Part shown: positions 1-64,000 of the stretch, piece by piece | Layout: every line of letters starts with the position of its first letter | How positions within the stretch are numbered: the stretch's first letter is position 1 | Source of the DNA: Pseudomonas xantholysinigenes | GTDB lineage: Bacteria > Pseudomonadota > Gammaproteobacteria > Pseudomonadales > Pseudomonadaceae | Direction: 5' to 3' | Length of the DNA stretch: 64,000 nt | Assembly (NCBI RefSeq): GCF_014268885.2 | Contig: NZ_CP077095.1 | Location: 2,671,501-2,735,500 of the forward strand | Made by a program: the position numbers and the translations under genes | Notes under the pieces: generated by a model | Databases searched by the model: none | What the model was told of the DNA's origin: nothing | What the model saw: only the letters and a program-made list of their open reading frames with translations

Positions 1-141
1 GCGGGGTTGCATGCCGATGCACGTACGGTATTCAGCCAGCCGACCTTGGCCGGGTTGGCGGCGCATACGCAGCGGCAGGCGCAGCAGGTGGAGATTGCGC
101 GATCGACCGTTCCGCAGGTGGGTGGGCGGCGGCGGATCTGA
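1..141 (+). CDS. C-terminal end of a non-ribosomal peptide synthetase (partial)
   Basis: Frame 1 is open from the window edge to a TGA at 139-141 and gives 46 residues. The stretch ARTVFSQPTLAGLAAH matches the last helix of a peptidyl carrier (thiolation) domain, where the family pattern is roughly R-x-x-F-x-x-P-T-[LI]-x-x-[LF]-A. After this helix the protein ends in about 25 residues, a basic tail GGRRRI, so no thioesterase or reductase domain follows. The product must therefore be released by another protein, or this module hands on to a separate synthetase. Everything upstream is outside the window, so the peptide made cannot be named; a siderophore or lipopeptide is possible. The family call rests on one short helix and is moderately secure. 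Confidence 0.6.
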   Translation, partial: AGLHADARTVFSQPTLAGLAAHTQRQAQQVEIARSTVPQVGGRRRI

Positions 142-210
142 GGGGCAGCGCACGTCTTGAGGCTTGTGGGAGCAACTGTCTTGCTCAATTTCTAGCATCT
201 GGCGCGATCC

Positions 211-253
211 GTGTGGGAGCGGGCTTGCCCGCGAACACCGGCGAAGCCGGTGC
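211..253. repeat. REP-like palindromic element
   Basis: The intergenic stretch 142-378 holds a GTGTGGGAGCGGGCTTGCCC hairpin followed by ACCGGCGAAGCCGGT, a second short stem. This is the common pseudomonad extragenic palindrome. Nothing else gene-like is seen between the synthetase stop and the start at 379; short open frames here are shadows over the REP. Confidence 0.75.
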
Positions 254-378
254 CAGGTAGCACGTTGCCTTGCGCCTATCCGCCGCATGCCCCAAGCGCA
301 ACATGCGCCATTCGTTCAAGCGTCAGGCGCGGATGTCAATCGACACTGCCGTCTCCCCAACCAGAGACGAACCTGACC

Positions 379-1272
379 ATGCGCATCCTCTACGCTCCAT
401 GCCTGTTCTTCGGTTTCATCGGTACCGCGCTGTACCTGATTCACCTCGGCGCCAGCATCGTCTGGCTGTGGCCGCTGCTGGCGGTGGCGATCTTGCTGTC
501 GTTCTGCTGCGAGGGCCTGTATCCCTATAAGCAAGCCTGGGCCTCAGGCATGGGCGAGGGGCCGCGTGATTACCTGCACGCCCTGGTCAACGAAACCCTC
601 AACAGCGTCAGCATCGCCGCCGTGCCGCTGCTGGCCGGCTGGCTGCCGACCGCCGGTTACTGGCCCAGCCACTGGGCCTTGCATTGGCAATTGCTGCTGG
701 CGATTCCGCTGGCGGACCTGGGCATCACCCTGGTGCACTACGCCAGCCACCGTAGCCGCTGGCTCTGGCAACTGCACGCGGTGCACCACAGCGTGACCCG
801 GCTGTATGGCTTCAATGGCCTGATGAAACACCCGCTGCACCAGATCGCCGAGGCCCTGGGCGGGGTATTGCCGCTGGTACTGCTGGGCCTGCCGCAGGAT
901 GTCGCGGCGCTGCTGGCATTCAGCATCGCCATCCAGCTGCTGTTGCAGCACAGCAACGTCGACATGCGCATTGGCTGGCTGCGCCATGTGTTTGCCTGGG
1001 CACCGGTGCATCGCTTGCATCACCTCAAGTACGGCACCTTGGGCGATGTCAATTTCGCCTTGTTCCTGTCGCTGTGGGATCGTTTGCTCGGCACCGCGCT
1101 GTACCTGCCGGGCTACACCCTGGCCGACGACGACATGGGTATCGGCGACCGTCCGGACTACCCGGTTGGGTACCTGGCGCAACTGCGCGAGCCGTGGCGT
1201 GCCGGGCGCGAGACGCAGCCACCGGCCAAAGTGCCGTCGGCCTTGCGCGAGGCATTAGGCAAGGGTGCTTGA
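379..1272 (+). CDS. Fatty acid hydroxylase / sterol desaturase superfamily membrane protein
   Basis: The 297-residue integral membrane protein carries the histidine clusters of the di-iron fatty-acid-hydroxylase superfamily: HYASH (about 120-124), HAVHH (133-137) and a later HRLHHLKYG. These clusters bind two irons at the cytoplasmic face and support O2-dependent hydroxylation or desaturation of a lipid. Hydrophobic helices cover roughly residues 5-45, 68-90 and 100-120. The ATG at 379 was chosen because codons upstream of it run through the REP element and encode nothing family-like. It follows the synthetase by 237 bp, so tailoring of the peptide's fatty acid is possible but only inferred. 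Its 3' end overlaps the convergent AraC gene by 18 bp. The substrate is unknown. Confidence 0.8.
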   Translation: MRILYAPCLFFGFIGTALYLIHLGASIVWLWPLLAVAILLSFCCEGLYPYKQAWASGMGEGPRDYLHALVNETLNSVSIAAVPLLAGWLPTAGYWPSHWALHWQLLLAIPLADLGITLVHYASHRSRWLWQLHAVHHSVTRLYGFNGLMKHPLHQIAEALGGVLPLVLLGLPQDVAALLAFSIAIQLLLQHSNVDMRIGWLRHVFAWAPVHRLHHLKYGTLGDVNFALFLSLWDRLLGTALYLPGYTLADDDMGIGDRPDYPVGYLAQLREPWRAGRETQPPAKVPSALREALGKGA

Positions 1273-1941
1273 GCGCAGCTGACGCAGCGCCTCGCTGGCG
1301 CGGATGCCGAATTGCTGGCGCAGGCTGCGCGACAGGTGCGCCGAGTCGGCAAAACCGGCAGCCATGGCCGCCTCGGTCAGGCTGTCGCCGGCCAGCGCCC
1401 GCTGCAGCGCCAGGCGCAGGCGCTGCCACAGTACCAGGCGTCGCACCGACTGCCCCAGGCGGGCACTGAACAGCCGTTCAAGCTGGCTCAGCGAAAGGCT
1501 TGCCGCCTGCGCCAGGGCCTGGGCCGGCAAAGGTTGTTCGTCCAGCGCCCGCAGGCGCGCCAAGGCCGCGGCCAGGCGCGGGTCGAGCGGGCGGCGTGGG
1601 CAGTCGCGCAAGCGCCTGGCGAGGTCCTGGGCGTTACCATCGGCTTGCCGGCACAGGTCCAGCAAAGTGTCCAATTCGAAGGCCAGCGGCTCGGCGAACA
1701 GGGTGATGCAGGGACCCGGCCGTGCCAGCACGGCATGCGGCTGTAGCGACGGCACCGCCAGCAGGGCGCCGGTGTGGCGCTGGCCGGCGATATCCAGGCA
1801 GAGTTCGCCGTGCTGGGCGATCAGTACCTGATGGGCATAGTGCGCATGGGCCGAGGTCCGTCCCGGCGTTCCCAGCAGCAGGCAATGGTCGTCGGCCAGC
1901 CAGAGCTCGCCCTGCCAGGCGGTGTCGCGTTGTACGGTCAT
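1255..1941 (-). CDS. AraC family transcriptional regulator
   Basis: The 228-residue protein has an N-terminal cupin-like sensor half with HAHYAHQ near residue 33 and a C-terminal double helix-turn-helix from about 130. Pattern elements include LSLSQLERLFSARLGQSVRRL in the first HTH and MAAGFADSAHLSRSLRQQFG in the second, which matches the AraC signature region. Such proteins bind DNA as a monomer or dimer and respond to a small effector. It lies tail to tail with the fatty-acid-hydroxylase gene (18-bp overlap) and is divergent from the MFS transporter at 2148, which is its most likely target by position. The effector is not readable. Confidence 0.85.
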   Translation of the reverse strand: MTVQRDTAWQGELWLADDHCLLLGTPGRTSAHAHYAHQVLIAQHGELCLDIAGQRHTGALLAVPSLQPHAVLARPGPCITLFAEPLAFELDTLLDLCRQADGNAQDLARRLRDCPRRPLDPRLAAALARLRALDEQPLPAQALAQAASLSLSQLERLFSARLGQSVRRLVLWQRLRLALQRALAGDSLTEAAMAAGFADSAHLSRSLRQQFGIRASEALRQLRSSTLA

Positions 1942-2147
1942 GGCTCATCCATTTGCGTTGTTTGTCTGCCGTTCAGTCCTGTGGCTGGATATCCAGGCAA
2001 AGATGATTATGCTTCAGATTACCTTGCCGCGATCCGAGGCTACGCCTCGTCGTGCTTCGCGCAACCTTCAAGCCCTGTGGCCTGGGTATGTGCGTTCGAG
2101 ACTGATGGGAATACTCCGGCCCGCACCGTTCATCCCGGAGGCGACCC

Positions 2148-3827
2148 ATGGCGGTCCTCGACAGCGCATCCACGGGCAGTAGCGCGCCCCAACGCGGCAT
2201 CACCCGGGAGGAGCGCAAGGTCATCTTCGCCTCGTCTCTGGGCACGGTGTTCGAATGGTACGACTTCTACCTCTACGGCTCACTGGCGGCGATCATCGCC
2301 AAGCATTTCTTCGCCGGGGTCAATGAAACCACGGCGTTCATCTTCGCCTTGCTGGCCTTCGCCGCGGGCTTCGCGGTGCGGCCGTTCGGCGCCATTGTGT
2401 TCGGCCGGCTCGGCGACATGATCGGGCGCAAGTACACCTTCCTCATCACCATCGTGATCATGGGCCTGTCCACCGCCATCGTCGGCTTGCTGCCCGGCTA
2501 TGCGGCGATCGGCGTGGCGGCGCCGGTGATCCTCATCACCCTGCGCCTGTTGCAAGGGCTGGCGCTGGGCGGCGAGTACGGCGGCGCGGCCACCTATGTA
2601 GCCGAGCACGCGCCCAAGGGGCGACGGGGCTTTTTCACCGCCTGGATCCAGACCACCGCCACCCTCGGCCTGTTCCTGTCGTTGCTGGTGATCCTGGCGT
2701 GTCGCACGGCCATGGGCACCGAGGCGTTCGAGGATTGGGGCTGGCGGGTGCCGTTCCTGCTGTCGATCCTGTTGCTGGCGATTTCGGTGTACATCCGCAT
2801 GCAGCTCAACGAATCACCCGTGTTCATGAAGATGAAGGCCGAAGGCAAGGCGTCCAAGGCGCCGTTGACCGAGTCGTTCGCCCGCTGGGACAACCTCAAG
2901 GTGGTGATCATGTCGTTGCTCGGCGGCACCGCCGGCCAAGCGGTGGTGTGGTACACCGGGCAGTTCTACGCGCTGTTCTTCCTGCTGCAGATGCTCAAGA
3001 TCGACCCGCAGACCGCCAACCTGCTGATCGCCGGTTCCCTGCTGATCGGCACGCCGTTCTTCATCCTGTTCGGCAGCCTGTCCGACCGTATCGGTCGCAA
3101 GCCGATCATCATGGCTGGCTGCATCATCGCCGCGCTGACCTACTTCCCGATCTTCAAGGGGCTCACCGAATACGGCAACCCGGACGTGTTCGTCGCCCAG
3201 GAGCAGAACCCGGTGGTGGTAATCGCCGACCCAGCCCAGTGCGCGTTCCAGTTCGATCCGGTGGGCAAGGCGCGCTTCACCAGCTCGTGCGACATCGCCA
3301 AGAGCCTGTTGGCCAAGCGCGCCATTCCCTACGAGAACCAGGCCGGCGAACCCGGCAGCGTGGCCCAGGTGCGGATAGGCGAACGGGTACTGCCGAGCTT
3401 TGACGGCAGCAGCCTCGCTGCGGCGGACTTCAAGACGCAGAACGACGCCTTCACCGCCACCCTGGGCACGGCGCTGAAAGAGGCGGGCTACCCGGAAAAG
3501 GCCGATCCGGCGAAGATTCATTACCCCATGGTGCTGCTGTTGCTGACGATCCTGGTGATCTACGTGACCATGGTCTACGGGCCGATTGCCGCCTGGTTGG
3601 TGGAGCTGTTCCCGGCGCGCATTCGCTACACCTCGATGTCGCTGCCATACCACATCGGCAATGGCTGGTTCGGCGGCTTCCTGCCGACGGTGGCCTTCGC
3701 CATGGTCGCGGCCACGGGGGATATCTACTACGGGCTGTGGTACCCGATCGTGATTGCGGTGATGACCGCGGTGCTGGGGATCTTCTTCCTGCCCGAGACC
3801 AAGGACCGCGATATCAACCATGCCTGA
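2148..3827 (+). CDS. MFS transporter, metabolite:H+ symporter (MHS) type
   Basis: The 559-residue inner-membrane protein starts with ERKVIFASSLGTVFEWYDF, the hallmark of the MHS group (ProP, KgtP, ShiA). Motif A is GRLGDMIGRK in loop 2-3, and its repeat GSLSDRIGRK occurs in the second half. Twelve helices are expected. A hydrophilic stretch of about 120 residues at roughly 340-460 separates late helices, so the protein is longer than the usual 430-450; this insert has two cysteines and is probably periplasmic. CGGAGGCGACCC precedes the ATG as ribosome site. Family members import organic acids, osmolytes or shikimate with protons. The substrate is not assigned. Confidence 0.88.
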   Translation: MAVLDSASTGSSAPQRGITREERKVIFASSLGTVFEWYDFYLYGSLAAIIAKHFFAGVNETTAFIFALLAFAAGFAVRPFGAIVFGRLGDMIGRKYTFLITIVIMGLSTAIVGLLPGYAAIGVAAPVILITLRLLQGLALGGEYGGAATYVAEHAPKGRRGFFTAWIQTTATLGLFLSLLVILACRTAMGTEAFEDWGWRVPFLLSILLLAISVYIRMQLNESPVFMKMKAEGKASKAPLTESFARWDNLKVVIMSLLGGTAGQAVVWYTGQFYALFFLLQMLKIDPQTANLLIAGSLLIGTPFFILFGSLSDRIGRKPIIMAGCIIAALTYFPIFKGLTEYGNPDVFVAQEQNPVVVIADPAQCAFQFDPVGKARFTSSCDIAKSLLAKRAIPYENQAGEPGSVAQVRIGERVLPSFDGSSLAAADFKTQNDAFTATLGTALKEAGYPEKADPAKIHYPMVLLLLTILVIYVTMVYGPIAAWLVELFPARIRYTSMSLPYHIGNGWFGGFLPTVAFAMVAATGDIYYGLWYPIVIAVMTAVLGIFFLPETKDRDINHA

Positions 3828-3836
3828 GGCCGACAA

Positions 3837-3863
3837 GTAGGAGCCGGCAACGCCGGCTCCTAC
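3837..3863. repeat. REP-like hairpin, possible terminator
   Basis: There is a perfect 12-bp stem, GTAGGAGCCGGC paired with GCCGGCTCCTAC, with a 3-base loop. It lies between the convergent MFS and hypothetical genes and has no T-tract, so it is a REP element that may also stop transcripts from either side. Confidence 0.75.
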
Positions 3864-3871
3864 CGGGCATT

Positions 3872-4441
3872 TCAGTCGTAATACCCGCGCAATGCGTAGC
3901 GATAGCCGACATCCACCTCGGCGCCTGGTTTGGGCCGATGGGCCTTGCGCAACACGAATTCGAATGCCGGTTCGTACAACCCGTCGCGCACCAGCGCGCC
4001 TGCCAGCACCTCCACCTCATACCCGCCATTGTCCAGCTCGATGATCGGCCGCCCCGGCTCCTGGTAGCGCGCCAGCAGGTCACCGAGGGTCTTGTTGGTG
4101 AAATGCTGCAGGATGCGCCAGGTGAACAGCATCAGCGCACCGTTCTCGACCCGCAGCCAGTAACCGCCGCGACGGTGCTTGAGGCGGCTGCCGGACTCGA
4201 GCAGGGCCGGGGTGCGGCCATCGAGGGTGAACAGGATGTGGTAGGGCAGGTTGTCGATGCCGGCCAACGGCAGAATCACACCGTCGCGCACCGCCTGGTC
4301 GCCGCTGTCGCCGGTGGTGAAGGCGCGGGCCAGGTCGTCGGGCAGGTCGTTGTCTTGCTTGAACTGCTCGAGCAACTGGATATCGCCGAGCAGGAAATAA
4401 TCGACCAAGTCATTGAGCACTTCGCTGAACTCGTAGCGCAT
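3872..4441 (-). CDS. Conserved hypothetical protein
   Basis: The 189-residue soluble protein is not assigned to a function. It starts MRYEFSEVLNDLVDYFLLGD and ends RYALRGYYD, with no signal peptide, membrane helix or metal motif. The ATG at 4441 is preferred over an in-frame start 39 bases upstream because AAGGAAAACCC sits just before it as ribosome site. It is a single-gene unit downstream of the REP hairpin and convergent with the MFS gene. Composition and codon use match its neighbours, so it looks native. Confidence 0.7.
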   Translation of the reverse strand: MRYEFSEVLNDLVDYFLLGDIQLLEQFKQDNDLPDDLARAFTTGDSGDQAVRDGVILPLAGIDNLPYHILFTLDGRTPALLESGSRLKHRRGGYWLRVENGALMLFTWRILQHFTNKTLGDLLARYQEPGRPIIELDNGGYEVEVLAGALVRDGLYEPAFEFVLRKAHRPKPGAEVDVGYRYALRGYYD

Positions 4442-4527
4442 GGGTTTTCCTTGTTGTGGCTGCGCCGGGGGAGCCAGCAATGTAGCGCAAGGCTGTTGCG
4501 CCAGCCATCAGGCAAGGCGGTGATTGC

Positions 4528-4914
4528 CTAGTGACGCTGGGCGATCTGGATCAGGTTGCCACAGGTGTCGTCGAACACCGCCACCGTGACGGGGCCCATG
4601 GCGGTGGGTGGTTGGGTGAAGTGCACGCCGGCGGCGCACAGGCGCGTGTACTCGGCCTGGATATCGCGCACCCCGAACGAGGTGGCCGGTATGCCGTCCT
4701 GCTTGAGCGCGGCCTTGTAGGTCCTGGCCGCCGCATGAACGTCGGGTTCGAGCAACAGTTCGACGCCGTTGGGATCGTTGGGTGAGGTCAAGGTCAGCCA
4801 GCGGTGTTTGCCCAGGGGGATGTCATCCTTGGGCTCGAAGCCCAGCACATGGTGATAGAAGGCCAGGGCCTTGGCCTGGTCGTCGACGAGGATACTGGTG
4901 ACCACGATCTTCAT
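4528..4914 (-). CDS. VOC/glyoxalase family protein
   Basis: The 128-residue protein is of the vicinal-oxygen-chelate fold. It starts MKIVVTSILVDDQAKALAFY and contains VLGFEPKDD, WLTLTSP and VELLLEPD, ending with TVAVFDDTCGNLIQIAQ, the usual beta-alpha-beta-beta-beta order with a metal-ligand Glu in the VELLLE strand. Members bind a divalent metal and include glyoxalases, extradiol dioxygenases and bleomycin-binding proteins; which activity applies here is not known. ATG at 4914 was used; another ATG two codons upstream (4920) is equally possible because neither has a strong ribosome site. The gene lies downstream of, and on the same strand as, the IclR regulator. Confidence 0.8.
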   Translation of the reverse strand: MKIVVTSILVDDQAKALAFYHHVLGFEPKDDIPLGKHRWLTLTSPNDPNGVELLLEPDVHAAARTYKAALKQDGIPATSFGVRDIQAEYTRLCAAGVHFTQPPTAMGPVTVAVFDDTCGNLIQIAQRH

Positions 4915-4997
4915 GGGCATACACCGAGGGTTCAGGCTGTACCTGCAAGTAAAGACGGTCCGCGCTGTTTGACCAGTGCCCGGCTGGGCGATGCGGC

Positions 4998-5717
4998 CTA
5001 GCACTTCACCAGGTCGAACATTGCGCGCATCGCCCGGCTCGCCATGCGCCGCATTACCGGTGCCTGCAGGCGCTCGGCCGGGCCGCCGGCCCCCAGCGCG
5101 GCGACCACCTGGCCGCGCAGGCGCAAGGGCAGGGCGAAACAGTGCAGGCCGGGGCGTGAGGCGGCCAGGTCCAGGGCATAGCCCTGGTTGGCAACCTGGT
5201 GCAGTTCCTGTTCCAGGGCGTCGGGCAGCGCTTGGGTACGGGCCAGTTGCCGTGCCAGCTGACGGTCGTGGGCCAGCAGTACCTTGCCGATCGCCGAGGT
5301 GCCGAGGCCGTCGCGGCGGGTGTCCGCTGGCAGTTGCAGGGCCTGGCCACGGCCATCGAGCGCCGCCAGGGTGAGGTAGGCGCGGGTGCCGCCGGGCACG
5401 GCGAGAAAACAGCTTTCACCACTCAGCTCGGCGAAGGCACGCAGGGCCGGGGTGAAGGCCTGGCGCAGGCGCTGTTCGGCCTCGTTCACCGGTTGCGCCA
5501 GCTGGCGCAGGCGCAGGCCCAGGGCGTAATGGCGCTGGTCACGGCTGACGTAGCCCAGCGACATCAGGGTATCGAGCAGCCCATGCACGGTGCTCTTGCC
5601 CAGGCCGCTGCGTTCGGCCAGATCGTTCAGGCGCGCCCGCCCGCCCTCGGCGCGGATGAGCTCGAGCAGGTGCATGGCCCGCTCGAGGGACTGGATCTGG
5701 CGACTGTTGGCGGACAT
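4998..5717 (-). CDS. IclR family transcriptional regulator
   Basis: The 239-residue regulator has an N-terminal winged helix-turn-helix (about residues 5-65, with SLERAMHLLELIRAEGGRA and LAERSGLGKSTVHGLLDTL) and a C-terminal GAF-like effector domain containing GTSAIGKVLLA near residue 150. IclR proteins bind as dimers near catabolic promoters and respond to small aromatic or aliphatic acids. The gene is divergent from the SDR oxidoreductase at 5889, across a 171-bp gap that would hold both promoters, so the SDR is the likely regulated gene. The effector is unknown. Confidence 0.9.
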   Translation of the reverse strand: MSANSRQIQSLERAMHLLELIRAEGGRARLNDLAERSGLGKSTVHGLLDTLMSLGYVSRDQRHYALGLRLRQLAQPVNEAEQRLRQAFTPALRAFAELSGESCFLAVPGGTRAYLTLAALDGRGQALQLPADTRRDGLGTSAIGKVLLAHDRQLARQLARTQALPDALEQELHQVANQGYALDLAASRPGLHCFALPLRLRGQVVAALGAGGPAERLQAPVMRRMASRAMRAMFDLVKC

Positions 5718-5888
5718 GGCGGTGCCCCTGGGGTGTGATGGTCGGCCATTGTGCCCGTATTCGACCAGGGTTGCTGGCGCGTTTGTTCGGCAATGTCGAA
5801 CTGCGTGGCTTTTCTCGTCCCGCGAGGCGGTCTGGCGGGTTTTGGCGCTTAGACTCGCGCCACTTCAACCAGCCAGAGGGCACATTTC

Positions 5889-6641
5889 ATGGATCTGCAA
5901 CTGCAAGGCGCACGGGTATTGGTCAGTGGCGGCACGCGCGGGATTGGCCGGGCGATCGTCGAAACCTTCCTCGCCGAAGGCGCTCAGGTGGCGTTCTGCG
6001 CCCGCGACCAGGTCGGAGTGCGGGCCGCCGAGGCCGAGCTGGGCGAGCACGCCCGAGGCTGGGCGGTGGATATCACCAAGGCCGAGCAGGTCACGAACTG
6101 GGTTGAACAGGCCGGCGAGTGGCTGGGCGGTATCGATATCGTCGTGCCCAATGTCAGCGCTTTGGCCCATGGCCGTGAGGCGGCGATCTGGCGCCAGGCG
6201 TTCGAGACCGACCTGTTGGGCACGGTGGGCCTGGTCACGGCGGCGCTGCCGTGGCTGCAAGCCTCGGCGCGGGCGGCGCTGGTGCTGATCTCCAGCGTCT
6301 CGGGGCGTGAGTTGAGCAGCTTCGATGAGCCTTATGGGGTGCTGAAGGCCGCCCTCAACCACTATGGCAAGACCTTGTCGGCACGCCATGCCCGCGACGG
6401 GATCCGGGTCAATTGCGTGTCACCGGGCAATGTCTATTTCGCCGATGGCGTGTGGGGCAAGATCGAGCGCGAGCAGCCCGAGGCCTTCGCCCGCAGCCTG
6501 GCCGCCAACCCGCTGGGGCGCATGGCGCGACCGGACGAAGTGGCGCGGGCGGCGGTGTTCCTGGCCAGCCCGGCGGCGAGTTTCATCACCGGCACCAACC
6601 TGCTGGTCGATGGCGGCCTGACCCGTGGCGTGCAGTTCTGA
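5889..6641 (+). CDS. SDR family NAD(P)-dependent oxidoreductase
   Basis: The 250-residue classical short-chain dehydrogenase has the nucleotide-binding GGTRGIG near residue 14, VPNVSA in place of the usual NNAG, catalytic Ser in ISSVSG, and the YGVLK catalytic Tyr-Lys pair. The C-terminus has the usual ITGTNLLVDGG. It should oxidise or reduce a hydroxyl/keto group using NAD(P)(H); the substrate is not readable. It stands next to a divergent IclR regulator and a downstream LysR gene (60-bp gap). The cytoplasmic, homotetrameric state is a family property, not seen here. Confidence 0.9.
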   Translation: MDLQLQGARVLVSGGTRGIGRAIVETFLAEGAQVAFCARDQVGVRAAEAELGEHARGWAVDITKAEQVTNWVEQAGEWLGGIDIVVPNVSALAHGREAAIWRQAFETDLLGTVGLVTAALPWLQASARAALVLISSVSGRELSSFDEPYGVLKAALNHYGKTLSARHARDGIRVNCVSPGNVYFADGVWGKIEREQPEAFARSLAANPLGRMARPDEVARAAVFLASPAASFITGTNLLVDGGLTRGVQF

Positions 6642-6701
6642 GGCTTGCAATCGGCCAGGGCGCACCCATTTAGCAGGTCTTGGCTCTCTCGGAAAAACAC
6701 C

Positions 6702-7613
6702 ATGGAACCCAACCGCTTCGGCGATATCGCCGCCTTCGTCAGCGCCGTGAAGGCCGGTAGCTTCACGGCCGCGGCGGCGAGCCTGGGCCTGACCCGCTCG
6801 GCGGTGGGCAAGAGCATCGCCCGCCTGGAGGCACGCATGGGCGTGCGCCTGCTCAACCGCACCACGCGCAAGCTGAGCCTGACCGACGAAGGCTTGGTGG
6901 CGTTCGAGCGCTGGCGGCAGATCCTCGATGACCTCGACGAGGTCGAGACCACCATGGCCCAGCGCCGCGGCAAGCCCACCGGCACCTTGCGCCTGACCGC
7001 GCCGTTGTCGTTCGGCCAGCGCCATGTGCTGCCGATCCTCGATGCCTACCTCAAGCAGTGGCCCGACCTGCGCGCGGACATCCGCTTCACCGACCGCTAT
7101 GTCGACCTGGTCGAGGAGGGCGTCGACGTGGCGGTGCGCATCGGCGCGCCGAAGGAAGACTCGCAGTTGCTGACCCGCACCGTGGCCTGGCAGCAGTTCG
7201 TCACCTGCGCCTCGCCCGGCTACCTCGAGCGCCACGGCACGCCGCAGGTGCCAGCGGACTTGTATGGGCATGACAAGATTGCCTTCCTGGTTGGCGAGAA
7301 GTCCGCGCCGTGGCGCTTTCGCACCGACGCCGGGCTGCACCTGTGCGAGGAGCCGGGGCGGCTCAACATCGACAGTTCCGAGGCCATGCTCGCCGGTGCG
7401 CGGGCGGGATTCGGGCTGATTCACCTGCCGACCTACATCACCAGCGACGACTTGCGCGCGGGGGGGCTGGTCGAGGTGTTGCACGATTATCGGCCACCGG
7501 CGGACCCGATCCGCATCGTCTACCCCAGCAAGCGTCACCTGTCGCCGCGGGTGCGTGGCTTCATCGACTTGCTGGTGGCGCGCTGGGAGGGCGGCGTGCC
7601 GTGGGAGATCTGA
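6702..7613 (+). CDS. LysR family transcriptional regulator
   Basis: The 303-residue LysR regulator has the N-terminal HTH at about 6-65 (GDIAAFVSAVKAGSFTAAA, then SLGLTRSAVGKSIARLE and LLNRTTRKLSLTDEG) and a C-terminal LysR-substrate domain. The ATG at 6702 was chosen because upstream in-frame codons do not resemble the family and the HTH begins a few residues in. It follows the SDR on the same strand, so the two may be co-transcribed, which is unusual for LysR genes since they are more often divergent from their targets. The luciferase-like gene 108 bp downstream is another candidate target. Confidence 0.9.
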   Translation: MEPNRFGDIAAFVSAVKAGSFTAAAASLGLTRSAVGKSIARLEARMGVRLLNRTTRKLSLTDEGLVAFERWRQILDDLDEVETTMAQRRGKPTGTLRLTAPLSFGQRHVLPILDAYLKQWPDLRADIRFTDRYVDLVEEGVDVAVRIGAPKEDSQLLTRTVAWQQFVTCASPGYLERHGTPQVPADLYGHDKIAFLVGEKSAPWRFRTDAGLHLCEEPGRLNIDSSEAMLAGARAGFGLIHLPTYITSDDLRAGGLVEVLHDYRPPADPIRIVYPSKRHLSPRVRGFIDLLVARWEGGVPWEI

Positions 7614-7721
7614 ATCCTTTGGGGAATCCTGTTCCCTGGTGCAGGGCCGCCAGGGCGGTTTATCCGTCGGTCACTCACCCCCGACACTGTGCAGTCATTC
7701 AAAGTCCAATCAGGAGCCCCC

Positions 7722-8702
7722 ATGACTGCCCTGTCCGTACTGGACCTGGTCATGATCGGCGAAGGCAAGACCTTCGCTGACGCGATCGAGGAAACCCGCC
7801 AGCTGGCTCGCCATGTCGAGCAACATGGCTATCGCCGCTACTGGATCGCCGAGCACCACGACATGCCCGGCATCGGCTCGGCCGCCACCGCGCTGATGAT
7901 CAACGAGGTGGCCAATGCCACCCGGCAGATCCGCGTCGGCGCCGGCGGCATCATGCTGCCCAACCATGCGCCGCTGGTGGTGGCCGAGCAGTTCGGTACC
8001 CTCGACACCTTGCACCCTGGGCGCATCGACCTGGGCCTGGGGCGCGCCCCCGGCACTTCCGGGCCAACCGTGCGAGCATTGCGCGGCGCGGTGCCGGAGC
8101 GTGACTTCGAACAGGATATTGCCGAACTACGCGACTACCTGGCCGACAACGGCCAGCGCGGCGTGCGTGGCGTGCCTGGGCAGCATGAAGTGCCGCTGTG
8201 GATCCTCGGTTCCAGCCTGTTCGGCGCCGACCTGGCGGCCCGTCTTGGCCTGCCGTATGCCTTTGCCTCGCATTTCGCGCCGCGTTACCTGATGCAGGCC
8301 ATCGCGCACTACCGGGCCAATTTCCAGCCTTCGCCGTACCTGGCCAAACCCTATGTCATGGTCGGGGTGAACCTGTTCGCCGCCGCCAGCGACGCCGAGG
8401 CCGATTACCTGGCCAGCTCCCATCGCCAGTGGATGCTGGACCTGCATGTTGGACGCTACGGTTTGTTACCTCCGCCGCGTGAAGGCTATGTGCAAGGCTT
8501 GCCTGGGCATGAGCGGGCAGTGCTGGAGCAAGTGATGGCTTGTACGGTCAGCGGTGGGCCGCAACGAGTGCAGGAGGGGTTGCGCGAGCTGATCGCAGCG
8601 ACGGGGGCGGATGAACTGATGATCGATTGCCGGATGCATGATCCACTGGCGCGGCAGCGCTCGCATGCTTATGCGGCGCAGGCGTTGGATGCGTTGGGGT
8701 AA
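7722..8702 (+). CDS. LLM class flavin-dependent oxidoreductase (luciferase-like monooxygenase)
   Basis: The 326-residue protein is of the bacterial-luciferase-like TIM-barrel family. It has [15 protein letters not shown] near residue 45, [19 protein letters not shown], and [15 protein letters not shown], which is the typical flavin-pocket order of the MsnO8/YwcH-like subgroup. Such enzymes use FMNH2 from a partner reductase plus O2 to hydroxylate or oxidise a small substrate. CAGGAGCCCCC immediately upstream supports the ATG at 7722 rather than one 33 bases earlier. The convergent old-yellow-enzyme gene lies 105 bp away. The substrate is unknown. Confidence 0.88.
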
Positions 8703-8807
8703 GGAAGGGCGGCGCCAGGCACCGCACCGCCTTCTTCACGGCGATGCGGTGTCCCGATCAACCCACTCCCACAGGTGCGTGGCCCATCACGAAAGCTCGC
8801 CGACTAC

Positions 8808-9905
8808 TCAAGCCTGTCGCAGGAATGGATAGTCGGTATACCCCTCAGCCCCATTGGCATAGTCGAACTGCGCCCGATGCGGGTTCAGCGGTGCCTGTTG
8901 CTGCAAGCGCTCGACCAGGTCCGGGTTGGCGATGAACGCGCGGCCAAAGGCTACCGCATCGATCAGGCCACGGGCCAACAGGTCTTCGGCCTTGTCGACG
9001 GTATAGGCCCCGGCCGCGACGATCACCCCCGGATAGACAGCCCGAATTGCCTCGCGGAACTCATCGCGCAGCGGCTTGCCACCGGCCCAGTCCGGCTCGG
9101 ACAAGTGCAGGTAGGCCAGGTTGCGCTTGGCCAGTTCGCCGATCAGGTACAGCCCGGCAGCCTCCTGGTCTTCGCCATTGTCGATGCCGTTGAATCCACC
9201 CAGCGGGAAGATGCGTATTCCCACGCGGTCCGCGCTCCACTGGGCGATGGCGGCATCCACCGCTTCCAGCACGATGCGCGCGCGATTTTCGACGCTGCCG
9301 CCGTAGCGATCCTCGCGGGCGTTGGCGCTGGGGGTGAGGAACTGGTGCAGCAGGTAGCCGTGGGCAGCGTGCAGTTCGATGAAGTCGAAACCGGCTTCAC
9401 GGGCATTCGCCGCCGCCTGGCCGAAGTCGGCGACGATGCCGGCGATCTCTGCCTCGCTCAAGGCGCGTGGGGTCGAGGTCTCGACCCGGATCACGTTGTG
9501 GTTTTCGTCACGCAGGGTGGTACGGGCATTGGCCGGCAGCGCCGATGGCGCCACCGGGGCCTGGCCGTCGGGTTGCAGCGATGTGTGCGAAACCCGGCCG
9601 GTGTGCCATACCTGCACGGCGCTGTGGCCGCCGTCGGCGTGGATACCCTCGTTGACCCGGCGCCAGCCGGCGATCTGCTCGGGGGTATGGATGCCCGGCG
9701 AGCCGGAATAGCCCTTGGCCTGGAACGAGATCTGCGTGGCTTCGCTGATGATCAGCCCGGCACTGGCGCGCTGGCGGTAGTACTCGGCCATCAGCGGCGT
9801 GGGGATGTCGCCTGGTTCCAGGCTGCGCAGGCGGGTCAGCGGCGCCATGAACACCCGGTTGGGCAGGGTCAGTGGGCCAAGTTGCAACGGTTCGAACAGC
9901 TTCAT
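8808..9905 (-). CDS. Old yellow enzyme family alkene reductase (NADH:flavin oxidoreductase)
   Basis: The 365-residue FMN-dependent TIM barrel begins [20 protein letters not shown], followed by APLTRLRS, the class I OYE start. It contains [20 protein letters not shown] (substrate-binding His/His and Tyr-like positions), [10 protein letters not shown], and [17 protein letters not shown] near the end. The family reduces activated C=C bonds of enals, nitro-esters and nitroaromatics with NAD(P)H; xenobiotic reductases and NemA are members. An AAGGTG ribosome site precedes the ATG at 9905, so the longer open frame starting at 10052 is not used. It is a single-gene unit divergent from the ilvA leader. 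Confidence 0.92.
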
Positions 9906-10040
9906 GGGGCACCTTTTCAAGGAGGATTGGATGCCGCGCACGATACCGAGGTGATTGGGGAAAAGGGGGACCGGGTGATTCGCATGATAGGCGTCAATGG
10001 GGAATCCTGCGCTCAGGTCACACGCAATTGCCTGCATGTG

Positions 10041-10069
10041 TTGACTTGCCAAGTGGCCTCAGGCTACTT
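10041..10069 (+). promoter_or_regulatory. Predicted sigma-70 promoter of the ilvA leader
   Basis: TTGACT at 10041-10046 is followed after 17 bases by CTACTT at 10064-10069. A start point near 10076 would lie almost on the leader peptide ATG at 10079, so the leader peptide may be translated from a nearly leaderless transcript. No Shine-Dalgarno sequence is seen before it. Confidence 0.5.
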
Positions 10070-10078
10070 TCCCAGCCC

Positions 10079-10144
10079 ATGAACACACGCCTGCAGTGCC
10101 GCGCCCTGAGCATTATTACCGCCATTATCGGATTGGCGGGCTAG
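10079..10144 (+). CDS. ilvA leader peptide (attenuation)
   Basis: A 21-codon open frame ends 81 bp before ilvA. Its peptide MNTRLQCRALSIITAIIGLA(G) contains Ile-Ile-Thr-Ala-Ile-Ile in six codons, together with two further Leu codons; these are the end product and substrate of the isoleucine branch. The first Ile codons (10112-10117) lie immediately before a CCGCCA segment (10119-10124) that can pair with TGGCGG (10134-10139). This is the arrangement expected of a ribosome-stalling leader that senses charged tRNA-Ile. It is too short for ordinary gene calling. The function is inferred from codon content and the downstream terminator. Confidence 0.8.
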   Translation: MNTRLQCRALSIITAIIGLAG

Positions 10145-10185
10145 CGCGCACACGCACCGAACCCGCCCTGGAGGCGGGTTTTTTC
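10119..10185 (+). terminator. Transcription attenuator upstream of ilvA
   Basis: The rho-independent terminator has stem AACCCGCC (10160-10167) and GGCGGGTT (10173-10180), loop CTGGA, and a T-run to 10184. GGCGGG at 10135-10140 can instead pair with CCCGCC of the terminator stem (2:3 antiterminator), while CCGCCA at 10119-10124 can pair with TGGCGG (1:2 protector). Stalling at the Ile codons would mask segment 1 and favour the antiterminator. Confidence 0.82.
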
Positions 10186-10225
10186 TCTCTGACTCCCGGG
10201 CCCATTAAAAAACCAGGAGTCATCG

Positions 10226-11788
10226 ATGACCAGCCTCAGCGTTCCCTCGCGTACCCCCGCAACGCCCCAGCAACTGCTGTCCGAGCAGGTGCGGCGGATT
10301 CTCTCGGCGCCGGTGTACGACCTGGCCATCGAAACCCCACTGCAAGCCGCCCCGGCGCTGTCGGCCTGCCTGGGCAACCAGGTGCTGCTCAAGCGCGAGG
10401 ACCTGCAGCCGACCTTCTCCTTCAAGATCCGTGGCGCCTATACCCGGCTCTCGCGCCTGAGCCCCGCCCAGCGCGCCCGCGGGGTGATCACCGCCTCGGC
10501 CGGCAACCATGCCCAGGGCGTGGCCCTGGCCGCCGCACACCTGGGGCTGACAGCGACCATCGTCATGCCCACTACCACGCCGTCGCTCAAGGTCGAGGGC
10601 GTGCGCTCGCGAGGCGGTCAAGTGGTCTTGCATGGCGAAAGCTTCCCCCACGCCCTGGCCCATGCCTTGGCCCTGGCCGACAGCCACGGGGCGACCTTCG
10701 TGCCACCGTTCGACGACCCGGATGTAATCGCCGGGCAGGGCACGGTGGCCATGGAGATCCTGCGCCAGCACCCGGGCCAGCTGGACGCGATCTTCGTGCC
10801 GGTGGGCGGCGGCGGGCTGATCGCCGGCATCGCCGCCTACGTCAAGTACCTGCGCCCCGACGTCAAGGTGATCGGCGTGGAACCCGAGGACTCCAACTGC
10901 CTGCAGGCCGCCATGGCCGCTGGCGAGCGGGTGGTGCTGGCGCAGGTCGGCACCTTCGCCGATGGCGTGGCGGTGGCGCAGATCGGCGCGCACTGTTTCG
11001 AGCTGTGCCGGCACTTCGTCGATGACGTGGTGACGGTCAGCAGCGATGAGTTGTGCGCGGCTATCAAGGACATCTACGACGACACCCGTTCGATCACCGA
11101 GCCTTCCGGCGCCCTGGCCGTGGCTGGAATCAAGAAGTACGTGGCCCGCGCAGGTGTGAAGGGCCAGACGCTGGTGGCCATCGACTCCGGTGCCAACGTC
11201 AACTTCGACCGCTTGCGCCACGTGGCCGAGCGCGCCGAACTGGGCGAGCAGCGCGAGGCCGTCATCGCCGTGACCATCCCCGAGCGCCCGGGGAGCTTCC
11301 GCGCCTTCTGCCTGGCGCTGGGCAAGCGCCAGATCACCGAATTCAACTATCGCTATCACCCAGGCAAGGAGGCGCACCTGTTCGTTGGCGTGCAGACCCA
11401 CCCCCAGCACGACCCGCGCGAAGCCTTGCTGGCCAGCCTGGCCGAGCAGGGTTACCAAGTGCTCGACCTGACCGACAACGAGTTGGCCAAGTTGCACGTG
11501 CGCCACACCGTGGGCGGGCACGCGGCGCCAGGGGCCACGGAGCGGGTGCTGCGCTTCGAGTTTGCCGAGCGGCCAGGGGCCTTGCTGGGCTTTCTCGAAC
11601 GCTTGGGCAAGCGCTGGAATATCAGCCTGTTCCACTACCGCAACCACGGCGCCGCCCAGGCACGGGTGTTCGCCGGGTTGGAGGTACCGGACGATGAGCT
11701 GGCCGGGTTGCCGCAGGCGCTGGAGGCCATGGGCTACCCGTACTGGGACGAGACGGACAATCCGGCCTATCGGTTGTTCATGGGCTGA
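10226..11788 (+). CDS. ilvA: Threonine dehydratase (threonine ammonia-lyase), biosynthetic
   Basis: The 520-residue PLP enzyme converts L-threonine to 2-oxobutanoate and ammonia, the first committed step to isoleucine. The catalytic domain (about 25-340) has the PLP lysine in PTFSFKIRGAY, SAGNHAQGVALAA, and the phosphate-binding VGGGGLIAGIAA. Two ACT-like regulatory domains follow at the C-terminus (about 345-515; VTIPERPGSFRAF and RFEFAERPGALLGF), which is the long, isoleucine-inhibited form rather than the short catabolic one. It is preceded by a leader peptide rich in Ile codons and a terminator, so expression is probably controlled by tRNA-Ile charging. AGGAGTC lies just upstream of the ATG. 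Confidence 0.95.
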   Translation: MTSLSVPSRTPATPQQLLSEQVRRILSAPVYDLAIETPLQAAPALSACLGNQVLLKREDLQPTFSFKIRGAYTRLSRLSPAQRARGVITASAGNHAQGVALAAAHLGLTATIVMPTTTPSLKVEGVRSRGGQVVLHGESFPHALAHALALADSHGATFVPPFDDPDVIAGQGTVAMEILRQHPGQLDAIFVPVGGGGLIAGIAAYVKYLRPDVKVIGVEPEDSNCLQAAMAAGERVVLAQVGTFADGVAVAQIGAHCFELCRHFVDDVVTVSSDELCAAIKDIYDDTRSITEPSGALAVAGIKKYVARAGVKGQTLVAIDSGANVNFDRLRHVAERAELGEQREAVIAVTIPERPGSFRAFCLALGKRQITEFNYRYHPGKEAHLFVGVQTHPQHDPREALLASLAEQGYQVLDLTDNELAKLHVRHTVGGHAAPGATERVLRFEFAERPGALLGFLERLGKRWNISLFHYRNHGAAQARVFAGLEVPDDELAGLPQALEAMGYPYWDETDNPAYRLFMG

Positions 11789-11867
11789 AGCCTTGCGCTG
11801 GATCAAGGCCGTGCAGCGCATACAAGCAGATGCTCAAGCCCTACCGTCAGCTTGAGAGGACCTGGCC

Positions 11868-13016
11868 ATGAGCAGCACGTTCTTCATCCCCGCCGTCAAT
11901 ATCATGGGCATCGACTGCCTGGAGGAGGCGATGGCCGCCATCGCCGGTTATGGCTTGCGCAAGGCGCTGATCGTCACCGACGCGGGCCTGGTCAAGGCCG
12001 GCGTGGCCGAGCGCATCGCCGGCATGCTGGCGATGCGCGACATCGACGCGCGGGTGTTTGACGGCGCCAAGCCCAATCCGAGCATTGCCAACGTCGAGGC
12101 GGGGCTGGCCATGTTGCGGCGCGAGGGCTGTGATTGCGTGGTGTCGCTGGGCGGTGGTTCGCCCCACGACTGCGCCAAGGGCATCGCCCTGTGCGCCACC
12201 AACGGTGGGCATATCAGCGACTACGAGGGCGTCGACCGTTCGAGCAAGCCGCAGTTGCCGCTGATCGCGATCAACACCACCGCCGGCACGGCCAGCGAGA
12301 TGACCCGCTTCTGCATCATCACCGACGAGGCGCGCCATGTGAAAATGGCTATCGTCGACCGCAACGTCACGCCGATCCTGTCGGTCAACGACCCGGCGCT
12401 GATGGCCGGCATGCCCAAGGGCCTGACCGCGGCCACCGGCATGGATGCGTTGACCCACGCCATCGAGGCCTATGTCTCGACCGCCGCCACCCCGATCACC
12501 GACGCCTGCGCGCTCAAGGCCATCAGCCTGATCAACGACAACCTGCGCCAGGCGGTTGCCGATGGTTCCGATCTGCAGGCCCGGGAAAACATGGCCTATG
12601 CCCAGTTCCTCGCGGGGATGGCGTTCAACAATGCCTCGCTGGGCTATGTGCATGCCATGGCCCACCAGTTGGGTGGTTACTACGACTTGCCCCACGGCGT
12701 ATGCAACGCGGTACTGCTGCCCCATGTGCAGCGCTTCAATGCCAAGGTCAGTGCCGCGCGCTTGCGTGATGTGGCCAAGGCCATGGGCGTCAAGGTCTGC
12801 GGGCTGGACGCCGAGCAGGGCGCCGGGGCGGCGATTTCGGCCATCGAGCACCTGGCGGCGGCGATTGGTATTCCGGCAGGCCTGGCGGAGCTGGGGGCCA
12901 AGGTCGAGGACGTGCCGGTGCTGGCGGCCAATGCGCTGAAGGATGCCTGTGGGTTGACCAACCCGCGGGTGGCCAGCCAGGTGGAGATCGAGGCGATCTT
13001 CAAGGCGGCGTTCTAG
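11868..13016 (+). CDS. Iron-containing alcohol dehydrogenase
   Basis: The 382-residue group III Fe-dependent dehydrogenase has NAD-binding [17 protein letters not shown] near residue 95 and FDGAKPNPS upstream of it. Metal-ligand segments are [14 protein letters not shown] (Asp/His) and [25 protein letters not shown], which supply the Asp and three His ligands. It is closest in appearance to YiaY/AdhB ethanol-type or 1,3-propanediol-type enzymes, but the substrate is unproven. GAGAGGACCTGGCC precedes the ATG. The spacing of 79 bp to ilvA leaves room for its own promoter. Confidence 0.92.
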
Positions 13017-13028
13017 CCTTGCCTGGTG

Positions 13029-13066
13029 GATGGCTTCTGGTCGGGACAGCGCGGCCAGAAGCCATC
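13029..13066. terminator. Hairpin between convergent genes, candidate bidirectional terminator
   Basis: GATGGCTTCTGG (13029-13040) pairs perfectly with CCAGAAGCCATC (13055-13066), giving a 12-bp stem with a 14-base loop midway between two convergent genes. There is no T-tract, so termination is inferred from placement. Confidence 0.5.
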
Positions 13067-13079
13067 GCCCGGTCGCTCG

Positions 13080-14273
13080 CTAACGCTCGCGCATGAAGAA
13101 CCCCGCCACGTACTTGCGGAAGGTTTCCAGGCTCTTGAAGTCGGCGTAGCGCTTGAAGTTCTCGGTGTCCGGCTCGGGCCCCAGCGGTTGTTCGAGCAAC
13201 GACACCGACAGCACTCGGTCCTGGTCCGAGGTCAATACCAGTTCGTCCATCACCTGGCCGCCGATCACCGGGCGGCGCATCAGCACCTTCACGCCCTTGC
13301 TGGCCATCCAGTCGATCAGCGACACCAGCGCCTTCAAGGGTTCGCGCTCTTCATCGCGGTACACCGGGAACAAGTGCCCGCGTGACAGCACCGGCACGCT
13401 GGCGACGTGGATCAGTTCATAGAAATGGCTGCCGGCGGTGGCCGGTGAATACAGCGCCAGGGCCAGCAATGGCCCGTTGGCGCGGTTGCCGCCCCAGTAC
13501 AGGTGATGGCCTTGGAAGTCGAAGCCGTCCTCGCTGCGGTTGTTGAATACCTTGCGGCCCTTGACCTGGTCGACGCAGTCGAGCAACAGCCCATGCCGGC
13601 GGTGGTTGCCGAACACCGTGGCCTCGCGCAGGCGCGCCTTGAGCATCATCATGTGCTTCATGTCCAGGCGGGTTTCCAGGTAGTTGCTGGCCGGGACCCG
13701 CTCGAGCAGCGGATAACGGCTGGCGACATTGCGCAGGTCGGCGAACTGGGCGGTCAGGTCTTTCTTCAGGTGGGTGGCGTAGACGTTCAAACCACTGGCT
13801 TCGATCCAGGTCAGCAGCAGCGACAGCAGGCGCTGTTGTTCGCGGCGTTCGCCGGCGTCGCGGGCGCCACCGCCGGGCTCGCCGTCATTGGCGCGGCGGA
13901 AGTCGCCGAGCAGGCGCAGCGGGGTGTCCGGCGCCAACCAGGCGGCGGGGGGCGCGGCGGCGTCGGCACGCTCACCGGCTTCGCGCTGGTCCTTGCTGAA
14001 CGGGCAGTCGGGGGCGTGCTCGGCGGTGTCGGGGTTATTGCGCAGGAACAAGGTTCCGGTGTTGCCGTTCAACGAGATGTTGAGCACGGGCAAGGCGTCC
14101 TTGCGGCAGTCGCAGGCCAGCCATTGGTTGGCGCCGCGCACCCTCATCAGCCATTGGTTGGCCTGCAGCAGGCGCGGGCCGGCGAGGGTGGCGCAGACGA
14201 AGCCGGCCAGCAGTTCTTGCTCCGCAGGCGTCAGGCTGCGCACCAAGGCGCCGGATTTTTCGATGATTCGCAT
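13080..14273 (-). CDS. Hypothetical protein with a Cys/His N-terminal segment (DUF1173-like)
   Basis: The 397-residue cytoplasmic protein has no assigned function. Near residue 53 it has LACDCRKD, then about 30 residues later AEHAPDCPFSKDQ; CxC followed by H-x3-C is reminiscent of the N-terminus of DUF1173 proteins and could bind zinc. The rest (about 140-397) has no motif I recognise; it contains LLSLLLTWIEASGLNVYATHLKKDL and a C-terminal KYADFKSLETFRKYVAGFFMRER. It is a single gene, convergent with the alcohol dehydrogenase. The DUF1173 likeness is from memory and needs a profile search. Confidence 0.65.
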   Translation of the reverse strand: MRIIEKSGALVRSLTPAEQELLAGFVCATLAGPRLLQANQWLMRVRGANQWLACDCRKDALPVLNISLNGNTGTLFLRNNPDTAEHAPDCPFSKDQREAGERADAAAPPAAWLAPDTPLRLLGDFRRANDGEPGGGARDAGERREQQRLLSLLLTWIEASGLNVYATHLKKDLTAQFADLRNVASRYPLLERVPASNYLETRLDMKHMMMLKARLREATVFGNHRRHGLLLDCVDQVKGRKVFNNRSEDGFDFQGHHLYWGGNRANGPLLALALYSPATAGSHFYELIHVASVPVLSRGHLFPVYRDEEREPLKALVSLIDWMASKGVKVLMRRPVIGGQVMDELVLTSDQDRVLSVSLLEQPLGPEPDTENFKRYADFKSLETFRKYVAGFFMRER

Positions 14274-14286
14274 TGAGGGGCAGTTC

Positions 14287-14340
14287 CAAGCTACAAGCTA
14301 CAAGCTGCAAGCTGCAAGCTGCAAGCTACAAGCTACAAGC
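14287..14340. repeat. Heptamer tandem array, left arm (CAAGCTR x7.7)
   Basis: There are seven full copies plus CAAGC. Copies 1-2 and 6-7 are CAAGCTA and copies 3-5 CAAGCTG. It is the inverted counterpart of the array at 14365-14483 and lies 14 bases upstream of the hypothetical gene's start codon, within its presumed 5' leader. Confidence 0.95.
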
Positions 14341-14364
14341 AAAGCGCGGCGGCTTTCAACTCAC

Positions 14365-14483
14365 AGCTTGAAGCTTGAAGCTTGCAGCTTGCAGCTTGCA
14401 GCTTGCAGCTTGCAGCTTGCAGCTTGCAGCTTGCAGCTTGCAGCTTGCAGCTTGCAGCTTGCAGCTTGCAGCTTGCAGCTTGC
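14365..14483. repeat. Heptamer tandem array, right arm (AGCTTGM x17)
   Basis: Seventeen perfect 7-bp units run from 14365 to 14483: two AGCTTGA then fifteen AGCTTGC. The array ends three bases before the PhnB-like gene's stop codon. With the left arm it could fold into a stem of about 50 bp across a 24-base loop. Open reading frames across it encode only a heptapeptide repeat and are not genes. Confidence 0.95.
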
Positions 14484-14486
14484 CAC

Positions 14487-14954
14487 TCAATTGCCGCTGA
14501 ACAGCTTGGCGGCGCGGGCGCGGATTTCCTCGGGCGTGAGGTCTTCCTTGTGGGTGGAGACGAACCACAGGTTGTTGAACGGATCCTTCAGGGTGCCGCT
14601 GCGGTCGCCGTAGAACTGGTCCTGCACCTCGCGCACGGGTGTCGCGCCGGCACGCAGGGCCTGGGCATAGACTTTGTCGCAGTCCTCGACATACAAGTGC
14701 AGGCCAACCCCCGGGACCTCGATGTCCTCGCTGGGCTTGAGGCCGCCCTCCATGTCGCAGGGCGAGCCGAGCATCAACGAGGAATCACCGATTTTCAGCT
14801 CGGCATGACCGACACTGCCGTCAGGGCCTTCGAGGCGAAACATCTCGATGGCGCCGAAGGCCTGCTTGTAGAACTCGATGGCCTTGGCGGCCTGCTTGAT
14901 GCCGAGATAGGGGGTGATGCTGCGTTGGCCTTCGGGGATAGGTTTGACTGTCAT
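14487..14954 (-). CDS. PhnB-like VOC family protein
   Basis: The 155-residue VOC protein starts MTVKPIPEGQRSITPYLGIK and continues AIEFYKQAFGAIEMFRLEGPDG, HAELKIGDSSLMLG, GLHLYVEDCDKVYAQALRAGA and the family ending FYGDRSGTLKDPFNNLWFVSTH. This is the PhnB/YdaC-like glyoxalase-fold group; members are often of unknown catalytic role, so no reaction is assigned. AAAGGAGCCTACGAAA gives a good ribosome site for the ATG at 14954. Its stop lies immediately beside the heptamer array, so the array would be in its 3' untranslated RNA. Confidence 0.87.
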   Translation of the reverse strand: MTVKPIPEGQRSITPYLGIKQAAKAIEFYKQAFGAIEMFRLEGPDGSVGHAELKIGDSSLMLGSPCDMEGGLKPSEDIEVPGVGLHLYVEDCDKVYAQALRAGATPVREVQDQFYGDRSGTLKDPFNNLWFVSTHKEDLTPEEIRARAAKLFSGN

Positions 14955-15095
14955 TTTCGTAGGCTCCTTTCACGTGGGTTGTTGTTTGCAACAGCTTGGT
15001 GATTAGAGTCGTCTAGGCGGATGGAAAATCGACAGTGGCGTTATATCTATTGTCTATAAAAACTACATTTCTGCGCTGATGCGGTCGGCGTGGAA

Positions 15096-15114
15096 GCGGC
15101 CTCGGCAAGGCCGC
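15096..15114. repeat. Short REP-like hairpin
   Basis: GCGGCCT and AGGCCGC flank CGGCA between the PhnB-like gene and the aldehyde dehydrogenase stop. It is a truncated REP core and may terminate the dehydrogenase transcript. The rest of 14955-15136 is AT-rich and probably promoter sequence for the PhnB-like gene. Confidence 0.55.
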
Positions 15115-15136
15115 TCCAGGGGGAGTGCATGACGCT

Positions 15137-16756
15137 TCAGAAGATGTAGTCGGTGGTCAGGAAACTCGACTGGCGGTTGCGGATGATCTCGCTGATCAGT
15201 TCTTTATTCGCCTCCTGGAACTTGGTCGCCACCAGGGTGCGGATGGAGAACACGCGCAACGCGTCATGCACCGACAAGGTGCCTTCGGCGCTGTTCTTGC
15301 GCCCGTTGAACGGATAGGTGTCCGGCCCGCGCTGGCACTGGGCGTTGAGGTTGATGCGCCCGACCTGGTTGGCGAAGGTGTCGACCAGCGCGCCAATGGT
15401 CGCCGGGTCGTTGCCGAACAGGCTCAGTTGCTGGCCGTAGTCGGAGTCGAGCACGTAGTCGATCACCGTCTGCAGGTCACGGTAAGGCACCACCGGCACC
15501 AGCGGGCCGAACTGCTCTTCATGATAGACACGCATGTCTTGGCTCACCGGGTACAGCAGGGCCGGGTAGAAGAACGAGCCGCGGCTTTGCCCGCCGCCTT
15601 CATTGAGTACGCGCGCGCCCTTGGCCGTGGCGTCGGCCACCAGGCCGTCGAGGTAGTCGAGCTTGCCGGGCTCCGGCAAGGGTGTCAGGGCCACGCCGGG
15701 CTCCCAGGGCATGCCAGGCTTGAGCGCGGCGAGCTTGCGCTGGAACTTGTCGAGGAAGGCCTCGACCACGTCTTCATGGACGAACAGGATCTTCAGCGCG
15801 GTGCAGCGCTGGCCGTTGAACGACAGGGCACCGGTGACGGCTTCCTCGACGGCATTGTCGAGGTCGACCTGGGGCAGCACGATGCCGGGGTTCTTGGCGT
15901 CCAGGCCGAGGGCCGCGCGCAGGCGGTGCGGGCGCGGGTGCAGTTTCTTCAGGTCGCTGGCGGCCTTGTGGGTGCCGATGAAGGCGAACACATCGACCTT
16001 GCCGCTGGCCATCAAGGCGCTGACGGTCTCGCGGCCACGGCCATAGATGACGTTGATCACCCCGGCCGGGAAGCTGTCGCGGAATGCTTCGAGCAGCGGG
16101 CGGATCAGCAGCACGCCGAACTTGGCGGGCTTGAATACCACGGTGTTGCCCATGATCAGCGCCGGGATCAGGGTGGTGAAGGTTTCGTTGAGCGGGTAGT
16201 TGTAGGGGCCCATGCACAACGCCACGCCCAACGGCGCGCGGCGGATCTGGCCGAGGGTGCCCTGTTCCAGCTCGAAGCGGCTGGAGCGGCGGTCGAGGTC
16301 CTTCAGCGCGTTGATGGTGTCGACGATGTAGTCGCAGGTACGGTCGAACTCTTTCTCCGAGTCCTTGAGGTTCTTGCCGATTTCCCACATCAGCAGCTTG
16401 ACCACCGCCTCGCGCTGCTCGCGCATGCGCGCCAGGAAGCTCTCGACATGCTGGATGCGCTCGGCCACGCGCATCGTCGGCCAGGCGCCGCGGCCTTTGT
16501 CGTAGGCCTGCACGGCGGCGTCCAGGGCGCTGAGGGCGGTGTCGGCGTCGAGCAGCGGCGCGCTGCCGAGGATCACCTGGCGCTCGCCGTCACCGTCCTT
16601 GAGCCACACCGGGCTGCGTACCGTGGCCAGGGGGCCGTCCCAGCGCCGCAGTTCGCCGGCGACCAGGTAGTCGCGTTGTTCCAGCGGCTCGCCCAGGCGC
16701 CATTGCGCGGGGATGGCCTCGGGGGTGGGAAACAGCGAATCGAGCAGGCGGTCCAT
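15137..16756 (-). CDS. Aldehyde dehydrogenase of the NADP-dependent glyceraldehyde-3-phosphate dehydrogenase type
   Basis: The 539-residue ALDH-superfamily protein has GPYNYPLNETFTTLIPALIMGNTVVFKPA (the oxyanion Asn and NADP pocket) and the nucleophile Cys318 in NGQRCTALK. It ends with HDALRVFSIRT and a tail typical of the long NADP-GAPDH group, which oxidises glyceraldehyde-3-phosphate to 3-phosphoglycerate without phosphate. The canonical E-L-G-G-K-N motif is LGLDAKNP here, so the second catalytic Glu, expected exactly 34 residues before the Cys, is Gly284. AGAGGTG precedes the ATG at 16756, which excludes a longer 564-residue reading. It is divergent from the GGDEF-EAL gene. The family is certain; the substrate is less so. 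Confidence 0.85.
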   Translation of the reverse strand: MDRLLDSLFPTPEAIPAQWRLGEPLEQRDYLVAGELRRWDGPLATVRSPVWLKDGDGERQVILGSAPLLDADTALSALDAAVQAYDKGRGAWPTMRVAERIQHVESFLARMREQREAVVKLLMWEIGKNLKDSEKEFDRTCDYIVDTINALKDLDRRSSRFELEQGTLGQIRRAPLGVALCMGPYNYPLNETFTTLIPALIMGNTVVFKPAKFGVLLIRPLLEAFRDSFPAGVINVIYGRGRETVSALMASGKVDVFAFIGTHKAASDLKKLHPRPHRLRAALGLDAKNPGIVLPQVDLDNAVEEAVTGALSFNGQRCTALKILFVHEDVVEAFLDKFQRKLAALKPGMPWEPGVALTPLPEPGKLDYLDGLVADATAKGARVLNEGGGQSRGSFFYPALLYPVSQDMRVYHEEQFGPLVPVVPYRDLQTVIDYVLDSDYGQQLSLFGNDPATIGALVDTFANQVGRINLNAQCQRGPDTYPFNGRKNSAEGTLSVHDALRVFSIRTLVATKFQEANKELISEIIRNRQSSFLTTDYIF

Positions 16757-16895
16757 GGGTACTGCACCTCTTGTGTAGGGCTGGGTGAATCGCTTCAGCT
16801 TGCGAGCATGCACCCTGTGCCGGAAAAACACCAGTCTGGCTCAACATCGCCGTGCATGCGCCGATACAGCAAGCAACGCTCCCGACATCAGACCT

Positions 16896-19133
16896 ATGAC
16901 CAGCAACAAACACTGTTCCGCCGATGACCCGCTGCCACCTCCGGCCACGCTGCGACGTTCGCTCTACCGCCTGTTGCCGGTAGGCTTCGCCGTGATCGGC
17001 ATCGGCCTGTCGGTGGCGCTCGGGCACCTCGATGCGCGACGCGCGGAGAGCGAGCAGGTGGCCAACCTTGCCGCGCGCCTGTCGGGGCTGCGCAGCGCGC
17101 TGGAGGCGCAGCTGCGCGCATCGTTCGCCGAGGCCGAGGGCATCGCCCAGTTGATCAGCACCGACGGCAGCATCAGCATCGATCATTTCCATGGCATGGC
17201 CCGCGATGCCCTGGACTCGGTGCCGTACATGCACCATATCGCCCTGGCGCCCGCCGATGTGATCCGTGATGTCTACCCGCTGCAGGGCAACGAGCGGATC
17301 ATCGGCCTGGACTACCGGCAGCTGCCGGACCAGTTCCCGCTGCTGGCCGCCGCCCGCGATCGGGCCCAGCCAGTGCTGGCCGGGCCATTGCCGCTGTACC
17401 AGGGCGGTCGGGCGCTGGTCTACCGGCGTCCGGTGTTCATCAGCGGCAAGCGCGGGGTCAAGTTGTACTGGGGCAATATCTCGATCGTCGCCGATATCGA
17501 CCGTCTGTTGCTGGCCGCGGGCTTGCGCCCGGAGGCCGGTTTCGAGCTGGCGGTGCGCGGCGGCGATGGCAAGGGCGCCGAAGGTGGCCTGATCTGGGGC
17601 GACCCGCAGCTGTTCGACGATCCACAGGTCAAGCTCAATGTCGAGGTGCCGGGCGGCGTCTGGCAACTGGTGGCGGCGCCGCGCGGTGGCTGGTCGGAGC
17701 TGAACCTGTTCGGCTCTTCGCTGTTCCTCTTCGCCTTGACCTGCACCGGGCTGTTCAGCCTGTTCGTCACCCAGCTCAACCGCAAGCAGCGCCAGCTCGA
17801 ACAGCGCAACCGCGAGCTGCGCCAGTACCAGGCCCAACTCGAACGCCTGGCCCATTACGACACCATCACCGGCCTGCCCAACCGGGTGCTGTTCCAGCAG
17901 CAGCTGGGCGAGGCGATCCTGCGCGGCCATGGCCTGGCGGTGCTGGTGCTGGATATCGACGGTTTCAAGCAGGTCAACGACAGCCTGGGCCACCCGATGG
18001 GCGACCTGCTGCTGCAGCAGGCCACCGCGCGTTTCCTGCAGGAACTGGACACCCAGGACCGCGTCTGCCGCCTGGGCGGCGACGAGTTCGTGTTCATGTT
18101 GCAGGGTACCCAGGGCCAGGTGAACCATCAGGTCCGCGCCTTGCTGCGCAGCCTGCAAAGGCCGTTCGACCTCAACGGCAATGCCGCGCTGGTCACCGGC
18201 AGTATCGGCCTGGCCTGGTGCCCACAGCATGGCGAGGATGCCGACAGCCTGGTACGTCATGCCGACACGGCGATGTACGCGGCCAAGGAGAGCGGCCGGG
18301 ACGGATGGCGGCCATACCACCCGGACATGACCGCGCGTCTGCAGCAACGCCTGGAGCTGGAGCGCAACCTGCGCCGGGCCCTGGAACACAATGAATTCGA
18401 GCTGTGGTACCAGCCCAAGGTCGACCTGTTCAGTGGTCGCCTCGAAGGCGTCGAGGCGCTGTTGCGCTGGCGCGATCCGGAGCATGGCCTGGTATCGCCG
18501 GGCGAGTTCATCCCCCTGGCCGAACGTACCGGGCTGATCCTTCCCCTCGGTGAGCGGGTGCTGGAACTGGCCTGTGCCCAGCTTGCCGCCTGGCGTGATG
18601 GCGAGGGTGTGCCGGGGTCGCTGGCGATCAACGTGGCCGCCTTGCAGATTGAGCGTGGCGACTACGTCACCAGCCTGGCCTCGGCGCTGGAGCGTCATGG
18701 CCTGCCGGCCAGCCTGCTGGAGGTGGAGATCACCGAAAGCCTGCTGATGGAAAGCCAGCAGCAAGCCTGCGCGGTGCTGGCCCAGTTGCGGGCCATGGGC
18801 GTGGCCACCGCGGTGGACGACTTCGGTACCGGCTATTCATCGCTGGCCTACCTGCGGGCGTTGCCAATCGATCACCTGAAGATCGACCGCGCCTTCATCA
18901 AGGACCTGCCCGGCGACGACGATGCGATTGCCGTTGCCCGGGCCATCATCGACCTGGGCCATGCCCTGGGCTTTCGGATCACCGCCGAGGGCATCGAGAC
19001 CCAGGCGCAGTACGATTTCCTGCGCAACGCCGGGTGCGACCAGGGCCAGGGCTTTTTGCTCGGGCGGCCGATGCCGGCCGCCGCCCTGGATACCTGGTTG
19101 GCCACCCGGCGCAGTGTGCCGGCGCCCGGCTAG
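16896..19133 (+). CDS. CHASE-GGDEF-EAL membrane c-di-GMP protein
   Basis: The 745-residue bifunctional-type protein has a first membrane helix at about 25-45, a periplasmic CHASE-like sensor (about 60-230, with VIRDVYPLQGNERIIGLD and GRALVYRRPVF), a second helix near 270-293, then GGDEF (320-475) and EAL (490-735). The cyclase signature GGDEF is intact near residue 393, but the inhibitory site is DTQD rather than RxxD, so product feedback is probably absent. The phosphodiesterase half keeps EALLRW, EITESLL, DDFGTGYSSLAYL, KIDRAFI and EGIET, so it looks active. The net direction cannot be read. The nearby exopolysaccharide cluster is a plausible downstream process, though not linked by operon structure. 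Confidence 0.93.
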   Translation: MTSNKHCSADDPLPPPATLRRSLYRLLPVGFAVIGIGLSVALGHLDARRAESEQVANLAARLSGLRSALEAQLRASFAEAEGIAQLISTDGSISIDHFHGMARDALDSVPYMHHIALAPADVIRDVYPLQGNERIIGLDYRQLPDQFPLLAAARDRAQPVLAGPLPLYQGGRALVYRRPVFISGKRGVKLYWGNISIVADIDRLLLAAGLRPEAGFELAVRGGDGKGAEGGLIWGDPQLFDDPQVKLNVEVPGGVWQLVAAPRGGWSELNLFGSSLFLFALTCTGLFSLFVTQLNRKQRQLEQRNRELRQYQAQLERLAHYDTITGLPNRVLFQQQLGEAILRGHGLAVLVLDIDGFKQVNDSLGHPMGDLLLQQATARFLQELDTQDRVCRLGGDEFVFMLQGTQGQVNHQVRALLRSLQRPFDLNGNAALVTGSIGLAWCPQHGEDADSLVRHADTAMYAAKESGRDGWRPYHPDMTARLQQRLELERNLRRALEHNEFELWYQPKVDLFSGRLEGVEALLRWRDPEHGLVSPGEFIPLAERTGLILPLGERVLELACAQLAAWRDGEGVPGSLAINVAALQIERGDYVTSLASALERHGLPASLLEVEITESLLMESQQQACAVLAQLRAMGVATAVDDFGTGYSSLAYLRALPIDHLKIDRAFIKDLPGDDDAIAVARAIIDLGHALGFRITAEGIETQAQYDFLRNAGCDQGQGFLLGRPMPAAALDTWLATRRSVPAPG

Positions 19134-19145
19134 GCCGCTGCGCGG

Positions 19146-20189
19146 TCAGTCCTTCCAGCAGCGGGCGACGCGCGTGCAGACGTCGTAGCGTCGATCAAGC
19201 TCGGCCATGCGCGTGACATGCTGGCGCAGGTCCTGCTTGAGCAGGTCGTTCGACAGCTCGTTGTAATAACGCAGCATGACCGCGTTCTCGATCAGGGTCA
19301 GCTTGACATCGGTCGCCTCGCCGTCCGGCTGGCGCTGGCGCAGCGCCTCGGTGTCGAACTGGCGCAGGCGCGCGCGGTAGCCATCCTGGTATTGCTGGAG
19401 CAGGCGTGCCTTGCGGCTGGCCGCGGCTTCGGCCGTGAGATCCAGGTTGCGCTGGTATTCATCCCAGTAGGCTTGCGGCAGGTTCACGCCCAGGCGCTGC
19501 TGGCGACCCTCGAGCAGCAGGCGCTGGACGGCCTCGCGCTGCGCCGGGGTGTCGTCGCGGCTGGCCGGTTGCATGCTGTCGACCAGGCTGTCGGCGATGA
19601 TCTGTTCCATCAAGGCCGTGCGCTGCGGGGTATCGGGCTGGCCCTGGGCAGGCTTGGGGAACAGTGGGTTGCTGCCCTCGCAGCGGTCGATGCCCTGGCG
19701 GATCACCGGCAGCGGCAGGCGCGACACCTGGCCGTTGACCTGGTTGAGGCTGGTGAGCGCGGTGATGCAGTGGTCGCCGGACCAGTTGAAGGTGACCTCG
19801 TATTCCCCGCCCGGTTGCGGCGTCAGGTTGAAGGCGCTGCCGCAGACCACGCCGGTGCCCACCGAGTTGGTCACCAGGAACAGCTCGCGCCCCGGCGTGA
19901 CGCGAAACTCCAGGTAGGCCTTGGCATCGTCGGGAGCGGCCACGGCCATGTCGGCGCGGCGGCGGGTGTTGGCCACGAACAGGTTGTTCAGTAGCCCGGT
20001 GGTGCGCCCCATGCAGTGCTGCGCGTCGTATACATCGAGGGTGGCGCTGTCCATCTTGCTGATGAAGCGCACCTTGGCCGCGTCGGCCTCGGCGGCATCG
20101 TTGTAGCTGCCGTTGATGCTACAGCCACCGAGCAGGAGCGAGGCCGCGATGAGGGTCTGCAACGAGCGCAGGGGAGGTTGGTTGAACAT
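19146..20189 (-). CDS. Hypothetical lipoprotein
   Basis: The 347-residue protein has a lipoprotein signal: a hydrophobic stretch LQTLIAASLLLGGCSING with lipobox LLGGC at about residue 23. The mature part has several Cys (CMGRTTG, VVCGSAF, HCITAL, RCEGSN, VCTRVARC) that could form periplasmic disulfides, and a helical Arg/Gln/Leu-rich C-terminal half. No family is recognised. It is convergent with the GGDEF-EAL gene and divergent from another lipoprotein gene at 20298, so the pair may be functionally linked. Confidence 0.75.
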   Translation of the reverse strand: MFNQPPLRSLQTLIAASLLLGGCSINGSYNDAAEADAAKVRFISKMDSATLDVYDAQHCMGRTTGLLNNLFVANTRRRADMAVAAPDDAKAYLEFRVTPGRELFLVTNSVGTGVVCGSAFNLTPQPGGEYEVTFNWSGDHCITALTSLNQVNGQVSRLPLPVIRQGIDRCEGSNPLFPKPAQGQPDTPQRTALMEQIIADSLVDSMQPASRDDTPAQREAVQRLLLEGRQQRLGVNLPQAYWDEYQRNLDLTAEAAASRKARLLQQYQDGYRARLRQFDTEALRQRQPDGEATDVKLTLIENAVMLRYYNELSNDLLKQDLRQHVTRMAELDRRYDVCTRVARCWKD

Positions 20190-20297
20190 GGATTGGCGAT
20201 TCCTTGCTGCCTGGGCGATACAAAAGGCGGGTATGCTAGTGGCTAAAGGCCATTTTTGCCACTACCCCCCCTTGAATCATTGTTCCCGAGGTCATGC

Positions 20298-20858
20298 ATG
20301 TTCACGTTGTACCGCGCCCCCTGGGTGTGCCTGTTGTTGCTCGGCGCAGGTTGCGCGCAGATGCCCGCCGAGATGGCGTTGGATTCCCCGGTGTACTCGG
20401 CCAGCAATGCCGGCCTGGTGGTCGGCTCGCTGAACGGCGCAGGGCCTTACGGCACCTGGTTGGAATTTCGCGACGAGCACAGCGCCAAGACCTTCGGCTG
20501 GGCCGCCAAGGACTACTACTCGGCCTGGTTGCCAGCGGGTACCTACCAGGTCAGCTCGCTGGGCTCCCGGCGCGGGACGATGGGCGCCTTTGGCCAGCCG
20601 CTGCGCTTTACCGTGCAGGCTGGCCAGATCAATTACCTCGGTGAGCTGGTCAACGACTGCAGCTACCCCGTGCAGCCCACCGCCTACTATGGCGTGATGG
20701 CCTGCGGGCCCCTGGCGCTGGGGACCTGCACGGTGCCGCGGGCCAGTGTCGGGCTGTGTGTCGTCGACCGCCAGAAGCAGGCGCTGCGCACCTTCCTCAA
20801 GGCCCAGCCGCGCTTTGCCGAGTTGCCCGTGCGTCCGGCGCTGATGGGGACGCGCTGA
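20298..20858 (+). CDS. Hypothetical lipoprotein
   Basis: The 186-residue protein has the signal MFTLYRAPWVCLLLLGAGC; the lipobox is LGAGC, so the mature protein is probably lipidated at Cys19. The mature part reads as a small beta-rich domain (GSLNGAGPYGTWLEFRD, AGTYQVSSLGSR, FTVQAGQINYLGEL) of the kind found in uncharacterised Pseudomonas surface lipoproteins. The start at 20298 was used because the upstream in-frame extension lacks hydrophobic character. The 3' 62 bp overlap the convergent YdjC-family gene. Its function is unknown. Confidence 0.75.
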   Translation: MFTLYRAPWVCLLLLGAGCAQMPAEMALDSPVYSASNAGLVVGSLNGAGPYGTWLEFRDEHSAKTFGWAAKDYYSAWLPAGTYQVSSLGSRRGTMGAFGQPLRFTVQAGQINYLGELVNDCSYPVQPTAYYGVMACGPLALGTCTVPRASVGLCVVDRQKQALRTFLKAQPRFAELPVRPALMGTR

Positions 20859-21612
20859 GCCCCGCGTAGTTCACCCGCGGTACCCCTTCGAGCAAGGTGT
20901 CGATCAGCGCCTTGAGCGATTCGCCACGGGCCAGGTAGGCGTCGCCGAAGTCATGCCCACCCAGGGCGCTGGGGTGGGCCACCACCTCGAGCACGCCCTC
21001 CCGGGGCGCCAGCCCCGCCTTCAGGTCGGCGGGGGTGCACACGTAGTCGGCGCTCGCCCCACCGAGCTGGCGCAAGCGTTGGTTGAGCAGGGTCTTGAAC
21101 AGCCTTTTCAGCGGGCCGATGTTGTGCCCGAGATTGCGCGCCAGGCGCACGGGAACGCCTTGGGCCCGGGCGAAGCGCGCCACCACCTCGCCGACCGGCC
21201 AGATGTTGTGCACGTGCTGGTGCGAATCCAGGTGGCTGGGCATCAGCCCATGGTCCAGGCAGTGTTTCCACTGCGCCTCCAGCTCTTGCTCGACCGCCGC
21301 GCGTTCGCGCCGGCTCAGGCGCAGGGTGCGTTGCTTCAGGCGCAGGTCGAATTCGCCGTGGGGCGCGCAGAAGCGTGGCTCGGCGAGGATCGCCTGGCTC
21401 AGTGGGCGGCCGTAGGTCAGGTTGAAATGCAGCCCCACCCGGCCGCTGAGCGCCGGTTGCTGGGCCAACTGGCAGGCGGCGGCGAACGCCGGCATGTTGG
21501 CCATGGCGGTGGCCGAGCTGATCAGCCCGGCTTGGAAGGCGTGCAGGATCACCGCGTTGGTGTGGGCGCTGAGGCCGAAGTCGTCAGCGTTGACTATGAC
21601 CTGGGAGGGCAT
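20797..21612 (-). CDS. YdjC/ChbG family carbohydrate deacetylase
   Basis: The 271-residue protein of the YdjC/ChbG/HpnK fold begins with VIVNADDFGLS, the metal-binding Asp-Asp motif; it continues with GLHFNLTYGRPL (His ligand) and SHLDSHQHVHNIWP (His-rich metal/catalytic segment). Members remove N-acetyl groups from chito-oligosaccharides or lipid-linked sugars, so a trimming role on the exopolysaccharide repeat is reasonable. It is the last gene of the minus-strand polysaccharide operon and overlaps the preceding gene by 29 bp. The C-terminal tail is poorly conserved in appearance and overlaps the convergent lipoprotein gene by 62 bp. Confidence 0.88.
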   Translation of the reverse strand: MPSQVIVNADDFGLSAHTNAVILHAFQAGLISSATAMANMPAFAAACQLAQQPALSGRVGLHFNLTYGRPLSQAILAEPRFCAPHGEFDLRLKQRTLRLSRRERAAVEQELEAQWKHCLDHGLMPSHLDSHQHVHNIWPVGEVVARFARAQGVPVRLARNLGHNIGPLKRLFKTLLNQRLRQLGGASADYVCTPADLKAGLAPREGVLEVVAHPSALGGHDFGDAYLARGESLKALIDTLLEGVPRVNYAGLSASPSAPDARATRQSAAGP

Positions 21613-22750
21613 CCGGGTGCTCCTGTGGCGGGGTGGCGGCGACAGTGCCGGGGGTGTTGGCGCGCTTGCGCCAGTATGGCTTGAACCATTGCCAGGCGCG
21701 TTGCGCCAGGCCCAGCAGCAGGCCGTCGGGGCGCCAGCTGTAGCTGCTCAGGCGCCATTGCTCGAGCTGGCCGGTCTGGCGCTCGTGGAGCTGGTGGCTG
21801 GAGTTGTCCAGGCTGACCCGCGAGGCGTCGATCCATAGCCAGTCTTGCTCCAGCCCCCAGTGAATCCACTCCTCGAGCAACACGCGACCGCTACCCAGGT
21901 CGCGGTACTCGGGGATGAAGGCGAGGTTGTAGTCGTAGACCCGGCCGCGTTCGAGCAAGCCCAGTCGATAACTGATACAGCGCCCGTCCAGCTCCAACAG
22001 CACCAGGCACACCAGGCCTTCGTCGGCCAGGGCGGTGAGCGCCTGGTACATCCACTGGCGGCGTTGCGCGCCGGAGAAGACCCCGACCTCGTCGTCGCCC
22101 TTCCAGCTGGCAGCCTCCACCGCGCTGATGGCGTCGAGCAGTTCGCCGATGTTGTCGGGGCTGGCGATGACCCGGCGCACCTGGGCGCCGCAGGCCTTGA
22201 TCCGCTTGCGCGCGCGGCGCAGCTTGTAGCGCGGGTCGCCGCCGATCTCCTGGCGATCGCCTTCGTTGATGCGGTGCACCGGCACGCGGCAGCTCAGGCG
22301 CTGCTGCCAGGTGGAACTGGCGGCCGCCCACTGGCGCAGCCAGCCGTCGACCTCGGGGTTGTCCGGCACCTCGCTCAGTTGCAGCAGGGCATGGGGCAGC
22401 TGCTTGCGGATGGCTTGCAGTACCTGGTCGGCATACAGCGCCGGCAGGTCGATCAGCAGGGCGATGCGATCGCTCAGTGGATGGCCCAGGTGGCGTACCA
22501 CCGGGGCGAACAATGGGCCGAACGGTTCACGGCTGCGCAGCAGCGGCAGGCACAGGCACAGGCGCTGGTCCTGGTAGCCGAGCAACACCTGCAGTTGCTG
22601 GCCAGGTAGCAATGCGGCCTCGGCGGCGCGCAGCCAGCCCAGGTGGTTGAACGGGGTGCTGGCGGGCAGGCGCTTGCGCAGCGCCTCGTAGTCGCCGGCG
22701 GGGAAGTCGTGGCTGCGCAGCGAGGCGCACCAGCGCAGGGACAGGCTCAT
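21584..22750 (-). CDS. BioF2/CelD-like acetyltransferase domain protein (GNAT/FemAB type)
   Basis: The 388-residue cytoplasmic protein resembles the CelD/BioF2-like (Acetyltransf_6) group. A first half FNHLGWLRAAEAALLPGQQL is followed by DPRYKLRRARKRIKACGAQVRR, EAASWKGDDEVGVF and a C-terminal acyltransferase core (CISYRLGLLERGRVYDYNLAFIPEYRDLGSGRVLLEEWIHWG). Such proteins are common in exopolysaccharide clusters and are thought to acylate sugars or amino-sugars. It is translationally close to its neighbours: 4 bp after the GNAT gene and overlapping YdjC by 29 bp. The acyl donor and acceptor are unknown. Confidence 0.82.
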   Translation of the reverse strand: MSLSLRWCASLRSHDFPAGDYEALRKRLPASTPFNHLGWLRAAEAALLPGQQLQVLLGYQDQRLCLCLPLLRSREPFGPLFAPVVRHLGHPLSDRIALLIDLPALYADQVLQAIRKQLPHALLQLSEVPDNPEVDGWLRQWAAASSTWQQRLSCRVPVHRINEGDRQEIGGDPRYKLRRARKRIKACGAQVRRVIASPDNIGELLDAISAVEAASWKGDDEVGVFSGAQRRQWMYQALTALADEGLVCLVLLELDGRCISYRLGLLERGRVYDYNLAFIPEYRDLGSGRVLLEEWIHWGLEQDWLWIDASRVSLDNSSHQLHERQTGQLEQWRLSSYSWRPDGLLLGLAQRAWQWFKPYWRKRANTPGTVAATPPQEHPDALPGHSQR

Positions 22751-22754
22751 GGCT

Positions 22755-23444
22755 TCAGCTCGCGGTGGCTGCGTTGGACTGTGGCTCCGGCTTGCGCAGC
22801 GGCTCCAGGCGCGACGCGCTGTAGCGGCTTTCGCGGAAGAACTTCCAGCGTCCGAACAGGCAGTACACGTTCATGATCCGTCCTTGCTCCTGATAGCCCA
22901 TGCGCAGGTGCAGCTTGAGCGCCGGGATGTTGTGCTGCTCGCAGACATCCACCACCTTGGTGCAGCCCTGGGCGGCCATGGCCTTCCACAAGGCCAGTTG
23001 CAGGTCCACCGACAGCTCGGTGCCCCAATACTTGCGGATCAGCTCGCCGCCGAACTCGAAGAACTCGCCGGGGCCGACGGGGAACCAGCAGCCATAGTAG
23101 TGGCGGTCGTGGTAATGGCGGTTGCTGCCCCAGATGAAGGCCACCGCGTCGCCGTCGTCATCGAGGAACATCAGCCCGGTGTGGCCCTCGGCCGCCAGTT
23201 CGGCCATGGTCTCCACGCGGTCGCCGAAGTGCCTGGCGAAAGCCTGCACGTTGTGCACGGTGATGGTTTCGATGCGCAGCGGGCCGTAGGGTTTCAGGCG
23301 ATGGGGTGGGACCGGGCTGACCAGGTCGCGTTCCATCCACAACAGCTCCCAATGATAGAAGACGTAGTGCCGGAAGGCGCTACCGAGGGTGTTGCGCAGT
23401 CCCTTGCGCTTGATGCGGTCCTGGACTTTGGTCAAAGCACTCAT
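22755..23444 (-). CDS. GNAT-like acetyltransferase in the exopolysaccharide operon
   Basis: The 229-residue protein has a likely N-acetyltransferase core: GLMFLDDDGDAVAFIWGSNRHYH, then VDLQLALWKAMAAQGCTKVVDVCEQHNIPALKLHLRMGYQEQGRI, which has the beta-bulge and the N-x-x-A-x-x-L-[HY]-x-x-x-G-[FY] ending of GNAT proteins. It contains FRHYVFYHWELLWMERDL near the N-terminus, seen in similar polysaccharide-locus proteins. It lies between the secreted hydrolase-like gene (34-bp gap) and the CelD-like gene. A sugar-modifying role is inferred only from context. Confidence 0.78.
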   Translation of the reverse strand: MSALTKVQDRIKRKGLRNTLGSAFRHYVFYHWELLWMERDLVSPVPPHRLKPYGPLRIETITVHNVQAFARHFGDRVETMAELAAEGHTGLMFLDDDGDAVAFIWGSNRHYHDRHYYGCWFPVGPGEFFEFGGELIRKYWGTELSVDLQLALWKAMAAQGCTKVVDVCEQHNIPALKLHLRMGYQEQGRIMNVYCLFGRWKFFRESRYSASRLEPLRKPEPQSNAATAS

Positions 23445-23478
23445 GGTGCCTCCTGTGCGTGGCAGGTCGAGATGCGTC

Positions 23479-25389
23479 TCATGACGCGTTCCAGGTCAGG
23501 GCGAATACGGTCTGCCCTGGCAATTGAAAACGCAGTTGGCCGTCGCGGCAGTCGTAGTGGCCGCCGCGGCTGTGGTTGTCGGGGCCGAACAGCTCGAGCT
23601 GGCCGGCGGGGCAGGTGCCCAGTTCCAGCGCCACCTTTTGCAGGCGCTCGGCCTTGTTCACCCCGAGCAGGCTGCGCTGGTGTTGGCGGGCCATGGCCAG
23701 GACGTCGACTTCAAAAGCGTCGTTGTCCAGGGCCAGCACCTGGTCGAGCCAGTGGCGCTGGATGAACTGCTGGGCCAGGCCTACCGGCTTGAGTTCGTAG
23801 CGCTGGTCGCCGGCATCGCGCAGCATGCCCTTGGGCCACTCGGGCTCGTCGGCGACATGGAACCAGTTGAGCATGTCGAGCAGGCCGTCGCTGGCGGCGT
23901 TGATCACCACCGATGTCCACCACAGGCCGGCGTAGTGGGTGTTCTGCTCGTAGGGGCTGAGGCTCGAGCCGCTGGACAGGTTGGTTTGGTCCAGCAACAG
24001 CGCCTTGCGTGGCCGGCCCTGGGCGTCGAGGCCGACCAGCGCTGCGGCCTGGCGTACGCTGTCGCGGTAGCTGCGGGTGGCGAGCAGGTCGCGGATCATC
24101 CATTCGTGCCAGGCCAGGGCGTCTATCTGTTCGCCCTGTTCGGCGAGCAGGCGCCGGGCCCAGTCGATGCCGCGGCGCTGCTTGCTGTCATTGCTGAACG
24201 GCCCGCCGGTGAAGCGCGAGGAGGCCGGCATGGCGATGCGCACCCCGGCATCATGGGCCGCCGGGTCGTCGCGCACGCGCCTGGCCATGGCCTGGAAGAA
24301 GTCCCGGTAGCTGGCGTAGTCGCGGTAGTTGAGGTTGGGCTCGTCGGCGAACGCCAGGTAGTGCAAGCCGTGGCCACCGAGGGCCTTGGTCGCCTGCAGC
24401 CAGGCGCCGAGGGCATCGTCGCTGGCGCGGTCGCTGCGCAGGTCGGCGACCCGCGCACTGCCGGCCAGCAGGGTGATGTCCTGGCGAATGGCGAAACGCT
24501 CCTGGTAGAGCCTGCGCCAGGCGTCCTCGAAGTCCGGTTGGCGTTGCAGCACATCGACGAAGCTGTAGTAGCTGGCCGCCTGGGGCCGCAGGGCATCCAG
24601 GGCGGCGAAACTGGACGGCGGCGGCAGCACATAAGGCAGGGCCACGCCTAGCTTCGGGGTGGGGCCGAGCACCTTGTCGGCCAGTTTCAGGCGCACCTGG
24701 CCTGGCGCCTGGGGCAGGTCGCCGAGGTCGCTGGCGCGTTGGGCGAACAGGTTGGCGCTACCGTCGAGCCAGAATGCCGCCTTGCCGCTGCCTTGCAGGG
24801 CCAGGCGCCAGGTCTCGTCACGGTTGCTGGCCGGCAGCGCCTGCTGGTCGTAACGCCAGTAGGCGCGGTAAGGCTTGAGTGGCAGCTGGATGCGGCGCCC
24901 GTCGCTCAGGCGTTCGGCGAACAGGCCATGCACACCGCCGTGCTGCTTGCCGGCCAGTATCGCCTGCTCGCCGGCCTTGACCTTGAAGTACAGGATGACC
25001 CCAGGCCCGACCTCGGCGGTGAAGTGCACCTTGGTCGGGGCGAACAGCGCGCGGGTGCTGTCGGCATGCTCGATGCGGTAGTCGCGGAAGCTGTAGCCGG
25101 GAATTTCCAGGCGGTAGGCGCCCAGGCCGGTTGCCAGTGGCCAGCGTTGTTCGCCGCGCACCTCGGTGGCGGCGATCTGCCGCTCGGCGGCCAGGCGGCC
25201 CTGGCCATCGACCAGGAACAGTTGTTCGGCGTTGGCGTCGGCTTGCCAGGCCGGGTGCCACTGGATGCGCACCTCATCGGCACGGCTCGGCAGCAGGTAC
25301 AGGCTGCCGTCGCGGATATCGCCCCATTGCAGCGGCGCCGCGTGCAGCAGCGGGGTGGCCAGGAGGCTGGCCAGCAGCAGCGCTCTCAT
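23479..25389 (-). CDS. Secreted protein resembling a clan GH-A glycoside hydrolase
   Basis: The 636-residue exported protein has signal peptide MRALLLASLLATPLLHAAP. Residues about 20-270 look like beta-sandwich ligand domains; from about 290 a TIM-barrel-like part contains HYLAFADEPNLNYRDYASYRDFFQAM, where DEPN resembles the N-E-P acid/base motif of clan GH-A, and ALLLDQTNLSSG where a nucleophile Glu (T-E-[FW]) would be expected. It may cleave or bind the exopolysaccharide in the periplasm. ATGA overlap with the flippase gene fixes the start at 25389; a continuous frame running further upstream to 26787 is the flippase's shadow. The function is inferred. Confidence 0.75.
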   Translation of the reverse strand: MRALLLASLLATPLLHAAPLQWGDIRDGSLYLLPSRADEVRIQWHPAWQADANAEQLFLVDGQGRLAAERQIAATEVRGEQRWPLATGLGAYRLEIPGYSFRDYRIEHADSTRALFAPTKVHFTAEVGPGVILYFKVKAGEQAILAGKQHGGVHGLFAERLSDGRRIQLPLKPYRAYWRYDQQALPASNRDETWRLALQGSGKAAFWLDGSANLFAQRASDLGDLPQAPGQVRLKLADKVLGPTPKLGVALPYVLPPPSSFAALDALRPQAASYYSFVDVLQRQPDFEDAWRRLYQERFAIRQDITLLAGSARVADLRSDRASDDALGAWLQATKALGGHGLHYLAFADEPNLNYRDYASYRDFFQAMARRVRDDPAAHDAGVRIAMPASSRFTGGPFSNDSKQRRGIDWARRLLAEQGEQIDALAWHEWMIRDLLATRSYRDSVRQAAALVGLDAQGRPRKALLLDQTNLSSGSSLSPYEQNTHYAGLWWTSVVINAASDGLLDMLNWFHVADEPEWPKGMLRDAGDQRYELKPVGLAQQFIQRHWLDQVLALDNDAFEVDVLAMARQHQRSLLGVNKAERLQKVALELGTCPAGQLELFGPDNHSRGGHYDCRDGQLRFQLPGQTVFALTWNAS

Positions 25390-26690
25390 GCCGTGCGCCG
25401 TTGCAGCATCTGGCGCAGCGGCGCGAGGTCGCTGGGCAGGATGATCAGCGTCTGGCCCAGGGACACGCCGCTCAGGCGGCAGTACAGCACCAGCATGGCC
25501 ACGGTCACCGCGAGGTAGGCGATGGACGACGCCGCGGCGGCGCCGACGATCCCCCAGGCCGGGATCAGCAGGACATTGAGCAGCAGGTTCAGGGCGGCCC
25601 CTGCGCCCATCAGCAGCGACACCGTGCCGGGGCGGTTCTTGCCTAACAGGTCCAGGCGCAGAATGCTGGCGTAGCACAGCCCCAGCAGCCCGGGCAGCAA
25701 GGCCAGCAGGGCCGGATAGGCCGGCGCGTAGGCGGCGCCGAACAGGGTGACGATCAGCCACTGGCCGATCAGCGCCATGCCCAGGCAGGCGCCGAGCATC
25801 ACCGTGGCGGTCAGGCGCAGGGCCAGCGGGGTCAGGCGTTCCATGCCGGCGTCCTGCTGCAGCAGGCGCTTCATCAAGGGGGTGGTGACCGCCTCGGGGA
25901 CGATCAGCAGCAGTTCGGCGGCGGCGCTGGCCATGGCGTAGTGGCCCAGGGCGGTGCTGCCGAGCAGGGCGCCGATGAACAGGTAGTCCGAACGCAGGAT
26001 CAACTGCTGGAACAGCAGGTCGGGATGGCTCTTGGCGCTGTAGCTCAGCAGTTCGCGCTGGCCGCCACGGTCCCAGCGCAGGGCCAGCGGATGTTGCCGG
26101 CGCAGCCACCACAGGCCCAACACCAGCACCAGGGCGATGCCGCCCAGCCAGCTGATCAGCGCCGCTTCCAGGGCCGCGTCGCGCCACATCCAGAACAGCC
26201 CGAGGAACAGCAGCAAGGGTGCCAGCGATTCGCTTAGACGCAAGGCGTTGAAGGCGCCGACGCCGCCACTGGCGTTGTGCAGGGTCAGCAGGCCGCTCTT
26301 GAGCACGGTCATTGGTACCGCCAGCAACAGCAACCAGGCCAGCAGGCCCAGTTGCACGGTGACTTCCAGGTCGGCGCCGAACTCGCGTACCAGGAACACG
26401 CAGGCCAGGGTCAGCAGCCCGGCCAGCAGGCATCCGTAGACCAGCACCTGGGTCAGCAGCAGGCCCATGTCGCGCTGCTTGGCCGCCTGGTAGCCGACCG
26501 CGCTGTTCAGGCCGCCGCTGGTGGCGGCGCTGATCAGGTCGGGCAGGGTGCTGAGCAGGGCGAACAGGCCGCGTTCGCTGGGGCCGAGGATGCGCGCCAG
26601 GAGCACGTTGCGCAGCAGGCGCAGGGCGATCATCGCCAGCTTGGTGCCCATGCTCAGGGCCAGGTGGCGCAGGTAGCTGTTGCGGTTCAT
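25386..26690 (-). CDS. Wzx-type polysaccharide flippase (MOP superfamily)
   Basis: The 434-residue integral membrane protein has about 12-14 helices. It starts YLRHLALSMGTKLAMIALRLLRNVLLARILGPSERGLFALL, the classic N-terminus of polysaccharide exporters (PST/MVIM). No hydrophilic domain is seen. It should move the undecaprenyl-linked repeat unit across the inner membrane. It is joined by 4-bp ATGA overlaps to the polysaccharide deacetylase upstream and the hydrolase-like gene downstream, so translation is coupled. Confidence 0.88.
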   Translation of the reverse strand: MNRNSYLRHLALSMGTKLAMIALRLLRNVLLARILGPSERGLFALLSTLPDLISAATSGGLNSAVGYQAAKQRDMGLLLTQVLVYGCLLAGLLTLACVFLVREFGADLEVTVQLGLLAWLLLLAVPMTVLKSGLLTLHNASGGVGAFNALRLSESLAPLLLFLGLFWMWRDAALEAALISWLGGIALVLVLGLWWLRRQHPLALRWDRGGQRELLSYSAKSHPDLLFQQLILRSDYLFIGALLGSTALGHYAMASAAAELLLIVPEAVTTPLMKRLLQQDAGMERLTPLALRLTATVMLGACLGMALIGQWLIVTLFGAAYAPAYPALLALLPGLLGLCYASILRLDLLGKNRPGTVSLLMGAGAALNLLLNVLLIPAWGIVGAAAASSIAYLAVTVAMLVLYCRLSGVSLGQTLIILPSDLAPLRQMLQRRTA

Positions 26691-27697
26691 CCGCGTTCTC
26701 CACGGCTGATGCGCCAGGCCAGCAGCGAGGGGCGGCTGGCGTTGCGCTGGCTGACGCCGATGCGCGGCAGGGCCAGGGGGTCGTCATGGCCCTGGCAGAT
26801 CCCCGGACGGGTGCTCAGGGCAAACGGATAGCGGTGCGCGGCCACCCGGGCACGGACCCGCGCGTCATGATCGCCGTTGGGATAGCAGTACACCGGCAGC
26901 GGCGCGCGACAGCCGGCATTGAGCGCGGCATGGCTGCGTTGCAGCTCTTCGTTGAGGCGATGGTCGTCCAGGTACGGCAGCAGGGCGTGGCTGGCACCGT
27001 GGGGGCCGAAGCGCACCAGGCCGGAGTCCTCCAGGGCGCGCACCTGCTGCCAGTCCATGGCCTGGGGCAGTGACTCCGCCGGGCAGGCGTCGGTCAGCAT
27101 ATGCAGAGCCTGGGGACTGAGGCTCTTGAGGGTTTGCAGGTAGCGCGCCAGGACCAGGCTGCGGGCCTTGCTGTGGTCGTGCATGAAGTACGCCGCCGGC
27201 AGCGGCCGGCCCAGCTTGCGCAGGCGTTCGATCAACAGGCGCCGGGCGTCTTCGCCGTGGCTGCCCCACAAGGTCTCGCCGACGCTCTCCCACCAGAAGC
27301 GCTGGCGGCTGCCGATGTAGTCGGTGGACAGGAAGATGCTCGCCGGCACCTGGTGGCGCTGCAGCAGCGGAAAGGCATTGACGGCGTTGTCGCGCCAGCC
27401 GTCGTCGAAGGTCAGCGCCACTTTGGGCCGGGCATCGCCACGGGGCGCCTGGTGGCTTTCCAGCAGGTCCATCAGGCTGACGCAGTCGAAATGCCGTTGC
27501 AGCCAGCGCAGCAGCCCCTCGAAGGCGCGCGGGCCGACGCACAGCTCGTTGCGATGGGGCAGCGCGGCGCTGGCGTCATCGGCCAGTACCCGGTGCAGCA
27601 TGAGGATCACCCCGGCGCCGCGCAGCTCGGCGCGCCCGCGCGGCGACTTGAAGTACAACCAACCACTGGCCTGCTTGATATGGGTCTTGATCGGCAT
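26687..27697 (-). CDS. Polysaccharide deacetylase family protein
   Basis: The 336-residue protein is of the NodB-homology fold. VILMLHRVL starts the barrel, ALTFDDGWRDN holds the catalytic Asp-Asp metal motif, FLSTDYIG and RFGPHGASHALL supply the usual second motif region (H-x3-H with SH), and VYCYPNGDHD and STRPGI match motifs 3 to 5. Members deacetylate N- or O-acetyl sugars. No signal peptide is visible, so it may act on the lipid-linked intermediate in the cytoplasm; that is inferred. It starts at 27697, 9 bp after the upstream glycosyltransferase stop, and overlaps the flippase start by 4 bp. Confidence 0.88.
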   Translation of the reverse strand: MPIKTHIKQASGWLYFKSPRGRAELRGAGVILMLHRVLADDASAALPHRNELCVGPRAFEGLLRWLQRHFDCVSLMDLLESHQAPRGDARPKVALTFDDGWRDNAVNAFPLLQRHQVPASIFLSTDYIGSRQRFWWESVGETLWGSHGEDARRLLIERLRKLGRPLPAAYFMHDHSKARSLVLARYLQTLKSLSPQALHMLTDACPAESLPQAMDWQQVRALEDSGLVRFGPHGASHALLPYLDDHRLNEELQRSHAALNAGCRAPLPVYCYPNGDHDARVRARVAAHRYPFALSTRPGICQGHDDPLALPRIGVSQRNASRPSLLAWRISRGERG

Positions 27698-27706
27698 GTC
27701 CGTCGC

Positions 27707-28843
27707 TCATCGATTCTGGTCAGGGTTCCATTGGCTGTAGCTGTGCCCGCGCAGGAACTGCCACAGGCCCACGCTCATGCCGGCGAGGGTGACCAGCACG
27801 AAGGCGGCCAGGCGGAACGGGCGTGGCAACCGGCGGCGGGCATCGAGCAGGCCGGCGATGGCGGCGGCGTAGCCAAGCAACTGCAAGGCCAGGGTCAGGC
27901 GGTAGAAGCCGGGATCGAGCGCCAGCCACAGGTTGGCCAGCAGCAGCGGCAGCAGCAGCACCGGGGCCAGGCGGCGGATCAGCTTGTGGCTGATCAGGGC
28001 GATGGCATACAGGCCATGACGCGCCGGGTTGAGCAGCTCGCGGCGGGCGGCCAGGCTCAGCAGGCCGCCGACGGTGACCCGCTGGCGGCGACGAAACTGC
28101 TTGTCGGCCTCGTCCACGCCTTGGTCCAGCACCACCGCCTCGGGCACGTAGACGATGCGCAGCCCCGCGGCCGGGGCGCAGGTGCTGATGAAGAAATCGT
28201 CGTTGACCTGCTTCGGGATCGGCTGGTAAAGCGCCCGGCGCAGGGCAAGCAGGGCGCCGTCGGCCGAGACCATGCAGCCGGTGCGGTTCTCCACCTTGCG
28301 CACCCAGGCCTCGTAGTGGCGGTACAGGCTGTCGCCGATGCTCAGGCCCTTGCCGGGGTCGGGGATGATCATGTGCCCGGCGCTGCCGCCGACGTGCGGG
28401 TCGGCGAACGGCGCCAGCAACAGGCCGAGGGTGTTGTCGGCCCACTGGTTGTCGGCGTCGGTGAACACCAGCAGTTCGCCGGTGCATACCGCCACCGCGC
28501 TGTTCAGCGCGCCGGCCTTGCCCAGGCGCGGCAGCTCCAGCACCTGCACCCGCGGATCGCCCACGGCCTGGGCCAAGGCCACGGTGCGGTCGCTGGAGCC
28601 GTCGCTGGCCACCACCACCTGCAGTTCGGCGGCGGCATAGTCCTGGCCGAGCACGCTGGCCAGCTTGGCCGCGATATGGCGTTCCTCGTTGTGCGCGGCG
28701 ATCACCACGCTGACCCGTTGGGGCGGCAGTGGCCCGGCGGCGCGACGGGGGAAGAAGGGCGCGGCCAGGGTCAGCAGCAGCGGATAGCCGACCCAGGCAT
28801 ACAGGGGCAACAGCAGGCAAAGCCAGAAGAGGAACTCAGCCAC
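27707..28843 (-). CDS. Membrane glycosyltransferase family 2
   Basis: The 378-residue inner-membrane GT2 has an N-terminal helix (FLFWLCLLLPLYAWVGYPLLL), then RVSVVIAAHNEERHIAAKL, VVVASDGSSDRT, VFTDADNQW (D-x-D metal motif) and VNDDFFIST, followed by QFRRRQRVTVGG in place of the processive Q-x-x-R-W. C-terminal helices lie between about 275 and 365. This architecture resembles polysaccharide synthase-like GT2s that face the cytoplasm. It overlaps the next GT2 gene by 8 bp. The sugar donor is unknown; UDP-glucose or UDP-glucuronate, made by the same operon, are possible. Confidence 0.88.
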   Translation of the reverse strand: MAEFLFWLCLLLPLYAWVGYPLLLTLAAPFFPRRAAGPLPPQRVSVVIAAHNEERHIAAKLASVLGQDYAAAELQVVVASDGSSDRTVALAQAVGDPRVQVLELPRLGKAGALNSAVAVCTGELLVFTDADNQWADNTLGLLLAPFADPHVGGSAGHMIIPDPGKGLSIGDSLYRHYEAWVRKVENRTGCMVSADGALLALRRALYQPIPKQVNDDFFISTCAPAAGLRIVYVPEAVVLDQGVDEADKQFRRRQRVTVGGLLSLAARRELLNPARHGLYAIALISHKLIRRLAPVLLLPLLLANLWLALDPGFYRLTLALQLLGYAAAIAGLLDARRRLPRPFRLAAFVLVTLAGMSVGLWQFLRGHSYSQWNPDQNR

Positions 28844-29801
28844 GGGCGGGCCTCCTTGCGGTGCGGTTGAACAGGCTGAGGATGAACGCCGCGCCGGCCA
28901 GGTGCAGGCGCAACCAGTGCAGGCCCCAGAGCTGCACGGTCAGCAGCAGGTCGCGATGGCGACGGCTCTGGCGCAGGCTGAGGAGCAGCGCGGGCAGGGC
29001 GCTGAGCAGCAGCAGGCCGAGCGCCACGTGGGGAAAGCCATCAAGCAAGGCCGACAGGGCCATGGCGTCGAGCACCCAGGCGCCGACCGAGAGCAATGGG
29101 AAGCGCAGTAGGCGCAGGCTCACGCCGTGGCTGCGCAGCAGTTGCAGGTGGCTGCCCTGGCGCCACATCTCCTTGCCCAGCCATTCGCGCCAGCTGGCTT
29201 CGAAGCCCCAGTGCAGCACCGCGGGTTGGCGCAGTACCCGCAGGCGCGCGCCGGCCTCGTGCAGGCGCAGGGTGAAGTCCTTGTCCTCGCCGGTGCGCAG
29301 GCGTTCGTCGAAGCCCCCTACCTGCTCGAACCAGCTGCGCCGCATCAACAGGTTGGGGGTGGGCAACCAGGTGCTGTCCTGCACGGTCTGGCCGACGCGC
29401 AGGGTCCGCCGCTGCCAGGCCTGGGCGAACCAGGGCGCCTGGCGTGGGGTGTCGCAGTCGAGGGCGAAGACATCGCCTTCGCCGCGCCGTTGCAGGTCGA
29501 GCAGCAGGTCGAGCCAGTGCTCGGGCACCTCGATGTCGGCGTCGAGGAAGGCCAGCCAGTCGCCGTGGCTGGCGCGCACGCCGGCGTTGCGCAGGGCGCC
29601 GATGGCCACCCCTGGCAGCACCAGCACCTCGGCGCCATGGGCGCGGGCAATCGCCGGGCCGTCGTCGACGGAGCCGTTGTCCACCACGATCAGCTCGCAG
29701 GCCAGCCCCGCGGCGCTTGCAGCGCGGCGCGCGGCGTCGAGGGTGCGGCCGATATGCGGGGCCTCGTTGAACATCGGGATGACGATGCTCACCAGGCTCA
29801 T
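28836..29801 (-). CDS. Glycosyltransferase family 2
   Basis: The 321-residue GT-A fold enzyme has SLVSIVIPMFNEAPHIGRTLDAA, LIVVDNGSVDDG, FLDADIEVP with the D-x-D metal motif, FDERLRTGEDKDFTLRLHEAGAR, and C-terminal hydrophobic helices from about 245. It probably adds one sugar to the lipid-linked oligosaccharide. The ATG at 29801 was chosen from the ATGA overlap with the Wzy gene stop at 29798; an open frame extending to 30572 is the shadow of that gene. The donor is not assigned. Confidence 0.9.
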   Translation of the reverse strand: MSLVSIVIPMFNEAPHIGRTLDAARRAASAAGLACELIVVDNGSVDDGPAIARAHGAEVLVLPGVAIGALRNAGVRASHGDWLAFLDADIEVPEHWLDLLLDLQRRGEGDVFALDCDTPRQAPWFAQAWQRRTLRVGQTVQDSTWLPTPNLLMRRSWFEQVGGFDERLRTGEDKDFTLRLHEAGARLRVLRQPAVLHWGFEASWREWLGKEMWRQGSHLQLLRSHGVSLRLLRFPLLSVGAWVLDAMALSALLDGFPHVALGLLLLSALPALLLSLRQSRRHRDLLLTVQLWGLHWLRLHLAGAAFILSLFNRTARRPARG

Positions 29802-31168
29802 CGGGCCACCTCGACCGGCTGTTCGGCGCGGGCCTGGCGCAGCAGCACGCTGGACAGCGCCAGCATCAGCCACAGGTACTTGTGGCTGGGCGCGCTGAGG
29901 AACATCAGGAACAGACCGATGGCCAGCATGCTCATGGTCAGGTGGGTCATCAGGTCGGCGCGGTCGCGGTCGCCGGCAGCGCGAAAAGCGGCGCGGGCCT
30001 GCCAGAAATTGCGCAAGGCCAGGGCGATCATGCCGACGAACAGCAGGCCCGCCGGCAGGCCGACCTCGCTGAACAGCTCCAGGTAGGTGTTGTGGGCGCG
30101 GCGATAGAGGTCGGTGGTCTTGCTGTTTTCCGGGGCGAAGGCCTTGGAGAAGCCGGTGTCGGCATAGTGCAGCGGGAAGGTGCCGGGGCCGGTGCCGAGC
30201 AGCGGGCTGTGGCTGATCATCTCCTTGCCCACCACCAGGTACGAGGCGCGTCGGCCCAGGGACTCGTCCTGGTGGGCGTTGACCCCGGACTTGAGCAGCA
30301 TCAGCGACTGGATACGGTCGGCGTAGCCCGCCGGCATCAACGCTACCCCCAGCGGCAGGACAATGGCCAGGCCGAGCATGGCGAAGCCCAGGTGGCGCGG
30401 GCGGATGCGTGCCAGCTGTTCGCGGTAGTTGTGCAGCACCATGCCCAGGCTGATCAGCAGCACCACCAGCCCCGAGCGCGACTCGGTCTTGGTCATGCCC
30501 ACCAGCAGCAACAGGCAGCAGCCGGCCCAGAACAGCTTGACCGGCAACTGCCGGGCCTTGATCGCCAGCCACAGGCCCAGGGGCATGGCGATGGTGATCA
30601 ACAGGGCGAAGGCGTTGGGGTCGAGCATGGCCGAGGCGCGGCCCTGCTCCTGGTACTTGGTGGAGAAGATCGCGAACAGGCAGGTGACGCAGACGCTGAC
30701 GGTGATCAGCCGCGCCAGCAGCGGCAGGTTGAGGTCGCGCCCCACCAGCAGGGTGATGACGAACACCACCAGGCCCACCAGCAGTTCGCGCAGGTGACCT
30801 GCGGACAGCGCCAGATCATCGCTGGTCCACAGGCTCAGCAGGTACAGCGCCATGAACGGCAGCAGCAGGCGCCACTGGTTGCTGCGCAGGCGTTCGCCGG
30901 GCAGCTGGCGCACCGCCAATTGCAGGCTGAGGATCAGCACCAGGCCGATACCCACCAGCTTGGCCCCGGACACCAGGCCGTCCTTGAGCAGGCCTTCCAG
31001 GGGCACCAGGATGGCGATCGCCAGCAGGCCCCAGGCCGGCTTGCGGTACAGCACCAGCGCGCCCGCCAGGCCGATCACCCCGCCTGGGGCCAGGTACGGG
31101 TAGGGGCTGGCCAGCAGGCCCAGGCTCAGCAGGGCCACCAGGCCCACCAGCGACAGCGGAATGATCAT
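29798..31168 (-). CDS. O-antigen ligase/polymerase-like protein (Wzy)
   Basis: The 456-residue multi-helix membrane protein has a Wzy_C/O-antigen-ligase domain at about 190-380: a large periplasmic loop with SLGRRASYLVVGKEMISHSPLLGTGPGTF and RRAHNTYLELFSEVGLPAGLLF. In a Wzx/Wzy operon this is most likely the polymerase that joins repeat units in the periplasm, rather than a lipid A ligase. The start at 31168 is fixed by the ATGA overlap with the GT4 stop at 31165; the longer open frame is shadow. Confidence 0.87.
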   Translation of the reverse strand: MIIPLSLVGLVALLSLGLLASPYPYLAPGGVIGLAGALVLYRKPAWGLLAIAILVPLEGLLKDGLVSGAKLVGIGLVLILSLQLAVRQLPGERLRSNQWRLLLPFMALYLLSLWTSDDLALSAGHLRELLVGLVVFVITLLVGRDLNLPLLARLITVSVCVTCLFAIFSTKYQEQGRASAMLDPNAFALLITIAMPLGLWLAIKARQLPVKLFWAGCCLLLLVGMTKTESRSGLVVLLISLGMVLHNYREQLARIRPRHLGFAMLGLAIVLPLGVALMPAGYADRIQSLMLLKSGVNAHQDESLGRRASYLVVGKEMISHSPLLGTGPGTFPLHYADTGFSKAFAPENSKTTDLYRRAHNTYLELFSEVGLPAGLLFVGMIALALRNFWQARAAFRAAGDRDRADLMTHLTMSMLAIGLFLMFLSAPSHKYLWLMLALSSVLLRQARAEQPVEVAR

Positions 31169-32418
31169 GCGACAACCTCCTCGGCCGTGCCCCGGTACAC
31201 CAGGGCCCAGCGTTGTGCCAAGGTCGGCAGGTGGTAGCGTTCGCGTTGCGTGCGACGGGCGCGGGCAATCAGCTCCGCGGCCTGTTCGGGGTCTTGCAGC
31301 AAGGCCTCGAGGTGCGCGCCCAGCTCGCTGGTGGCCAGGGGGCTGGCCAGCAGGCCGTTGTGGCCGTGCTCGATCACATCGGGAATGCCGCCGACGCCGA
31401 AGGCCACCACTGGCACGCCGTCTTGCATGGCTTCGAGCAGGATCATCGGCGTGCCTTCGGTGCGCGAGCTGATCACCAGAGCGTCGAGACGCGCCATCCA
31501 GCTGCGCATGTCGCGCTGGAAGCCGGGCAGGGTGATGCGGGTGGTCAGGCCGGCGGCGTCGATGCGGGCTTGCAGGAGGTCGCGTTCGGGGCCTTCGCCG
31601 AGCATCACGGCGTGGACCTGCGGGTGGCGCTGGCACACCGGGATCAGGGTGTCGAGGAACAGGTCGGGGCCTTTTTCGCTGGACAGGCGGCCGACGTAGG
31701 CGGCGAGCCAGGTGTTGTGCTCGTGATCGCGATCCCTGTAGGAGCGGCCTTGTGTCGCGATCGGGCGCGAAGCGGCCGCCGCTGCATGGTGATCCGACAT
31801 GCCTGAGCCATCTTCATGGATGCCCTTGGGGCCGCTATACGGCCCATCGCGGCGCAAGGCCGCTCCTACATGATCTTCATCAGCCGTACTGGCCTCGGGC
31901 AGCCCATTGGGAATCACCCGCAACTTGGCCTCGGGCACCCCAGCCTGGCGATGAATGCGGGCGATGCTCTGGGCCACGCACACTACCGTCTCCACCGTCG
32001 GCGTGCGGCACAGTTGCAGGCTCAGCCAGGTATAGAAGCGTTGCTTGCGGCTGCGTGGGGTGAAGCCGTGCTGGGTGCTGACCATCGGCAGGCGCCACAG
32101 GGTGGCGCCGAGCCAGCCGAACAGCTGGCCCTTGAAGTTGTGGCTGTTGACCAGCGGCCGTTGCCCGCGCTGCGCGCCCAGCACCTTGAGCACCGCCGTC
32201 AGCCCGTGGCAGGTTTCGCAGGCCACGCCAGCCTCGCGAAAACGCGCCACCAGCTCGGCCGGAGCATCGAGGAACAGCACCCGATGCTGGCCGGGCGTGG
32301 CCTGGCAGTGGTCCAGGAGCATGCGTTCGGCACCGTAGAACCCGCCACTGCTGAGCAGGTGCAGGATCGGCCGCTCGCAGGCAGGCAGCGCCACGTTCAA
32401 TTGCGCACCCAGTGCCAC
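31165..32418 (-). CDS. Glycosyltransferase family 4, with an in-frame REP insertion
   Basis: The 417-residue GT-B enzyme has N-terminal ILHLLSSGGFYGAERMLL, and a C-terminal domain with AAYVGRLSSEKGPDLFL, MLGEGPERDLL, TLPGFQRDM and SRTEGTPMILLEAM, the donor-binding E-x7-E region. Between the two domains (about residues 182-226) a 45-codon segment reads through an inverted pair of REP elements, giving VGAALRRDGPYSG...ATQGRSYRD, which has no family counterpart. The reading frame stays open, so the protein may still work with a longer linker. The start is uncertain: GTG at 32418 has no clear ribosome site, and TTG at 32400 overlaps the Wzz stop as TTGA. Confidence 0.85.
   Translation of the reverse strand: MALGAQLNVALPACERPILHLLSSGGFYGAERMLLDHCQATPGQHRVLFLDAPAELVARFREAGVACETCHGLTAVLKVLGAQRGQRPLVNSHNFKGQLFGWLGATLWRLPMVSTQHGFTPRSRKQRFYTWLSLQLCRTPTVETVVCVAQSIARIHRQAGVPEAKLRVIPNGLPEASTADEDHVGAALRRDGPYSGPKGIHEDGSGMSDHHAAAAASRPIATQGRSYRDRDHEHNTWLAAYVGRLSSEKGPDLFLDTLIPVCQRHPQVHAVMLGEGPERDLLQARIDAAGLTTRITLPGFQRDMRSWMARLDALVISSRTEGTPMILLEAMQDGVPVVAFGVGGIPDVIEHGHNGLLASPLATSELGAHLEALLQDPEQAAELIARARRTQRERYHLPTLAQRWALVYRGTAEEVVA
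31736..31870. repeat. Inverted REP pair inside the glycosyltransferase gene
   Basis: CTGTAGGAGCGGCCTTGTG at the left end and its inverse, GCGCAAGGCCGCTCCTACA, at the right end bracket 135 bp, exactly 45 codons, so the host frame is kept. The same core is found at 59989-60094 between genes. The flanks carry GATC-containing sequence on both sides, but no clear target duplication. Confidence 0.9.
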
Positions 32419-33971
32419 AGGCGTGGCAGCGTCCAGGCCTTGTGCGGATTGGGCAGGGCCGGGGTCTGGTCGTTGATCACCAGCAGTACCGGCAGGCCCA
32501 GCTCGTGGCCGATTTGCGCCGGGTGCTTGAAGCGATGGTCGAAGAACTCCTTGACGTAGACCACGGCAATTGCCAGCAGCAGGCCGGTGATCAGGCCGAA
32601 CGGAATGATCAGGCCGGGTTTCGGGAAGCTGGCGGCGGTCGGTTCGTAGGGCGCGCTGAGGATGCGCGCGTTGGATTGGCTGCCGTCGAGCAGGCCCTGG
32701 CCACGGCTCTCTTCGTAGCGCTGGGCATAGGTCGAGAAGGCCTTGTGCAGCGCGTCGATCTCGGTGTCCAACTGGCGGGTCTTGCTCTGGGTCTCGCGCA
32801 GTTGCAGGATGCGTTGGCTGTAGTCGGCGATGCGCTGGGTCTTCTGCTCGATCACCTGCTGGGTCACGGCCAGGTCCTGTTGGCGTTCGCGGATGCGGTT
32901 CTCGACGATCTTGAGGAACTGCGCGCGCAACTGGGCGATTTGCTGGCGGGCCATGACCATCTGCTCGGAGCCCGCCTGGAACACCGTGGCGTCGCCGTTG
33001 TAGCGGGCCAGTTGGGTGGTCAGCTGCTCGCCGAGCTGCTTGATTTCGCGGTCCTCGAAGGCGACGTTGTCGACCGTGGTGGTGAAGGTGTAGGGGAACG
33101 CGTAGTCAGCCATCTTCGCCTTGTTGGCCGCGGCCAGGCTGGTCTGCAGGTAATCGAGCCACTTCTGGTTCTGCAACTGGCGATCACGTTGCAGGTTGAG
33201 CGCCTGTTCCTCGGTGTTGATGGCGTTGAGGCGGAAGGTGATCTCTTCTTTCGGGTCGGACGAGCCGATTGCCGTCAGCAGCCCCAGGCGCTGGCTTTCC
33301 AGGTCGCCGAGGCGGGCCTGGTAGTGCAGTTTCTTCTGCTCGTAGAAGGCTTCGGGCAGTTCGTTGGACTGCAGGTCCTGGCGGTTGGTCAGGAAGTTCT
33401 CCAGCAGGCGGGCGACGAACAGCGTGCCGAGCTTGGGGTCGTCGCTGGCGTAGGTGATGGAGATCACGTTGGAGCCCGGCAGGGTCTCGACCTTGAGGTC
33501 CTTGACGGCCTGGTCGGTGAGGGTGTCGAGCTGGGTGTCGCGGTCATCGGCCACGGTATTGCCGAACAACCGGTGCAGCGGGTTGAGCACGCCGTGGCGC
33601 AGCGGATCGAGCACGACGCGGCGCAACAGGCCGGGCTCGTCGGGGTAGTGGCCTTCCTTGCGCAGCTCGCCCAGGGTCTGCCGGATCAAGGTGGGCGAAC
33701 GCAGGATGTTGCTCTCGGTCTCCATGTCGGCCAGCGACGGCGGGATGAACTGGTCGGCCTGCTGGGACAGTGCCGAGGTGGTGTCGCTTTGCGAGAGTTT
33801 CTTCGACTGCACGATGACTTCGGCGGTGATGTCGTAGCTCTGCTTGAGCACCAGCGGCAACAGCACGGCAATCACCGCGAATACCAGGAACACCCGTTTC
33901 ACCAACTGGCGGTTGGCGAAGAAGATGCGGAAGAACTCATGCACATAGTTTTCTTTCGGTTGCGTGGTCAT
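32397..33971 (-). CDS. Wzz-type chain-length/exopolysaccharide transport protein
   Basis: The 524-residue polysaccharide co-polymerase has its first membrane helix at about 27-47 (VFLVFAVIAVLLPLVL) and a second near 470-488 (LIIPFGLITGLLLAIAVVY), with a long periplasmic coiled-coil between them (about 180-440, many heptads such as RIADYSQRILQLRETQSKTRQL). The short cytoplasmic end is not a kinase; the P-loop part is a separate gene at 35028-35675. It should set polymer length together with Wzy and Wza. It overlaps the GT4 start by 22 bp and follows the wza-like gene by 14 bp. Confidence 0.9.
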   Translation of the reverse strand: MTTQPKENYVHEFFRIFFANRQLVKRVFLVFAVIAVLLPLVLKQSYDITAEVIVQSKKLSQSDTTSALSQQADQFIPPSLADMETESNILRSPTLIRQTLGELRKEGHYPDEPGLLRRVVLDPLRHGVLNPLHRLFGNTVADDRDTQLDTLTDQAVKDLKVETLPGSNVISITYASDDPKLGTLFVARLLENFLTNRQDLQSNELPEAFYEQKKLHYQARLGDLESQRLGLLTAIGSSDPKEEITFRLNAINTEEQALNLQRDRQLQNQKWLDYLQTSLAAANKAKMADYAFPYTFTTTVDNVAFEDREIKQLGEQLTTQLARYNGDATVFQAGSEQMVMARQQIAQLRAQFLKIVENRIRERQQDLAVTQQVIEQKTQRIADYSQRILQLRETQSKTRQLDTEIDALHKAFSTYAQRYEESRGQGLLDGSQSNARILSAPYEPTAASFPKPGLIIPFGLITGLLLAIAVVYVKEFFDHRFKHPAQIGHELGLPVLLVINDQTPALPNPHKAWTLPRLWHWVRN

Positions 33972-33985
33972 GGTTCGTCCCCCGG

Positions 33986-35014
33986 TCAGTCGTTGCTTTC
34001 TTTGTTGTCGACGCGGTAGCTGAAGCTGAAGCCGAAGCCCTGGAACAGCACCACGTCGGCCAGTTGCCGGGACAGCTCGGCGGCGCTGGCCAGGGAGGTC
34101 TTGGGCACATAGAGCATGTCTTCGGGCTGCAGGTAGGCGAGTTTCTGGCTGCCGCCGGACAACGCCTTGTCGACGTCGTAGTGCACGGCATGCACGGTGT
34201 TGCCCTCGCGGCGCATGATCACCACCGAGCCGAGCTTGGCCTTGAGGGTCGGGCCACGGGCCAGGGTCAGCGCCTCGAGCACCGAGATCGGCCGGCGGAT
34301 CTCGAAGGCGCCGGGCTGGCCGACTTCGCCGAGCACGTAGATTTCGTTGGCGGCGGTGGACTTGAGCAGCACGTCCACGCTCATGCGCCCCGGCAGGCTG
34401 GCGTAACGCTCGTTGAGGTAGTCGCGCAGCTGGTTGACAGTCATGCCTTGCAGCGGCACCGAGCCGATTTCCGGGAAGGTGGCGCGGCCGTCGTTGCCGA
34501 CGGTGATGTCGCGGCTCATGCCGGTGCCGGGGTGGCTGAGGGCGTTTTTCAGGTTGATCTCGTCGGTCATCGGGCTGAGCACGCGCACGGTGACCTGGTC
34601 ACGGTTGGGCTTGAACACCCGCTTGTCCTGGTAGGCCTGGCGGATCGCGCTTTCCGCCTCGCCGGTGGTCATGCCTTCGACGCGCACCGCGGCGTTGGTG
34701 CTGGGCAGGGTGATGCTGCCGTCGGGCTGCACCAGCTGGTTGCCGTTCAGGCCGCTGGCGGCCATGAAGTTCAGGTCCAGGGTGTCGCCGGACTGGATGC
34801 GGTAGACCCCGGCCGAACGGTTGCTGACATGGAAGATCACTTCCAGCACGTCCTGCGGGCGCAGCACCTGCTCGCGGCGGGCGACTTCGGTGGCCTGGCT
34901 TTCGGCCGGCGGCGCGGTGAGGATCTGCACCGGCATCTGGCGGTCATCCTGGCTGGCGCAGCCGCCCAGGGCCAGCAGGCACAGGGCAATCGATGGGTAT
35001 CTCATGGCGTTCAT
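33986..35014 (-). CDS. Polysaccharide export outer-membrane lipoprotein (Wza family)
   Basis: The 342-residue lipoprotein has the signal MRYPSIALCLLALGGCASQ with lipobox LALGGC. The Poly_export domain (about 50-140: RPQDVLEVIFHV, YRIQSGDTLDL) is followed by SLBB-like beta-grasp units (VTVRVLSPMTDEINLKNALSHPG, EIYVLGEVGQPGAFEIRRPISVLEALTLARG). It forms the outer-membrane pore for polymer export. Two nearby ATGs (35014 and 35005) are possible; the first has GAGG upstream and is used. It is preceded by the CpsD-like gene at a 13-bp gap. Confidence 0.92.
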   Translation of the reverse strand: MNAMRYPSIALCLLALGGCASQDDRQMPVQILTAPPAESQATEVARREQVLRPQDVLEVIFHVSNRSAGVYRIQSGDTLDLNFMAASGLNGNQLVQPDGSITLPSTNAAVRVEGMTTGEAESAIRQAYQDKRVFKPNRDQVTVRVLSPMTDEINLKNALSHPGTGMSRDITVGNDGRATFPEIGSVPLQGMTVNQLRDYLNERYASLPGRMSVDVLLKSTAANEIYVLGEVGQPGAFEIRRPISVLEALTLARGPTLKAKLGSVVIMRREGNTVHAVHYDVDKALSGGSQKLAYLQPEDMLYVPKTSLASAAELSRQLADVVLFQGFGFSFSYRVDNKESND

Positions 35015-35027
35015 CCTGTGCGGCCTC

Positions 35028-35675
35028 TCAGAGGTTGTCGTACAGCCACTTGGGCATGTAGTACTTGCGCTTGTTGAACACGCTGCCGATCAGGCGGGCA
35101 CCGGCCTGGGTCAGGCGCTGAGCAGCGGCCTGGGCCACTTCCCAGCGGGTCTCCTCGGCGCTGACCACCAGAATCACACCATCGACCAGGGTGCCTATCA
35201 CCAGGCTATCGGCGCTGGCGTAGACGGCTTCGCCGTCGATCACCACGAAGCGGTACTGGTTGCTCAGCTGGTTCAGCAGCACGCGCAGTTGCTCGGGGTC
35301 GAGGCGGTCGCGGCCACGTTTCCAGGTCCCGACCGGCAGCAGGTCGAACGGCTGGTCGGACAGGCGCACGATGCAGTCCTGGGCCAGGGGTGGGGTGTCC
35401 TGGTCGAACAACAGGTCGCTGTAGCCGCGCAGCTTGGCCAGGCCCAGCTGCTGGCTGAGGCCCGCGACACTGAGGCTGGCGTCGATCAGCAGCACGTTGC
35501 CGGCGCTCATCAAGGCCAGCTGGCCGGCGAAGGCCAGGGCGCTGGTGCTGGTACCGCTGCCAGTGTTGGCCGCGGTCAGCAGCAGGGTGCGCTGGTCCAG
35601 GTCAAGCACGGTGGCGGTCAGGTTGGTCTCGCTTGGGGTAGCGATCGTCAGGCTTCTCGAGGATGAACCGTCCAT
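35028..35675 (-). CDS. CpsD/CapB-like ATPase with degenerate Walker A
   Basis: The 215-residue MinD/BY-kinase-like protein would usually phosphorylate tyrosines and gate Wzz. The fold markers VLLIDASLSVAGLSQQLG (Walker A') and FVVIDGEAVYASADSL (Walker B) are present, but the P-loop reads NTGSGTSTSALA, with Thr42 where the invariant Lys of G-x-G-K-[ST] should be. ATP hydrolysis may therefore be lost or altered. The C-terminus has YYMPKWLY, three tyrosines but not a classical Tyr cluster. It lies 1 bp after the sugar transferase stop, in the wza-wzz block. Confidence 0.82.
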   Translation of the reverse strand: MDGSSSRSLTIATPSETNLTATVLDLDQRTLLLTAANTGSGTSTSALAFAGQLALMSAGNVLLIDASLSVAGLSQQLGLAKLRGYSDLLFDQDTPPLAQDCIVRLSDQPFDLLPVGTWKRGRDRLDPEQLRVLLNQLSNQYRFVVIDGEAVYASADSLVIGTLVDGVILVVSAEETRWEVAQAAAQRLTQAGARLIGSVFNKRKYYMPKWLYDNL

Positions 35676-35676
35676 C

Positions 35677-36423
35677 TCAGCTTGCTCCGTGGCCAGTGAA
35701 GACTTTGAACGGGGTCTTGAGCAGGATCTTCAGGTCCAGCATCAGGCTCTGTTCGTTGATGTAGCTCAGGTCCAGCTCCACGCGTTGATCGAAGTCGATG
35801 TCGCTGCGCCCGGAGATTTGCCACAGGCCAGTCATGCCCGGGTAGATCGACAGCCGCGCCAGGTGGTTGTCGTGGTAGCGATAGGCGTTGAACGAGGTGG
35901 GGCGCGGGCCGACCAGACGCATGTCGCCGGTGACCACGTTGATCAGGTTGGGCAGTTCGTCCAGGCTGCTGCGCCGCAGCCAGCCGCCCACCGAGGTAAT
36001 GCGCGGGTCCTTGTCGATCTTGAAATCGATCGAGTCGGCGCCGTGCTTGTTCAAGTGGCGCACCGAGTCCTTGAGCGCCTCGGCGTTGGCCACCATGGTG
36101 CGGAACTTGTACATGCCGAAGGCGCGGCCTCGGTAGCCGGTGCGCTTCTGCACGAAGAACACCGGGCCTGGGCTGGAGCGCTTGATCAGCACCGCCAGCA
36201 CCAGGAACACCGGCGACAGCAACAGCAGCAGGGTCAGCGCGGCCAGGCACGACAGCACGCGGTTGGTCCGCGACAGCGTCCATGGCCGGCCACCGGCGCG
36301 CCCGCTGATCCAGCCACGGCCCTGCATGTGGATGGCGGCATCGATGCGTTGCCGATGCGCCGGGTCCATGCGTTTGTCCTGGTACAGCGCCTGCAATTGC
36401 GCGCTTTTAGGTTGTCCTGTCAT
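35677..36423 (-). CDS. Undecaprenyl-phosphate sugar transferase (WcaJ/ExoY family)
   Basis: The 248-residue bacterial sugar transferase has one membrane hairpin at about 50-75 (LSCLAALTLLLLLSPVFLVLAVLI) and then the family core: GPVFFVQKRTGYRGRAFGMYKFRTMV, DPRITSVGGWLRRSSLDELPNLINVVTGDMRLVGPRP and GMTGLWQISGRSDIDFDQRVELDLSYI. It transfers the first sugar-1-phosphate onto undecaprenyl phosphate and so starts repeat-unit synthesis. The length matches the short, ExoY-like form without the extra N-terminal helices. The ATGA overlap with the epimerase gene suggests coupled translation. Confidence 0.93.
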   Translation of the reverse strand: MTGQPKSAQLQALYQDKRMDPAHRQRIDAAIHMQGRGWISGRAGGRPWTLSRTNRVLSCLAALTLLLLLSPVFLVLAVLIKRSSPGPVFFVQKRTGYRGRAFGMYKFRTMVANAEALKDSVRHLNKHGADSIDFKIDKDPRITSVGGWLRRSSLDELPNLINVVTGDMRLVGPRPTSFNAYRYHDNHLARLSIYPGMTGLWQISGRSDIDFDQRVELDLSYINEQSLMLDLKILLKTPFKVFTGHGAS

Positions 36424-37484
36424 ACCACCCTCCGTTGATCCGACTGCTCGCCACTGGGCGCCGCTTCGCTGGCGGCTGGCGAGTAGTAGTGCTTGAACCA
36501 GGCGACGAAGCGCCCGAGCCCTTCATCGAGGCCTATCTGTGGGGTGAAGCCAGTGACCCGCGCCAGGGCGCTGGCATCGGCGCAGGTGGCCAGCACGTCG
36601 CCCGGTTGCAGCGGCAGCAGCTCGATCACTGCCTTGCGGCGCAGGTGTTTTTCCAGCAACGCCAGGTAGTCGAGCAACTCCACCGGGCGCTGGCCACCGA
36701 TGTTGTACAGGCGCCAGGGCGCGTGGCTGCTGGCGGGGTCCGGGGCGTATGCGTCCCACTGCGGGTCGGCGACCGGGGGCAGGGGGATCAGTCGCACCAG
36801 GCTTTCGACGATGTCGTCGATGTAGGTGAAGTCGCGCTGGTGGCGGCCATGGTTGAACAGCTGGATCGGCCGGCCCTCGCTGATCGCGCTGGCGAACTGC
36901 ATCGGCGACATGTCCGGGCGGCCCCAGGGGCCATAGACGGTGAAGAAGCGCAGGCCGCTGCAAGGGATGCCGTACAGGTGGCTGTAGCTGTGGGCCATGG
37001 CCTCGTTGGCCTTCTTGGTGGCGGCGTACAGCGACAGCGGATGGTCCACGGGGTCTTGCACCCGATAGGGGGTCTGCTGGTTGGCCCCATAGACCGAGCT
37101 GGACGAGGCGTACAACAGGTGCTGCACCGGCTGGCGGCGGCAGCCTTCGAGAATGTTGAGAAAACCGGCCAGGTTGCTGTCCAGGTAGGCCTGCGGGTTC
37201 TGCAACGAGTAGCGCACCCCGGCCTGGGCCGCCAGGTGCACCACCACGTCCGGGCGCTCGCTGGCGAACAGCCGGGCCATGCCGTCGCGGTCGCCCAGGT
37301 CCAGGCAGTGCAGCGGGAAGTCACCGACCGTCTGGCGCACCCAGTGCACACGGGCGTGCTTGAGCGCCGGCTCGTAGTAGTCGTTGAAGTTGTCCAGGCC
37401 CACCACCTGGTGCCCCTCGAGCAACAGCTGGCGGCAGGTATGGGCGCCGATAAAACCGGCCGCGCCGGTGACCAGCACCTTCAT
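36420..37484 (-). CDS. NAD-dependent sugar-nucleotide epimerase (UDP-glucuronate 4-epimerase-like)
   Basis: The 354-residue extended SDR has KVLVTGAAGFIGAHTCRQLL (NAD-binding G-x-x-G-x-x-G), LDNFNDYYEPALKHAR, HLAAQAGVRYSLQNP, ASSSSVYG, the YAATKKANE catalytic Tyr-Lys, and FFTVYGPWGRPDM. The NDYY and WGRPDM signatures are those of UDP-glucuronate 4-epimerases. It is coupled by ATGA overlap to UDP-glucose dehydrogenase, which supplies UDP-glucuronate; UDP-galacturonate is the expected product. The start at 37484 follows from that overlap; the frame upstream of it is shadow. Confidence 0.9.
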   Translation of the reverse strand: MKVLVTGAAGFIGAHTCRQLLLEGHQVVGLDNFNDYYEPALKHARVHWVRQTVGDFPLHCLDLGDRDGMARLFASERPDVVVHLAAQAGVRYSLQNPQAYLDSNLAGFLNILEGCRRQPVQHLLYASSSSVYGANQQTPYRVQDPVDHPLSLYAATKKANEAMAHSYSHLYGIPCSGLRFFTVYGPWGRPDMSPMQFASAISEGRPIQLFNHGRHQRDFTYIDDIVESLVRLIPLPPVADPQWDAYAPDPASSHAPWRLYNIGGQRPVELLDYLALLEKHLRRKAVIELLPLQPGDVLATCADASALARVTGFTPQIGLDEGLGRFVAWFKHYYSPAASEAAPSGEQSDQRRVV

Positions 37485-38830
37485 GGCGCGTCCGCCTGCG
37501 GGGCGACCTGGCGCAGGCCGATGCCGCTGTAGTGCAGGCCGTGGGCGGCTACTTGCTCGGGGTTGTACAGGTTGCGACCGTCGACGATCACCCGCTCGCG
37601 CAGTTTGCTGGCGAGCATCGAGAAATCGACCACGCGAAAGTTCTTCCACTCGGTGCAGATCACCAGGGCGTCGGCGTCCTGCAGGGTGTCGTCGCGGGTG
37701 GCGCACAGGTGCAGGTCGTCGCGGTAGCCGTACAGGCGCCGGCATTCGTCCATGGCCTCGGGGTCGTAGGCGCGCACCGTGGCGCCTTCGGCCCACAGGG
37801 CTTCCATCAGGTAGCGGCTGGGCGCCTCGCGCATGTCGTCGGTGTTGGGCTTGAAAGCCAGGCCCCAGAGGGCAATGGACTTTCCGGCCAGGCCCGCCAG
37901 GCGCTGCTTGAGCTTGGCGAACAGGATGCGCCGTTGCTGGTCGTTGACCTCATGGACGCTTTGCAGCAGACGCAGCGGCATGCCGCTGTGGGCAGCGGTG
38001 TGCAGCAGGGCCTTGATGTCCTTGGGGAAGCACGAGCCGCCAAAGCCGCAACCAGGGTAGATGAAGTGATAGCCAATGCGCGGGTCGGAGCCGATACCGC
38101 GGCGCACTGCCTCGATATCGGCGCCCAGGTATTCGCTGAGGTTGGCCAGTTCGTTCATGAAGCTGATGCGCGTGGCGAGCATGGCGTTGGCGGCGTACTT
38201 GGTCAGTTCGGCGCTGCGGTTGTCCATGAACATCAGCTTTTCGTGGTTACGGCAGAACGGCGCGTACAGTTCGGCCAGCTGGTCGTGGGCGACTTCGTCG
38301 AGGGTGCCGACGATGATCCGGTCCGGGCGCATGCAATCGGCCAGGGCGCTGCCTTCCTTGAGAAACTCTGGGTTGGACACCACGCGCACCTGCAACTGGG
38401 CTTTGCCCAGGCGCTGCAGCTCGTCGCGGGCCAGGGCCATGACCTGGTCGGCGGTGCCCACCGGCACGGTGGACTTGATGATCAGGGTATGGTCGGTCGT
38501 CATCAGCGCGGCGATCTGCCGGGTGACGTTGAGCACGTGGCTGAGGTCGGCCGAGCCATCCTCGTCGGGTGGTGTGCCGACGGCGATGAAGATCAGTTCG
38601 GCGTGGCTGACCGCGTCGCTGGCCTGGGTGCTGAACAGCAGGCGGCTTTCCTTGATGTTGTCCTCCAACAGGTCGGAAAGGCCCGGTTCGCTGATCGGCG
38701 GCACGCCCTGGCGCAACTGGTTGATTTTATGGGTGTCGACATCCACGCACAGTACCCGGTGGCCGACATCCGCCAGGGCGGCTGCCTGTACCAGGCCGAC
38801 GTATCCGGTGCCAAAAACGCTCACGTCCAT
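37481..38830 (-). CDS. UDP-glucose 6-dehydrogenase
   Basis: The 449-residue NAD-dependent enzyme oxidises UDP-glucose to UDP-glucuronate. It has MDVSVFGTGYVGLVQAAALADVGH (Rossmann motif), FIAVGTPPDEDGSADLSHV, the KSTVPVGTAD segment, NPEFLKEGSALADCMRPDRI, and catalytic Cys in YPGCGFGGSCFPKDIKALL. It is the first gene of the 16-gene polysaccharide operon, so it probably carries the main promoter. GAGGCACCGCGC precedes the ATG. Confidence 0.95.
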   Translation of the reverse strand: MDVSVFGTGYVGLVQAAALADVGHRVLCVDVDTHKINQLRQGVPPISEPGLSDLLEDNIKESRLLFSTQASDAVSHAELIFIAVGTPPDEDGSADLSHVLNVTRQIAALMTTDHTLIIKSTVPVGTADQVMALARDELQRLGKAQLQVRVVSNPEFLKEGSALADCMRPDRIIVGTLDEVAHDQLAELYAPFCRNHEKLMFMDNRSAELTKYAANAMLATRISFMNELANLSEYLGADIEAVRRGIGSDPRIGYHFIYPGCGFGGSCFPKDIKALLHTAAHSGMPLRLLQSVHEVNDQQRRILFAKLKQRLAGLAGKSIALWGLAFKPNTDDMREAPSRYLMEALWAEGATVRAYDPEAMDECRRLYGYRDDLHLCATRDDTLQDADALVICTEWKNFRVVDFSMLASKLRERVIVDGRNLYNPEQVAAHGLHYSGIGLRQVAPQADAP

Positions 38831-38883
38831 GCGCGGTGCCTCGTATGGATGAGTAAGGGAAATGAAACAGTGGTGTGAATTCG

Positions 38884-38913
38884 GTATAGCTCAGCGCTGA
38901 GGATTTGCGTCAA
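38884..38913 (-). promoter_or_regulatory. Predicted promoter of the exopolysaccharide operon, with a palindrome in the spacer
   Basis: On the minus strand TTGACG (38913-38908) and CTATAC (38889-38884) are 18 bp apart, with the UDP-glucose dehydrogenase ATG about 54 bp downstream of the -10. The spacer contains CTCAGCGCTGAG (38890-38901), a perfect 12-bp palindrome that could bind a dimeric regulator. The rest of the 384-bp gap to 39215 is AT-richer and holds TTGACT at 39139-39144; no gene or other clear site is seen in it. Confidence 0.45.
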
Positions 38914-39214
38914 AGCAATGGCATGTTTCGTCGAATTTACAGCCGCTGATTAACAGGGCCATGTGCCACCAACCCTTTTCCAATCCGTGTGTTAGCGAAC
39001 ATAGCTGCTGGCAAGTGGCTGTTCCGCGTCCCGATGAACGGTCTGATGCGGCGGAACAAGCGGGCTCTAGACGATAGTCATAATCATCAACGACTACTTG
39101 GAAGTGCCAGAAACTGGCGTCTTAATATCGTCGGAAAATTGACTATTTTACGTTGTGGTTTGTTTCACAGCTGCTACGGTTTGAGGAGCAATCCATGACG
39201 AGGGTGACCGGGAC

Positions 39215-40909
39215 ATGCGTGGCTGGATCAAGATTTCGCTGTTGCTCATCTATCTCATCAGCTTTCACGTCTATTACCGCGAGCGCATAGAAGCCTTGGG
39301 TATTGGCCTGCCGCTGGTGCTGTACCTGGGCATGTTCGCGATATTGGTCGCGGCATTGCTGCTGGCGGCGTTCACCCGCCTGGGCTGGCTGCGCTGGGGG
39401 CTGGCGGTGGTGCTGGCGGTAAGCGCGGTGTTCCTGGATGCATATGACCGTATTACCGATTCGTACCTGACCTATAGTGCGTTTGTGTCTATGGTCTATG
39501 CCGGCGGTTTCGTTCAGGAGGCGTTGCAGCAGTACCACTACGCCATAACCTTGGCGGCGGGCCGGGCGATGCTGTTGCTGTTGGGCGTCGGCCTGCGTCC
39601 CGGACATTGGCCTTGGCTGCCGCGCGCGGTGGCGCCAACGGCGCCAGTGCTGGGTGTGCTGTTGCTGATGGCGGTGCTGTTCGTGCGCGCCGGCGAAGGG
39701 GCCCGGGGCTTGCCGGTGATGTACACGCCACTGGCCTACCTGGGGCTGTTCGGCTACGAGACCTTGCACGACCATGTCGGCCCGCGCCAACCGGTGACGC
39801 TGCCACGCAGCGGCCCGCCGATGGCCCGCGATATCGTGCTGTTGATTGACGAGAGCATCTCGGGCAACTACCTGGATCTGAACACGCCGGCTGGGGTAAC
39901 GAGCCATCTGCTCCAGGCGCAGCCGGGCGTGTCCATTGTCAATTTCGGCTACGCGGCGTCGATCGCCAACTGCAGTGCCGATACCAATGTCACCTTGCGT
40001 TATGGCGGCACGCGCGACGATTACTTGCGTATCAACACCACCCAGCCGTCGATCTGGCAGTACGCCAAGCAGGCGGGCCTGGGCACTGTCTACATCGACG
40101 GCCAGCGTACCGGCGGCAATCTGCAGAACCTGATGACCGAGACCGAAAAGCGCGATATCGACCAGTTCATCCAGTTCGACGACACGCCTGTGGTGCAGCG
40201 TGACATGGCTGCGTTGCAACGGCTGGTGGCATTGCTCAAGGATGGCAAGCCGCAGCTGATCGTGATCAACAAGGTTGGCGCGCATTTTCCGGTGCACGAC
40301 AAGTACCCGGATGATTTCCTGATCTACAAGCCAGCCTTGCCCCGTGGGCACTTTGTCGATATTGCCGATACCGGTACCCGTGATGGCTTCGATGGCAGCA
40401 CGGAGGATTGGCAGTTGTATCGTAATGCCTACCAGAACACGGTGCTGTGGAACGTCGGCGAGTTCTTTCGCCGGTTGTTTGCCGAGGGTGACCTCAGCCA
40501 TGCCGTGGTGCTGTATACCTCCGATCATGGCCAGGACCTGCACGAGCGGGGTAATCCAGGTCTGAACACGCATTGCGATAGCGACCCGGTGCCGGAAGAG
40601 GGGCTGGTGCCGCTGGTGGTGATCCAGGGCCAGGGGCTCAAGACCCTCGATTGGCAGGCGCACCTGGCGCAGAACCGCAATGCATCGAGCCATTACAACT
40701 TGTTCCCGACGCTGCTCAAGTTGATGGGCTATGACGGTGAGGCAGTAAGTGGCGTATATGGTCGGGCTCTGGACATGCCGACCGATGATCCGTTTACCTT
40801 CAATGTGCGGTTCAACGCGCGGTTGGGGGCCAAGCCGGACTTTCGTCATATAGACCTTGGGCAAGTGGTTACACCAGGGGGATATATGCCGGTTGGTCGC
40901 GCGGATTGA
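39215..40909 (+). CDS. Membrane sulfatase-like (alkaline phosphatase superfamily) transferase
   Basis: The 564-residue protein has four to five N-terminal helices (to about residue 180), then a periplasmic alkaline-phosphatase-fold domain. ARDIVLLIDESISGNYLDL gives the first metal aspartate and NCSADTNVTLR falls where phosphoethanolamine transferases have the nucleophile region; NKVGAHFPVHDKYP and YTSDHGQDLHERG give the other metal ligands (D-H and H). Relatives are EptA/CptA and OpgB/LTA-synthase-type enzymes that move phospho-head-groups onto glycans. The acceptor could be LPS or the neighbouring exopolysaccharide, which is inferred from its divergent position. The N-terminal domain is longer than a simple sulfatase. 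Confidence 0.83.
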   Translation: MRGWIKISLLLIYLISFHVYYRERIEALGIGLPLVLYLGMFAILVAALLLAAFTRLGWLRWGLAVVLAVSAVFLDAYDRITDSYLTYSAFVSMVYAGGFVQEALQQYHYAITLAAGRAMLLLLGVGLRPGHWPWLPRAVAPTAPVLGVLLLMAVLFVRAGEGARGLPVMYTPLAYLGLFGYETLHDHVGPRQPVTLPRSGPPMARDIVLLIDESISGNYLDLNTPAGVTSHLLQAQPGVSIVNFGYAASIANCSADTNVTLRYGGTRDDYLRINTTQPSIWQYAKQAGLGTVYIDGQRTGGNLQNLMTETEKRDIDQFIQFDDTPVVQRDMAALQRLVALLKDGKPQLIVINKVGAHFPVHDKYPDDFLIYKPALPRGHFVDIADTGTRDGFDGSTEDWQLYRNAYQNTVLWNVGEFFRRLFAEGDLSHAVVLYTSDHGQDLHERGNPGLNTHCDSDPVPEEGLVPLVVIQGQGLKTLDWQAHLAQNRNASSHYNLFPTLLKLMGYDGEAVSGVYGRALDMPTDDPFTFNVRFNARLGAKPDFRHIDLGQVVTPGGYMPVGRAD

Positions 40910-40951
40910 CTACCTATACTTGTTAGGCGTGTTCTGTTTTTTTGTCGCTTG

Positions 40952-41010
<59 letters not shown>

Positions 41011-41057
41011 GCTCTTGATTTTGCTTCTAAGCGCGCGATAGTCCAGGCGCCGCCAAT

Positions 41058-41222
41058 TGCGACTTCAGGAGGCCGAGCGGAGTTCTTGCGGAGGGAGGTG
41101 ACGGGCATGGATGCCCGTCAAGCGCTGCGCCCCAGGATGGGGCGTTCAGCGCGGTCCTCCCGGGAGCAAGAACGGAGCGAGGGGACCCCGGAGCGAAGCG
41201 TAGGGGCCGGATGAACGGAGCG
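41058..41222 (+). repeat. ~165-bp dispersed repeat, left copy
   Basis: It runs from GCGACTTCAGGAGGCCGA through GACGGGCATGGATGCCCGTC and CCCAGGATGGGGCG to GCCGGATGAA. A roughly 90 percent identical inverted copy is at 43190-43356. Internal palindromes (GGGCATGGATGCCC, CCCCAGGATGGGG) suggest structured RNA or a mobile-repeat origin. Confidence 0.9.
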
Positions 41223-41325
41223 GAACGGTTTTGCCTACTTTTCCCCTTCAAAAAGGGACCCGCCGTAAGGGCCAGCCCTTTCAAGGTCTTTGCGTTTTTT
41301 CGGATGTGGCCGCTTCAATTCAAGA

Positions 41326-41448
41326 TTGCCGGGGCTGCGTTGCAGCCCTTTCGCGACACAAGGCCGCTCAGGACGGCACGGTCACCTGTAGGAGCGGCCT
41401 TGCCGAGGCGTCGGACCGGTCGGAAAGGGTCGCAAAGCGACCCCGGCG
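41326..41448. repeat. Inverted REP pair
   Basis: Left unit GGGGCTGCGTTGCAGCCCTTTCGCG...AAGGCCGCTC and right unit CTGTAGGAGCGGCCTTGCC...AAAGGGTCGCAAAGCGACCC face each other with about 16 bases between them, the usual bacterial interspersed mosaic arrangement. Confidence 0.85.
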
Positions 41449-41566
41449 AGTCTAAGTCGGACGCCAATTCTCAACACCTTGAAAGGGCTGGCCGTAAGGG
41501 CGGAAAGGTGACTGTGCGTCGCCATCGCCAATGAATGAGCGTATAACTTTCAAGACCCACGCTCTG

Positions 41567-41614
41567 AAAGTCAAAGTCAAAGTCAAAGTCAAAGTCAAAG
41601 TCAAAGTCAAAGTC
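41567..41614. repeat. AAAGTC hexamer tract (8 copies)
   Basis: Eight perfect copies lie between ACCCACGC and its inverse GCGTGGGT (41555-41562 and 41620-41627 approximately). It is non-coding. Confidence 0.93.
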
Positions 41615-41721
41615 GGTCGGCGTGGGTTTCTACAGATGTAAGCGCATTCATTTGCGATGCCGACGCATAGTCACCTTTTCGCCCTTACGTGAACTGACCC
41701 CCGAAAGTTGGACGGGGTACG

Positions 41722-42546
41722 CTATGGGTTCAGCGCTTGGGTCCGAAATTGTACCGGACTCAAGCCATTCAGTCTTAGACTTATACGCTCTTGGTTGTAG
41801 TAGGCGATGTAGTCCTCAAGGCCTGACGCCAGTTGTTCAACACTCTCAAACGATTGCAAATAGAAAAACTCGCTCTTGAGTGTGCCAAAGAAGCTTTCCA
41901 TCGCGGCATTGTCCAGGCAGTTACCCTTACGCGACATACTCTGTTGTATTTTCTTTCTGCCCAGCATATGTCGATAAGCGGGCTGTCGGTATTGCCAGCC
42001 CTGATCGGAGTGCAATATCGGTTTGTCATCTGGGTTCAGCCGCTCGAAAGCTTGCTCCAACATCGCCGACACCATCTTGAACTCAGGGCGCGGATTGATC
42101 TGATAGGCAAGAATTTCGCCGTTGTACAGGTCCATCACAGGCGAAAGAAACAGCTTCTGCCCTTTCACCTTGAACTCTGTCACATCGGTTACCCATTTCT
42201 GATTAGGGGCTTCCGCCTTGAACTCACGCTTGAGCAGATCAGATGCAACAAGCCCTTCGGAACCTCGGTAGGAGCGATATTTCTTCACTTTTACCAGCGA
42301 TTTCAGATCCATTAACTGCATCAACCGCTGCACCTTCTTGTGATTGATCACCTCGCCATGGCACCCAAGCACGGCGGTGATGCGGCGATAGCCGTACCGC
42401 CCCTTATGCCTGTGATAGACACTCTTGATGCGTTCTTTGAGGGCCGCATGCTTGTCGGCCACCAAGGCTTTGCTTTGGTAATAGAAGGTACTGCGTGCCA
42501 GCCCTGCAGCACGTAACAGCAGAGCCAGTCGATGTTCATGCCTCAA
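41722..42546 (-). CDS. IS3-family transposase OrfB (DDE integrase)
   Basis: The 274-residue catalytic part has an rve integrase core. The DDE residues lie in KWVTDVTEF (Asp), ILHSDQGWQY (Asp) and NAAMESFFGTLKSE (Glu), with the expected D-35-E-like spacing near MSRKGNCLDNAAMES. An HTH_21-like RSTFYYQSKALVADKHAALKERI precedes it. Translated alone it would use TTG at 42546, which overlaps the orfA stop; more likely it is made as an OrfAB fusion by -1 frameshifting at 42612-42618, because the orfB frame is open from that site to its end. Confidence 0.94.
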   Translation of the reverse strand: MRHEHRLALLLRAAGLARSTFYYQSKALVADKHAALKERIKSVYHRHKGRYGYRRITAVLGCHGEVINHKKVQRLMQLMDLKSLVKVKKYRSYRGSEGLVASDLLKREFKAEAPNQKWVTDVTEFKVKGQKLFLSPVMDLYNGEILAYQINPRPEFKMVSAMLEQAFERLNPDDKPILHSDQGWQYRQPAYRHMLGRKKIQQSMSRKGNCLDNAAMESFFGTLKSEFFYLQSFESVEQLASGLEDYIAYYNQERISLRLNGLSPVQFRTQALNP

Positions 42547-43085
42547 TCCTTGGACAGCCTGCGCTTTCTTGGTTGCGCAGTGCGTGGATCCGCTTGGATC
42601 AAGGCATCGAGCTTTTTTAGATAGGCATTCTCCGCACGTAAATACTCCAGCTCTTCGAGCATTTGCTTAGGTGTCAACTCAGCATCTGCAGGCTTAGCAG
42701 GGCTTACGTTGGGTTGTTCTGATGCTTTGCGGGGCATACTGGATTCTCGGGCACGATGCGGGTGAAGTGCTTCTAGTCCGCCTTCATCGTACAACCTTTT
42801 CCATTGCCTGATGCTACTCGGGCCACGAATATCAAACTGTATGCAGGCTTGCTGGGCTGACAGTCCGTCTTGCTCGATGCACTGCAAAACCTTCAACTTG
42901 AACTGGGCGTCGTAGTGGCTGTACTTGGTAGCCAGACCTGCAGCACCGTGTTGCTCATAGCCCTTTATCCAACGGCGCAGCAGCGATGCACTCAGGCTAT
43001 GCCTCAGTGCCACCTCATGAACACTCCGGGCAGAAAGACACTCCTCGATGAGTGCTTGCTTGAGCGCTAGGTCGTATTTCGTCAT
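42543..43085 (-). CDS. IS3-family transposase OrfA
   Basis: The 180-residue DNA-binding subunit has two helix-turn-helix units (VHEVALRHSLSASLLRRWIKGYEQHG and LSAQQACIQFDIRGPSSIRQWKRLYDEGG), as in the long IS150-group OrfA, and a C-terminal leucine zipper (MLEELEYLRAENAYLKKLDALI). It ends by TGA at 42543. The zipper region contains the slippery A-AAA-AAG. OrfA alone usually binds the inverted repeats and limits transposition, a family property. Confidence 0.93.
   Translation of the reverse strand: MTKYDLALKQALIEECLSARSVHEVALRHSLSASLLRRWIKGYEQHGAAGLATKYSHYDAQFKLKVLQCIEQDGLSAQQACIQFDIRGPSSIRQWKRLYDEGGLEALHPHRARESSMPRKASEQPNVSPAKPADAELTPKQMLEELEYLRAENAYLKKLDALIQADPRTAQPRKRRLSKD
42612..42618 (-). 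promoter_or_regulatory. Programmed -1 frameshift slippery site (A6G) in the IS element
   Basis: On the coding strand CTAAAAAAGCTC reads Leu-Lys-Lys-Leu in orfA. A -1 slip on AAAAAAG continues in the orfB frame with no stop through ARCLDPSGSTHCATKK... into LRHEHRLALLL, making OrfAB. The site lies about 65 bp before the orfA stop, as in IS150-type elements. Confidence 0.85.
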
Positions 43086-43189
43086 GGAACACCCTCCGCT
43101 TGGGGTCAGGCGTCCAACTTTCGGGGGTCAGTTCAACGGCGAGTCACTTTTTGTCAAACGCGACAAAAAGTAACCAAAAAACGCTGCGC

Positions 43190-43356
43190 TCCATTCATCC
43201 GGCCCTCCGCTTCGCTCCGGGTTCCCTCACTCCGGCCTTGCTCCCGGGAGGACCGCGCTGAACGCCCCATCCTGGGGCGCAGCGCTTGACGGGCATCCAT
43301 GCCCGTCACCTCCCTCCGCAAGGCCTGCGTTCGGCCTCCTGAAGTCGCGAAGGTAC
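43190..43356 (-). repeat. ~165-bp dispersed repeat, right (inverted) copy
   Basis: It is the inverse of 41058-41222, with about 90 percent identity over its length, including the GACGGGCATCCATGCCCGTC and CCCCATCCTGGGGCG palindromes. It extends weakly to about 43395 with the same order of flanking sequence as the left copy. Confidence 0.88.
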
Positions 43357-43413
43357 GGGCGGCGCCTGGGCTGGCGCAGCTGTCGCGCGTTGGGTTTGGC
43401 GCTAGACTCTTGA

Positions 43414-43486
<73 letters not shown>

Positions 43487-43516
43487 TTCTACCTTTGGCG
43501 AGCAGAAAGCGTTGTT

Positions 43517-44122
43517 TTACCTGCCTGCCATGTGCAGCGAATCATCGAGAATCTTCAACAAGGACGCCGCCCGCCGGGCAAACACCGCTGGGTTCGCGTA
43601 CAGCAATTCAACATGCAGGCTGTCGATGATCCCTAGGTACGCATCACCATAGAGTTCGAGCTTGTTGCCATCATTGCGCGCCCAGGCATGCCGCTCGCGC
43701 AGGGCCTGGCAGAACCCTTGGCGAATCTGCTCCAGGTAGGCTTCGAAACCACCGGTCACCACGCCGCGAATCGACGCCGGCGGCAAGAACGCGGTGCGCA
43801 GCACGAAGCGCAGGTTGGCCGAGCCTGCATAGCGCTCGGCCAGGTGCAGCGGATGCCAGTGCCCCGGCGCTTCCCCACCACACGCCTCCTGACGGAAACC
43901 CGATTCGACATAGGCGGTCTCCGCCGCCAACGCCCGCTCGAACGCGCTGGTGAACAACGCGTCCTTGTTGGCGAAATGCGCATACAACGAGGCCTTGCGC
44001 ATGCCCGCCAAGGCAGCGATCTCGTTCAGCGACGAACCGTCGTAGCCATGCTCGGCGAAGTGCTCCACAGCATGGTCGCACACGCGGGCGGCGGAAGGGG
44101 TCAGGGATTTCAAGGCAGTCAC
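43517..44122 (-). CDS. TetR family transcriptional regulator
   Basis: The 201-residue repressor has an N-terminal HTH (VCDHAVEHFAEHGYDGSSLNEIAALAGMRKASLYAHFANKDALF, about 10-55) and a helical ligand domain. The GTG start at 44122 overlaps the MFS stop as GTGA, so translation is coupled; the open frame continuing upstream is the MFS shadow. It is co-transcribed behind the Bcr-like transporter, with a palindromic operator over their common promoter, which suggests autoregulation of the pair by an exported drug-like compound. The ligand is unknown. Confidence 0.88.
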   Translation of the reverse strand: MTALKSLTPSAARVCDHAVEHFAEHGYDGSSLNEIAALAGMRKASLYAHFANKDALFTSAFERALAAETAYVESGFRQEACGGEAPGHWHPLHLAERYAGSANLRFVLRTAFLPPASIRGVVTGGFEAYLEQIRQGFCQALRERHAWARNDGNKLELYGDAYLGIIDSLHVELLYANPAVFARRAASLLKILDDSLHMAGR

Positions 44123-45330
44123 TCCGGGTTGACGCTGCAGGACGAGGCGCTGATTGTCTGTGTCAGGGCCGCGCGGGTCAAACCGACGATCCCCAGCGCC
44201 GCCGCCGCCAGCAACCAGGCCCAGGCCAACGGCCCGAGGGTCGCCAGATGCCCGGCCAAGGGCGTGGCGCTCGACGAAATCACCAGTTGCAAGGCACCCA
44301 GCAACGCAGCGGTCGAGCCGACATCGCGCTGTTGCGAGGACATCGCCAAGGCCATCAGCGTCGCTTCGCAGATCCCCAGGCCGAACAGCGCAAGCACCAC
44401 GCCACCCAGCAGTACAGGCAAACCACCCCCAGTCAGCCCGGCCACGACCATCAACAACGCACCGGCGCCCATGCACACCGCGCCCCACCAGGCCACCCGC
44501 GCCACGCCGTGCCTGGTCACCCAGCGTCCGGACAGCGCCGCGCCAAGCAGAATGGCCACGCCGCAGCCGCCGAACAGCAGGCCGAAGTGCGCGCTGGAAA
44601 GACCAAAGTGCTGCTGGTACACATAGGCGGACCCGGCAATGTAGGCGAACAGGAAGAAGAACACCGCCGACAGCGCCAAGGCCGGGCGCAGGAAGGCGCC
44701 ATCGCTGGCGATGCGGGCGTAGGTGCGCCATACCGTGCCCGGGGCCAGGCGCATACGGGCGTCGAGGGGCAGGGTTTCGCCGAGGGTCAGCAGCGAGTTG
44801 ACCAGGGTCAGCAGGCCCAGGCCTGCCAGCACCAGCATGATCGCCCGCCAACCATAGGCGGCATCGACCAGGCCGCCCACGGCCGGAGCCAGAATCGGTG
44901 CCAGGCCCTCGATGGTCATCAGCAGGGCGAAGATCTGCGCCGCCCGGGCGCCGTCGGCGACATCGCGAACCATGCTCATGATCACCACCAAGGTCAGCGC
45001 GCTAGCCAGGCCTTGGATCAAGCGCGCCATCAGCAGGGCTTCCAGCGAACCAGCCGCCGCCGCGGCCAGCGACGCCAGGCTGAACACCAGCAGCCCGGCA
45101 AGCAAGGGGCGGCGGCGGCCCAGCGCGTCCACCAACGGGCCGAACAACAACTGGCCGGCGCCCATGGCCATTAGGAACACGGTCAGGGTCAATTGCACCT
45201 GGGTATAGCCGGTACCGAAGTCTCGGGCCATTTCAGGCAGGCTGGCCAGGTACATGTCGATGGCTGAAGGGCCCAAGGCGCCGATCAGCGCGAGGGAGGC
45301 GGCGAAGCGCAGGTTGGATGTGCGGGGCAT
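44119..45330 (-). CDS. MFS multidrug transporter, Bcr/CflA type
   Basis: The 403-residue 12-helix transporter has the DHA1/Bcr signature: ALGPSAIDMYLASLPEMARDF in the first helix and loop, GPLVDALGRRRPLLAGL (motif A), ARLIQGLASALTLVV and a motif C-like APILAPAVGGLVDAAYGWRAI. It should export drugs or small metabolites by proton antiport. The ATG at 45330 was used rather than one 27 bp earlier because the family N-terminus begins just after it. It heads a two-gene operon with the TetR regulator. Confidence 0.88.
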   Translation of the reverse strand: MPRTSNLRFAASLALIGALGPSAIDMYLASLPEMARDFGTGYTQVQLTLTVFLMAMGAGQLLFGPLVDALGRRRPLLAGLLVFSLASLAAAAAGSLEALLMARLIQGLASALTLVVIMSMVRDVADGARAAQIFALLMTIEGLAPILAPAVGGLVDAAYGWRAIMLVLAGLGLLTLVNSLLTLGETLPLDARMRLAPGTVWRTYARIASDGAFLRPALALSAVFFFLFAYIAGSAYVYQQHFGLSSAHFGLLFGGCGVAILLGAALSGRWVTRHGVARVAWWGAVCMGAGALLMVVAGLTGGGLPVLLGGVVLALFGLGICEATLMALAMSSQQRDVGSTAALLGALQLVISSSATPLAGHLATLGPLAWAWLLAAAALGIVGLTRAALTQTISASSCSVNPE

Positions 45331-45360
45331 GACGGGTGTATCCACAAAGTCAAACAAAAC

Positions 45361-45382
45361 AAACCTACCGGTCGGTAGGTTT
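45361..45382. promoter_or_regulatory. Palindromic operator for the TetR regulator
   Basis: Half-sites AAACCTACCG and CGGTAGGTTT are perfect inverted repeats around a 2-bp centre. The site lies just downstream of the predicted -10 and 31 bp before the MFS ATG, where a bound repressor would block initiation. Confidence 0.85.
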
Positions 45383-45386
45383 GCGG

Positions 45387-45415
45387 AGATTAAACAGTTC
45401 CCGGTACCCGGTCAA
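45387..45415 (-). promoter_or_regulatory. Predicted promoter of the MFS-TetR operon
   Basis: On the minus strand TTGACC (45415-45410) is followed after 17 bp by TAATCT (45392-45387), a good sigma-70 match. The start point would fall inside the operator at 45361-45382. Confidence 0.65.
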
Positions 45416-45579
45416 CATGGCAGCACTTGTCGGGCGGGCAACGGCTGTCATGGCGATGAGGGGAGACCGACCAGCACAGACGCGCTCCGCATCACCTCGC
45501 CTGAGATGTCATTGAATTTTTTGCCCGTCGGTGCAGTCAGTCGAAGTGTTATCCATGGAAACCAGGAGGGCTTCGCGCA

Positions 45580-45801
45580 ATGCCTAATCCCCAGCTGTAC
45601 ACCATCGAATACCAACTGCATGGCCAGCCACGCCAGTTCATCATCCGCCTGGAACACATGGACAATGCCGAGGCTTGGCATTGGGCCAGTTGCGATGCGG
45701 GTTTGGGGATCATCCCGAAATTCGGGCGGGAGCGGATCAGGAAGGTGAGCCGGCCGATGGCGGAGCGCTACGGCATCACCGAGGTGCGTTGGCGGGTGTA
45801 G
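45580..45801 (+). CDS. Small conserved Pseudomonas protein (DUF6555-like)
   Basis: The 73-residue protein MPNPQLYTIEYQLHGQPRQF... contains MDNAEAWHWASCDAG and ends GITEVRWRV. It looks like the small DUF6555 family seen in pseudomonads, of unknown function; that name is from memory. No signal peptide or membrane segment is present. CAGGAGG lies about 12 bases upstream of the ATG. It is convergent with the response regulator at a 5-bp gap. Confidence 0.75.
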   Translation: MPNPQLYTIEYQLHGQPRQFIIRLEHMDNAEAWHWASCDAGLGIIPKFGRERIRKVSRPMAERYGITEVRWRV

Positions 45802-45806
45802 GCAGA

Positions 45807-46421
45807 TTAGCTGCCGGAATATTTGACCGCCGCCGCGGTGCGGGTCGGCACATTGAGGGTCTTGAGCAGCGAAGAAACATGGATGCGCACGGTGAACGGA
45901 GAAATATCCAGTTCCCGGGCGATTTCCTTGTTGGTCTTGCCTTGGGCGATCAGGCGCAGCACATCCTGCTGGCGGTGGGTGAGCTGCTCCAGCTCGCTGT
46001 CGGCACCCATCTGCGGCAGCAGCCCGGAGGGCGCGTAGCGCACCACCACATCGCCCTCGCGAATAGCCAGGATCGCCTCGGCGATCTCGTCCGGGGTCAG
46101 GCTCTTGCCGATGAAACCGTCGGCGCCGGCGGCCATGACCTCGGCAACCACATCCGGGTCATCGACCATCGAGGCGATGATCAGCGTGGTGCGCGGCATT
46201 TGCCGACGCAGCTCGGCGAGGCGGCCGATGCAGGTCAGGCCGGGGAAGCGTAGGTCGAGGATCAGGGTGTCCGCTGGCGTGCCCTGGCTGACCAGGCGCA
46301 ACACGTCCTGCAGGCTACCGGCCTGCTCCAGCTCGGCTTCGGGCAACAGGCGGCGCACGGTGCTGACCATGGCTTCCCTGAACAGCGGATGATCGTCCGC
46401 CACGATGATGCGGCACGTCAC
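45807..46421 (-). CDS. NarL/FixJ-type response regulator (LuxR HTH)
   Basis: The 204-residue regulator has a receiver domain (IIVADDHPLFREAM acidic pair; phospho-Asp in TLILDLRFPG; Lys in FIGKSLTPDE) and a C-terminal LuxR HTH (LTHRQQDVLRLIAQGKTNKEIARELDISPFTVRIHVSSLLKTL). GTG at 46421 is preferred because CAGGGAG lies 9-10 bases before it; another GTG at 46448 has no ribosome site. It is divergent from the hybrid histidine kinase at 46528 and they probably form one signalling pair. Confidence 0.88.
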   Translation of the reverse strand: MTCRIIVADDHPLFREAMVSTVRRLLPEAELEQAGSLQDVLRLVSQGTPADTLILDLRFPGLTCIGRLAELRRQMPRTTLIIASMVDDPDVVAEVMAAGADGFIGKSLTPDEIAEAILAIREGDVVVRYAPSGLLPQMGADSELEQLTHRQQDVLRLIAQGKTNKEIARELDISPFTVRIHVSSLLKTLNVPTRTAAAVKYSGS

Positions 46422-46527
46422 GTCGTGGCACTCCCTGTTAGCCGACACATGCTAATTTAGCAGTCACCTGCGGCCATTTCCGGGATAAATGCAGGAATTG
46501 ACTACTGGCGCACAAGGACGTTACCCC

Positions 46528-48147
46528 ATGAAGTTCGAGAAAAACAACGAACTGGACCAAGCCAACCTGCGCATCATCGTGGCTTCCTGCGCAATCAGCT
46601 ACGTGGCGCTGCTCGGCTTCCTGCCCGGGCGCGAGCTCGTGACCTACCTGCCCGTGCTGCTCTACTACGCGGCCTTCGTCGTGGTCTCGGTGATCATGCG
46701 CCAGGCCATCAAGCGCTGGCCCGGGCACTATCCCGCCCGGCGCATCTTCGGCATGCTCGGCGACTACACGGGCACCAGTTTTGGCCTGGTGGTCGGGGGC
46801 GAGGCGGCCTTGCCGCTGTATGCGGTGATGGTCTGGATCAACCTGGGCAACGGCATGCGCTTTGGCTCGCGCTACCTGGCCATCGCCACAGTTCTGGCCC
46901 TGGCTGCGCTGCTGGTGGTCTGGCAGCTGACGCCGTACTGGCAACAGCAGCCGTTCGTGGTGCTGATGCTGCTGACTACCAGCACCTTGATCCCGTTCTA
47001 CGCCCACCTGCTGCTGGAGCGCACACGCAAGGCCACGGCCCTGGCCGAGGCCGCGACCCGAGAGAAGTCGCGCTTCCTGGCCCAGGCCAGCCATGACCTG
47101 CGCCAGCCGATTCACTCCATTGGCCTGTTCACCGCCTGCCTGCGCGAGGCCCACTTGGGCGAGGAAGAACGGCGCCTGGTGGACAGCATCGACCGCTCGC
47201 TGCTCAATGTCTCGCAACTGTTCCGTTCGATCCTCGACCTCTACACCCTGGACAACGGCCAGGTGCAGCCGAAGTGGGAGTCGTTCGCCGTGGATGGCTT
47301 TTTGCGCGAGCTGCTGCGCCAGAACAGCGAAGCGGCGCGCTGGGCGGGCGTTGAGATGCGCCTGGTACCCAGCCGGCACTGGATTCGCGCCGACCCGGGG
47401 ATGCTGGCGACCATGGTCCAGAACCTGTTGTCCAATAGCTTCAAGTACGCCGCCGGACGCCCCTTGCTGATAGGCGTGCGCCCGCGTGGCCAGGGCCTGG
47501 CCATTGTGGTCTGCGATCGCGGGCGCGGCATCGCCCTCGAGCATCAGGACAAGGTGTTCGAGGAGTTCTACCGGGTGCGCGAACTGCGTGACAAGGATGT
47601 CGAGGGAGTCGGCCTGGGGCTGGCCATCGTCAAGCGCCTCGGCACCTTGATGGGGCTCAGGGTAAGCCTGCGCTCGCGTCCAGGACATGGCACCACGGTG
47701 ACTTTGCAGGGGTTGCCGATCGTCGCGCCGCAGGTGCCGCGCTCGAACATCGACCAGGCGATCCAGGCCGGCATGCTCAGCGGTTTGCGGGTGTGCCTGG
47801 TGGAGGATGACCACAACGTGTTGCAGGCCACCAGTGCCTTGCTGCGGCGCTGGGGCTGCGAGGTGCAGGCCGAAAGCTCGCCCCACGGGCTGAGCAGTGA
47901 CTGCGAGGTGATCGTCGCCGACTATGACCTGGGGCCGCAGGCCACGGGTATCGATTGCATCGACCAGCTGCGGGCCCAGCGCGGCGAGCGGGTGCCGGCC
48001 CTGATCATGACCGGCCATGACCTGGATCGCCTGCAGGGCGCGTTGCAGGCGCGCGGCATCGCCGTACTGGCCAAACCGGTGCGGCCGGCGGAGCTGCGCG
48101 CGGCATTGCGGACATTGCGCGAGGAGGCAGCGGCGCCGACCAACTAG
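46528..48147 (+). CDS. Hybrid sensor histidine kinase/response regulator
   Basis: The 539-residue inner-membrane sensor has about six helices in residues 20-165, then a HisKA domain (RFLAQASHDLRQPIHSIGLF with phospho-His), a HATPase (VQNLLSNSFKYAAGRPL, CDRGRGIA and GVGLGLAIVKRLG), and a C-terminal receiver (VCLVEDDHNVL, phospho-Asp in VIVADYDLG, Lys in AVLAKPVRP). The H-D-L-R-Q-P box marks the subgroup that works with NarL-type regulators. AAGGACG upstream supports the ATG at 46528. The signal is unknown; a small hydrophobic ligand sensed in the membrane is possible. Confidence 0.92.
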   Translation: MKFEKNNELDQANLRIIVASCAISYVALLGFLPGRELVTYLPVLLYYAAFVVVSVIMRQAIKRWPGHYPARRIFGMLGDYTGTSFGLVVGGEAALPLYAVMVWINLGNGMRFGSRYLAIATVLALAALLVVWQLTPYWQQQPFVVLMLLTTSTLIPFYAHLLLERTRKATALAEAATREKSRFLAQASHDLRQPIHSIGLFTACLREAHLGEEERRLVDSIDRSLLNVSQLFRSILDLYTLDNGQVQPKWESFAVDGFLRELLRQNSEAARWAGVEMRLVPSRHWIRADPGMLATMVQNLLSNSFKYAAGRPLLIGVRPRGQGLAIVVCDRGRGIALEHQDKVFEEFYRVRELRDKDVEGVGLGLAIVKRLGTLMGLRVSLRSRPGHGTTVTLQGLPIVAPQVPRSNIDQAIQAGMLSGLRVCLVEDDHNVLQATSALLRRWGCEVQAESSPHGLSSDCEVIVADYDLGPQATGIDCIDQLRAQRGERVPALIMTGHDLDRLQGALQARGIAVLAKPVRPAELRAALRTLREEAAAPTN

Positions 48148-48164
48148 GCCGGCGCGGCCCAAAG

Positions 48165-48476
48165 TCACTGGAAGGCCGGGGTCTGGCCTTCTTTCCAGCA
48201 GTTGGGGGAGGGCGTAATCAGACCCATGCCGGCGACGGCGACCATGCCGCCACTGGCCACCTGGCAGTCGAACTGGCCCTTGCCGGTGCTCACGCTGTAG
48301 TAAGTGGTGCTGGAGTCGCTGCGCAGGTTGCTGACCTTGCTCACCGGCACGCCCAGGGTGACCTCGGTGCGTTGCTTGAGGGTGTCGGCATTGGGCGAGG
48401 CGGTCTGGCAGCCGGCCATGGCGGCGAGGCCGGCGAGCAGGACCAGGGACTTGATGGGGAGGGACATGGGGATCAT
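48165..48476 (-). CDS. Small hypothetical lipoprotein
   Basis: The 103-residue protein has signal MSLPIKSLVLLAGLAAMAGC, lipobox AMAGC, then a short mature part with two Cys (FDCQVAS, PNCWKEG) that may pair. AAGGAAG lies upstream of the ATG at 48476; ATG three codons later would give the same mature form. It is convergent with the hybrid kinase. Its function is unknown. Confidence 0.75.
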   Translation of the reverse strand: MIPMSLPIKSLVLLAGLAAMAGCQTASPNADTLKQRTEVTLGVPVSKVSNLRSDSSTTYYSVSTGKGQFDCQVASGGMVAVAGMGLITPSPNCWKEGQTPAFQ

Positions 48477-48656
48477 CGCATTGCTTCCTTGGCATTGTTC
48501 TCGGAACGCCGCTCGCCCGGCCAGGAAAGGGAGGGACTGGCCGGACGAGGGGTAGGGCGACTATAGCGCTGGCGTACCCCTGGGGATGTAGGGCAGATGT
48601 GCGAGATGGCGAATAGCTATTATTGGCTCCCGCCGCATCAATAAGCCATGGCAGGC

Positions 48657-49682
48657 TCAGCCCTGGCGGCGCAGCAACACGATAAAGAATCCACCCCCCA
48701 GCGCCGCCGTGGCGATACCGATCGGCAGGTCCTGCGGGGCGATCAAGGTGCGCGCGGCCAGGTCGACCCAGACCACGAACAGCGCCCCAAGCAGCGCGCA
48801 GGCCGGCAGCAGTCGACGATGCTCGGCGCCGACCAGGCGGCGGGCGATATGCGGCAGCATCAGCCCGACGAAACCGATGGCGCCCGACAGCGACACCAGC
48901 ACGCCGGTCAGCAAGGCGCAGGCTACGAACACGCCGGCGCGTACCCGGCGAGTGTCGATGCCTAGGCTCACGGCGGTCTGTTCGCCGCTCATCAAGGCGT
49001 TGAGCGCGCGGGCCATCACCATCAGCAGGATGAAACCGGCCAGCACGCTCAAGGCCGGCAGCCACAGCAATGACCACTGGGCCAGCCCCAGCCCGCCAAG
49101 CATCCAGAACATCACCGAGCTCGCCGCATGGGGATCACCGGTGTACAGCAGCAGGTTGGCCAGCGCCATCACCACGAATGACACCGCGACCCCGGCCAGC
49201 AGCAGCTGTTCGCTGTCCAGGCGCCCACGTCGGCTGGCCACGCCAAGGACCAGCAGCATGCAGCCCAGGGCGCCGAGAAATGCCGCCAGCGGCAAGCTCA
49301 GCACCCCGGCGAAAGGGCCAAGGTAGAGCACCACCAACACCGCGCCCAGCACCGCCCCCGAACTCACCCCCAGCAGGTGCGGGTCGGCCAGAGGGTTGCG
49401 GGTCACTGCCTGCAGGGCACAGCCGACCAGCGCCAACCCGGCGCCGACCAGGGCGCCGAGCAGCACCCGTGGCGCACGGATCTGCCAGACGATCTGGGCC
49501 TGGCCGCGGCCGAGGTCCGCCGCCTGGGCCAGGCCCAGTTGCTGCAGGACGATTTCCAGCACCTTGGCGGCCGGCACCTGGGCCGCGCCGAACCCCAGCG
49601 ACAACAGGCACGAGCCCAGCAACGCGGCGCTCAGGGCCAGAAGCAACAGGCGATAGGCCGTGGGTTGGCGCAGCGGATTCAT
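48657..49682 (-). CDS. btuC: ABC transporter permease, FecCD/BtuC family (probable cobalamin uptake)
   Basis: The 341-residue permease has about ten helices. Family marks include WQIRAPRVLLGALVGAGLALVGCALQAVTRNPLADPHLLGVSSGAVLGAVLVV and SGAIGFVGLMLPHIARRLVGAEHRRLLPA, with DLAARTLIAPQDLPIGIATAALGGGFFIVLL at the end, which are the conserved regions of vitamin B12 and siderophore permeases. The assignment to cobalamin rests on the riboswitch upstream of the operon. It overlaps the binding-protein gene by 4 bp. Confidence 0.85.
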   Translation of the reverse strand: MNPLRQPTAYRLLLLALSAALLGSCLLSLGFGAAQVPAAKVLEIVLQQLGLAQAADLGRGQAQIVWQIRAPRVLLGALVGAGLALVGCALQAVTRNPLADPHLLGVSSGAVLGAVLVVLYLGPFAGVLSLPLAAFLGALGCMLLVLGVASRRGRLDSEQLLLAGVAVSFVVMALANLLLYTGDPHAASSVMFWMLGGLGLAQWSLLWLPALSVLAGFILLMVMARALNALMSGEQTAVSLGIDTRRVRAGVFVACALLTGVLVSLSGAIGFVGLMLPHIARRLVGAEHRRLLPACALLGALFVVWVDLAARTLIAPQDLPIGIATAALGGGFFIVLLRRQG

Positions 49683-50641
49683 GGCTGCGCTCCGGCAAAC
49701 TGCTGTGGCTGCAATGCCCGGGCGAGTGTTTCGATGGCGGCGGCGTTTTCCACCGACGGTGTCACCTGCAGGTACGACAGCACCACGAAACGCCGCTCGC
49801 GAATCGCCGTGACTGCGCCCAGTGCCGGGTGCTGGAGTAGGTAGTCACGTTTCTGCTGCCACGAGGTCGGCCCGTAGTCGACGATGACGATGACCTGCGG
49901 ATCGCGTTCAACCACGCTTTCCCAGCTGACCTCGGTCCAGCTGGCCTGCACGTCGGCCATGACATTGCGCCCGCCGGCGCTGTCGATCAGCGCCTGGGGC
50001 ATGCCCAGGCTGCCGGAGGTGGTGGGGCGATCCTCGCCGCTGTCGTAGAGAAATACCCGCGGCCTGGTCTGTACCGAGGCCATCGCAGCGCTGACGCGCG
50101 CGACACGCTGGCGCAACGCGGCGATCAGCGTATCGGCCCGCGCGCTGACGCCGAAGATCCGCCCGAGGTTGCCCAGGTCGGTGTAGAGGTCCTCGAGACT
50201 CGCCGGGTGCCAGGGCATGATCCGCGAGCAGGATTCGCTCAACTCGTAAACCGGGATGCCGAACGGCGCCAGGCGCTGCGGCGTGAGCGGCCCGCCCACC
50301 TGCATGCCATAGCTCCAGCCGGCGAACAGCAAGTCGGCGTCGACGTCCAGCAGGTTCTCCACCGAAGGGTAGCGCGGCGCCAGCTCCGGTAGGCCATGCA
50401 ACGCCTCGCGCAGTGCCGGGTCGAGGCTTTTCCAGCCGCTGATGCCGCTGTAGCCGACCATGCGTTCGCGCAGCCCAAGGGCCAGGAGCATGCCGGTCAG
50501 GTTGACATCGTGGCTCACCGCCCGCTGCGGTGGTTGGGTGAAGGTGACTGCGCGGTCGCAACTGCGCACGGTCACGGGGAAGCTGTCCGCCATGGTGCAC
50601 AGGGGCAGGCAGGCGAGCAGTAAAACAAGCCAGGGTTTCAT
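49679..50641 (-). CDS. btuF: ABC transporter substrate-binding protein (probable BtuF)
   Basis: The 320-residue periplasmic binding protein has signal peptide MKPWLVLLLACLPLCTMADS and a helical-backbone metal-receptor fold (ISHDVN-like segment QRAVSHDVNLTGMLLALGLRERMVGYSG, SVENLLDVDADLLFAGW, VIVIVDYGPTSWQQKRDYL). It should deliver cobalamin or a related corrinoid to the BtuC-like permease. The ATG at 50641 gives a proper signal peptide, so a longer reading is rejected. ATGA overlaps link it to both neighbours. Confidence 0.82.
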   Translation of the reverse strand: MKPWLVLLLACLPLCTMADSFPVTVRSCDRAVTFTQPPQRAVSHDVNLTGMLLALGLRERMVGYSGISGWKSLDPALREALHGLPELAPRYPSVENLLDVDADLLFAGWSYGMQVGGPLTPQRLAPFGIPVYELSESCSRIMPWHPASLEDLYTDLGNLGRIFGVSARADTLIAALRQRVARVSAAMASVQTRPRVFLYDSGEDRPTTSGSLGMPQALIDSAGGRNVMADVQASWTEVSWESVVERDPQVIVIVDYGPTSWQQKRDYLLQHPALGAVTAIRERRFVVLSYLQVTPSVENAAAIETLARALQPQQFAGAQP

Positions 50642-51414
50642 GCGTGACGGATCCAGGTAATGCGTGGGTGATCGCCAATGGGATGCCGGTCGACCAGGGC
50701 GTGAACGCCAAATACCTCGGCCAGGCACTGTTCGGTCAGGACCTCGGCGGGCGTGCCGTGGTTGACCAGGCGACCCTGCTCGATCAGGTACAGCCGATCG
50801 CAGAAGGCCGCGGCCAGGTTGAGGTCATGGAAGCTGGCCAACAGGCCCAGGCCACTACCGCGCAGGTGCTGCAGCAATGCCAGTTGATGGCGTGGGTCGA
50901 GGTGGTTGGTGGGTTCGTCGAGAATCAGCAGGCGCGGCTGCTGGGCCAGCGCCCGGGCCAGCAGCACACGCTGCTTCTCGCCGCCGGACAAGCTGGCGAA
51001 CGCCTGCGTGGCGCGTTGCAGCAGGTTCAACTGGCGCATGGCAGCGTCCACTGGTGCGCCAGGGCCATCGCCGTCGAGCCAGCCCAGGTGCGGGGTGCGG
51101 CCCATGGCGACGACATCGCGCACGCTCAGGCCGAAGTCTTCGGGAAACTCCTGGAGCATCACCGCCACGCGCCGGGCCAGCCAGCGCGGTGGATGCCGCC
51201 AGATATCCTCGCCGTCGAGCAATACCCGGCCGCTGCGTGGCCGGCTGAAACGATAGGCGCAGCGCAGCAGGCTGGTCTTGCCACTGCCATTGGGGCCGAT
51301 CAGGCCGACGAATTCACCGGGGCGCACCTCGAGGTCGATCGCTGCCAGCAGGTCGGGCGCGCCGGGGGACGGCGACCAGTGCAGGTGTTCGAGGCGCAGG
51401 AGGGGCACAGGCAT
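50638..51414 (-). CDS. btuD: ABC transporter ATP-binding protein (probable BtuD)
   Basis: The 258-residue ATPase has Walker A GLIGPNGSGKTSLLR, Q-loop VMLQEFPEDF, signature LSGGEKQRVLLARAL, Walker B LLILDEPTNHLD and H-loop LLASFHDLN. It is of the FecE/BtuD size class. It is the first gene of the btuD-btuF-btuC operon, with the riboswitch 120 bp upstream. ATG at 51414 was chosen as the first ATG matching the family; upstream in-frame GTG starts would extend into the riboswitch expression platform. Confidence 0.87.
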   Translation of the reverse strand: MPVPLLRLEHLHWSPSPGAPDLLAAIDLEVRPGEFVGLIGPNGSGKTSLLRCAYRFSRPRSGRVLLDGEDIWRHPPRWLARRVAVMLQEFPEDFGLSVRDVVAMGRTPHLGWLDGDGPGAPVDAAMRQLNLLQRATQAFASLSGGEKQRVLLARALAQQPRLLILDEPTNHLDPRHQLALLQHLRGSGLGLLASFHDLNLAAAFCDRLYLIEQGRLVNHGTPAEVLTEQCLAEVFGVHALVDRHPIGDHPRITWIRHA

Positions 51415-51534
51415 GAACAGACACCAGGACGGGAGGAATGAACCCGACGGTGACGGTGGCTGGCAGCCGCGCAGGCGGCAGGGCGCCTGGCACACTCAGC
51501 GCACCCGCCCTCCGCGGGAATGGCCATGGGCGAA

Positions 51535-51715
51535 TCAGGCCGGTCTCCGGGCTTGCGAGGGTCGTCGGGCATTCACCTTCCCATGCTCGGGGCACAGTGG
51601 TCTGTCGAATGCCTGGCTCGCTTACCGTTGCGGGGGCAGCGCCGGACTTCCCGCCAGGGGCGAGGCACCGGCTTCCCGTTTAACCCCAGGCGCTGCGGCC
51701 TGGGACACCTGAAAG
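51535..51715 (-). promoter_or_regulatory. Cobalamin (B12) riboswitch
   Basis: On the minus strand the conserved parts appear in order: GGGAAGCCGGTGCC, then GTCCGGCGCTGCCCCCGCAACGG, TAAGCGAGCC, GACAGACCACTG-like core and AAGCCCGGAGACCGGCCTG, the B12 box. This is the classical AdoCbl riboswitch core. It sits about 120 bp upstream of the btuD-like gene; the intervening GCGGGAATGGCC and CCCGCCCTCCGCGGG segments are a possible expression platform. Binding would shut off uptake when B12 is sufficient. Confidence 0.93.
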
Positions 51716-51784
51716 CAGGGGCGCATCTGAGCATTTATGCCGGGGTGAGTCAATGCGCCGAGGTTCAGGGGCGTCTGCGCAGGT

Positions 51785-52414
51785 TCAATTGGCCAGCAGC
51801 CGCTCGTGGACCCAGCCTTGCGCGGTGAGCACCATAGCGCGGGTTTCTTCCAGGGGCTTGCTGGCACTGGCAAGCGCCTGGTCGAGGCCGGTGATCCCGG
51901 CCTGGATCGCGCTGTCGGCGGCCCAGGCTGGCAGCTCGTTGATCCGGTAACTGTAGGTGACCTGCGTTTGCCGGCGCCCCTGCTGTTCGCCGGGCACGCT
52001 GAAGCCCTTGATGGCGGTGACCTCGGCCTTGCCGAAGCACAGGCCGCCGATGTTCCCGGTCTTGCCCTGGCGAGCATCGGCCTTATAGTAGCGGCGGCCC
52101 TCGTCGGTGAGGTCGTAGGCGTAGTAGATGTCGGTGCGCGCCGGTTGCCACAGGCGCTCGGGGACTTCGGTGCGGCTGATCTCGCGTTCACTGACCACGC
52201 CGACCTGGGCCAGGGCATGCAAGGCCTTGTTGGTGCCCTCGACATCGAAGTCGCGGGTGCGGGTGGGAAAGGCGCTGATCACGAAGCAGTAGGGGTACTG
52301 GGTGTCGAGGTAGGCCTGGGCCGCCTGGCGCAGCTCGGCTTCGCTGGGCTGCTGGCCGTCCGAGCAGCCGACCAGGCTCGCCAGCAGGGCCGGGGCAATG
52401 AGCTTCCTGTCCAT
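51785..52414 (-). CDS. Hypothetical lipoprotein
   Basis: The 209-residue protein has signal MDRKLIAPALLASLVGCSDG, lipobox SLVGC. The mature protein has YLDTQYPYCFVISAFPT and GGLCFGKAEVTAIKGF, with two Cys that may bond, and a TYSYRINELPAWA strand. It resembles uncharacterised lipoproteins of pseudomonads and no function is assigned. It is a single gene, divergent from ppk2. Confidence 0.75.
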   Translation of the reverse strand: MDRKLIAPALLASLVGCSDGQQPSEAELRQAAQAYLDTQYPYCFVISAFPTRTRDFDVEGTNKALHALAQVGVVSEREISRTEVPERLWQPARTDIYYAYDLTDEGRRYYKADARQGKTGNIGGLCFGKAEVTAIKGFSVPGEQQGRRQTQVTYSYRINELPAWAADSAIQAGITGLDQALASASKPLEETRAMVLTAQGWVHERLLAN

Positions 52415-52638
52415 CGTAGGGCTTCCTTGAATTGCCGATCACGGGTAGGGCGCTGGGATTAGAACCCGCGCGGCAGAGCGTCCGCAATCGTGGCAAGACG
52501 ACATATCGACGGGCTTGTGCGGCGGTTGGCAGTTGGTGCCCGGCGCGCCACCGGTGACTGCCCGGCAATTTGCCCATGCTCATCCATACTGCTCTGATCC
52601 GCCCCGCGTCGTCGGGGCCTGACGGGGAGGAGCATGCG

Positions 52639-53460
52639 ATGGCCAAGAACGCCGGCAGCAAACGCAAGCGGGACAGCGCCGCGGAAAAACTCGGGCGCAA
52701 GCCCTATGACGCCGAGCTCAAGCGCCTGCACACCGAGCTGGTGAAGCTGCAGCAGTGGGTGGTCGCCAAGGGGCTCAAGGTGTGCATCGTCTTCGAGGGC
52801 CGCGATGGCGCTGGCAAAGGCGGCACGATCAAGGCCATCACCGAGCGGGTCAGCCCACGGGTGTTCCGCGTGGTGGCGCTGCCAGCACCGACCGAGCGGG
52901 AAAAGACCCAAATGTACGCCCAGCGCTACCTGACCCACCTGCCGGCGGCCGGCGAGGTGGTGATCTTCGATCGCAGTTGGTACAACCGCGCCGGGGTCGA
53001 GCGGGTCATGGGGTTCTGCAGCGACGAGCAGGCGCGCAAGTTCCTCACCGTGGTGCCGATGTTCGAGCGGATGATGGTCGAGTCGGGGATCATCCTCATC
53101 AAGTACTGGCTTGAAGTCAGCGCCCAGGAGCAGACCCGCCGCCTGCAGGACCGTATCAACGACGGGCGCAAGCTGTGGAAGCTGTCGCCGATGGACGTCA
53201 AGTCGTACACCCGCTGGGACGACTACACCCGCGCCCGCGACGACATGTTCGCGGCCTCCGACTCGTCCTGGGCGCCTTGGTACATGGCCCGCTCGGAAGA
53301 CAAGCGCAAGGCGCGGTTGAACATCATCAGCCATCTGCTGCAGCAGATCCCCTACAAGGACCTCAGCCACGAACACCAGGTGGCGCTGCCCAAGCGCGGC
53401 AAGATCGGCAAGTACAAGGCCCAGCCTTACCCGTTCAAGATGGTCGCCGAGCGGTTTTGA
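52639..53460 (+). CDS. ppk2: Polyphosphate kinase 2
   Basis: The 273-residue PPK2-family kinase has Walker A VFEGRDGAGKGGTIKAI, VALPAPTEREKTQMY, and the second motif IFDRSWYNRAGVERVMGF; then LEVSAQEQTRRLQDRI and YTRWDDYTRARDDM of the lid. It uses inorganic polyphosphate to phosphorylate nucleoside diphosphates (GDP or ADP). GGGGAGGAGC precedes the ATG at 52639, so an upstream ATG is not used. The length is the single-domain class I size. It is a single gene, tail to tail with the operon at 53462-57314. Confidence 0.93.
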   Translation: MAKNAGSKRKRDSAAEKLGRKPYDAELKRLHTELVKLQQWVVAKGLKVCIVFEGRDGAGKGGTIKAITERVSPRVFRVVALPAPTEREKTQMYAQRYLTHLPAAGEVVIFDRSWYNRAGVERVMGFCSDEQARKFLTVVPMFERMMVESGIILIKYWLEVSAQEQTRRLQDRINDGRKLWKLSPMDVKSYTRWDDYTRARDDMFAASDSSWAPWYMARSEDKRKARLNIISHLLQQIPYKDLSHEHQVALPKRGKIGKYKAQPYPFKMVAERF

Positions 53461-53461
53461 A

Positions 53462-54535
53462 TCATAGGTAGTGGGCGTTGATGTATGCGCTGATCTGGCG
53501 GCCGGCAGACTCGGAATATTCAAACGTCAGCTGGCCATCGGTGACACGGTACTCGATGGGCGGCGTTTGCGAGCGAACGATGATCGAGGCCAATGCAGCG
53601 CCGCCGTGCTTGAAGTTGTCGACGAAAACGAAACACCCCCAGTTGATGTCTTCCTGCATCGACGGATCGCCCTTGCGCGCCGAGGGGTGGGCAAAAGGCG
53701 GAATTTCGATGTGGTCGTGGCGTGTGACCTCGTCCTCTTCAGCGCTCTTGGGCACGATGGCTTCGTACTTGAGGGTGTCGCCGCAGTAGGTTTGCGCGAT
53801 GATCAGTTTGGGATTGCCGACCCGCAGAGTTCTCGACATCGGGTTGATGCTGATATCCAGGAACACGAAGTTCGCGCTGAGCTTATGGAAGCGGCCATCG
53901 TAGAACACGGCCATTTCATACCCGCCGCCAAAGAACTCGAGCAGGCTGTCAGCGCTGTCGCCCTTCCTGAACTCCGCATTTAGCAGATGGGCGACCTGGG
54001 TCAAGGCTATGGAGGCCGCATAGGCCGAGATTTCATCTTCGCCAGGCGGCGCTGGGGCAATGCTCTGCATGATCGGCGCGAAGTCATGCACGACCGAGGC
54101 GCCAGATCCACCGCAGTGCACCTCGCCGAGGATGGGGCACTCGAACTGCTCGCAACCAATGCTGAAAGTATGCAGTTGGTCTTCTTCAAGGATGGCGCCG
54201 GCAAGCTGCAGTTCGTGTGTGCCAAGCTTGTCGAACAGCTTTTTCATGACGTCCCGGGTAATGCGGATTCTGCCGGACAACCTGCGCAAGCGTGTGATGA
54301 AGTGCCTGGCCTGTAGCTGGCTGTCTGCCCATGCCAGCGCACAGTAGTCAGTGATGATGCAGACCTTTTGCGAGGACTTGTTGATTGCCCAGCTGCCTGA
54401 AAAAAAATTGGAAACGTTGCCCAGGGTTGGCAATACGGTCTGAGGCGGTCCCGCTTCTCCCACTGGCCCGTTGATGAGCGTATCGGCGATGACGATGGCG
54501 CAGCCGGCAGGGTTGTAGGAAGCAATGACGGTCAT
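53462..54535 (-). CDS. Uncharacterised protein with an Ntn-hydrolase-like N-terminus
   Basis: The 357-residue protein is not assigned to a named family. Removal of Met1 would expose Thr2: TVIASYNPAGCAIVIADTLIN parallels the start of HslV/proteasome-type subunits (T-x-[IV]-[VA] ... G-x-x-[IV]-A-x-D). About 45 residues on, QKVCIITDYCALAWADSQLQARHFITRLRRL matches the next proteasome segment, where Asp and helix 1 lie, and GGSGASVV follows near the middle. The C-terminal 150 residues are unlike anything I know. It lies 11 bp downstream of the hlyD-like gene, as the third gene of an export operon. Catalysis is a hypothesis. Confidence 0.6.
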   Translation of the reverse strand: MTVIASYNPAGCAIVIADTLINGPVGEAGPPQTVLPTLGNVSNFFSGSWAINKSSQKVCIITDYCALAWADSQLQARHFITRLRRLSGRIRITRDVMKKLFDKLGTHELQLAGAILEEDQLHTFSIGCEQFECPILGEVHCGGSGASVVHDFAPIMQSIAPAPPGEDEISAYAASIALTQVAHLLNAEFRKGDSADSLLEFFGGGYEMAVFYDGRFHKLSANFVFLDISINPMSRTLRVGNPKLIIAQTYCGDTLKYEAIVPKSAEEDEVTRHDHIEIPPFAHPSARKGDPSMQEDINWGCFVFVDNFKHGGAALASIIVRSQTPPIEYRVTDGQLTFEYSESAGRQISAYINAHYL

Positions 54536-54546
54536 GCGGATGGTCC

Positions 54547-55689
54547 TTATTTGTCAACGACGGTTGGACGAGTATCGATGCTCACCACCACCGACATGCC
54601 CGGCCGCAGGCGTCGGGCATCGGCCTGGTCGGTGTCGACGAGGATGCGCACCGGAATGCGCTGGGCGATCTTGACGAAGTTGCCGGTGGCGTTGTCGCTT
54701 TGCAGCAGGGCGAATTCGGAGCCGGTGGCCGGCGAGATCTGTTGCACATGGCCGCGCAGCTTGAGGTGGTTGAGCGCGTCGACGGTGAAGGTCGCCGGCT
54801 GGCCGATGCGCACGTTGGCCATCTGCGTCTCCTTCATGTTGGCGATCACCCACAGGGTGTCTGGCACCAGCGCCATCAGCTGCGCGCCGGGGTTGACGTA
54901 GGCACCCAGGCGGGTGCCGATCTGGCCCAGCTGGCCGTCGCGCGGGGCCTTGACCCGGGTGTTGTCCAGGTCGATGCGGGCTAGCTCGACGGCTGCCTTG
55001 GCGTTTTCCACCGAAGCTTCGAGGGCCGCGCGATTGACGATCACCGTCTCGCGGTCCTGGCGGGCGATTTCCAGCGCAGCCTTGGCTTGGGCCACGCTGG
55101 CGATGGCGGCGGCATGGCTGGCGCGGCTCAGGTCAAGTTCGCGGCGCGACACCGACCCATCGCTGACCAGCGCCTGGTTACGCTGCAGATCGGCGCGGGC
55201 CTTGGCGGCCTGGGCCGTGGCGTCGCTGATGGCGGCCTGGCGCTGGGCGATGGTGGCTTCGGCGCTGTTGCGCTGCTGCAGGTTGTTGGCCAGCGCCGCC
55301 TGCTGTTGCTTGAGCTGGGCGATGGACTGGGCCAGGCGCTGGGTGTAGATGCGGTCGTCCAGGCGTACCAGCAGGTCGCCTTGCTTGACGAACTGGAAGT
55401 CGTGTACCGGCACCTCGACAATGTAGCCCCCCAGCTGCGGGCCGATGATGGTCACCTGGCCGCGCACCAGGGCGTTCTCGGTGCTTTCGATGGCGCTGCT
55501 GAATGGCGGCAGGCGCCAGGCGTAGAGCACCAGCAGGATGCCGGCCAGGGCCACGGTGGCGAAGCTCAGCGACGACAGCAGGCGCACTCGCCGGGTGCGC
55601 ACGGCATCGCTCGGCTGGCTGGGCGGCACGCTGCCCTCGGGGGTCTCGGCGATAGCGGTGGTGGTAGTGGTTGGCGTTTCCTGGGTCAT
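54547..55689 (-). CDS. HlyD/EmrA-family membrane fusion protein
   Basis: The 380-residue adaptor has one N-terminal helix at about 38-58 (SFATVALAGILLVLYAW), a biotinyl-lipoyl half-motif (VRGQVTIIGPQLGGYIVEVPVHDFQFVKQGDLLVRLD), a long coiled-coil hairpin (about 115-225, AQSIAQLKQQQAALANNLQQRNSAEATIAQRQ), and a closing VKAPRDGQLGQIGTRLGAYV. It links the MFS pump to an outer-membrane channel. The stop/start overlap with the MFS gene is ATGA (55686-55689). Confidence 0.92.
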   Translation of the reverse strand: MTQETPTTTTTAIAETPEGSVPPSQPSDAVRTRRVRLLSSLSFATVALAGILLVLYAWRLPPFSSAIESTENALVRGQVTIIGPQLGGYIVEVPVHDFQFVKQGDLLVRLDDRIYTQRLAQSIAQLKQQQAALANNLQQRNSAEATIAQRQAAISDATAQAAKARADLQRNQALVSDGSVSRRELDLSRASHAAAIASVAQAKAALEIARQDRETVIVNRAALEASVENAKAAVELARIDLDNTRVKAPRDGQLGQIGTRLGAYVNPGAQLMALVPDTLWVIANMKETQMANVRIGQPATFTVDALNHLKLRGHVQQISPATGSEFALLQSDNATGNFVKIAQRIPVRILVDTDQADARRLRPGMSVVVSIDTRPTVVDK

Positions 55690-57314
55690 CGGGTCGAGGC
55701 ACCGCTGGTGGCGTTGAGGTAGCGCAGGTAAAGGCTGCGAATGAAGATCCAGATCATGGTCAGGATAGCGATCACCCCGATCAGCATGAACACATCGTTG
55801 TAGGCCAGCACGTTGGCCTCGCGGGTCGCGGCGTTGGCCAGCAGGCGCATGCCCACTTCGTTGCGCTGCGCCGGGTCGACGATCACCCCGGCATAACTGG
55901 CGCCGCCACCCTGGACCCGCGCGCCGACCAACGGCTCAAGGGCGCTGAGCTGGTCGACCAGGGTGCTGGAATGGAATTTCTCGCGCAGGGTCTGGAAGGT
56001 GCCCAGCAGCGCCGAGCCGATCAGCCCGCCGAGGTTGTTGCAGATACCGAACAGCACCGAGAAACTCACCAGGTTGCGCGGATTGGCCCGCACATGGCCG
56101 ATGCCCAGGGCCATCGACGGGCCGAAGAAGAACGTACTGCCGAAGGCCAGCAGGAACTGGCTCAGGTACATCTGCGCCGGACGGGTGAGGTTGCTCGAGC
56201 TGCTGTCCATGAAGGCGCCTGCGGCCATCGCCGCCAACGAGATGAACAGCGGCAGGACCAGGTGGTTGGGGTTGATGGTCAGGGCGCTGGTGGCAAGCCC
56301 GGCGATGGCGCCCAGCAGCATGATCGCGTACAGCGTGCGCATCTGCTCGCTGCCCATGTTCAGCGCCTGCAGAAAACCCACCGCGCCGGTGGATTGCTCG
56401 GAGGTGACCATGCGGATCAGGATCACGCACAGGGCCAGGCGGACGATCGCGCCGCTGCCCAGCCAGCGGGTCATCAGCAACGGGTTGCTGCGGTTGTGCT
56501 CGATGGCCAGGCCCGAGAAGATCAAGGCAATGGCGCCCGCCAGCGCCACGCCGATCCAGGGCGCGTCCAGCCACCAGTCGATGCGCCCGAGCGACAGCGC
56601 CGCGCAGAGCAGGGCGGTGCCACTGGCCATCAGCGAGAAGGTCAGGAAGTCCAGGGGTTCGAAGGTCTTGAAGCGGTCGCCGGGGGGCAGCTTGAGCAAC
56701 AGCACGCAACCCAGCGCGGCCAGCGCCAGGCCCAACTCGAACAGGTACAGCCCGCGCCATTCGGCGATCTGCAGCAAGTCCTCGGAGAAAATCCGCGCCA
56801 ACGGCACCGCCAACTGCGAGGCGCCCAGCCCCAGCACCATGGCCTTGAGCCGCCACTGGGCGGGGAAAGCCTGGATCATGTAGTACAGCCCCAGCGAGCT
56901 GAGCGCGGCACCGACCATGCCATGGGCGGCGCGCACGGCGATGGCCGAATTGAGGTCGTTGACGAACAGGTGAGCGAAGGTGACCAGGGCGTAGAGCACC
57001 AGGAATACTTCGGTAAAGGCGCGCAGGCCGAACTGCTGGCGGAATTTCACCAGCAGCAGGTTCATCGACACGTTGGTCATCACGAACGCGGCCGGCAGCC
57101 AGGCCATCTCTGCGCTGGTGGCACCCAAGGCCCCTTGCAGGAACGGCAAGTTGGCCACCACCAGCGCGTTGCCCAGGCCGCCGGTGATGGCCACCAGCAG
57201 GCCGACCACGCCGAACGCCAGGCGCTTGGCCGGCGCGTGCAGGGGCGTCGACGGCGAGCCGGGCAGGCTGGGTTTTTCGTGGGGCTGCCACTGACGAGGG
57301 GCGTATTTGTCCAT
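55686..57314 (-). CDS. MFS transporter, DHA2 (EmrB-like) family
   Basis: The 542-residue pump has about 14 helices. It includes AFGVVGLLVAITGGLGNALVVANLPFLQGALG (helix 1, lacking the usual D of EmrB), MAWLPAAFVMTNVSMNLLL, a motif C-like region around AVRAAHGMVGAALSSL, and a C-terminal periplasmic loop with REKFHSSTLVDQLSALEPL. With the HlyD-like gene it forms a two-part drug or metabolite exporter. It is the first gene of the operon; the start at 57314 is used. Confidence 0.9.
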   Translation of the reverse strand: MDKYAPRQWQPHEKPSLPGSPSTPLHAPAKRLAFGVVGLLVAITGGLGNALVVANLPFLQGALGATSAEMAWLPAAFVMTNVSMNLLLVKFRQQFGLRAFTEVFLVLYALVTFAHLFVNDLNSAIAVRAAHGMVGAALSSLGLYYMIQAFPAQWRLKAMVLGLGASQLAVPLARIFSEDLLQIAEWRGLYLFELGLALAALGCVLLLKLPPGDRFKTFEPLDFLTFSLMASGTALLCAALSLGRIDWWLDAPWIGVALAGAIALIFSGLAIEHNRSNPLLMTRWLGSGAIVRLALCVILIRMVTSEQSTGAVGFLQALNMGSEQMRTLYAIMLLGAIAGLATSALTINPNHLVLPLFISLAAMAAGAFMDSSSSNLTRPAQMYLSQFLLAFGSTFFFGPSMALGIGHVRANPRNLVSFSVLFGICNNLGGLIGSALLGTFQTLREKFHSSTLVDQLSALEPLVGARVQGGGASYAGVIVDPAQRNEVGMRLLANAATREANVLAYNDVFMLIGVIAILTMIWIFIRSLYLRYLNATSGASTR

Positions 57315-57379
57315 CGGGTTGTCCGTTACCGCAGGTCAGCTGACTGTACGTGAGTGGTGGGGGCCTTGGAAACCGTGGC

Positions 57380-57889
57380 TTACAGGGTAAGTGACAAGCG
57401 CATTGCGCAGCGGTTTTCCAGGCCGTGGGCGCGCTCCTCGGCCAGCACGGCCAACAGGCGTGGGTCGAGGTTGGCGACGGGCTGCGAGATAAAGCCATAG
57501 CGCTGGTAGAACGGGGCGTTCCACGGCACGTCGGCGAAGGTGGTCAGGGTCAGCCAAGCCAGGCCGCGTTGGCGGGCGGCCTGGGTCGCCTGGTCGAGCA
57601 GGCGTCGGCCCAGGCCTTGGCCCTGGGCCTGGTGGCTTACCGACAGTTCGTTGATGTGCAGGGCGTCGGCGGCGACCGTTGCACAGAGAAAGCCTGCCGG
57701 GTGGTCGTGTGCATCCACCGCGACCCAACTGGTGCCGGCGATGGCGAATGCCAGGTGGTCGGCCTCGGTCATGACTTCGCTGTCGGCCAGCCAGGCCAGC
57801 GACGGCAACTGCCGAAAGGCCTGGGCGGCGGAGCGCTCGACAGCGGGCAGCAGGGAGACGTCGCGGGCGAGGGTGGGACGGATGTGCAT
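57380..57889 (-). CDS. GNAT family N-acetyltransferase
   Basis: The 169-residue acetyltransferase begins MHIRPTLARDVSLLPAVERSAAQAF and has ADALHINELSVSHQAQGQGLGRRLLDQATQAARQRG, whose Q-x-x-G-x-[GA] P-loop binds acetyl-CoA, and NAPFYQRYGFIS at the end. The substrate is unknown. The start at 57889 begins the fold; the 204 bp of open frame upstream cover a REP pair and the Zur-like box and are not coding. Confidence 0.87.
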   Translation of the reverse strand: MHIRPTLARDVSLLPAVERSAAQAFRQLPSLAWLADSEVMTEADHLAFAIAGTSWVAVDAHDHPAGFLCATVAADALHINELSVSHQAQGQGLGRRLLDQATQAARQRGLAWLTLTTFADVPWNAPFYQRYGFISQPVANLDPRLLAVLAEERAHGLENRCAMRLSLTL

Positions 57890-57919
57890 GGTAAAGGCCT
57901 GGCGGTTGTGAAACTCGAC

Positions 57920-57985
57920 GGTAGGAGCCAGCTTGCTGGCGAACCAGGCAACAGGGTGAATGGCACCGGCCATGCCGGCTCCTGC
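57920..57985. repeat. REP-like inverted element
   Basis: GGTAGGAGCCAGCTTGCTGGC on the left and GCCGGCATGGCCGGT/GGCTCCTGC elements on the right form an imperfect inverted REP pair in the gap between the GNAT gene and the zinc-module promoter. Confidence 0.7.
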
Positions 57986-58027
57986 AAAAGGCCGAGTTTG
58001 CCAGATCCTTCTGCAAAGGTGTTGCAA

Positions 58028-58051
58028 TGACATTGTTATAACGTAACATTT
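58028..58051. promoter_or_regulatory. Zur-like box upstream of the zinc-starvation module
   Basis: The core is TGTTA-TAACG-TAACA, with outer bases ATTGTTA/TAACATT, an inverted repeat with one mismatch that fits the Zur pattern GTTATA-N-TAAC. It lies 32 bp before the start of the gamma-carbonic-anhydrase gene and overlaps a TATAAC that could be the -10, so bound Zur would block the promoter. Confidence 0.75.
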
Positions 58052-58082
58052 AGACCTTTCCTCCCTCCCCAGGACCGCCCCC

Positions 58083-58643
58083 GTGATCCGCAAGAACCCC
58101 TCCGGCCACCTCCCCGAAATCGCCGAGTCCGCCTACATCGACCACACCGCCATCATCTGCGGCAAGGTGATCATCCATGACAATGTGTTCGTCGGCCCTT
58201 ACGCGGTGATCCGCGCCGACGAGGTGGACGCCAGCGGCGACATGCAGCCGATCGTGATCGGCGCCAACTCCAATATCCAGGATGGCGTGGTGATCCATTC
58301 CAAGTCCGGCGCCGCGGTACGCATCGGCCAGTACAGCTCGATCGCCCATCGCTCCATCGTGCATGGCCCGTGCGAGGTCGGCGACCGGGTGTTCATCGGT
58401 TTCAACAGCGTGCTGTTCAATTGCAAGGTCGGCGACGGCAGCGTGGTCCGGCACAACTCGGTGGTCGATGGCCGTGACCTGCCACCGCGCTTCTACGTGC
58501 CGCCCACCGAGCACATCGGCCCGCACACCGACCTAGCCAGCTACCCTCCGGTGAGTGTGTCGGCCTCGGAATTCTCCGAGGACGTGGCGCGCACCAACAT
58601 CGATCTGGTCCAGGGCTACAAGGCCCTGCAGAACGAGTTCTGA
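58083..58643 (+). CDS. Gamma-carbonic anhydrase-like hexapeptide-repeat protein
   Basis: The 186-residue left-handed beta-helix protein has repeated hexapeptides (AIICGKVIIHDNVFVGPYAVIRADEV, IQDGVVIHSKSGAAVRIGQYSSIAHRSIVHGPCEVGD, VFIGFNSVLFNCKVG). The His residues VIHS and AHRSIVH are placed as metal ligands of gamma-class carbonic anhydrases. Orthologues in P. aeruginosa (next to pyrQ, PA5540-PA5541) are de-repressed under zinc limitation. Start codon is GTG. It is the first gene of a unit with pyrC2, whose ATG follows 2 bp after its stop. Confidence 0.83.
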   Translation: MIRKNPSGHLPEIAESAYIDHTAIICGKVIIHDNVFVGPYAVIRADEVDASGDMQPIVIGANSNIQDGVVIHSKSGAAVRIGQYSSIAHRSIVHGPCEVGDRVFIGFNSVLFNCKVGDGSVVRHNSVVDGRDLPPRFYVPPTEHIGPHTDLASYPPVSVSASEFSEDVARTNIDLVQGYKALQNEF

Positions 58644-58645
58644 TC

Positions 58646-59983
58646 ATGGACAGCCTATTGGTGCGCAACGCCCGGCTGGTCAATGAAGGCCGCGAGTTCG
58701 AAGCAGACCTGTTGGTGCGCCACGGCCGCATCGAGCGGATCGCCGGCAGCCTCGACAACACCCGGGCGACGCTGGAACTCGATGCCGCCGGTGCCTGGCT
58801 GCTGCCGGGGATGATCGACGACCAGGTGCATTTCCGTGAACCAGGCGCGCCGCACAAGGGCAGTATCGCCAGCGAGTCGCGGGCGGCCGTGGCAGGTGGC
58901 ATCACCAGCTTCATGGACATGCCCAACACCCAGCCCGCGACCCTGACCCTCGAGGCCTTGGCCGACAAGCAACGGCGCGCGGCCGCAGGCTCGCGGGCCA
59001 ACTACGGTTTCCATTTCGGCGTCAGCCACGACAACCTCGACACCATCGCCGCACTCGACCCGCGCGCGGTGGCTGGGATCAAGGTGTTCATGGGCGCCTC
59101 CACCGGCAACCTGCTGGTGGACGATCCACAGGTGCTGGAAAAGCTGTTCATCTATGCGCCAACCATTGTCCTGGCCCATTGCGAGCACACCCCGAGCATC
59201 CTCGAGAACGAGGGCTGGTGGCGCAGCCGCCACGGCGAGTTCATTCCACCGGCGGCGCACCCGTTGATCCGCGACGCCGAGGCCTGTTACCGCTCATCCA
59301 GCCTGGCGGTGGAGTTGGCCCGGCGCTTCGGCACGCGCCTGCACGTGCTGCACCTGACCACCGCCCGTGAGCTTGCGTTGTTCCAGCCGGGGCCTGTGGC
59401 CGGCAAACGCATCACCGCCGAAGTGTGCCTGCATCACCTGCTGTTCGACGACAGCGACTACGCCACCCTCGGGCACCTGATCAAGTGCAACCCGGCGATC
59501 AAGACCGGCAGCGACCGCGATGCCCTGCGCCGGGCGTTGGCCCGCGACCTGATCGATGTGATCGGCACCGACCATGCGCCGCACACCCTGGAGGAAAAGC
59601 GCCGGGTCTACACCCGCGCACCGGCTGGCCTGCCGCTGGTGCAGCATGCGCTGCCGGCAGCGCTTGAGTTGGTCAGTGAGGGGGTGTTGAGCATGGCCCA
59701 GGTGGTGCGCAAGACCAGCCATGCGGTGGCTGAACTGTTCGCCATTGGCGAGCGGGGGTTTCTGCGCGAGGGCTACTGGGCGGACTTCGCCCTGGTCGAG
59801 CGCCTGGCCACGCCACGCCCGGCGGCGGACGACCCGGTGCTGGCCCGTTGCGGCTGGACCCCGTTCCAGCAGCGCAGTTTCCACCATGTGGTGCGCAGTA
59901 CGGTGGTGTCGGGTCAGCTGGCCTGGTACCAGGGGCGGGTGCGCGACCAGTGCCAGGGCCTGCCTTTGACATTCGACCGCTGA
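58646..59983 (+). CDS. pyrC2: Dihydroorotase, zinc-starvation paralogue (PyrC2/PyrQ-like)
   Basis: The 445-residue amidohydrolase of the dihydroorotase group has LPGMIDDQVHFREPGAPHKGS, GGITSFMDMPNT, GIKVFMGASTGNLL (carbamylated Lys), AHCEHTPS, HVLHLTTAREL and IGTDHAPHTLEEK. The metal motif is D-Q-V-H where most members have H-V-H, so the first His ligand is Gln, a trait of this subgroup as I recall it. It catalyses carbamoyl-aspartate to dihydroorotate, here probably as backup when zinc is scarce. It begins 2 bp after the carbonic-anhydrase-like gene. Confidence 0.88.
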   Translation: MDSLLVRNARLVNEGREFEADLLVRHGRIERIAGSLDNTRATLELDAAGAWLLPGMIDDQVHFREPGAPHKGSIASESRAAVAGGITSFMDMPNTQPATLTLEALADKQRRAAAGSRANYGFHFGVSHDNLDTIAALDPRAVAGIKVFMGASTGNLLVDDPQVLEKLFIYAPTIVLAHCEHTPSILENEGWWRSRHGEFIPPAAHPLIRDAEACYRSSSLAVELARRFGTRLHVLHLTTARELALFQPGPVAGKRITAEVCLHHLLFDDSDYATLGHLIKCNPAIKTGSDRDALRRALARDLIDVIGTDHAPHTLEEKRRVYTRAPAGLPLVQHALPAALELVSEGVLSMAQVVRKTSHAVAELFAIGERGFLREGYWADFALVERLATPRPAADDPVLARCGWTPFQQRSFHHVVRSTVVSGQLAWYQGRVRDQCQGLPLTFDR

Positions 59984-59988
59984 GCTCT

Positions 59989-60094
59989 CTGTAGGAGCGG
60001 CCTTGTGCCGCGAAAGGGACGCAAAGCGGCCCCCGCATCTGGCGCCAGTGGGGCTGCGATGCAGCCCTTTCGCGGCACAAGGCCGCTCCTACAG
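59989..60094. repeat. Inverted REP pair between pyrC2 and dksA2
   Basis: CTGTAGGAGCGGCCTTGTGCCGCGAAAGGG faces its inverse across about 40 bases, ending GGCCGCTCCTACAG. It is near-perfect, and is the intact intergenic form of the element found in the glycosyltransferase gene at 31736-31870. Confidence 0.95.
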
Positions 60095-60130
60095 AACGTG
60101 TGCAAGCCCCCAGCCTCCAGGAACCTTCCC

Positions 60131-60538
60131 ATGACTGAAGAACAACTGCTGCAACAACCCGCCAACGCCTACATGAACGAACCACAGCGCCAGTTCTTCC
60201 GCACGCTGCTGCTGGCCCAGCGCAGCGAGTTGCAGTTGCGCATCGAGCAAGAGTTCCGCGCCCTGCGCGAACAGGAAGTGCACAGCGACCCCGCCGACCT
60301 CGGCAGCGCCGAGGAAGAGCGCCATTGGCAACTGCGCTCGCTGGAGCGGGAAAAGAAGCTGCTGGACAAGATCGACCAGGCGCTGGAACGCCTGGCCCGG
60401 GGCGACTACGGCTGGTGCGCCGAAACCGGCGAGCCGATCGGCCTGCGCCGCCTGCTGCTGCGGCCCACCGCCACCTTGTGCGTCGAAGCCAAGGAACGCC
60501 AAGAGTTGCGTGAGCGGCATGTGCGCGATGACGCCTAG
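60131..60538 (+). CDS. dksA2: DksA2-type RNA polymerase-binding factor (zinc-independent)
   Basis: The 135-residue protein has a coiled-coil with RSELQLRIEQEFRALREQEVHSDPADLGSAEEE, keeping the D-x-x-D tip (DPADLGSAEEE), and a C-terminal zinc-ribbon remnant: GDYGWCAETGEPIGLRRLLLRPTATLCVEAKERQE. DksA has four Cys here; this one has Cys-Thr-Cys-Ala, so it should not need zinc, as in P. aeruginosa DksA2. It can replace DksA in ppGpp signalling. ATG at 60131 was chosen since the upstream frame crosses the REP pair. Its stop overlaps the mgtC-like stop by 4 bp, tail to tail. Confidence 0.92.
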   Translation: MTEEQLLQQPANAYMNEPQRQFFRTLLLAQRSELQLRIEQEFRALREQEVHSDPADLGSAEEERHWQLRSLEREKKLLDKIDQALERLARGDYGWCAETGEPIGLRRLLLRPTATLCVEAKERQELRERHVRDDA

Positions 60539-61248
60539 TCGCTGTTCAGCCCCTGGACCTGGAGCTGCCAGCGCACCGAGCTGACGCCTTTCTCCAGGCT
60601 TATCCGGCCCACCAGGCGCTCCAGCTGGGTCGGCGCCTGCGGCGTGCCGAGCAGCTCGGCACGCACTTCCAGGCGTGCGGCGTCGGCCAGGTCCTCGCTG
60701 TGCAGCGACTGCAGGCGCAGGCCCGGGTCGCTGAGGCTGTGCAGCATCAGGCTGCGCACCTGGATCTCGTCTTCGGCGCGGCAAACGATGCGCACTTCGA
60801 AGCGTTGCTCCACCTCATCGGCAGGCAGCACTTCCTGGCGGTCCAGGCGCTGGGCCAGGTCGCGCAGCAGGATGTTGGCGCACAGCACCACCAGGCTGCC
60901 CAGGCTCGCCTCGAGCAGTAAACCGAGGCTGCACAGTACGCCGATCGCGGCGGTGCACCAAAGGGTGGCGGCGGTGTTCAGGCCGCGCACGTTGAAACCA
61001 TCGCGCATGATCACGCCACCGCCGAGAAAGCCGATCCCCGACACCACATAGGCGGCGATGCGCGAGGCGTCGGTGGGGGCCATGCCCGGCACTGCCTGGG
61101 TCATCAGCACGAACAGGCAGGCGCCGGTGCTGACCAGCGCATTGGTGCGCAGGCCGGTCAGGCGCTGGCGCAGTTGACGCTCGGCGCCAATCAGCGCGCC
61201 GAGCAGCAGGGCCACGCTGACGCGCAGCAGAAAGATTTTCCAATCCAT
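60535..61248 (-). CDS. MgtC/SapB family membrane protein
   Basis: The 237-residue protein has four to five helices in residues 1-140 with the MgtC markers LLGALIGAERQLRQRLTGLRTNALVSTGACLF, RIAAYVVSGIGFLGGGVIMRDGFNVRGLNTAATLWCTAAIGVLC, and a C-terminal ACT-like soluble domain (EQRFEVRIVCRAEDEIQVRSLML). In other bacteria the family supports growth at low magnesium and inhibits the F-ATPase. The ATG at 61248 starts the first helix; upstream frame is not coding. A leader of about 340 bp with hairpins precedes it. Confidence 0.9.
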   Translation of the reverse strand: MDWKIFLLRVSVALLLGALIGAERQLRQRLTGLRTNALVSTGACLFVLMTQAVPGMAPTDASRIAAYVVSGIGFLGGGVIMRDGFNVRGLNTAATLWCTAAIGVLCSLGLLLEASLGSLVVLCANILLRDLAQRLDRQEVLPADEVEQRFEVRIVCRAEDEIQVRSLMLHSLSDPGLRLQSLHSEDLADAARLEVRAELLGTPQAPTQLERLVGRISLEKGVSSVRWQLQVQGLNSD

Positions 61249-61590
61249 AGCGAACCTCGTTCCACGGGCAAGTGCCCGCACAGGCGCCAACCCTTGGGCG
61301 GCGCGATTGAAAGCAAAGAGTGCGCAGGACCACCGCTCCGGCCCGGTGTGGGGCAGGGCGTGAGGAAAGCGGGGAGGGACCAGCCTGCGAAGGCTGGGCA
61401 ATACCACCGTCTACCGTGTGCGGCGAGACAGTGGCAGGAGCGCTGCCGGACTAGCTCGCCGTGTGGGCCTGTCGCAATCGACTGGGGCTACTGTCCAATG
61501 CAGGGGTCTCCTGTGAGGGGATGCTTGAGTGCGCGGCGGACCATACGCCTCGACCCGCTCGGGGTCAAGGCGCGGCGCATGACGATTGTG
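61249..61590. other. Structured leader region upstream of mgtC
   Basis: No family gene lies here. The minus strand could fold CCAGCC-TTCGC-AGGCTGG-type and GGCAG-CGCTC-CTGCC-type hairpins. It also holds a possible 18-codon open frame at 61488-61544 (minus; MVRRALKHPLTGDPCIGQ) with a weak CGAGG upstream. In enterobacteria mgtC leaders sense ATP and proline through short peptides; whether that applies here is unknown. Confidence 0.45.
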
Positions 61591-62361
61591 TTACGCCAGG
61601 CGCTGGCAGACGTAGGCCTGGGTCTGGTAGGGGAAGGCGATGCTGTCACGGCCCTTGAGGGCCGGGTGGCTGTCGATCAGGGCTTGCAACTGGCCCATGA
61701 CCTTGTCCTGTTCGGCCTGGGGCAGGGCAGCAATGAAGCTCACCGAGCGCAGGCGTTCGAGGATCACCGTCTGCGGGCTGCCGACGTGGACATGGGGCAG
61801 GGTGCTCAGTTGCGGCGCACTGAACCAGCGGCCATCGAAGGCGTTGCGCCAGCGCCCGGTGTGGAAGCGTGGCGTGTCGCCTTCGTAGGGGGTGATGATT
61901 TCGGTAATGCGCGCCACCCAGTCCACCGACTCGTCGCGCACATTCCATACCAGGCCGAGGCGGCCCCCGGGGGCCAGCACCCGGTGCATCTCGGCCAGGG
62001 CGGCGCTGTCGGCGAACCAGTGGAAGGCCTGGGCGCACACCAGCACCTGCTGGCTGGCATCGGCCACCGGGATTTGCTGGGCGGTACCGTCGAGCACCGG
62101 CACCTGCGCCAAGTGCTCGGTGAACTGCGCGCGCATCGCCGCCACCGGCTCGACGGCCGTCAACTGTGGCGCAAGGGCACTGAGCAGGCGGGTGAACTTG
62201 CCGGTGCCGGCACCCAGGTCCAGCACCGCTGTGCCTGGGGCAATGCCCAAGGCATGGCGCAACCAGTCCTGCAAGGCGGCGGGATAGTCCGGCCGGCCTT
62301 GCTCGTAGTTGCCCGAATAGCGGGAAAAACCGGTGCTGGCTGCTGCGTGTACATCCTTCAT
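61591..62361 (-). CDS. Class I SAM-dependent methyltransferase
   Basis: The 256-residue protein starts MKDVHAAASTGFSRYSGNYEQGRPDYP, then motif I VLDLGAGTGKFTRLL near residue 50, AVEPVAAMRAQF, and APGGRLGLVWNVRD. It resembles the UbiE/COQ5-like methyltransferase_11 group. The small-molecule acceptor is unknown. The start at 62361 is the first Met of the family; the longer upstream frame is not supported. Confidence 0.87.
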   Translation of the reverse strand: MKDVHAAASTGFSRYSGNYEQGRPDYPAALQDWLRHALGIAPGTAVLDLGAGTGKFTRLLSALAPQLTAVEPVAAMRAQFTEHLAQVPVLDGTAQQIPVADASQQVLVCAQAFHWFADSAALAEMHRVLAPGGRLGLVWNVRDESVDWVARITEIITPYEGDTPRFHTGRWRNAFDGRWFSAPQLSTLPHVHVGSPQTVILERLRSVSFIAALPQAEQDKVMGQLQALIDSHPALKGRDSIAFPYQTQAYVCQRLA

Positions 62362-62434
62362 GGAAAACCCCTCCGAATGGCCTGCTGGCAATGTTACCCT
62401 TGCGCCTTTCGTTGCCAACCCCCCGGATCGTCTG

Positions 62435-62896
62435 ATGTTGTTCAATCTCGCTGTGCTGTTCGGCACCCTGGTGGCCATGGAGGGCGTCGGCACGCTGGCC
62501 CACAAGTACGTCATGCATGGCTGGGGCTGGTGGTTGCACCGTTCGCACCATGAGCCGCACCTGGGCATGCTGGAAACCAACGACCTGTACCTGCTGGCCC
62601 TGGGCCTGATCGCTGCGCTGCTGGTCGCCCTGGGCAAGGCCGGGCATGCGCCGCTGCAGTGGGTCGGTGCTGGGGTGGCGGGGTATGGCGTGGCCTATGT
62701 GCTGGCCCACGATGGTTTTTTCCACCGGCACTGGCCACGGGCGCCGAGGCCGGTCAATCGCTACCTCAAGCGCCTGCACCGGGCGCACCGCCTTCACCAT
62801 GCGGTGAAGGGGCGCCAGGGTAGCGTGTCGTTCGGGTTCTTCTATGCGCCGCCGCTGCGCGTGCTGAAGCGGCAGTTGAAGCAGCGGCGCGGCTGA
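62435..62896 (+). CDS. crtZ: Beta-carotene hydroxylase-like protein (CrtZ family)
   Basis: The 153-residue membrane protein has the CrtZ histidine pattern: HKYVMHG, HRSHH, HDGFFHRHW and HRLHH, which bind a di-iron centre. CrtZ hydroxylates carotenoid beta-rings to zeaxanthin. No other carotenoid gene is in the window, so its natural substrate here may be different. ATG at 62435 opens the first helix (LFNLAVLFGTLVAMEGVGTLAH). It is divergent from the methyltransferase. Confidence 0.87.
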   Translation: MLFNLAVLFGTLVAMEGVGTLAHKYVMHGWGWWLHRSHHEPHLGMLETNDLYLLALGLIAALLVALGKAGHAPLQWVGAGVAGYGVAYVLAHDGFFHRHWPRAPRPVNRYLKRLHRAHRLHHAVKGRQGSVSFGFFYAPPLRVLKRQLKQRRG

Positions 62897-62929
62897 GGCG
62901 TACGTTTACCGCGCCAGCTAGGCCGGCGT

Positions 62930-63829
62930 CTACGGTGCCGGTGGCAGCGGGGCGACCACTTCCGCGGCGCGCTGCCCGCGGCTCACCCACCACCCAAAGC
63001 CCGCCGCCGTGAAGAACATGATCAAGCTGTAGATTGCCGCCGGCACCGCCATGGTGGCGTTGTTCAACAGCGATGGGCTCAGCGCCAGGGCGATGGCCAG
63101 GGTGCCGTTGTGGATGCCGATTTCCATGCCGATGGCAATTGCCTGGCGCTTGGGAATGCGCAACAGCCGTGGCAGCCAGTAGCCCACGCCCAGGCTGAGC
63201 AGGTTGAACAGCAACGCTGCGCCGCCAACGATCGGCGCGTACTCGACCACCGTCTGCCAGTCCTTGGCCAGCGCCAGGACGATGGTAAAGGCCAGGAACA
63301 GCGCCGCCACCAGTTTCATGGGTTTCTCCATGCGCGCGGCGAAGCCCGCCGCCCAGTGCCGTATCAGCATGCCCAGAGCCACCGGCAACAGCACGATGGC
63401 GAACACCTGCATGACCTTGGCGAATTGCAGCGGGATGGCCTGGTCGGAGGCCATGAACCAGGCCAGCGACAGGTTCACCAGCAGCGGCATGGTGAGGATG
63501 GCGATCAGCGAGTTGACCGCGGTCAGGGTGATGTTCAGCGCCACATCGCCATGGGCCAGGTGGCTGAACAGGTTGGCGGTGGTGCCGCCCGGCGAGGCGG
63601 CCAGCAGCATCAGGCCCACCGCCAGCGCCGATTCCAGGCCGAAACCGTTGGCAATCAGGAAGCACACCAGCGGCAGCAGCAGGATCTGGCACGCCAGGCC
63701 GACTACCACCGGCTTGGGGTACTTCACTACCCGGGCGAAGTCGGCCAGGGTCAGCGACAGGCCCAGGCCAAGCATGATGATGCCTAGGGCCAGGGGCAGG
63801 ATGGCGGTCAGCAGGGGCGAGGCGGTCAT
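62930..63829 (-). CDS. Bile acid:sodium symporter family (BASS) transporter
   Basis: The 299-residue transporter has about 9-10 helices. Family marks include LPLALGIIMLGLGLSLTLADFARVV, LMLLAASPGGTTANLFSHLAHGDVALNITLTAVNSLIAILTMPLLV and IGIHNGTLAIALAL, which form the sodium sites. Members move organic anions such as bile acids, pantoate or 2-keto acids with Na+. The substrate is unknown. It is convergent with crtZ at a 33-bp gap. Confidence 0.88.
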   Translation of the reverse strand: MTASPLLTAILPLALGIIMLGLGLSLTLADFARVVKYPKPVVVGLACQILLLPLVCFLIANGFGLESALAVGLMLLAASPGGTTANLFSHLAHGDVALNITLTAVNSLIAILTMPLLVNLSLAWFMASDQAIPLQFAKVMQVFAIVLLPVALGMLIRHWAAGFAARMEKPMKLVAALFLAFTIVLALAKDWQTVVEYAPIVGGAALLFNLLSLGVGYWLPRLLRIPKRQAIAIGMEIGIHNGTLAIALALSPSLLNNATMAVPAAIYSLIMFFTAAGFGWWVSRGQRAAEVVAPLPPAP

Positions 63830-64000
63830 GGGCGGGTTCTCGGGCGAAGGATTTTTCGAGTGTAGGCGGCGCCTGAACGATAGCTAATTGCAATGCGCCA
63901 GCTTTAGTAACCGTTTATTACCAAGGCTGTGCGCCCGCGTCGCGTTGCGGTCAGGCGCCTGGCGCAGTAGCATTCGCGCTTTTGCCGAGGATTCGCCCGT
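63830..64000. other. Right-end intergenic sequence
   Basis: The last 171 bp are upstream of the symporter gene and contain no complete gene. The part at about 63890-63930 is AT-richer (TAATTGCAATGCG, TTTATTACC) and may hold its promoter; no clear site is assigned. Confidence 0.5.

Follow-up and report, generated by a model that had tools for sequence, protein, structure and literature searches.

Within the window, by which we mean the whole 64,000-nucleotide stretch of Pseudomonas xantholysinigenes DNA analysed here, the forward strand carries ilvA (10226-11788), which encodes a threonine ammonia-lyase of 520 amino acids with two C-terminal regulatory stretches. ilvA is likely to be a single-gene unit, although a scan of the DNA separating it from its downstream neighbour (11868) detected no terminator-like site. 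Upstream, on the same strand, a -35-like hexamer TTGACT (10041-10046) is separated by 18 nt from a -10-like hexamer TACTTT (10065-10070), whose end lies 8 nt before the ATG of a short open reading frame (ORF), MNTRLQCRALSIITAIIGLAG (10079-10144). An earlier sequence-only reading of this DNA had described a 21-codon, Ile-rich frame here, and such a frame is present, running from the ATG at 10079 to a TAG stop codon at 10142-10144; it is predicted to be leaderless or nearly so. It contains a pair of putative control codons for isoleucine, ATT ATT (10112-10117), and two more Ile codons, ATT ATC (10124-10129).

Segment 1, CCGCCA (10119-10124, +), located by folding and a comparison of 34 leaders, can pair with segment 2, TGGCGGG (10134-10140, +). 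An alternative partner of segment 2 is segment 3, CCCGCC (10162-10167, +), which can itself pair with segment 4 (10173-10178, +). The proposed scheme of 1:2, 2:3 and 3:4 pairing stands, in that all four segments are present and the scheme is conserved in comparison, as pairing potential. The 3:4 helix is the 9-bp stem of a predicted intrinsic terminator (10159-10184, +), followed by six T (10179-10184); stem and T-tract lie, as had been claimed, 41 bp upstream of the ilvA ATG. The same region matches the Rfam family RF00624 (P9) at 10109-10182 on the forward strand (cmscan 87.3 bits; gathering score 43). Elsewhere, the window holds a Cobalamin riboswitch on the reverse strand (51533-51714, 104.1 bits) and, at 14287-14483, two 7-bp tandem repeat arrays, CAAGCTA x7.7 and CAGCTTG x17.1.

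Taken alone, the leader folds with a z of about -2, which is of weak significance, and the case therefore rests on comparison. A scan of the window returned one terminator-like site, namely the leader terminator, where shuffled sequences average 0.9; a strict consensus promoter scan of the window reported no site at the leader. The separate pieces folded at -10.9 (1:2), -15.0 (3:4) and, with a small hairpin inside, -15.5 kcal/mol (2:3). The 2:3 helix is the predicted fold when segment 1 is masked and the transcript ends at segment 3. For the full-length RNA with segment 1 masked the equilibrium prediction is still the terminator, so antitermination would have to be kinetic.

Conservation of the leader ORF and its upstream spacing

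A motif regular expression picked out 202 unique regions from 315 loci; of these, L202 had no ORF, its upstream DNA being missing. The expression missed the leader-like loci L056, L057, L132 and L134, together with L133 and L135, which look like chance. Four regions (L014, L202, L263 and L292) were dropped for lack of upstream DNA, leaving 198 scored leaders. Many of these are close relatives and not independent, and 34 representatives at most 80% identical were also used.

Of the ATGs that lie from -48 to -15 relative to the Ile anchor, 203 share its frame and 18 do not. The anchor reads ATT-ATT, at the same place as in the window, in 189 of the 198 leaders and encodes Ile-Met or Met-Ile in 7, while Ile-Phe replaces the pair in three distant leaders (L330, L332 and L333). 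Codon choice is also distinctive, with ATT making up 587 of 662 Ile codons in leaders as against 11 of 99 in five genes of the window. Outside the stretches that encode helices, nothing in the peptide except the start codon is as well conserved as the Ile pair. The stop codon falls 30 nt past the anchor in 175 leaders, with the remainder at +33 (10), +18 (11), +15 (1) and +42 (1), a position that suits masking of segment 2 by a terminating ribosome, given the usual ribosome footprint.

Promoter-like sequences were sought with a gap to the ATG of 3-12 nt, using rough weights of our own for the sigma-70 consensus. The best-scoring -10-like box ended 6-10 nt before the ATG in all 198 leaders (83 at 6, 84 at 7, 17 at 8, 13 at 9 and 1 at 10 nt), and the mean score on these rough weights was 10.6, compared with 1.2 in shuffled upstream DNA. 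TTGAC plus any base was the best-scoring -35 in 167/198. Among the 34 representatives the gap was 6-9 nt, with a TTGAC -35 in only 18 and a score below 5 in 4. Stretches of the Shine-Dalgarno consensus did not exceed 4 nt in any of the 198 leaders, 87 of which had one of 3-4 nt. The near-leaderless position earlier ascribed to the peptide agrees with this spacing, which is present in the window and conserved among leaders; with the 5' end so predicted, transcription would begin at the leader ATG or no more than about three bases away from it.

Alternative pairing in divergent leaders

Helices were evaluated in an alignment of 34 divergent leaders (A1), against shuffles that take no account of relatedness. 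The 1:2 helix was paired in 89.3% of cells, with slid versions reaching at most 57.6%, and 29 cells were changed on both sides as against 8.6 in shuffles. Its covariation score was reached by 0/500 shuffles, relatedness being ignored, and its count of pairs with two-sided change (4) was equalled in 70/500. In the main change ACC replaces the codon GCC and, with it, GTG replaces GCG, so that the peptide has Thr-Val in place of Ala-Ala; it is the pairing, rather than the peptide, that has been kept.

In the same alignment the six core pairs of the 2:3 helix form in every leader with letters there. Segment 2 varies only between C and U: at column 63 C (17 leaders) and U (17 leaders) always stand opposite a constant G of segment 3; the outer two pairs fail in 19/34 and 10/34 leaders. 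There was no two-sided covariation in 2:3 in this alignment, and its score was not above shuffles. In the 3:4 helix five of the eight pairs never vary and the core is nearly invariant. This least variable core would fit a fixed terminator that simply lowers ilvA expression with no regulation, but such a terminator would not account for the covariation in 1:2, the constraint on segment 2, the presence of an ORF or the preference for ATT, and we regard it as extremely improbable. Mutually exclusive 1:2, 2:3 and 3:4 helices are thus present in the form of pairing potential, with strong covariation in 1:2 only.

The sequence-only reading took the region for an attenuator, an interpretation that would fall if the leader codons were not conserved among orthologues. 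The comparison did not refute it: the leaders keep the Ile pair and its frame, as well as the place of the stop codon and the scheme of pairing, and this comparative evidence backs the interpretation. We consider it highly likely that a leader-peptide transcription attenuator lies ahead of ilvA which, we infer, would respond to isoleucine in the form of charged tRNA-Ile. What was observed is a conserved ORF, the potential to pair into alternative helices, the sequence of a terminator, the spacing of the promoter-like elements and an association with a second ilvA copy described below. By analogy with known attenuators in its stalling and footprint, a ribosome short of isoleucine would stall at ATT-ATT and cover segment 1; segment 2 could then pair with segment 3, no terminator would form and ilvA would be transcribed. 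When isoleucine is ample, the ribosome would reach the stop codon and cover segment 2, allowing 3:4 to form and transcription to end. With no translation, 1:2 would form and 3:4 would again terminate. Termination would leave an RNA of roughly 105 nt, and P9, making up most of it, would be the terminated product of the attenuator.

P9 matches and the genes that follow the leader

Rfam gives RF00624 the type 'Gene' (sRNA), and the original P9 paper is reportedly Livny 2006. The family has 74 positions, beginning inside the leader ORF, and a consensus structure with hairpins 1:2 and 3:4 and no 2:3 helix. At E 0.001 or better it was found in 224/298 genomes of the genus, 217 of them over the curated cut-off, and at family level in 71/148 genomes (67 over the cut-off) from 8/19 genera, some of the matches belonging to non-ilvA gene classes or to chance. 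A leader ORF with its ATG 21-33 nt before the P9 start was present in 85 of the first 88 loci and absent in three weak ones (L058-L060); these genus-set matches were set aside as leaders, since they appear to be chance. Weak matches were nevertheless not mere noise, as L053-L057 and others are leader-like sequences before other genes. P9 scored above gathering in 6/13 selected loci. In one genome (that of L128) two P9 matches lie about 90 bp apart with a run of N between them, possibly an assembly artefact.

Downstream of the 202 regions we found ilvA directly in 160, a SnoaL-like gene followed by ilvA in 8, a SnoaL-like gene alone in 10, a SnoaL-like gene followed by an AAA_33 kinase in 7, AAA_33 alone in 13 and none of these in 4. 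Three of the four exceptions lie at the end of stored DNA and one is from Microbulbifer. Since P9 was the route to most loci, the sample is weighted towards ilvA.

Named genomes were also scanned with a pattern, which gave at least 119 stretches. Among the matches listed, one of the three genes (ilvA, SnoaL-like or AAA_33) was downstream and co-oriented in 106/119; 3 ran off the stored DNA, 1 (Microbulbifer) had a FlaR-like kinase, and 9 had neither a leader-like ORF nor a linked gene and look like chance. Such an arrangement bears on whether P9 could instead be a stand-alone trans-acting sRNA that lies before ilvA incidentally. Its Rfam type speaks for this, as does its naming, in an excerpt of PMC2375449, among sRNAs that the search of that paper did not recover. 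Against it stand the co-oriented genes and the conserved in-frame ORF of P9 with promoter-like sequence at its ATG, and a terminated attenuator would itself resemble an sRNA; we judge the stand-alone sRNA to be very improbable.

The leader is present in gamma-, beta- and, in one uncultured genome, alphaproteobacteria. Examples outside Pseudomonas, among the matches listed, are found before ilvA in Trinickia and Bordetella, before AAA_33 in Achromobacter and Variovorax, and before a SnoaL-like gene in Sulfuriferula and one uncultured Rhizobiaceae genome; a Methylococcales genome has both SnoaL-like and AAA_33. A covariance model, R1, built from alignment A1, gave matches in 54/398 genomes at phylum level (39/212 genera) and 20/369 at class level (19/272 genera). 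In the P. xantholysinigenes genome there is one such leader (E 1.2e-23), the next best R1 match having an E of 0.027.

Among 35 inspected R1 loci the gene was ilvA in 3, SnoaL-like in 5, AAA_33 in 7, a FlaR-like kinase in 7, GNAT-like in 1 and thrA-like in 5, and 7 look like chance; we assigned the names GNAT and thrA, and in most cases FlaR-like, by eye. 'FlaR-like' denotes a resemblance, at 74-80 bits against a cut-off of 215 for three proteins. The AAA_33 protein was considered as a homoserine kinase and rejected, its best score being 26.8 bits against a cut-off of 197. The thrA-like loci, one of which (L342) is a Thr_leader by Rfam, raise the question of whether threonine, alone or together with isoleucine, is the signal, as it is for the thr operon leader. 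In keeping with this, most leaders have Thr after the Ile pair, but this Thr codon at the start of segment 1 becomes Pro, Arg, Ser or Ile in relatives where the Ile pair mostly stays, and the window is below the Thr_leader gathering score. Threonine sensing seems to us improbable.

Some partner genes lie in one operon with another partner or with ilvA. In the record of a P. aeruginosa genome region, a P9-like sequence is followed by a gene for an 'SgcJ/EcaC family oxidoreductase' and then by ilvA, the genes overlapping by 4 bp. A table excerpted from PMC5150637 gives values of 1.927 for PA1325 and 1.801 for PA1326/ilvA2; judging by the title and the gene numbering, it would concern induction by sphingosine, and PA1325 would be the SnoaL-like gene. 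The P. xantholysinigenes genome has an AAA_33 kinase homologue at 2161566-2162039 (51% identity) with no R1 leader. L136, from one distant genus, has the leader ahead of a SnoaL-like gene that a transposase-like ORF (named by eye) seems to interrupt; the start of an AAA_33 kinase gene comes next.

Given that the non-ilvA linked genes (kinases, SnoaL-like and one GNAT-like) would also suit drug modification, the leader might use nascent-peptide arrest to sense that translation is slow in general, or that a particular antibiotic is present, and not isoleucine. The C-terminal residues of the peptide are indeed well conserved in the ilvA class. Segments 1 and 2 encode these residues, however, and the residues vary as the segments do, as in the replacement of Ala-Ala by Thr-Val, whereas the Ile pair, the start codon apart, leads in conservation outside the helices. 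In addition, ilvA is downstream in 168/202 regions, though the sampling favoured it. We consider nascent-peptide arrest unlikely.

The ilvA copy linked to the leader

The P. xantholysinigenes genome has two full-length ilvA copies. An IlvA search in 39 genomes without a P9 match gave one full-length match in each, at 69-75% identity, and rpiA flanked 26/29 of the ilvA loci fetched from such genomes. By comparison, rpiA was beside 0/105 leader loci, some of them short or of non-ilvA classes. No R1 leader was found upstream of the core ilvA in 30 loci, the core copy of P. xantholysinigenes included; three weak R1 matches (15-19 bits) considered as leaders of core ilvA were rejected, as they lie beyond the gene end. 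The leader marks the second ilvA copy and not the rpiA-linked one.

We read 158 copies of P9-linked IlvA, from a sample in which some genomes were fetched twice; 104 were complete and 54 cut by the end of stored DNA. The complete copies comprised 82 of 320-375 amino acids, 18 of at least 495 and 4 of other lengths, with short forms over-represented because 35/54 of the cut copies already exceeded 400 amino acids. The surroundings of the 82 short genes yielded no C-terminal remnant. With many linked IlvA proteins (82 of the 104 complete copies, in this sample biased to short forms) lacking the regulatory domain, attenuation may be their only isoleucine feedback. The IlvA of the window retains the regulatory region.

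In a quick tree, the P9-linked ilvA of L002, L008 and L022, from one Pseudomonas sublineage, groups with core ilvA1; rpiA was not found in the flanks of these three loci. The leader may have moved between ilvA paralogues. The short and long labels of the tree are unreliable for end-cut loci such as L061, L069, L071 and L074.

Discussion

The wider leader family is a more interesting result than the ilvA attenuator itself. On balance, we lean towards a portable, leaderless attenuator of isoleucine shortage that would govern a scattered proteobacterial regulon reaching beyond isoleucine synthesis. Its proposed members would be an accessory threonine ammonia-lyase, often one without a feedback domain, together with a SnoaL-like partner and small P-loop kinases of two unrelated families; one genome would add a GNAT-like protein. 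We know of no isoleucine role for the SnoaL-like protein, the AAA_33 kinase, the FlaR-like kinase or the GNAT-like protein. These four could serve in an emergency response to depletion of tRNA-Ile, for instance by inactivating inhibitors of IleRS or isoleucine analogues, a detoxification idea that we hold as doubtful; within the portable-attenuator reading, the regulon is the better supported half. If the attenuator is as proposed, a catalogued Pseudomonas sRNA would be a switch that works in cis, and looking for targets on which it acts in trans would be misdirected. It would also provide an isoleucine handle on the poorly characterised SnoaL-like, AAA_33 and FlaR-like families.

Vitreschak 2004 is said to be a comparative study of proteobacterial attenuators. 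In the open-licence PMC literature, covered mostly through listings, we recognised no description of attenuation of a pseudomonad ilvA or of P9 as an attenuator, and the available portions of PMC2965389, PMC2864571, PMC2659441, PMC8395346, PMC3349714 and PMC2375449 do not describe one for P9 or ilvA. With this open-licence, largely listing-based coverage, novelty is provisional; it seems to lie in taking P9 for an isoleucine attenuator, in a predicted leaderless design that is conserved, and in the occurrence of this design before several gene families unrelated to one another.

Amino-acid operons with leader-peptide attenuators include trp, his, leu, ilvGMEDA and thr. Like these classical systems, the leader described here combines a short ORF carrying control codons, 1:2, 2:3 and 3:4 pairing and a terminator before the gene. 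It differs from them in that ilvA is the first and probably the only gene, in an ORF predicted to be near-leaderless and without a clear Shine-Dalgarno site, and in the reuse of the same leader before genes outside the pathway. With Rfam RF00506 (Thr_leader) it has Ile and Thr codons and a terminator in common, but Thr_leader lies upstream of thrA, and at gathering score the window matched only Cobalamin and P9, not Thr_leader. By score the leader is a member of RF00624, which Rfam in contrast types as an sRNA gene and whose consensus has no 2:3 helix. In its predicted layout the leader resembles trpL of Sinorhizobium meliloti: an excerpt of PMC7298713 describes the ATG of the trpL (rnTrpL) leader peptide as the 5' end of the transcript. 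The likeness, drawn from that description, is of an ATG at the 5' end, which for our leader is predicted, with Trp there in place of Ile. If it holds, leaderless leader peptides would extend to the gamma- and betaproteobacteria.
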